Below are positions 1-20,647 of a stretch of 20,647 nucleotides of DNA, in pieces. Source of the DNA: a virus. The notes beneath the pieces were generated by a model. It did not search any database. It saw only the letters and a list, made by a program, of their open reading frames with translations, and was not told where the DNA came from. The first letter of the stretch is position 1, and each line of letters opens with the position of its first letter. The stretch covers positions 1 through 20,647 of IMG/VR virus record IMGVR_UViG_3300009103_000187, one strand, 5' to 3'. The position numbers and the translations under genes were made by a program.

Positions 1-119
1 AACCAATGAGCACACACGACGATTTGTGGGAAAAACAGGCACCGAGCCGGGTACAAAAACCCGAAGCGGTCGCTGAGAAAGCCCCAGCAAAAAAGAAAGC
101 TCCGGCGAAGAAGCCAGCA
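1..119. repeat. Terminal direct repeat, left copy (contig circularity)
   Basis: These 119 bases are identical to the last 119 bases of the window. Both copies lie in the same small gene, and the flanking gene order (capsid, then head-tail adaptor) makes sense only if the ends are joined. The repeat is therefore most simply the overlap left by a de Bruijn graph assembler closing a circle; 119 is a k-mer size in common assembler series. It marks a circular or circularly permuted genome, or one whose cohesive ends had joined. It is not by itself evidence for biological direct terminal repeats. Confidence 0.95.
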
Positions 120-131
120 GCTAAGAAATAA
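6..131 (+). CDS. Small Lys/Ala-tailed protein between capsid and head-tail adaptor
   Basis: A 41-aa protein starting MSTHDDLWEK and ending in a low-complexity tail of alternating Ala, Pro and Lys (about residues 26-41), like the basic tails of histone H1-type proteins. The stop overlaps the next start (TAATG at 129-133), so it is translationally coupled to the adaptor gene. Its ribosome binding site (AAGGA at 20525-20529) is seen only in the right-hand copy, because the contig was cut just upstream. Small proteins with such tails occur after capsid genes in actinophages, but I know of no assigned function. The basic tail could contact DNA or the negatively charged capsid interior; this is a guess. 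Confidence 0.8.
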   Translation: MSTHDDLWEKQAPSRVQKPEAVAEKAPAKKKAPAKKPAAKK

Positions 132-724
132 TGCCGAATTACACGTCCACAGCGCTTGTTAAGGCCTCTTTGGGTATCCCGTCCGGCACAACGTCGGAGG
201 ATGACTACATCGAGGACGCGATCGACGCCGCCGAGGACGAGATTAACAATTTCTGTGGACGTACGTTTGTGGCGTCTGGGAGCGCATCAGCGCGTGTTTA
301 CCAGCCGTCTACAAACGTGCTTGTGTATACGGACGATTTTTATACGACAGATTCTCTTGTAGTGAAACAGGACGACAGCAACGACGGCACATACGGGACG
401 ACCCTGACAATCACCGACGATTTCATAGTTGTCGGTAACAGCGCCCCCTTTAATTGCGTTCGTTCGGTTTCTAGCCCATTTCCCCGTTACACAAGCGACC
501 GCCCCACGGTCGAGGTGACGGCGAAATGGGGCTACAAGAGTGCAGCGCCGGCAGCCGTACAGCAGGCGGCTTTGATTTTGTCGGCTCGCTTGTTTCAACG
601 TCGCAGCAGCCCGTTAGGCGTCATGGCTGGCGTGGTAAACGATTTTGGACCGATCCGGGTATCAAGGATAGACCCCGACATACAACGGCTCCTCGCCGGT
701 TATAGGCGTATTGGTGTCGCCTAA
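131..724 (+). CDS. Head-tail connector / adaptor protein (gp6/gp15-like)
   Basis: A 197-aa protein in the place where tailed phages encode the ring that docks under the portal. The N-terminal part (residues 6-50) is a helical region with a run of acidic residues of the kind seen in HK97 gp6 / SPP1 gp15 adaptors, including the segment IEDAIDAAEDEINNFCGR. The middle is beta-rich, and the C-terminal part (about 140-195) is again helical with QQAALILSARLFQRR, typical of the family. Start is the ATG overlapping the previous stop (TAATG). The next gene also overlaps by one base. Family assignment rests on pattern and position, not a search. Confidence 0.8.
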   Translation: MPNYTSTALVKASLGIPSGTTSEDDYIEDAIDAAEDEINNFCGRTFVASGSASARVYQPSTNVLVYTDDFYTTDSLVVKQDDSNDGTYGTTLTITDDFIVVGNSAPFNCVRSVSSPFPRYTSDRPTVEVTAKWGYKSAAPAAVQQAALILSARLFQRRSSPLGVMAGVVNDFGPIRVSRIDPDIQRLLAGYRRIGVA

Positions 725-1149
725 TGGCAGATTACGCCGCTATCAAGGACGGCATACAAACCCGACTGGAAACCTTGTCGGGGCTCATCGTGGTCTTCGA
801 TACGGTCCCTGATCGGCTTGTCCCCCCGGCGGCGGTAGTCGTTCCGGGCGCCCCACCGGTCGAATACAACGTTTCTATGGGAGCGTCCACGAACGCGAGC
901 CAGCTGCAGCGTTTCAATTTTGAGATTCTGGTTTTGGCGCAACGCTTCTATGCGGAAACAGCGCAGGACACTCTCGACGGCTACGTGTCAGGTGCCACGA
1001 GTGTCTATAACGCGATCGCTGGAGACACTACGCTGGGGGGCACAGCTTCCGATGCTCGTATCATCCGGGTAGCGGACTACGGGCAAATAGTTGTAGGAGA
1101 AGGAGAATTCATGGGTATGAGATTAGATTTAGAGGTGTACGCCGTATGA
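724..1149 (+). CDS. Probable tail terminator / neck protein
   Basis: A 141-aa protein coupled to the adaptor gene by a TAATG overlap. It begins with a helix (IKDGIQTRLETL), followed by a beta-rich core, and ends in a strand (MGMRLDLEVYAV), the general build of lambda gpU / HK97-type tail terminators, which cap the tail tube and join it to the head. No separate head-tail stopper gene lies between it and the adaptor, so it might fill that role instead. The assignment is from size, position and overall pattern; no decisive motif was seen. Confidence 0.6.
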   Translation: MADYAAIKDGIQTRLETLSGLIVVFDTVPDRLVPPAAVVVPGAPPVEYNVSMGASTNASQLQRFNFEILVLAQRFYAETAQDTLDGYVSGATSVYNAIAGDTTLGGTASDARIIRVADYGQIVVGEGEFMGMRLDLEVYAV

Positions 1150-1307
1150 GCGACTACAAAATAAAGTCTGAAAGAGTGACGTTTGGCAAGATAGGCGAAA
1201 CAGTCACAGAAAAAGACCTCGAAAAGCTGGGTGTCAACATTGACGCTTTAGTAGAGGGCGGTCACTTGGCCGCTAGCCGGGCCACAACCAAGAAGGATGG
1301 TGAATGA
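1146..1307 (+). CDS. Small conserved-looking protein upstream of tail tube
   Basis: A 53-aa ORF linked by ATGA overlap to the gene before it and by a 4-base overlap to the tail tube gene after it. The protein is charged and soluble (starts MSDYKIKSERVTFGKIGE, then DLEKLGVNIDALVEGGHL). Short proteins of this type, with a G-x-T-V-x-x-x-D-L segment and an EGGHL segment, are familiar to me just upstream of tail tube genes in actinophages, but their function is unknown to me. Both overlaps favour it being translated. Confidence 0.75.
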   Translation: MSDYKIKSERVTFGKIGETVTEKDLEKLGVNIDALVEGGHLAASRATTKKDGE

Positions 1308-1714
1308 TGGCCGCTTTCATGTTAAATAATGCTTCAGTCACAGTGAATTCCGTCGACTTGAGCGATCATGTCACGTCGGTGACTTTCACCGAGGAAGCAG
1401 ACCAACTCGAAACAACCGCTATGGGCGACGACAATCGGACAATGATTGGGGGGCTCAAATCGGGAACCATCGACCTTGAATTTAATCAGGATCTAGCGGC
1501 GTCCGATGTGCAGGCCACAATCCGGTCGCTACTGGGAACCGTCACCACGCTGGTTGTTAAAAATATTGCGAGTGCAGCAGCGGCAACGAACCCCCAGTGG
1601 ACGTTCAGCGCTCTCGTAACCGAGTGGCCGTCGATCAACGGAACTGTGGGCGAACTTGCTACAGCTTCGGTGTCGTGGCCCATAACCGGCGCAGTAGTAG
1701 AAGCCACAAGCTAA
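1304..1714 (+). CDS. Major tail protein (tail tube)
   Basis: A 136-aa, beta-rich, short-form tail tube subunit. It has the usual pattern of an N-terminal strand pair (VTVNSVDLSDHVTSVTF), a central segment with GLKSGTIDLEF, and a C-terminal ASVSWPITG strand that resembles tube proteins of small actinophages. AAGGA at 1293-1297 lies 6 bases from the ATG at 1304; a second ATG at 1307 would also work and would remove one Met. Position directly upstream of the frameshifted chaperones and the tape measure supports the call. Polymerised hexameric rings of this protein would form the tube. Confidence 0.85.
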   Translation: MMAAFMLNNASVTVNSVDLSDHVTSVTFTEEADQLETTAMGDDNRTMIGGLKSGTIDLEFNQDLAASDVQATIRSLLGTVTTLVVKNIASAAAATNPQWTFSALVTEWPSINGTVGELATASVSWPITGAVVEATS

Positions 1715-1718
1715 CAAC

Positions 1719-1723
1719 AGGAG
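1719..1723 (+). promoter_or_regulatory. Ribosome binding site that decides the chaperone start
   Basis: AGGAG lies only 3 bases before the first ATG (1727) but 6 bases before the second (1730). The second spacing is normal for translation initiation, so the chaperone most likely starts at 1730 and the preceding ATG is not used. Confidence 0.7.
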
Positions 1724-1729
1724 AAAATG

Positions 1730-2014
1730 ATGCTGAGGGCACAAATCCAAGTAACAGACAATCAGGGCGTTGTCCGAAAATATGACGGCACCGGGGCGCT
1801 ATTCGTAGCGTTTGAAGCACATTTCGATGTTTCGATATTGGAAATGGGCGAAAACCCGCGTTTAACCCATATTTACTGGCTCGGGTACGAGGCGGCTCGC
1901 CGTGTATCCCAGCACGACGGTTTGAGCTTCCAACAGTGGCTCGACGCCGGTTATACGGTGGAATTCGAGGCCGACGAAGCCCCTTTAGCCGAAGAAGCTA
2001 CGCCTACCAGTTAG
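1730..2014 (+). CDS. Tail assembly chaperone, short form (gpG-like)
   Basis: A 94-aa acidic protein located after the tail tube gene and upstream of the tape measure, where siphophages encode the chaperone that holds the tape measure during tail assembly. It has a beta-like N-terminus (MLRAQIQVTDNQGVVRKY), a helical middle (LTHIYWLGYEAARRVS) and an acidic C-terminus. Its last codons contain the slippery heptamer CCCTTTA in correct phase, so a fraction of ribosomes should enter the -1 frame and make a longer protein. The upstream ATG at 1727 is less likely on ribosome-site spacing. Confidence 0.8.
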   Translation: MLRAQIQVTDNQGVVRKYDGTGALFVAFEAHFDVSILEMGENPRLTHIYWLGYEAARRVSQHDGLSFQQWLDAGYTVEFEADEAPLAEEATPTS

Positions 2015-2169
2015 GGGTGTTAGCTCTCAACACCGGACAACCATTGGATGTTTTGTTAAACGCCGATTCTTTAACTCTGATGGGGCTATTAACCGCATGG
2101 AATGAGAAAGTGAAAGCCGAAGAAAAAGCAGCGAGGGCGGCAAGGCGTGGCAAAACGAAATACCGTTAA
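1730..2169 (+). CDS. Tail assembly chaperone, frameshifted long form (gpGT-like)
   Basis: Predicted -1 frameshift product of about 146 aa: 86 codons of the short chaperone up to the TTA at 1985-1987, then 60 codons read from 1987 in the -1 frame to the TAA at 2167-2169. The added part includes a hydrophobic helical stretch (YQLGVLALNTGQPLDVLL) and a strongly basic, Ala-rich tail (EEKAARAARRGKTKYR). In lambda the T domain recruits the tail tube protein; a similar job is inferred. The -1 frame has no convincing start of its own with a ribosome site, which supports production by frameshifting. The last 23 bases overlap the next gene. Confidence 0.75.
1981..1987 (+). other. Programmed -1 ribosomal frameshift heptamer CCCTTTA
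   Basis: The zero-frame codons here are GCC CCT TTA, so the heptamer reads C CCT TTA, the canonical X XXY YYZ arrangement. After a one-base slip both tRNAs can re-pair as CCC and TTT. The -1 frame is then open from here to 2169, while the zero frame stops at 2014. Location and direction match the G/GT frameshift known from lambda and many siphophages. Confidence 0.8.
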
Positions 2170-2662
2170 TTTTCAACAAGTCCGGGGCCAGCGTGGACAT
2201 TTCGGCGCGCAAGTCCAAATTAAAGGGCTACGGCAAGCTCAACGCCTCATGGGCAGACTTGACGAAGATTTCAAGAAACGGTTTAAGGAAATCCACAAGG
2301 GCGCCGCCGACATTGTGGCCGACGAAGCCCGAAAAAGAGTGCCGGTTGGCCGTACTCAACGCAAAAGCCGCAGTTACCGCACCTACACGACGGGCGCCCT
2401 AAAAAAGTCAATCAGGACCAGCGGCACCGCTAAGGGCGGCATAATCAGGGTAGGGAAAAAGAAAATACCTTATGCCGGGCGTATCCATTTCGGCGACATA
2501 GGGGGACAACGTGACCGGCTGGGCCGCCGCATGGACATACAGCCCAATCCGTTTATATACCAATCCGCTGACATCAAGTTTCGGCAAGTCGTGAACTACT
2601 ATAACGACGAGCTAGAAGAAATTTTGGACGACGCAATAGAGGTTTCGCAGCGTGGCCGGTAA
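2147..2662 (+). CDS. HK97 gp10-like tail completion / neck protein
   Basis: A 171-aa basic protein with features of the HK97-gp10 family (PF04883): an N-terminal helix (KGLRQAQRLMGRLDEDFKKR), a segment ARKRVPVGRT, then TGALKKSIRT, a short strand-turn with IPYAGRIHFG, and the proline-containing PNPFIYQSAD. Members take part in joining tails to heads. The start is a GTG at 2147, inside the end of the chaperone frame (23-base overlap), with only a weak AAGG before it. Its placement between the chaperones and the tape measure is unusual; this family is normally found before the tail tube gene. Confidence 0.75.
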   Translation: MAKRNTVNFQQVRGQRGHFGAQVQIKGLRQAQRLMGRLDEDFKKRFKEIHKGAADIVADEARKRVPVGRTQRKSRSYRTYTTGALKKSIRTSGTAKGGIIRVGKKKIPYAGRIHFGDIGGQRDRLGRRMDIQPNPFIYQSADIKFRQVVNYYNDELEEILDDAIEVSQRGR

Positions 2663-4487
2663 AACAGCAACAATCAGTATGCTGATCGGCGGCGACGCCT
2701 CCGGTTTACGCAAAGCCACCAAGAACGCCACCAAATCGCTCGACAAGTTCTCGAAATCGTCAGCTAACGCAGCCAAAAAAGTTGGGGCAGCGTTCGGCAA
2801 AATGACCGCCGGTATAACGGTCGCCGCCGTGGGACTCGGAGCGAAAGCCGTTGACCTTGCGAGCGACTTTGATGAGTCGATGTCGAAAACGAAGGCCATA
2901 TTTCGGGACGGTGCTGACTCGATTATTGCGTCGTCGAAAGAAGCCGCGACCGCTGTTGGTCTTTCCCGGGGCGAATTTATGGAAGCCGCGTCGAGTTTCG
3001 GTGTTTTCGGTACCGCCGCCGGTCTGTCCGGCGACGAGTTGGCGACGTTCTCCGCTGATCTGGTACGCACCTCAGCCGATATAGCGAGCTTCAACAACCT
3101 CAGACCCGAGGAAGCTCTGGCAAAGCTACGAGCCGGGCTATCCGGGGAAACCGAACCATTAAAGCAGTTGGGAATTCTGTTTAACGCCGCCGCCGTGGAC
3201 GCAAAAGCGCTCGAAATGGGATTAGCGGACGTCAACGGCGAAATTTCCGAAGGTTCTAAAATCATGGCCCGAAACGCTCTGATTATGGAGCAACTAGGCG
3301 CGCAGGGTGCCCTCGGGGATTTTGAGAAAACGTCCGGTGGGCTGGCTAACCAGCAACGCATTCTAAAAGCCCGGCTAAAGGACGTAGGCATCACTATCGG
3401 CACCGCGTTGCTGCCTATCGCGGGAAAACTAGCTGAGGGCATCACAAAACTGATCGAGGTGGCCGAGCGTTTCGCGCCTCAAATGGCGACTATTCGGGAC
3501 CGCGCAAAAGAACTCGGTGAACAGTGGATGCCGAAACTCAAAGCGGCGTTCGACAAAGTACGAGAAGCAGTGGAGCCGATAATTCGCAAAATCGTTGATT
3601 TCATCAGGACGAACCCTAAGCCGTTCATTATTGGTTTGGCTGCCGCCATAGGCGTGGTGCTTGTGGGAGCGATAGGGGCCGCTGTGGTCGCTCTCGGAGG
3701 CATCATTTTCAGTGTTGGTGGACTGATTGCATTATTTGGGGCCGCGGTTGCGGCTATCGCCTATTTCTGGCAGGAATCCGAAACCTTTAGATACGTGGTC
3801 ACTAGGGTTTTCGAGGACGTAAAAGCCGTGGTGACCCCGATTATTAAGGGAATCATCGAAATGATCGGGGGGATAATCCAATCGTTCCAAGGCGTCCTCG
3901 ATTTCCTGAAAGGCATATTTAGCGGCGATTTTGATCTGGCGTTATCCGGTATCAAAGACATGGTTTGGGGGCTGGCTCGAACGATTCTCGCACCGTTGGA
4001 AGCCATAAAAACGGCGTTTACCACATTCTTTAGCCTTGATTCGGTTAAAACCGGTATCGGGCTCGCCATCGACGGCATCATAGATTTCGTGCGCGCTATA
4101 CCCGACCGGGTAGGCAAGCTCGCTAAAGGAGCGTTCGATTCACTACTGGACGCCTTCACGGGTGTGCTCAACAAGATCATACGGGCGTGGAACAGTATCG
4201 ACTTTGGTTTCAACATCGACATACCGGGCTGGGTGCCCGGTTTCGGAGGTAAGAGTTTCGGGATAGACGACCTCATACCCGATATCCCGACTATTGGGGG
4301 AGCGTCGCCGATGGCACCGTCAGCGATGCTCCCGTCAACAGCGTTACGCGAAGCAGCGACAGCGCCCACCGTAATAAATAATTACAACGTGACCGCCCCC
4401 AACGTCGATCCTGAGGGGCTGATCGGTGGGCTCCGTCGTTACAACCGTTCCAGTGGCCCAGCGCCCGTTGATATCGGGTTTTACTGA
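2652..4487 (+). CDS. Tape measure protein
   Basis: A 611-aa protein, the largest in the genome, whose length should set tail length (roughly 90 nm if the usual 0.15 nm per residue holds). Residues 70-270 match the conserved tape-measure core pattern, with helical segments such as FDESMSKTKAIFRDGADS and GEFMEAASSFGVFGTAAG. A hydrophobic Gly/Ala-rich region at about 323-372 is the membrane-active stretch common in these proteins. A second mostly helical part follows, and the C-terminus holds an Asn-rich INNYNVTAPN segment. Start is GTG at 2652, overlapping the gene before by 11 bases; its stop overlaps the next start (TGATG). Confidence 0.92.
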   Translation: MAGKTATISMLIGGDASGLRKATKNATKSLDKFSKSSANAAKKVGAAFGKMTAGITVAAVGLGAKAVDLASDFDESMSKTKAIFRDGADSIIASSKEAATAVGLSRGEFMEAASSFGVFGTAAGLSGDELATFSADLVRTSADIASFNNLRPEEALAKLRAGLSGETEPLKQLGILFNAAAVDAKALEMGLADVNGEISEGSKIMARNALIMEQLGAQGALGDFEKTSGGLANQQRILKARLKDVGITIGTALLPIAGKLAEGITKLIEVAERFAPQMATIRDRAKELGEQWMPKLKAAFDKVREAVEPIIRKIVDFIRTNPKPFIIGLAAAIGVVLVGAIGAAVVALGGIIFSVGGLIALFGAAVAAIAYFWQESETFRYVVTRVFEDVKAVVTPIIKGIIEMIGGIIQSFQGVLDFLKGIFSGDFDLALSGIKDMVWGLARTILAPLEAIKTAFTTFFSLDSVKTGIGLAIDGIIDFVRAIPDRVGKLAKGAFDSLLDAFTGVLNKIIRAWNSIDFGFNIDIPGWVPGFGGKSFGIDDLIPDIPTIGGASPMAPSAMLPSTALREAATAPTVINNYNVTAPNVDPEGLIGGLRRYNRSSGPAPVDIGFY

Positions 4488-5716
4488 TGGCAACACCGAC
4501 GCCGACCGTAGAAATAGGGTTTATTGGTCCGGCGTTCGACAACGCTTTCACGCTCGACGATGCCGTGAAAGGCAAACTGGACGACGCATCATATGTTCTG
4601 GGCGGCAGCGAAGTCATGGCCGATTTAACAAACCGCTGTGTTTCGTTCACGACACGTCGGGGCCGCGATGATTGGACGCAACCCTTCAGCCCGGGCAAGG
4701 CATCGCTGTTGTTTCGCAACACCGACGGCGCTTTAGACCCGTTAAACACCTCGTCGGCGTATTATCCGGGCATCACGACAGGCCGAACCGTGTCAATAAA
4801 ATGCAACGGACACCTGATCTACTCGGGGCTCGTGGAGGACATCAACCTCGGCTACGACACCTCCGGCGATGCGTGGGTCACGGTCATAGCTGAGGACCAG
4901 TCAAGCGAACTCGGGTTACGGTCCCTGACGAGCGGCACATCGTTCAGTCAGCAGACCAGCGGCCCCCGGGTGTCCGCTGTATTAGCCAACGCAAACATCG
5001 ACTACGCGGGAGCGACAAGCATCAACGCCGGAGATTCGACCGTAGCCGCCGAAACCCTGTCGGCAGATATAAACGCCGTCCAATATTTGCAGAAAGTAAC
5101 AAACAGCGAACAGGGCTACCTGTATGTGAGCCGCTCGGGGGTAATGACGTTCGAGAACCGATACGGGCCGCTGACCTCCGGTTCGGCGGTCACGTTCAGC
5201 GACGACGGCTCCGACGTTCCCTATCAACAAATAGGGCGAACTTTGGTCAGCGCGGAGCTTTTTAATCGCCTTACCGCAAACAGGACGGGGGCTGCCGCTA
5301 TAACAGCGAACGACACTGACAGCCAAGACTCTTACGGGATACGGCTGCTACCGGTCGGAGAAGTGCTGGTCCTCGATGACGCGGCCGTGACAAATGTTCT
5401 GGATTTTCTTATGGTACAAACGGCGTCTACCGAAGTACGGATTAACAGCCTCACCGCTGTTTTGGATACTCAAGCCAGCGGCACACAGAACACGATTGCA
5501 CAACTGGAACTAGCGGACGCGGTAACAGTCGAATTTACGCCGCCCGGTGTGGCGCAGCAATCTACGGTGGGCACGTTGCAGCAAATCGGGCACGCTTACA
5601 CTGTCGGGGAAACGTGGCGCGTTACGCTAGGCATGACGCCGAGAGACACGACAAGCTATTTAATATTGGACGACGCCACCTTAGGGCGGCTCGACTACAA
5701 CTCTTTAGGATTCTGA
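4487..5716 (+). CDS. Minor tail protein / baseplate hub
   Basis: A 409-aa beta-rich protein following the tape measure, where actinophages encode tail-tip proteins that combine distal-tail and hub functions. Recognisable are an early WTQPFSPGKASLLFRNTDG segment, an OB-like region with LIYSGLVEDINLGYD, and a C-terminal GTLQQIGHAYTVGETWRVTL segment ending in a strand with LGMTP, as seen in the hub (gp27/Tal-like) proteins of small siphophages. It would close the tail end and anchor the fibres encoded next. It is the only large tail-tip protein here, so the tip must be simple. Coupled to the tape measure by TGATG. Confidence 0.75.
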   Translation: MATPTPTVEIGFIGPAFDNAFTLDDAVKGKLDDASYVLGGSEVMADLTNRCVSFTTRRGRDDWTQPFSPGKASLLFRNTDGALDPLNTSSAYYPGITTGRTVSIKCNGHLIYSGLVEDINLGYDTSGDAWVTVIAEDQSSELGLRSLTSGTSFSQQTSGPRVSAVLANANIDYAGATSINAGDSTVAAETLSADINAVQYLQKVTNSEQGYLYVSRSGVMTFENRYGPLTSGSAVTFSDDGSDVPYQQIGRTLVSAELFNRLTANRTGAAAITANDTDSQDSYGIRLLPVGEVLVLDDAAVTNVLDFLMVQTASTEVRINSLTAVLDTQASGTQNTIAQLELADAVTVEFTPPGVAQQSTVGTLQQIGHAYTVGETWRVTLGMTPRDTTSYLILDDATLGRLDYNSLGF

Positions 5717-5717
5717 T

Positions 5718-6506
5718 ATGGCAGGTGCAGGCTACAAACAATGGACAACCGGAGCGGTACTCACGTCTACGGATATGAACACGTACGTGGGCGATCAGGT
5801 TTTGATGGTATTTGACGACTCATCGGCCAGAAGCAGCGCCGTGTCCAGCCCTACGGAGGGCATGGTTTCCTACCTGAAAGACACAAACGCCATCGAATAC
5901 TACGACGGGTCAAGCTGGGGCGGCATAGGCGACATCACCGCCGTAAACGCCGGAACAAACATAGATGTGACCAGCGGCACAGGGCCGACGCCGACCGTAG
6001 CGCTCGCCATTGACGCCGCCGTAGCGATAGGAGCCGACGGTTCCGGCGTAGACGTAACTTTCCACTCGGGAACCGCCGGCGATTTCGCGCTGTGGGACGC
6101 CTCGGATAAGGCGCTTGAATTCACGGATTCCAAAATCACGATGAACGATAATCTCATCGAAACCGCGGAAATGAAGGACTATGCGGAAACGGTCAACGCC
6201 ATTGGCTCGACCGGCGGGGGGACACAGGACATCGACCTAACAGCCGGGAACGTGGTAACGGCAACAGTGGACACGAGCGCGAATACGTTTACGTTTAGCA
6301 ATCCGTCCGCTAGCGGTAAATCGTGCAGCTTTACCCTGATTTTAACTAACGGCGGTTCACAAACGGTCAACTGGCCCGGTTCGGTCGATTGGGCAGGCGG
6401 CAGCGCTCCCACGCTCACGACATCTGGTGTGGATGTTTTGGCGTTTACGACTGTTGACGGCGGCACGATCTGGTATGGGTTCCCTGCTGGGTTGGCGATG
6501 GCCTGA
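5718..6506 (+). CDS. Tail fibre / minor tail protein
   Basis: A 262-aa fibre-like protein. Its N-terminal 65 residues (GYKQWTTGAVLTSTDMNTYV, then SPTEGMVSYLKDTNAIEYY and DGSSW) follow a pattern I know from actinophage minor tail proteins. The middle is a Gly/Thr/Asp-rich beta region, including FALWDASDKALEF, a common phage-fibre repeat motif. The C-terminal 100 residues (from about DIDLTAGNVVTATVD) form another beta domain ending IWYGFPAGLAMA. AGGA at 5707-5710 is well placed for the ATG at 5718. It probably attaches to the hub and carries or supports receptor-binding modules. Confidence 0.7.
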   Translation: MAGAGYKQWTTGAVLTSTDMNTYVGDQVLMVFDDSSARSSAVSSPTEGMVSYLKDTNAIEYYDGSSWGGIGDITAVNAGTNIDVTSGTGPTPTVALAIDAAVAIGADGSGVDVTFHSGTAGDFALWDASDKALEFTDSKITMNDNLIETAEMKDYAETVNAIGSTGGGTQDIDLTAGNVVTATVDTSANTFTFSNPSASGKSCSFTLILTNGGSQTVNWPGSVDWAGGSAPTLTTSGVDVLAFTTVDGGTIWYGFPAGLAMA

Positions 6507-7138
6507 TGCCACTCGGGAGCTTCAAGACGGCGCTTTTGGGTGCTGCTGGCGCTGGTGCTGGCGAGGAGGGGATTGAGTTGATTAGTACGACGACGGTCAG
6601 TTCAGCTACTCAGTCGATCACACTGACGAGCATCCCTCAGGATTATCGCGATCTGAAGATGGTGGTTCGAGCGGCTTCCTTAAACCTCGTCGAAGACTCG
6701 ACTTGGATTCAACTCAACGGCGACTCGACGAACACCAACTACCGCCTCTACTACTACGGAGCCGCAGGTAATAGCAGTTCCAGCGGAACCTATGAAGCGA
6801 CTCACTACTCTTACAACTCGAACCAGATGCCTCGCGGAAACTGGCCGTGGGGATCAAGCAGTCGGGGCAGCCTGAACGAACGACAGGCGGCTGAGTTTCA
6901 TATTCCGAACTACACGGCAGTAGGGGCAACTTCAGGAACTGGTGTCTATTGCTACGCCAGCGGTGTCAACAACATCGGCACCCCTCAAAACAATCAGTGG
7001 TTCCAGTGGTCGGGTCAGTCATGGACCGGCACGACAGCGGTCACCTCGATCGTCGTCTATCAAAACGGATCTGGGTCGCTGTACGAAATTCAGCCCAATA
7101 CTCAGGTCAGTCTTTACGGAATAGGGACGGCACCATAA
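6506..7138 (+). CDS. Putative receptor-binding tail protein, paralogue 1
   Basis: A 210-aa Ser/Thr/Asn/Tyr-rich beta protein, first of three tandem relatives. After a Gly/Ala-rich start (ALLGAAGAGAGEEG) come the shared segments: TTTVSSATQSITLTSIPQ leading to DYRDL, then FHIPNY near the middle, and LYGIGTAP at the end. Aromatic- and Asn-rich surfaces of this kind are typical of phage adhesins that bind host glycans. Its start overlaps the previous stop (TGATG) and its stop overlaps the next start (TAATG), so the three relatives are made together. Role in host recognition is inferred from context. Confidence 0.7.
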   Translation: MPLGSFKTALLGAAGAGAGEEGIELISTTTVSSATQSITLTSIPQDYRDLKMVVRAASLNLVEDSTWIQLNGDSTNTNYRLYYYGAAGNSSSSGTYEATHYSYNSNQMPRGNWPWGSSSRGSLNERQAAEFHIPNYTAVGATSGTGVYCYASGVNNIGTPQNNQWFQWSGQSWTGTTAVTSIVVYQNGSGSLYEIQPNTQVSLYGIGTAP

Positions 7139-7722
7139 TGCCAGATTACGAAATTATTGCTGAGGGTTCTGTTGATGGTTCGGCACCAACGCTCATCACC
7201 CTTGACTCTATTCCGGGCACTTACCAGCATTTGGAATTGGTAATCAACGGAGCTTCGACCCGTGACAGCAGTTCGTATCACGACTTCTTTACGATGTATT
7301 TCAACAACAGCACCACGGCCAATACTTATATGCGGTCTGTGAATTATCAGGCTGACGCATCCACAACAATCAGTGGGGTTGCCACGCAAGGCTACGGTCC
7401 CTCCGGCGCTCAAAACCAAATGGGCTACTGGTATCTGCCGACAAGATGGTCAGGCCAATCGACTCAGTTGATGGCCTACAATCGTTTCTACATTCCGAAC
7501 TATGCCGGAACGACGCTCACTAAAGCGATGCTGGGCTGGAACATGCTCGCTGGAGCTTATGACTGGCCCGGATCCAGTGGCTCGAACAGCGGTGTTGGTG
7601 TGCAGTCAGGTGTTTGGGGTTGGAACGATACGTCAGCGATCACACGAATTGACCTCAAAACTTATGAGACAGGTTTTGGCTGGGCTGTCAACACTTCCTA
7701 CATTTTGGCAGGGGTAGCGTAA
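7138..7722 (+). CDS. Putative receptor-binding tail protein, paralogue 2
   Basis: A 194-aa relative of its two neighbours. The start is the ATG in the TAATG overlap at 7136-7140; the open frame extends further upstream but without a convincing start. Shared features are an EIIAEGSV N-terminus, LITLDSIPGTYQHL in the position of the others' SI-Q-Y-DL motif, FYIPNY in the middle, ITRIDL near the end, and a C-terminal YILAGVA where the other two have LYGI. It is rich in Trp, Tyr, Gly and Ser. The divergence from its neighbours is large, as expected for adhesins under selection by host variation. Confidence 0.7.
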   Translation: MPDYEIIAEGSVDGSAPTLITLDSIPGTYQHLELVINGASTRDSSSYHDFFTMYFNNSTTANTYMRSVNYQADASTTISGVATQGYGPSGAQNQMGYWYLPTRWSGQSTQLMAYNRFYIPNYAGTTLTKAMLGWNMLAGAYDWPGSSGSNSGVGVQSGVWGWNDTSAITRIDLKTYETGFGWAVNTSYILAGVA

Positions 7723-8264
7723 TGCCTACATGGAATCATCTCGCCACGACCACAGTGTCTGGTTCGTCAACGTCGTCAATCAGTTTCACTTCGATCAGTC
7801 AAAGCTATAAGGACTTGGCGTTGTTCGGGATGTTGAAAGACGACGGCACAAGCTCCGGCGGTCAAAGCGGTTTGCTCATCTATTTCAAGGATTCGGGTGG
7901 TAACTCGATGGATATGGCTGGGGGTCTAATTGCTCAGAGCTGGGGCAGCGTCGTCTACTCCTACCAATATCCGAGCAGGAACGACATCCCGAGCTACATG
8001 CCAAACAACACGACGAGTTATACAGGGGTCGGTCCGCAGTACGCCTATATTTATGACTACTCGTCAACGACGGTTGCTAAGAACGTGCTGTGGATGAATG
8101 GCATTACTGGTCAAGACGCTCAAAACAACAACAACACTTGGCAGGCTTGGCGTATGTGCGTCAACGATTCGGGGAACGACGCAATCAGCGAAGTCACTAT
8201 CAACAGTCAGTCATATAATTATGTACCGGGAGCGATGATGTCCCTGTACGGAATCACGGCATAG
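7722..8264 (+). CDS. Putative receptor-binding tail protein, paralogue 3
   Basis: A 180-aa third member of the tandem set. The N-terminus TTTVSGSSTSSISFTSISQ followed by YKDL is clearly related to paralogue 1, and the C-terminus SLYGITA matches its end; the middle is highly diverged (YMPNNTTSYTGVG in place of the IPNY motif). Start overlaps the previous stop (TAATG at 7720-7724). Its stop codon lies within the AGGAGG ribosome site of the next gene. Likely part of a variable fibre-tip cassette. Confidence 0.7.
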   Translation: MPTWNHLATTTVSGSSTSSISFTSISQSYKDLALFGMLKDDGTSSGGQSGLLIYFKDSGGNSMDMAGGLIAQSWGSVVYSYQYPSRNDIPSYMPNNTTSYTGVGPQYAYIYDYSSTTVAKNVLWMNGITGQDAQNNNNTWQAWRMCVNDSGNDAISEVTINSQSYNYVPGAMMSLYGITA

Positions 8265-8272
8265 GAGGAACC

Positions 8273-8497
8273 ATGCCAAAAAAACTTGTCGTAGATGTCA
8301 CCGCAGGAACCGAAGAATATGTGGAGATGACGGCTGAAGAAATCACGCAAATGGAAGCTGATGCAGCGGCACGCCAAACTGAGATAGCCGCAGAGGAAGC
8401 CGCAGCGACTAAACATGCAGCAGACAAAGCGTCTGGTGAAGCGAAACTTGCTGACTTTGGGTTTTCGGCTGACGAAATAGCTGCTCTGGTGGGATGA
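8273..8497 (+). CDS. Small acidic protein after fibres, possible fibre chaperone
   Basis: A 74-aa protein with a short beta start (KKLVVDV), then a long Ala/Glu/Lys-rich helix that is probably a coiled coil (about residues 22-58), and a C-terminal FGFSADEIAALVG. Small proteins with this build (a TAEE helix followed by a GLTADEIAALLG-like end) are common directly downstream of tail-fibre genes, where a chaperone role has been suggested. It has the strongest ribosome site in the window, AGGAGG at 8263-8268 with 4-base spacing, so high expression is likely. Function is not proven for the family. Confidence 0.7.
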   Translation: MPKKLVVDVTAGTEEYVEMTAEEITQMEADAAARQTEIAAEEAAATKHAADKASGEAKLADFGFSADEIAALVG

Positions 8498-8512
8498 ACA
8501 TTTAGGTGTGAT

Positions 8513-9391
8513 ATGCGCAAACAGTGGGCAGTATCTCTGAAAGCCGCAGGGCTGAACGTCGAAACCATCGACGGCTGGCAAGTCCGGGCCGCTAGCTCGT
8601 ATTCGTTCGAGCCGGCCGGCATCATGTTGCATCACACCGCCAGTAATGCACAATCGGGGAATATGCCATGTAAGCGACTTATTTTGGAAGGCAGACGCGA
8701 CCTGAAAGGCCCGTTGTCGCAATTCACTGTGGGCCGTGACGGGCTCATCGTTTTGAACGCCGCCGGGCGGTGTAACCATGCCGGGCGTGGCATGGCGAAC
8801 CGAATCGAACAGCTATTAGCTGACGTGGAACCCCCCGACTACGGGCAAGGCTTATATGACGCACCGAAACCGGGTGCCTATCGTTCAGGCAACAAGCATT
8901 TCGTGGGTTTTGAGTGCGAAAATGACGGTATCGGGGAGCGTTGGAGCGACGAACTGATAGACGCAACCGTTCGGGCGTCCGCTGTGTTGTGCATTTTGCA
9001 CGACTGGAATCCCCTCACCCGGGTGTTGGGTCATCGTGAATGGACAAAACGGAAAGTAGACCCATCAGCGCGCATACCGTGGCGTCGCCTCATCGCAGAA
9101 GCAGCCACTACCGGCGAATTTGATTTACCGGAGCAAGCCGAGCCGCTACCGGCACCGAAAACCCGTGTCCTACGGCGTGGCGATATCGGCCCCGATGTTG
9201 CGTCGATACAAAAAGTTTTGGGAATCACCGCCGACGGCCATTTCGGACCGATCACCGAGCTTCACGTAAAACGCTTTCAGGGAAAAAACAAACTCGCAGC
9301 CGACGGTGTGGTGGGGCCTATCACCCACCGGGCATTAGTGTTGAAACAGAAGCGGCCTATTTTGAGGGAGTGGCCCAATGAAGTTTTATAA
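8513..9391 (+). CDS. Endolysin: N-acetylmuramoyl-L-alanine amidase with PG-binding domain
   Basis: A 292-aa lysis enzyme. Residues about 30-190 are an amidase_2/PGRP-type zinc amidase: the first zinc-ligand region is IMLHHTAS (His40-His41) and the second is LGHREWTKRKVDPS (His174, with Asp183 in the position of the third ligand). This fold cuts the bond between muramic acid and L-Ala. Residues about 218-285 form a PG_binding_1 domain (LRRGDIGPDVASIQKVLG, then FGPITELHVKRFQ and DGVVGPITHRAL) that holds the enzyme on the wall. There is no signal peptide, so release depends on the holin encoded directly after it. AGGTG precedes the ATG. The last 14 bases overlap the holin gene. Confidence 0.93.
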   Translation: MRKQWAVSLKAAGLNVETIDGWQVRAASSYSFEPAGIMLHHTASNAQSGNMPCKRLILEGRRDLKGPLSQFTVGRDGLIVLNAAGRCNHAGRGMANRIEQLLADVEPPDYGQGLYDAPKPGAYRSGNKHFVGFECENDGIGERWSDELIDATVRASAVLCILHDWNPLTRVLGHREWTKRKVDPSARIPWRRLIAEAATTGEFDLPEQAEPLPAPKTRVLRRGDIGPDVASIQKVLGITADGHFGPITELHVKRFQGKNKLAADGVVGPITHRALVLKQKRPILREWPNEVL

Positions 9392-9587
9392 AAACCTCGT
9401 CGAACGAGCCGTATTAACCGGCGTCCAAGCCTATTTGGGGATCATGGGCGCCGATCAACTCATGGACGTCAACATAGAAACGAACGAAATGGCGCTCGCA
9501 GCCGGTATCGGCGCAGCCTTGTCCGTTGTTAAGTCCGCTATAGCGTCAAAGCTCGGCAGCGGAACCGCTGACCTTTTCGACAAGTGA
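9378..9587 (+). CDS. Holin (r1t-like)
   Basis: A 69-aa membrane protein with two hydrophobic segments (VLTGVQAYLGIMGA at about 12-25, and MALAAGIGAALSVVKSAIA at about 38-56) separated by an acidic loop (DVNIETNE), plus a basic N-terminus (MKFYKNLVER). This is the pattern of r1t-type holins (PF16945) common in actinophages. It would form membrane lesions that release the endolysin. GAGGGAG lies about 7 bases before the ATG, inside the end of the endolysin gene, and the stop overlaps the next gene's GTG (GTGA). Confidence 0.8.
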   Translation: MKFYKNLVERAVLTGVQAYLGIMGADQLMDVNIETNEMALAAGIGAALSVVKSAIASKLGSGTADLFDK

Positions 9588-9859
9588 CCATAGAGGACAT
9601 CGCTGAGCGTTCCGATGTCTGGCGCGACTCCATCGAACATATCCTCAAAAATGTTAAGGCTGTTGTCGGTGCGATTATTGCCGCTGGTATCGGCGTGTGG
9701 GCGTTCTGGCCCGACGGACAACCAGAACCAACCGCCCCCGTCACCGACGAAGCGTGTGTAGCGCTGCTGGAATCATTGAACGATGAAAGCGTGCGAAACT
9801 GGTCCGAAGAACAATGGGGCGTTTTCGAGGCGTCACAACGGGCGCTGGAGTGTGACTGA
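9584..9859 (+). CDS. Single-span membrane protein of the lysis cassette
   Basis: A 91-aa protein with one predicted membrane span (AVVGAIIAAGIGVWAFW, about residues 26-42), a charged N-terminal helix of about 25 residues and an acidic C-terminal domain with two Cys (ACVALLESLNDES, and ALECD at the end). It starts with a GTG overlapping the holin stop. Its place directly after the holin suggests a second holin, an antiholin or another lysis regulator. A spanin is unlikely unless the host has an outer membrane, and no lipobox is seen. No family was recognised. Confidence 0.65.
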   Translation: MTIEDIAERSDVWRDSIEHILKNVKAVVGAIIAAGIGVWAFWPDGQPEPTAPVTDEACVALLESLNDESVRNWSEEQWGVFEASQRALECD

Positions 9860-10038
9860 TGGCCGTGACGTTTGACGAGTGGCTGACCGAAGGCATCGCT
9901 GCCGGTTACTGTTCGGAACCCGTATGTTTAATGCACGACTTCCCTTCATATTTGAGTGAGGAAGACCAGAAACGATTCGATGAAGGGCAGGATCCGTGTA
10001 TAGGGGGCGTCACGTTCTACCGCTACGAGCCAATCTAG
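9859..10038 (+). CDS. Small Cys-containing protein, unknown function
   Basis: A 59-aa protein translated from the ATG in a TGATG overlap with the previous stop. It has the spaced residues CSEPVC (Cys18, Cys23), His26, and DPCIGG (Cys47), a possible metal site, with acidic residues between. Short proteins with a C-x-x-x-x-C-x-x-H-D pattern followed by EEGGDPC are familiar from actinophage genomes as hypothetical proteins. Function unknown. Confidence 0.75.
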   Translation: MAVTFDEWLTEGIAAGYCSEPVCLMHDFPSYLSEEDQKRFDEGQDPCIGGVTFYRYEPI

Positions 10039-10049
10039 GCGGCGGTGTG

Positions 10050-10256
10050 ATGCGATTTGTAAATAGAGAGGTGACGCCCTACGAATACATCGCAGGGCGT
10101 TTAGCCGCTGTGGAAACGGAACGGGCAGAGCTTCTAGCCGCCCGGACCGCTTGCCTACAAAGCTGGCGTGACGAGGGAAAATCGTTGCGAGCAATAGGGA
10201 AACTATCGGGGCTCAGTTTTGCCCGGGTGAAACAGATCCTTGACGCCGACAAATAA
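10050..10256 (+). CDS. Small helix-turn-helix protein
   Basis: A 68-aa basic protein with a helical first half (YIAGRLAAVETERAELLAAR) and a C-terminal helix-turn-helix resembling sigma-70 region 4 or RNA polymerase sigma-like HTH folds (SWRDEGKSLRAIGKLSGLSF then ARVKQILDADK). It lies at the boundary between the lysis genes and the DNA-metabolism genes, so it could regulate one of them. The ATG at 10050 is the likely start; a GTG at 10047 is also possible and the open frame extends upstream. No strong ribosome site is seen. The function is a guess from the HTH alone. Confidence 0.7.
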   Translation: MRFVNREVTPYEYIAGRLAAVETERAELLAARTACLQSWRDEGKSLRAIGKLSGLSFARVKQILDADK

Positions 10257-10268
10257 ATCTGGTCTTGT
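10240..10268 (+). promoter_or_regulatory. Weak promoter candidate before the annealing-protein gene
   Basis: TTGACG at 10240-10245 is one base off the -35 consensus, and 17 bases downstream is TCTTGT (10263-10268), a poor -10 match. If used, transcription would start near 10276, the ATG of the next gene, which has no ribosome site; that would be a leaderless message, common in Actinobacteria. The -10 is weak and the -35 lies inside a coding region, so this is tentative. Confidence 0.25.
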
Positions 10269-10275
10269 GTGTGGC

Positions 10276-10731
10276 ATGCCTTGTACAAATGAATGGATCG
10301 CCGTATCTGAAACGACCGGCGAAATCTTAAAAGCGTTAAACGCCGCGGCGCTCGAAATTAAACCAGTGGCGAAATCAGGAAAAGCCGCTCAACAAATGGG
10401 CGGCTATGCCTTTAGAACAATCGACGACGTAGTAAACGCCTGCTCTGGTCCTATGAACCGGAACGGGCTTGTCCTTATTCCGGCTATGACCGAAACAAAA
10501 TCGGATGCGTGGAACGATAAGTGGCGCAAAGAATATGCGCGCTACCGGTTTCGCATCATGCACGTTTCCGGGGAATATATCGAAACGGAAATGGTCGCTC
10601 AGGCCCTCGACAACGGAGACAAGGGTTTAGGGAAGGCGACAAGCTATGCCTTAAAGGAAATGCTCACGAGAATGTTTCTTATACCAACGGGGGATGACAG
10701 CGAAAACACAAACTACGGGACGAACCGATGA
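10276..10731 (+). CDS. ERF-family single-strand annealing protein
   Basis: A 151-aa protein with the ERF (PF04404) pattern: GGYAFRTIDDVVNACSGPMN, a strand-rich centre (YRFRIMHVSGEYIETEMVAQ), and DNGDKGLGKATSYALKEML followed by TRMFLIPTGDD. ERF proteins anneal complementary single strands in phage recombination and recombination-dependent replication, often with a partner nuclease; a VRR-NUC nuclease is encoded 1 kb downstream. It is short, close to the bare core domain. The ATG at 10276 is preferred, but a TTG at 10240 would add 12 residues and overlap the HTH gene; neither has a good ribosome site. The stop overlaps the next ATG (ATGA). Confidence 0.85.
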   Translation: MPCTNEWIAVSETTGEILKALNAAALEIKPVAKSGKAAQQMGGYAFRTIDDVVNACSGPMNRNGLVLIPAMTETKSDAWNDKWRKEYARYRFRIMHVSGEYIETEMVAQALDNGDKGLGKATSYALKEMLTRMFLIPTGDDSENTNYGTNR

Positions 10732-11144
10732 GCCAGCCGACACTGTGGGGCGGTATTGACCCAGAAGAAACGGGGGGCGCCTACCGGAAGGACGGCCCGG
10801 ACAACAGTCTGAGAGCGGCCCGTAACGTCAAATCGGGAAGCTGGCACGCCTTCATCGCCGACACCCTTATGAGCGTCTATCCGGAAGGTTTAACGGCTCG
10901 GAACGTATCCGATCATTCTTTGGATTCTGGGAAGGGCCATTTAACACCCGAGAAAGCGAACACTCGATTAAAAGAACTACGGGACCGCGGTCTGGTGGAT
11001 TTCGTTTACGACGAACACACCCACCTGCCGATTGAGGCACCAACAACCGAGGGGAACACTGGGCGGCTTCATGTGTTGACCAGACAGGGTTACAACGAAG
11101 CGCTCAGCCTCCACGCGCAACGTATCGCAGGGGTGGGACAGTGA
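10728..11144 (+). CDS. Winged-helix-like protein, unknown function
   Basis: A 138-aa protein coupled to the ERF gene by ATGA. After a polar N-terminus (MSQPTLWGGIDPEETGGAYR) comes a region resembling a winged helix: SWHAFIADTLMSVYPEGLTA, KANTRLKELRDRGLVDFVYD as a recognition-helix-like stretch, and GRLHVLTRQGYNEAL as a wing plus helix. It may bind DNA near the recombination genes, but this is weak evidence and no family was recognised. Confidence 0.7.
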   Translation: MSQPTLWGGIDPEETGGAYRKDGPDNSLRAARNVKSGSWHAFIADTLMSVYPEGLTARNVSDHSLDSGKGHLTPEKANTRLKELRDRGLVDFVYDEHTHLPIEAPTTEGNTGRLHVLTRQGYNEALSLHAQRIAGVGQ

Positions 11145-11299
11145 TACCTTTTGAGCTTGTTTTGATTTTCGGTTTAATGTGCGCCGGGGAAATCATGGAT
11201 CGCCGGGACAGGGCATATAACGCCGCTTGGCAACTCGTATTGGACCGCACCCATCACGGCACCCCAATCAAGCCGTACGACTGGCAGATCGAGCCATGA
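11141..11299 (+). CDS. Small protein, unknown function
   Basis: A 52-aa ORF beginning with a GTG that overlaps the previous stop (GTGA) and ending in an ATGA overlap with the next gene. The N-terminus is hydrophobic (IPFELVLIFGLMCAGEIM), followed by charged residues (DRRDRAYNAAWQLVLDR) and a short polar end. It could be a small membrane protein, though the hydrophobic stretch is only about 17 residues. The two coupled junctions are the main reason to believe it is translated. Confidence 0.65.
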   Translation: MIPFELVLIFGLMCAGEIMDRRDRAYNAAWQLVLDRTHHGTPIKPYDWQIEP

Positions 11300-11751
11300 G
11301 CGCAGAAATTAGGCCGATCACCCTTAAAGCGGCTCGTACTTTTGTCGGCTCACATCACCGTCACAACCTGCCGCCACAAGGCGGCATGTTCGCCTGTCAG
11401 CTAGTCGAGAACGGCCAAACTCGGGGCGTCGCTATCGTGGGCCGTCCTGTAGCCCGAAAACTTGACGACGGATTAACAGCAGAAATAACCCGATGTTGCA
11501 CCGACGGCATAACTAACGGGTGTTCCATGCTGTACGGGGCCGCTGTCAGGGCGTGTAGGGCGCTTGGCTTTAGGGCAGTTATCACGTACACGCTCGAATC
11601 AGAAAGCGGAGCGTCGCTGAAAGCCTCTAACTGGAAACTAGATGCCGTGTTACCGGCGCAGGCATATTGGAAAAACCGTTACCAAACCGATTTATTCGGG
11701 AACGAGCGGCGACCGCCCGAACCTAAAAAGCGATGGACGATAACGCTATGA
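11296..11751 (+). CDS. XF1762-type GNAT-like acetyltransferase-related protein
   Basis: A 151-aa protein matching the XF1762 family of phage-encoded, GNAT-like proteins: EIRPITLKAARTFVGSHHRH, then GVAIVGRPVARKLDDGLTAE, CCTDGITNGCSMLYGAAVRA, and the C-terminal core ITYTLESESGASLKASNWK. The start is fixed by the ATGA overlap with the preceding gene, although the frame is open further upstream. The family is common in phages, often near DNA metabolism genes; I do not know of an established substrate. The conserved TYTLESESGASL segment corresponds to the acetyl-CoA side of the GNAT fold by analogy only. Confidence 0.85.
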   Translation: MSAEIRPITLKAARTFVGSHHRHNLPPQGGMFACQLVENGQTRGVAIVGRPVARKLDDGLTAEITRCCTDGITNGCSMLYGAAVRACRALGFRAVITYTLESESGASLKASNWKLDAVLPAQAYWKNRYQTDLFGNERRPPEPKKRWTITL

Positions 11752-12065
11752 CCGAACGGGAACTACAGCGAACCATTCTCCACGCCGCCGCTTTGTTCGG
11801 TTGGATTGTCCAACACAACGCGGACAGCCGTCGCGCTCACCCCGGCTGGCCCGATCTAGTGTTAGGGCACCCCGAAAGAAAAGAAGTGGTGATATGGGAG
11901 CTAAAAACAGCGAAAGGGCGGGTAACCAAAGATCAGGAAACGTGGCTGACGGTGCTATCAGAATCCGGTTACGAAGCCAGAGTGATACGCCCCGACGATT
12001 TGGAATGGGCCATAGACCGTTTACAACATCCGCAAAGCTGCTGGGGTAAACCCGATGTCGTCTAA
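11748..12065 (+). CDS. VRR-NUC domain nuclease
   Basis: A 105-aa protein with the full VRR-NUC (PF08774) core of the PD-(D/E)xK fold: an N-terminal helix with Glu and Gln (ERELQRTIL), HPGWPDLVLG (Pro35-Asp36), VIWELKTAKG (Glu51, Lys53), and Gln63 in TKDQETWL. Stand-alone phage VRR-NUC proteins are nucleases, in some cases acting on branched DNA; one job may be to process junctions made by ERF-mediated annealing. The ATG at 11748 in the ATGA overlap is chosen; an upstream in-frame ATG at 11733 would add five residues. The last bases overlap the next small gene by 11. Confidence 0.88.
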   Translation: MTERELQRTILHAAALFGWIVQHNADSRRAHPGWPDLVLGHPERKEVVIWELKTAKGRVTKDQETWLTVLSESGYEARVIRPDDLEWAIDRLQHPQSCWGKPDVV

Positions 12066-12204
12066 CGAACTCGAACTGTCCCCGGGCGAACAGGCCATTA
12101 CCAAAGAAGAACGACAGAAGGCGTTTGCTGAGGACGACGCGAAACGCTGTGAATGCCACCAACTGCTGCCCGACTTGTGTCCTACGAAGTGGATGGACAA
12201 ATGA
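12055..12204 (+). CDS. Small Cys-rich protein upstream of methyltransferase
   Basis: A 49-aa charged protein starting within the end of the nuclease gene and ending in an ATGA overlap with the methyltransferase start. It has a possible metal site near the C-terminus: Cys32, Cys34, His35 and Cys42 (CECHQLLPDLC). No family recognised. Its position and coupling to the next gene support expression; function unknown. Confidence 0.7.
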   Translation: MSSNELELSPGEQAITKEERQKAFAEDDAKRCECHQLLPDLCPTKWMDK

Positions 12205-13013
12205 AAATACTTAGCTTATGCAGCGGTTACGGCGGTTTGGATATCGCCGTAGAACAGCACTTCGCAGCGAAAACCGCGTACTGGTCCGACATTGACAAAA
12301 CCGCCTGTGACGTTATGACAGCCCGTTTCCCTGATGCCCAACCGATAGGGGATTTAACGACACTCGATTTAACAATGATTCACGCCGACGTTGTGACCGC
12401 TGGTTATCCCTGTCAGCCGTTTAGCACCGCAGGCAACCGATTAGGAGAAAAAGATGAAAGACACCTTTGGCCCTATATCCGACACACCATTAGCGTTCTA
12501 CGACCCCGATTCGTTGTGTTGGAGAATGTCGCAGGACACCTTTCAATGGGAGCCGCCGCCGTCGTTGGAGATCTTGCCGCCCTCGGGTATGACGCACAAT
12601 GGACAGTTATACGAGCGTCCGACGTCGGAGCCCCACACCAGCGAAAACGACTTTTCATTGTTGCCGACGCCGACGGTGGAACAGGGGAGAAGTTTGACCT
12701 CGGGGATGGCGACAGGGGACGGCCGCAAACCCGGCTCGACCGGAAAGCTCGGACTAACTTTAAACGACCTAGCCTTCCTTCAGAATTTGAAAGATACAGG
12801 AAAGCCGTCACCGGGTGGCAAGAAACCACCGGCAGACGTGCGCCTGTTCCCGTCAAGGGCAGCCGGATAACTGCTGAATGGGTCGAGTGGATGATGGGGC
12901 TAGAAAAGGGCTGGGTTTGCGATATCGCCCCCAGCAAAACTCAAGCTCTCAGACTGCTCGGGAACGGTGTTGTGCCGCAACAAGCTAAACGAGCGTTGGA
13001 GCTTCTTACATGA
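12201..13013 (+). CDS. dcm: C5-cytosine DNA methyltransferase
   Basis: A 270-aa protein with the motifs of C5-cytosine methyltransferases (PF00145) in order: motif I SLCSGYGGLDIAVE (5-18) for S-adenosylmethionine, motif IV GYPCQPFSTAG with catalytic Cys71, motif VI LENV (Glu108), motif VIII PHQRKRLFIVA (145-155), and motif IX-X LLGNGVVPQQAKRALELL at the end. The target-recognition part (about 160-230) is short and of low complexity. The start is fixed by the ATGA overlap, although the frame is open upstream to 12153. It probably methylates phage DNA against host restriction, or mimics a host pattern; target sequence unknown. No cognate restriction enzyme is seen. The gene contains a complete overlapping ORF (12454-12870). 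The symbol is a family label, not an orthology claim. Confidence 0.93.
   Translation: MKILSLCSGYGGLDIAVEQHFAAKTAYWSDIDKTACDVMTARFPDAQPIGDLTTLDLTMIHADVVTAGYPCQPFSTAGNRLGEKDERHLWPYIRHTISVLRPRFVVLENVAGHLSMGAAAVVGDLAALGYDAQWTVIRASDVGAPHQRKRLFIVADADGGTGEKFDLGDGDRGRPQTRLDRKARTNFKRPSLPSEFERYRKAVTGWQETTGRRAPVPVKGSRITAEWVEWMMGLEKGWVCDIAPSKTQALRLLGNGVVPQQAKRALELLT
12443..12448 (+). promoter_or_regulatory. Shine-Dalgarno of the ORF nested in the methyltransferase
   Basis: AGGAGA with 5-base spacing to the ATG at 12454. It is one of the best ribosome sites in the window, although it lies inside the codons for the conserved RLGEK segment of the methyltransferase, so it may exist by chance of that protein sequence. 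Confidence 0.55.
12454..12870 (+). CDS. Overprinted ORF inside the methyltransferase gene (+1 frame)
   Basis: A 138-codon ORF lying wholly within the methyltransferase gene (its residues 85-223) in the +1 frame. It has an ATG with AGGAGA 5 bases upstream. The product is Pro/Ser/Thr-rich and probably disordered: SDTPLAFYDPDSLCWRMSQ, PPSGMTHNGQLYERPTSE, then FSLLPTPTVEQGR. I recall very similar strings (SLCW, SGMTR-G-LYELPTSEP, LLPTPT) from annotated phage proteins, which suggests the frame is retained widely, but part of this may arise simply because it is the alternate reading of conserved methyltransferase motifs; for example LLPTPT lies on the codons for FIVADA. It ends before the C-terminal methyltransferase motifs. 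Real product or passive frame cannot be decided from one sequence. Confidence 0.45.
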   Translation: MKDTFGPISDTPLAFYDPDSLCWRMSQDTFQWEPPPSLEILPPSGMTHNGQLYERPTSEPHTSENDFSLLPTPTVEQGRSLTSGMATGDGRKPGSTGKLGLTLNDLAFLQNLKDTGKPSPGGKKPPADVRLFPSRAAG

Positions 13014-13612
13014 GCGCGCAAGCGGTAGGCCACGTTTGGAAATACGCCGATTTCGGAGGCGCAAAACTGTTAGTCCTCCTCGCGGTGGCAGACATCGCCA
13101 ACGACGTACACAACAACGAGATATTCATGGGGTCGGAGAAACTTGCCGCTAAGTGTCGTATGCATCCGGGCAACGTAAGGAAACGCCTAAAAGAACTCGT
13201 GGCCGACGGCTGGCTCATCGAATTGGAGCTAGGCGGAGGCATGGGGAAAACATCAAGATACCGATTTGTGCCTGTGGATATAACCGCGCCAAGTGGCGCG
13301 CAAGCTGATATAGACCGCGTCATACAGCGCGCAGAACCGCGTTCCACGGCGCGACATATAGGGAATAACTCAAATGAACTCAAAACAACGAAAGAAGATT
13401 CTGCTAACAATCACGTTGCTAGTGGTGTGGATAACAACAGCGCCCAGCACGACAGTCGCCACACCCGAGAACAGATCGAACGAAACACCGGTGGTGTCGC
13501 TAAAGCGCGAGCCGCTCTATCCCACGGCGACGACGGAAACAATGAGGAAGGTTCCTCACTTCCCCACCACGACCTCGACGCCAACAACCCGCCGCCCCCG
13601 GCGAATCCCTAG
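13010..13612 (+). CDS. Winged-helix DNA-binding protein, possible replication initiator
   Basis: A 200-aa protein coupled by ATGA to the methyltransferase gene. Residues about 8-90 match the winged-helix domain of phage replication-associated HTH proteins: VWKYADFGGAKLLVLLAVAD, then GSEKLAAKCRMHPGNVRKRL as the HTH, KELVADGWL, and a wing with KTSRYRFVPV. The rest is polar and low complexity (Asn, His, Asp, ending NPPPPANP). Residues 122-200 are encoded by DNA that also encodes the signal peptide and linker of the transglycosylase in another frame, which explains their odd composition. As no other initiator-like gene is present, it is the best candidate for replication initiation; this is inference. 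Confidence 0.75.
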   Translation: MSAQAVGHVWKYADFGGAKLLVLLAVADIANDVHNNEIFMGSEKLAAKCRMHPGNVRKRLKELVADGWLIELELGGGMGKTSRYRFVPVDITAPSGAQADIDRVIQRAEPRSTARHIGNNSNELKTTKEDSANNHVASGVDNNSAQHDSRHTREQIERNTGGVAKARAALSHGDDGNNEEGSSLPHHDLDANNPPPPANP

Positions 13613-13946
13613 AACCGTGGATTACCACCCCCCGGTTACAACGACCACGGCCCCGATTTCCACTGTGGAGTTTGATATTCGGGAAATCATCTGCTCGAAA
13701 CCGTGGCCGTGTCAAGAAGCGATACAGGTGGCGAAATGTGAAAGCGAGCTAAAAGCCGGCGCAATATCCAAACCAAACCGGAACGGCACACGAGACTGGG
13801 GGCTGATGCAGATCAACGACGGAGCGTGGGGCAGACGAGTGTTCGGGGATCGCTGGGACCGGGTGCTGGATCCGCAGACAAATGTGGACATGGCTTGGCA
13901 CATCTATCAGCTATATGGCTGGCAGCCGTGGACGTGTCGGCCATGA
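13374..13946 (+). CDS. Secreted lytic transglycosylase-like protein
   Basis: A 190-aa exported protein. Residues 1-30 form a clear signal peptide: basic MNSKQRKK, hydrophobic ILLTITLLVVWI, then TTAPSTTVAT. A Thr/Pro/Arg-rich linker (about 31-97) precedes an SLT/Rpf-like domain: EAIQVAKCESELKAGAI with catalytic Glu123, GTRDWGLMQINDGAWG, and DPQTNVDMAWHIYQLYGW. Four Cys (107, 113, 122, 188) could form disulfides outside the cell. It would cleave peptidoglycan glycan strands from the outer side. It is placed away from the endolysin-holin cassette. The first 239 bases overlap the winged-helix gene in another frame; AGGGA lies 9 bases upstream of the ATG. The classic signal peptide makes this start convincing. 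Confidence 0.85.
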   Translation: MNSKQRKKILLTITLLVVWITTAPSTTVATPENRSNETPVVSLKREPLYPTATTETMRKVPHFPTTTSTPTTRRPRRIPRTVDYHPPVTTTTAPISTVEFDIREIICSKPWPCQEAIQVAKCESELKAGAISKPNRNGTRDWGLMQINDGAWGRRVFGDRWDRVLDPQTNVDMAWHIYQLYGWQPWTCRP

Positions 13947-14824
13947 GAATCATTAGCTACGGCGGCGGCGTGCAATCAACAGCGATGGTCATAATGGCCG
14001 CAACTCGTAACCCCGAATTCGAGACAGCTTGCGGAGGACCGATAGACGCCGCGCTGTTCAGCAACGTGGGCGACGACTCGGAACACCCGGCGACCCTCGA
14101 TTACGTGCGAAACGTGATCCAACCGTGGGCGGCTCAACACGACTTCCCGGTAGAGATACTGGAAAAGGTACGCAGGGACGGACGCAAAGAAACACTATTG
14201 CAGCACTTGTCGCGCCCTGAAAACCGCTCGGTTCCTATCCCGGTACGCATGTCTAACGGTGCACCCGGTCGCCGTAGCTGTACCGTCGATTACAAAATCA
14301 AAGTGATCCACAAATGGCTGAAAGCGAACGGCGCCAGTAAAGACAACGTGGCAACCGTCGCAATAGGCATAAGCACGGACGAATTTCAGCGGATAGGCAG
14401 AGCCGACGACGCCCCGTTCGAGAGGAGAATTTACCCGTTGATCACGTTGGGTATGGCCCGGAGCGATTGTTACAACGTGCCAGCACAACACGACCTACCG
14501 GCACCCGGCAAATCATCATGCTACTTCTGCCCGTTTCACCGGCCTTCCACGTGGGCAGAAATGCGACGCGACGAACCGGAACTGTTTTGGAAATCAGTTG
14601 AGTTAGAACGCAAAATTAACGAAATCCGCGACGCCTCACTAGCGGTAAGAAAGCAAGAGGCAGAAGCGGCTGGCGAACGATGGAACGGGCCAGAAAGTCC
14701 TAACGTGTGGCTCACTCGATTTAACAAACCGCTCGACGAAGCGATAAGCGAAGCACAAACACAGCTACCGGGATTCGAGAGCATCGAAGAAAGCGGTTGC
14801 GATTCGGGACACTGTTTCACATGA
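13943..14824 (+). CDS. PAPS reductase-like ATP pyrophosphatase (N-type)
   Basis: A 293-aa protein starting MRIISYGGGVQSTAMV, a PP-loop (SYGGGVQS, residues 5-12) typical of the adenine nucleotide alpha-hydrolase / PAPS reductase superfamily, which adenylates a substrate while releasing pyrophosphate. Further features are RSCTVDYKIKVIHKW (Cys113), CYNVPAQHDLP (Cys176), CYFCPFHRPSTW (Cys193, Cys196) and a terminal CDSGHC (286-291), so a zinc or iron-sulfur site is likely. Proteins of this family are common in actinophages; DndC and some tRNA-thiolation enzymes belong to the same superfamily, but true sulfate reduction is unlikely here. Substrate unknown. Coupled by ATGA to its neighbours on both sides; the open frame upstream of 13943 is not used. 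Confidence 0.85.
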   Translation: MRIISYGGGVQSTAMVIMAATRNPEFETACGGPIDAALFSNVGDDSEHPATLDYVRNVIQPWAAQHDFPVEILEKVRRDGRKETLLQHLSRPENRSVPIPVRMSNGAPGRRSCTVDYKIKVIHKWLKANGASKDNVATVAIGISTDEFQRIGRADDAPFERRIYPLITLGMARSDCYNVPAQHDLPAPGKSSCYFCPFHRPSTWAEMRRDEPELFWKSVELERKINEIRDASLAVRKQEAEAAGERWNGPESPNVWLTRFNKPLDEAISEAQTQLPGFESIEESGCDSGHCFT

Positions 14825-15162
14825 TCGCGAGAATGTGCAGCGCCGCGGGATGCCCCGAGATCATAAAAAAGGGTGGGGGGGAGTGCCCCCGGCACGCCAC
14901 CCCCTCAAAACCAGCTCATGTTCGCTACAACAACGCCGCATGGAAACGCCTCAGCAGGGCGGCACGTAAAGCCCAGCCGTGGTGCTCGTTCTGTGGCTCA
15001 CGGTTCGACCTAACACTTGATCACGTAGTCGCCGGAAAAGGGGCCGGGGGGTATCTGGTGTTGTGTCGCTCGTGTAACTCATCAAAAGGAACAAAAGACA
15101 TACAAGAAGCCCTAGACCGGCTACGCCACCCCTCAAATCGGCCCACGGGTAATACCCCATGA
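14821..15162 (+). CDS. HNH endonuclease (packaging-associated)
   Basis: A 113-aa HNH nuclease. The core is WCSFCGSRFDLTLDHVVAG (zinc pair Cys55, Cys58; catalytic Asp67-His68) followed by VLCRSCNSSKGTK (Cys82, Cys85; Asn86). An extra possible zinc site lies at the N-terminus (Cys6, Cys11, Cys22, His25). It lies just upstream of the terminase genes; in HK97-type and other cos phages an HNH protein in this place works with the large terminase during DNA cutting and packaging. The start is the ATG in the ATGA overlap; a Met four codons later is possible. Confidence 0.88.
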   Translation: MIARMCSAAGCPEIIKKGGGECPRHATPSKPAHVRYNNAAWKRLSRAARKAQPWCSFCGSRFDLTLDHVVAGKGAGGYLVLCRSCNSSKGTKDIQEALDRLRHPSNRPTGNTP

Positions 15163-15329
15163 CCACACCAGAAAACCGCTCAGAACGCCACACAAACGGA
15201 ATCACGGTTTTTTTGAGTGAACGACCCCCCCGTACACCCCGGTCCAGTGCTTTAGCACCTCGCCGCGATATAAAATTTCCAAAAAACGGTTTATTTTCGC
15301 AAAAAAGTCATGATTCTCAAAAACAATGA
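15159..15329 (+). CDS. Small ORF in the leader before the small terminase
   Basis: A 56-aa ORF joined to the HNH gene by ATGA at 15159-15162 and to the small terminase by ATGA at 15326-15329. The product is basic and polar (starts MTTPENRSERHTNG, later RRDIKFPKNGLF) and resembles nothing I recognise. The underlying DNA is unlike its neighbours: a C-run with CGTACACCCC at about 15224-15240, then an AT-rich part from 15268 to 15322 with TATAAAAT. It may therefore be mainly a regulatory or packaging region with a frame kept open for translational coupling. Both coupled ends argue that ribosomes do read it. Confidence 0.5.
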   Translation: MTTPENRSERHTNGITVFLSERPPRTPRSSALAPRRDIKFPKNGLFSQKSHDSQKQ

Positions 15330-15763
15330 CAAAAACCAAAAAGCCAGTCGAATTACAACAAAAACTAGGGAAACCGGGAAAACGTGACCCCGGAACGATT
15401 CATGAGGTGGCCGAACCAGTGGACGGACCGCCGCCTATTCCGGCGAACCTTCGCGACGCTGGCGCCGAGCTTTGGGTAACTGTCACTCGGGCCGCTGCCT
15501 TATGGGTATCAGAATCCGATTTACCCGCTCTCGCCCAGTTATGCCGGTTGCATGACCAATATGCAGACGTTAAACGCAGAATGGAACTAGCCGAAGACGA
15601 CGACACGTTCCTTAAATACTCTTTAGAGGCTCGAAAGATTCTCGACGTTCAACGAGGCTTCTTTAGCGATATGGGGCTAAACCCGGTCAGCCGTGGAAAG
15701 CTGGGGCTCACGGTGGCTACCACTAAAGAAATCACCAGCAAGCTGGACAGGTGGCTGAAATGA
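15326..15763 (+). CDS. terS: Terminase small subunit (P27 family)
   Basis: A 145-aa protein with the P27-type small terminase pattern (PF05119): a basic Lys-rich start, PPPIPANLRDAGAELWVTVT, a helical centre (LPALAQLCRLHDQYADVKRR) and the typical DMGLNPVSRGKLGL near the C-terminus. Small terminase rings recognise phage DNA at the packaging start and present it to the large subunit encoded next. Start is in the ATGA overlap with the small leader ORF; its stop overlaps the large terminase ATG. Confidence 0.92.
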   Translation: MTKTKKPVELQQKLGKPGKRDPGTIHEVAEPVDGPPPIPANLRDAGAELWVTVTRAAALWVSESDLPALAQLCRLHDQYADVKRRMELAEDDDTFLKYSLEARKILDVQRGFFSDMGLNPVSRGKLGLTVATTKEITSKLDRWLK

Positions 15764-17190
15764 CCACAAAAACGACGTTGGGCGGCGACGTAGCCGAATT
15801 CGTGGAAACCTTCTGCAAACATCACCGCGGGGACCTTGCCGGGCAATACATCGAACTACGACCATTTCAACAAGAAATCATTAACGGCCTATTTGAGACA
15901 ACCGACGACGGACTATGGGCGCACAAACACTGCCTAGTCATGCTGCCTAGGAAATCCGGCAAATCAGAGCTTCTCTCAGCAATAGCGATCTGGTCTCTTA
16001 TCGCTTCCGGCGAATGGGCGCCCGAAGTTTACTGTGTGGCAGCTTCTAAAGATCAAGCCCGAATCGTCCTCGACAACATCAAAGCCATGATCGAACTGGA
16101 ACCGGATCTGGCGTCAGCGGTCGAAGTGTATAAAGACTCGCTGTATTGTCCGCTGTCGGGTGGCGTTCTCAGGGTGCTGTCCAGTGACGGACGACTGGCT
16201 CACGGCCTAAACCCCACCTTTTGCATCGTCGATGAAACGTGGGCGCATAAGGACGGCGAACTCACCGAAGCGCTGTTATCCGGTAGCGGTGCCCGCAAAC
16301 AGTCAATGCTTGTCCACATCACGACACCGGGGAGCGGTGACGATTCGTATTTGTGGAATTTGGTCGAATATGACAAACGGGTTCAAGCTGGCGAAATAAT
16401 CGATCCTACGTGGTGGTCGTATTGGAATCCGCCACCGGAACAAATGGCGCACGACGATGTAGCGGCGTGGCGGTATCATCCGGCGTTTGGGGATTGGTTG
16501 GATGATTCCTATTTACAGTCGCAGGTTCTACAATTACCGGAAGGCGAGTTCAGGCGGTTGCATTTGGGTCAGTGGACAAAAGACCGCGAACAGTGGTTAT
16601 CTGCCGAACAGTTCAACGCTTGCCCGGAAGCAACCATCGAGCCGGGCGACGAGGACGTGGTTTTCGCGGTGGACGCCAGTTTTGCGAACGACTCGACGGT
16701 GATTGTGGCGGCGACACCCGACAAGCGGCTTCGCGTTCTCCGCATATGGGAAAAGCCGATAGCGGCCGACGATGCGTGGCGCGTACCCCTCGACGAAGTG
16801 TCGCACCAACTGGTGGAACTGATCGAAGAATGGTCGCCCCGGGCCGTGGTTTATGATCCGTTCGCTATGCAGCACGCCATGTTGCAAATCGAATCGTTGA
16901 CCGGGGCGCAACTCATCGAATACCCGCAGTCACCTAAACGGATGGTTCCGGCGTGCTCACAATTTACGGAACTGGTGTTGACTCGGACGCTTTCACATGA
17001 CCACGACCCAGCGCTGTCTCGGCACGTCGCCAACTGTCATACCCGGTCCGATAGGTACGGGGTCAGGGTCACAAAAGAGAGCCGGCAAAGCAAAAGAAGA
17101 ATCGACGCGGCGGTAGCTTCCATAATGGCGGTCGACGTTGCACTACGCTTGGAACCAGTGGTATTGCCACCGAAACCAAAAATCTATTAA
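15760..17190 (+). CDS. terL: Terminase large subunit
   Basis: A 476-aa packaging motor. The ATPase part has a Walker A variant LPRKSGKS (62-69) and a Walker B CIVDETWAH (Asp158-Glu159). The C-terminal RNase H-like nuclease carries the expected acidic residues in FAVDASF (Asp305), VVYDPF (Asp366) and RRIDAAVA (Asp449). Together these pump DNA into the prohead and cut it. The sequence resembles the terminase-1-like group found with P27 small subunits and HK97 portals. The ATG in the ATGA overlap is chosen; a GTG three codons earlier (15751) is possible. A membrane peptide gene follows directly with no gap. Confidence 0.95.
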   Translation: MTTKTTLGGDVAEFVETFCKHHRGDLAGQYIELRPFQQEIINGLFETTDDGLWAHKHCLVMLPRKSGKSELLSAIAIWSLIASGEWAPEVYCVAASKDQARIVLDNIKAMIELEPDLASAVEVYKDSLYCPLSGGVLRVLSSDGRLAHGLNPTFCIVDETWAHKDGELTEALLSGSGARKQSMLVHITTPGSGDDSYLWNLVEYDKRVQAGEIIDPTWWSYWNPPPEQMAHDDVAAWRYHPAFGDWLDDSYLQSQVLQLPEGEFRRLHLGQWTKDREQWLSAEQFNACPEATIEPGDEDVVFAVDASFANDSTVIVAATPDKRLRVLRIWEKPIAADDAWRVPLDEVSHQLVELIEEWSPRAVVYDPFAMQHAMLQIESLTGAQLIEYPQSPKRMVPACSQFTELVLTRTLSHDHDPALSRHVANCHTRSDRYGVRVTKESRQSKRRIDAAVASIMAVDVALRLEPVVLPPKPKIY

Positions 17191-17334
17191 ATGCTCGGAA
17201 CGTTTTTGCAGTTGCTCGCTTTCGGTCTGGCCTCGTACTTCGCGTTTGTTTTAGGCGAAATGGCCGGCCTGGGGCTTGTCTTGTGCGCGGCTCTTATGTT
17301 TCTTGGCGTGGTCGTTGAAAGGCAGCAAATGTGA
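17191..17334 (+). CDS. Two-helix membrane peptide between terminase and portal
   Basis: A 47-aa ORF beginning at the base after the large terminase stop and ending in a GTGA overlap with the portal start. The product is almost wholly hydrophobic: FLQLLAFGLASYFAFVL (about 5-21), a short loop GEMAG, and LGLVLCAALMFLGVVV (about 27-42), then a polar end VERQQM. It would form a small membrane hairpin. A membrane protein coded between terminase and portal has no obvious packaging role; it might dock proheads at the membrane, affect superinfection or act in lysis. Function unknown. Confidence 0.75.
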   Translation: MLGTFLQLLAFGLASYFAFVLGEMAGLGLVLCAALMFLGVVVERQQM

Positions 17335-18446
17335 TAACGCGACTATTGAGGGGCCGCAAAACCGAGAACCGGGACATAAATTTCGTTATTCCTTCTCGTG
17401 GCATGACGCCGCAACCGCTCACCGGGCCGCTGACCGTCAGCAACAGTTCATCGCTCACAATCCCCACCGTGTACGCCTGTGTGCAACTCATTTCCGATTC
17501 GATAGGGTCGCTGCCGTTCCACTCGTATCGGCGCGGCGAACTGGTCGAACCAACACCACGGCTACTGGAACAACCCGACCCAACAGCGACACGCATCGAC
17601 ACACTGTCAAGCATTGTGACCAGTTTGCTGTTAGCTGGAAACGCCTACTGCCTACTCGGCGACCGGGACAGTCTCGGATATCCACAAACAGCGATACCGT
17701 TGAACCCTGACGTGGTTTCAGTGAGAACAACACAAACCGGCGCTATCGAGTACCGGGTCAACGGCGTCGCGGTTCCGTTCGACGACATCATGCATATTCG
17801 AGGGATGACGCTGCCGGGTGCCACGGAAGGTTTGGGCGTTGTCACCGCTACCCGACGGTCTTTAGGCATCGCTATTGCCGGCGACGAAATGGCCGCAGAC
17901 TTTTACACGACCGGCGCAGTACCGACCGGTGTTCTACAGGCTGACAGCGAACTGACCCGGGAGGAAGCGAGCGACCTTAAATCGGCTTTCGTGGCGGCTC
18001 ACGGTGGACGGCAACGCTCACCAGCCGTTTTGTCGGCCGGGATCAAATATCAGGCGTTGCAGCTTTCACCAAAAGATCTGGAGTTTGTGCAGGCCCGTGT
18101 CAACTCGGCTCGGGAAGTCACAACGATGTTTAAGGTCCCGTCGCATATGGTGAACGTACCCAGCGAAGGTGGCTCGATGACCTACCAGAATGTCCAACAG
18201 GACTCGATCAACTTTGTTCGCTTCTGTTTGCGTGGCTGGTACTCGCGTGTCGAACAAGCCTTTACGCAACAGCTACCACGGGGGCAAGTGGCACGCCTCA
18301 ACATCGACGCCCTCATCAGAGGTTCACGGAGCGAACGATTCGACGCACACAAAACAGCGCTGGAAGGTGGCTGGCTAACAGTTGACGAAATACGAGATCT
18401 GGAAAACGTGACCGCTTCAGTGGCTCACGATGACCTTTTGGGGTAA
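17331..18446 (+). CDS. Portal protein (HK97 type)
   Basis: A 371-aa portal (PF04860 pattern): VYACVQLISDSIGSLPFHSY near the N-terminus, LLLAGNAYCLLGDRDSLGYP, DDIMHIRGMTLPGATEGLGV, and the C-terminal wing-clip region with REVTTMFKVPSHMVN and YQNVQQDSINFVRFCLRGWY. Twelve copies would form the ring at the capsid vertex that connects terminase, capsid and the adaptor. It is on the short side for the family. Start is GTG at 17331 in the GTGA overlap with the membrane peptide. Confidence 0.93.
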   Translation: MITRLLRGRKTENRDINFVIPSRGMTPQPLTGPLTVSNSSSLTIPTVYACVQLISDSIGSLPFHSYRRGELVEPTPRLLEQPDPTATRIDTLSSIVTSLLLAGNAYCLLGDRDSLGYPQTAIPLNPDVVSVRTTQTGAIEYRVNGVAVPFDDIMHIRGMTLPGATEGLGVVTATRRSLGIAIAGDEMAADFYTTGAVPTGVLQADSELTREEASDLKSAFVAAHGGRQRSPAVLSAGIKYQALQLSPKDLEFVQARVNSAREVTTMFKVPSHMVNVPSEGGSMTYQNVQQDSINFVRFCLRGWYSRVEQAFTQQLPRGQVARLNIDALIRGSRSERFDAHKTALEGGWLTVDEIRDLENVTASVAHDDLLG

Positions 18447-18448
18447 TT

Positions 18449-19018
18449 ATGGAAATTGAGCACCGGACAATACTTGAAATAAGCGATCTGGAGATTCGGG
18501 AAACCGACGGGCAACACCACATAGTGGCGTTGGTGGCCCCGTGGAACGCAACCTACGACGCCGGAACATACGTTGAGCGTTTCGGGAAAAGCGTTTTCGA
18601 TAAATCCATTAAAGAACGCGGCACCACGATCCCGTTGATGCATGGACACGACCGGGAAAACATGCCGATAGGCAAATCCTCGACGTGGGAAAAAGACGCT
18701 GTTGGATTGGTCGCTGATTTTGAGGTGGCACCAACGGAACGAGCCCGGGAAGCGTTGGAGCTCGCAAAAAACGGTTACGTTTCCGGGTTTTCAGTGGGTT
18801 TTGTGCCGGTCCGCAACGAAGAAGCCAAAGTGGAAGGACGGCGCCACATCACTCGGGTAGAAGCGAAACTTGATCACGTGGCGTTGCTCACGGCACCGAC
18901 CGCCCCGGCGTATGGTGAGGCTCAACTGATAGCGGCTCGGGCGTTTGATCCTGACGACAAGACACAAGCGCCACGCCTCGCCCGGTGGCGTCACTTGTTG
19001 GACGCTGAAACGCGCTAA
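18449..19018 (+). CDS. Prohead maturation protease (S78, HK97-type)
   Basis: A 189-aa protease with the S78 pattern (PF04586): HHIVALVAPWNATYDAG, a His in IPLMHGHDREN (65-67), the Ser-containing GYVSGFSVGFVP (Ser112/Ser115), and EAKLDHVALLTAPTAPAYGE carrying the acidic member of the triad (probably Glu138). It would remove the N-terminal scaffold segment of the capsid protein during head maturation and then destroy itself. It sits between portal and capsid genes as in HK97. GGGG lies 5 bases before the ATG. Confidence 0.92.
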   Translation: MEIEHRTILEISDLEIRETDGQHHIVALVAPWNATYDAGTYVERFGKSVFDKSIKERGTTIPLMHGHDRENMPIGKSSTWEKDAVGLVADFEVAPTERAREALELAKNGYVSGFSVGFVPVRNEEAKVEGRRHITRVEAKLDHVALLTAPTAPAYGEAQLIAARAFDPDDKTQAPRLARWRHLLDAETR

Positions 19019-19104
19019 GGTTTTTACTGAACGCCGACGACACGCCGCAATAGCACCTGTCGCCACCTTCGCTGAAACGAACGTGACACAGGAGATAACC
19101 GTTT

Positions 19105-20457
19105 ATGAAACTTCTAGACCAGTTGATTGCGGAGCGCGCCGAAATATCGACGATGCAAACCGCGCTGGTGAACAGGGCAGCGGACGAAGTTCGCGACCTC
19201 ACCGAAGACGAGGACAAAAACCTTGCAGACTTTCAAGAGCGCGCCAGCACTCTTGACCGTCGAATCGAGGATTTACGACAAATGCAAGAGGCCACGCTGA
19301 AAGCTGACGCCATGAGAGCGGAAGTTAGGGCTATGAACGCAGAAAACCCAACCTCAGAACCAGCCACCGGGCAGGCGGTCGTTAAAGAAGAACCGCTCAC
19401 CTACCGGCAAGACAACCAAAACGAGGTGTCTTTCGTTAAAGACTTCATCGACAGTGTTGTCTCGAAGGATGTTGCAGCGTCGGAACGTATCCAACGCCAC
19501 CAGCAAGAAATGGTCCTTACCCGTGACGGCACGACCAGCAATTATGCCGGTCTAGTTGTTCCGCAATACTTGACAGACCTCGCAGCCCCGTTGGCTCGCG
19601 CAGGCCGTCCTTTTGCGGACCAATGCCGTAACCTTCCGCTTCCTGATTCTGGTATGACTCTCAACATTTCTAGGGTTACCACCGGATCAAGCGCAGCGAT
19701 ACAAGCAGCCGAAAACGACGCCGTATCAGAAACCGATATCGACGACACGCTACTCACAAGCAACATCAGCACCGTAGCGAGCGGCCAGCAACTCAGCCGC
19801 CAAGCTATGGAACGTGGCACCGGTATAGATGCATTGGTCACTGGAGATATGGCCTCGGCCATGTCAACAACCCTCGACAACCAGCTAATCAACGGTTCGG
19901 GGTCATCGGGGCAACTGCTCGGCATTTCACAAGTAACCGGCATTAACAGCGTTACGTGGACTGACGCCAGCCCCACCGTCGCAGAGTTTTACCCAAAGCT
20001 CCTCGACGCTATCCAGCAAATCAACAGCGGCATATATCGGGCGCCCGACCTCATCGTTATGCACCCCCGCCGTTTGGCATGGATACAGGCTGGAGTGGAC
20101 GGCAACAGCCGACCGCTTGTACTGCCACAAACCAACGTGCCACAAAATGCGATGGGTACAGGCCCAGCGGCAGGCTACGGAAACACCGGCAGCCAAATCG
20201 CCGGTATTCCCATTGTTACCGACGCCAACATCCGCACCGATCTAGGAGCCGGCACCGAAGATGCCGTCTACGTTGTTTCTCGAAACGACATGCTCCTATT
20301 CGAGGATGGCGAAATGATGATGAGAATGGACGAAACCGCAGGGCTTAACTTGACGCTTACTCTTGTTATGTACCAGTACGTCGGATTCGTTCCGGGCCGC
20401 TACCCAGCGGCGATAAGCGCCGTGGTCGGAAGCGGCCTCATCGAACCGACCTTCTAG
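19105..20457 (+). CDS. Major capsid protein (HK97 fold)
   Basis: A 450-aa capsid protein (PF05065 pattern). Residues 1 to about 80 form a charged helical coiled coil (LIAERAEISTMQTALVNRAA, then RIEDLRQMQEATLK), the delta/scaffold domain that the upstream protease should remove. The shell part starts around residue 140 with YAGLVVPQYLTDLAAPLARA and includes LINGSGSSGQLLGI and DLIVMHPRRLAWIQAG. The C-terminus (LVMYQYVGFVPGRYPAAISA) is typical. AGGAG lies 10 bases before the ATG. An 86-base gap separates it from the protease gene, and two TAG codons stand in tandem at the end. This is the best-expressed gene by expectation, not measured. Confidence 0.95.
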   Translation: MKLLDQLIAERAEISTMQTALVNRAADEVRDLTEDEDKNLADFQERASTLDRRIEDLRQMQEATLKADAMRAEVRAMNAENPTSEPATGQAVVKEEPLTYRQDNQNEVSFVKDFIDSVVSKDVAASERIQRHQQEMVLTRDGTTSNYAGLVVPQYLTDLAAPLARAGRPFADQCRNLPLPDSGMTLNISRVTTGSSAAIQAAENDAVSETDIDDTLLTSNISTVASGQQLSRQAMERGTGIDALVTGDMASAMSTTLDNQLINGSGSSGQLLGISQVTGINSVTWTDASPTVAEFYPKLLDAIQQINSGIYRAPDLIVMHPRRLAWIQAGVDGNSRPLVLPQTNVPQNAMGTGPAAGYGNTGSQIAGIPIVTDANIRTDLGAGTEDAVYVVSRNDMLLFEDGEMMMRMDETAGLNLTLTLVMYQYVGFVPGRYPAAISAVVGSGLIEPTF

Positions 20458-20528
20458 TAGCTAGAGGGAATGACACCCGGTAGGGCGTCCGTTCAACAAG
20501 GCGGGCGGGCGTCCTACTCGGACTAAGG

Positions 20529-20647
20529 AACCAATGAGCACACACGACGATTTGTGGGAAAAACAGGCACCGAGCCGGGTACAAAAACCCGAAGCGGTCG
20601 CTGAGAAAGCCCCAGCAAAAAAGAAAGCTCCGGCGAAGAAGCCAGCA
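20529..20647. repeat. Terminal direct repeat, right copy
   Basis: Exact copy of bases 1-119. Removing one copy gives a circle of 20,528 bp. The copy begins inside the ribosome binding site of the 41-aa gene (AAGGA at 20525-20529), so the break point falls in the middle of a translation signal. That fits an arbitrary assembly break rather than a natural genome end. Confidence 0.95.
20534..20647 (+). CDS. Right-hand partial copy of the Lys/Ala-tailed gene
   Basis: First 38 codons of the 41-aa gene at 6-131, cut by the contig end; identical because it lies in the 119-base terminal repeat. This copy shows the native upstream region: AAGGA at 20525-20529, 4 bases before the ATG, and a 76-base gap after the capsid gene. 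In the circular genome there is only one such gene. Confidence 0.9.
   Translation, partial: MSTHDDLWEKQAPSRVQKPEAVAEKAPAKKKAPAKKPA

Follow-up and report, generated by a model that had tools for sequence, protein, structure and literature searches.

We consider it highly likely that the two overlapping reading frames described here, G and T, form a tail assembly chaperone gene of the phage lambda G/GT type, in which T is reached by a -1 frameshift; slippage and the chaperone role are what we infer. Directly established are the slip signal, the fact that it is conserved, and the coding of both frames; -1 ribosomal frameshifting at the heptamer CCCTTTA is, to judge from the aligned sequences, very probable. 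An earlier note on this DNA had proposed that a frameshift here makes a G/GT-type chaperone pair; the frameshift signal and the two-frame coding stand, whereas the backing for the chaperone role is position and layout. The window, by which we mean the whole stretch of DNA analysed, is the whole IMG/VR record IMGVR_UViG_3300009103_000187 (20,647 bases), and the features of the locus and its tail-gene neighbourhood are as follows.

724-1149: tail terminator, upstream of G
1304-1714, plus strand: major tail (tube) protein (PHROG 4574, E 4e-26)
1727-2014, plus strand: G, the zero-frame open reading frame, 95 amino acids (ORF call; alignment of 21; AlphaFold2)
1967-1970, plus strand: GAGG, a putative stimulator resembling a Shine-Dalgarno sequence, 10 nt upstream of the heptamer (sequence conservation)
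1981-1987, plus strand: slippery heptamer C CCT TTA, the putative -1 frameshift site (phase, and invariance among relatives)
1987-2169, plus strand: T, the -1 frame extension, 60 codons and a stop (alignment of 19; codon-position diversity; AlphaFold2)
2147-2662, plus strand: HK97-gp10-like or tail completion protein (PHROG 5, Pfam PF04883)
2652-4487, plus strand: tape measure protein, 611 amino acids (PHROG 991, E 1e-37)

Read in the frame of the open reading frame at 1727-2014, positions 1979-1987 are GCC CCT TTA, which is the phase needed for tandem -1 slippage, exactly as the earlier note had it. The -1 frame is then open for the 60 codons previously reported (1987-2166), ending in TAA at 2167-2169. 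T overlaps the end of G in the -1 frame, as a G/GT-type pair would lead one to expect, and its stop codon lies 20 nt past the start of the HK97-gp10-like gene (offset -20). The locus had also been placed between tail tube and tape measure; this is correct as to position, but the tape measure gene is not adjacent, the HK97-gp10-like gene standing between.

Relatives were found by protein searches with G and T, so that the heptamer itself was not used as a query. Successive searches gave 26, then nine, then one, or 36 other IMG/VR contigs, and with the window these make a family of 37 records, one of which (3300008740_000288, L002) is almost identical to the window. CCCTTTA is present in phase in 36 of the 37, the exception (L067) having CCCTTTG, and the zero-frame stop lies 31 nt downstream of the heptamer start in 34 of the 36 CCCTTTA records and 40 nt downstream in the other two (L063 and L064). 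For comparison over 280 nt we used 27 distinct sequences from 35 records (L006, a contig that ends inside T, was omitted), and all seven bases of the heptamer are invariant across the 27. Within the window the bare word CCCTTTA is not rare, with 3 matches against 1.7 expected, and in-phase words of the form X_XXY_YYZ occur 9 times at the 2392 codon positions of the ten listed open reading frames. A single copy of the heptamer therefore proves nothing by itself, and we accept the signal because of its conservation among relatives. Aligning those relatives around the heptamer favours frameshifting, in that the slip site is invariant, the -1 frame is conserved and, as detailed below, some members have no standard start in that frame. 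None of the 37 family records shows the contrary pattern, namely loss of the heptamer with each frame retained as a gene of its own behind its own ribosome site.

CCCTTTA is a workable slip motif, as measured in E. coli: C_CC.U_UU.A and C_CC.U_UU.G are among 18 underrepresented heptamers that gave more than 0.10% frameshifting without stimulators (PMC4066793). In the same study, the efficient UUU motifs are those ending in a pyrimidine (PMC4066793); the present heptamer does not end in one, so the site may be weak. It is also plausible, on the E. coli motif list, that CCCTTTA is a less common slip site, as had been remarked earlier. Among the papers listed in literature searches for this heptamer, none was recognised as reporting a phage tail gene with this site, and we make no claim of absence from print; in a paper on SPP1, the word sits in a terminator.

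The sequence just upstream of the site contains a candidate stimulator. GAG is invariant in all 27 distinct sequences, its last base 12 nt before the heptamer, and GAGG is present in 26. Upstream of the site G has 86 wobble positions, of which 6 are invariant among these sequences: two in Trp codons, one in the start region, two near the gene start, and that of GAG. Over the 234 nt leading up to the site, the GAG(G) stretch holds the only invariant wobble position that is not trivial. GAG makes up 36% of Glu codons in the ten window open reading frames. The member with CCCTTTG (L067) has GGGAG 12 nt upstream of its slip site, and EBPR siphovirus 6, a named phage considered below, has GAGGG 9 nt upstream. 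Stimulatory Shine-Dalgarno sequences were searched for 6-17 nt upstream in the E. coli work (PMC4066793). On this pattern of conservation, GAGG is a candidate frameshift stimulator of the Shine-Dalgarno type.

Downstream RNA structure at the slip site is not supported. The window stretch folds no better than shuffled sequences (z -0.27), and RNAalifold returned 7 pairs, none with a two-sided change. We also compared local folding between +12 and +48 with synonymous draws for 26 of 29 sequences (L002, L004 and L008 were omitted): z was about -1.2 to -2.3 in the window and the relatives closest to it, L024-L027, L067 and L099 (EBPR siphovirus 6), and between -0.7 and +1 in L003, L005, L007, L056, L059, L061, L062, L063, L065 and L096.

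Both frames are under selection. Among the 27 sequences, mean diversity at codon positions 1, 2 and 3 of frame 0 upstream of the site is 0.219, 0.157 and 0.475, and past the zero-frame stop the corresponding values for frame -1 are 0.179, 0.059 and 0.493, a pattern that indicates selection on frame 0 before the site and on frame -1 after it. One possibility is that the heptamer is incidental and T simply a separate small gene, translated from a ribosome site of its own within G (start GTG at 1936 or at 2017). We therefore surveyed start codons in 29 sequences, namely the 27 distinct ones, L067 and EBPR siphovirus 6. The window and 10 others do have a -1 frame start codon ahead of the heptamer, as a separate gene would allow, but another 11 have their sole -1 frame starts at +36 to +45, within conserved T, where the residues SYAYQLG that precede these starts are themselves conserved in the T alignment. 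The remaining 7 carry no ATG, GTG or TTG in the -1 frame from its upstream stop to +60, so that in them T has no standard start codon of its own, and this is a strong argument for frameshifting. Nor would an incidental heptamer be expected to remain invariant when CCT accounts for just 16% of Pro codons and TTA for 13% of Leu codons in the ten window open reading frames. Independent initiation at standard starts cannot, on these sequences, be the family's common route to T, and we regard a separate T gene as highly improbable. Slippage of RNA polymerase rather than of the ribosome is hardly credible: single-base runs can cause transcriptional slippage, and a group of related phages discussed below does have a run of seven A residues, but CCCTTTA has no extended run of one base, and the phase of the frames is preserved in just the way that tandem tRNA slippage requires.

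Ribosomal frameshifting being the preferred explanation for T, what can be said of the proteins themselves? AlphaFold2 predicts G, overall with good confidence, as beta-beta-alpha with a low-confidence C-terminus (pLDDT 82.9, two of the five models being poor) and T as three helices with a basic tail (pLDDT 87.0). The added segment had been described as a hydrophobic helix with a basic Ala/Arg tail; its helical character and basic tail are upheld, but three helices are predicted, not one. Searches of G and T against PHROGs and Pfam, with T scanned as single proteins only, matched no named chaperone family, and sequence and fold searches of G against solved structures in the PDB gave nothing convincing. 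In BFVD the G model had twelve matches with E below 0.001, eleven of them to phage proteins of uncharacterised function and one to a protein that is unnamed in the tables; fold matches to proteins named tail assembly chaperone, from two BFVD searches, are weak (rank 29, E 0.23; rank 20, E 0.82). The annotated chaperone of Microbacterium phage Eden showed no similarity to the family profiles. Against phage records, G matched Pontimonas phage phiPsal1 only and T, by tblastn, matched nothing; used as queries in turn, G of EBPR siphovirus 6 found no match and G of L067 found only itself. One scan of a genome collection for host or prophage relatives found none.

Since no annotated chaperone family is matched by sequence, we infer the chaperone role from position and architecture. 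Alternatively, the -1 frame might be conserved and translated by frameshifting without its product being a tail chaperone; some other small tail protein could be encoded here instead. This would agree with the absence of named chaperones among the sequence and solved-structure matches, and with the HK97-gp10-like gene that separates the locus from the tape measure gene. However, the position after the tail tube gene, the size, the -1 layout and the helical T are all as expected of G/GT; moreover, phiPsal1 likewise has a single gene separating the pair from its tape measure, and the slip layout recurs in EBPR siphovirus 6. We judge a non-chaperone product very improbable.

Comparison with known systems supports a lambda-type reading while marking its differences. 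Like lambda gpG/gpGT, the window has two overlapping open reading frames, T in the -1 frame, a slip site near the end of G and a tail-gene neighbourhood. The lambda slip site is GGGAAAG, in contrast to CCCTTTA here, and in the window the HK97-gp10-like gene separates GT from the tape measure and the pair has no detectable sequence similarity to any named family. The frameshift mechanism and chaperone function of lambda gpG/gpGT are described in PMC5009743. In phiPsal1, gene 016 encodes a homologous G (phiPsal1_016, probability 97%) and is followed by an unannotated, T-like -1 frame; the tape measure comes after a single further gene. Unlike that of the window, the slip site of phiPsal1 is A_AAA_AAA and sits right at the zero-frame stop, and the similarity of T is weak by profile. 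We examined phiPsal1 with five IMG/VR relatives, one of them 99% identical: these phages lack CCCTTTA and instead all 6 have A_AAA_AAA with a T-like -1 frame at the matching place. No consistent Shine-Dalgarno-like stretch was found upstream of A_AAA_AAA in these 6 sequences.

In EBPR siphovirus 6, gp13 carries an in-phase CCCTTTG with the stop 31 nt further on, the GAGGG already mentioned and a T-like -1 frame, but its A-site codon ends in G and the similarity of protein G is weak. There gp13 is annotated as hypothetical only and T is unannotated, and the annotated GTG start of gp13 (L099 1481-1738) probably truncates G, according to the family alignment. As T is unannotated in both named phages examined that have this layout and a related G or T, phiPsal1 and EBPR siphovirus 6, gene callers can evidently miss it. 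The same heptamer, CCCUUUA, is the gag-pol frameshift site of Giardiavirus, although that is a eukaryotic dsRNA virus and its proteins are unrelated. In the Rhodococcus phages Shagrat and REQ1 (L097 4002-4696 and L098 4050-4744) the region is annotated as two separate genes; a -1 frame stays open past the zero-frame stop of the first of these, within which no in-phase X_XXY_YYZ heptamer was found. Judging from the nearest named phages, the host may be actinobacterial.

Under the proposed mechanism, most ribosomes would stay in frame 0 and stop at 2014, yielding G (95 amino acids). In a minority, the Pro-tRNA paired with CCT and the Leu-tRNA paired with TTA would slip by -1 onto CCC and TTT, probably aided by pausing on the upstream GAGG, and these ribosomes would continue to 2169, yielding GT, that is, G up to the slip site joined to the T helices. 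If the pair works as its lambda counterpart does, the role of the G part would be to coat the tape measure and that of the T part to bring in tail tube subunits, and neither would be present in the virion. We further suggest, with slightly less belief than doubt, that a lineage, likely of actinobacterial phages, has C_CCU_UUR as its natural tail-chaperone slip site, with slippage driven from an internal GAGG of Shine-Dalgarno type and not from a downstream RNA structure, while sisters with a homologous G use A_AAA_AAA, so that one type of slip site would have been replaced by another and the fused proteins kept. The pair is an unannotated addition to the already known G/GT frameshift genes. 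It brings to them a conserved family, and provides a natural bacterial-virus test case, complete with a candidate Shine-Dalgarno stimulator, for a heptamer whose slippage was assayed as part of a synthetic panel in E. coli.

An exact 119-base direct repeat lies at the ends of the window (1-119 and 20529-20647), and on this account the record appears to represent a complete genome of about 20.5 kb, circularly permuted and small for a siphovirus. The terminase, portal and major head genes are at its right end and the connector genes at its left. Three consecutive genes (6506-7138, 7138-7722 and 7722-8264) have a similar protein layout and length and look by eye like tandem paralogues; two of the three were scanned in PHROGs, with no match. 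The genome also carries a DNA methyltransferase (12153-13013; PHROG 363, E 3e-65) and, at 13826-14824, a match to phage phosphoadenosine phosphosulfate reductase (PHROG 424); this is an auxiliary metabolic gene, carried here by a very small genome.
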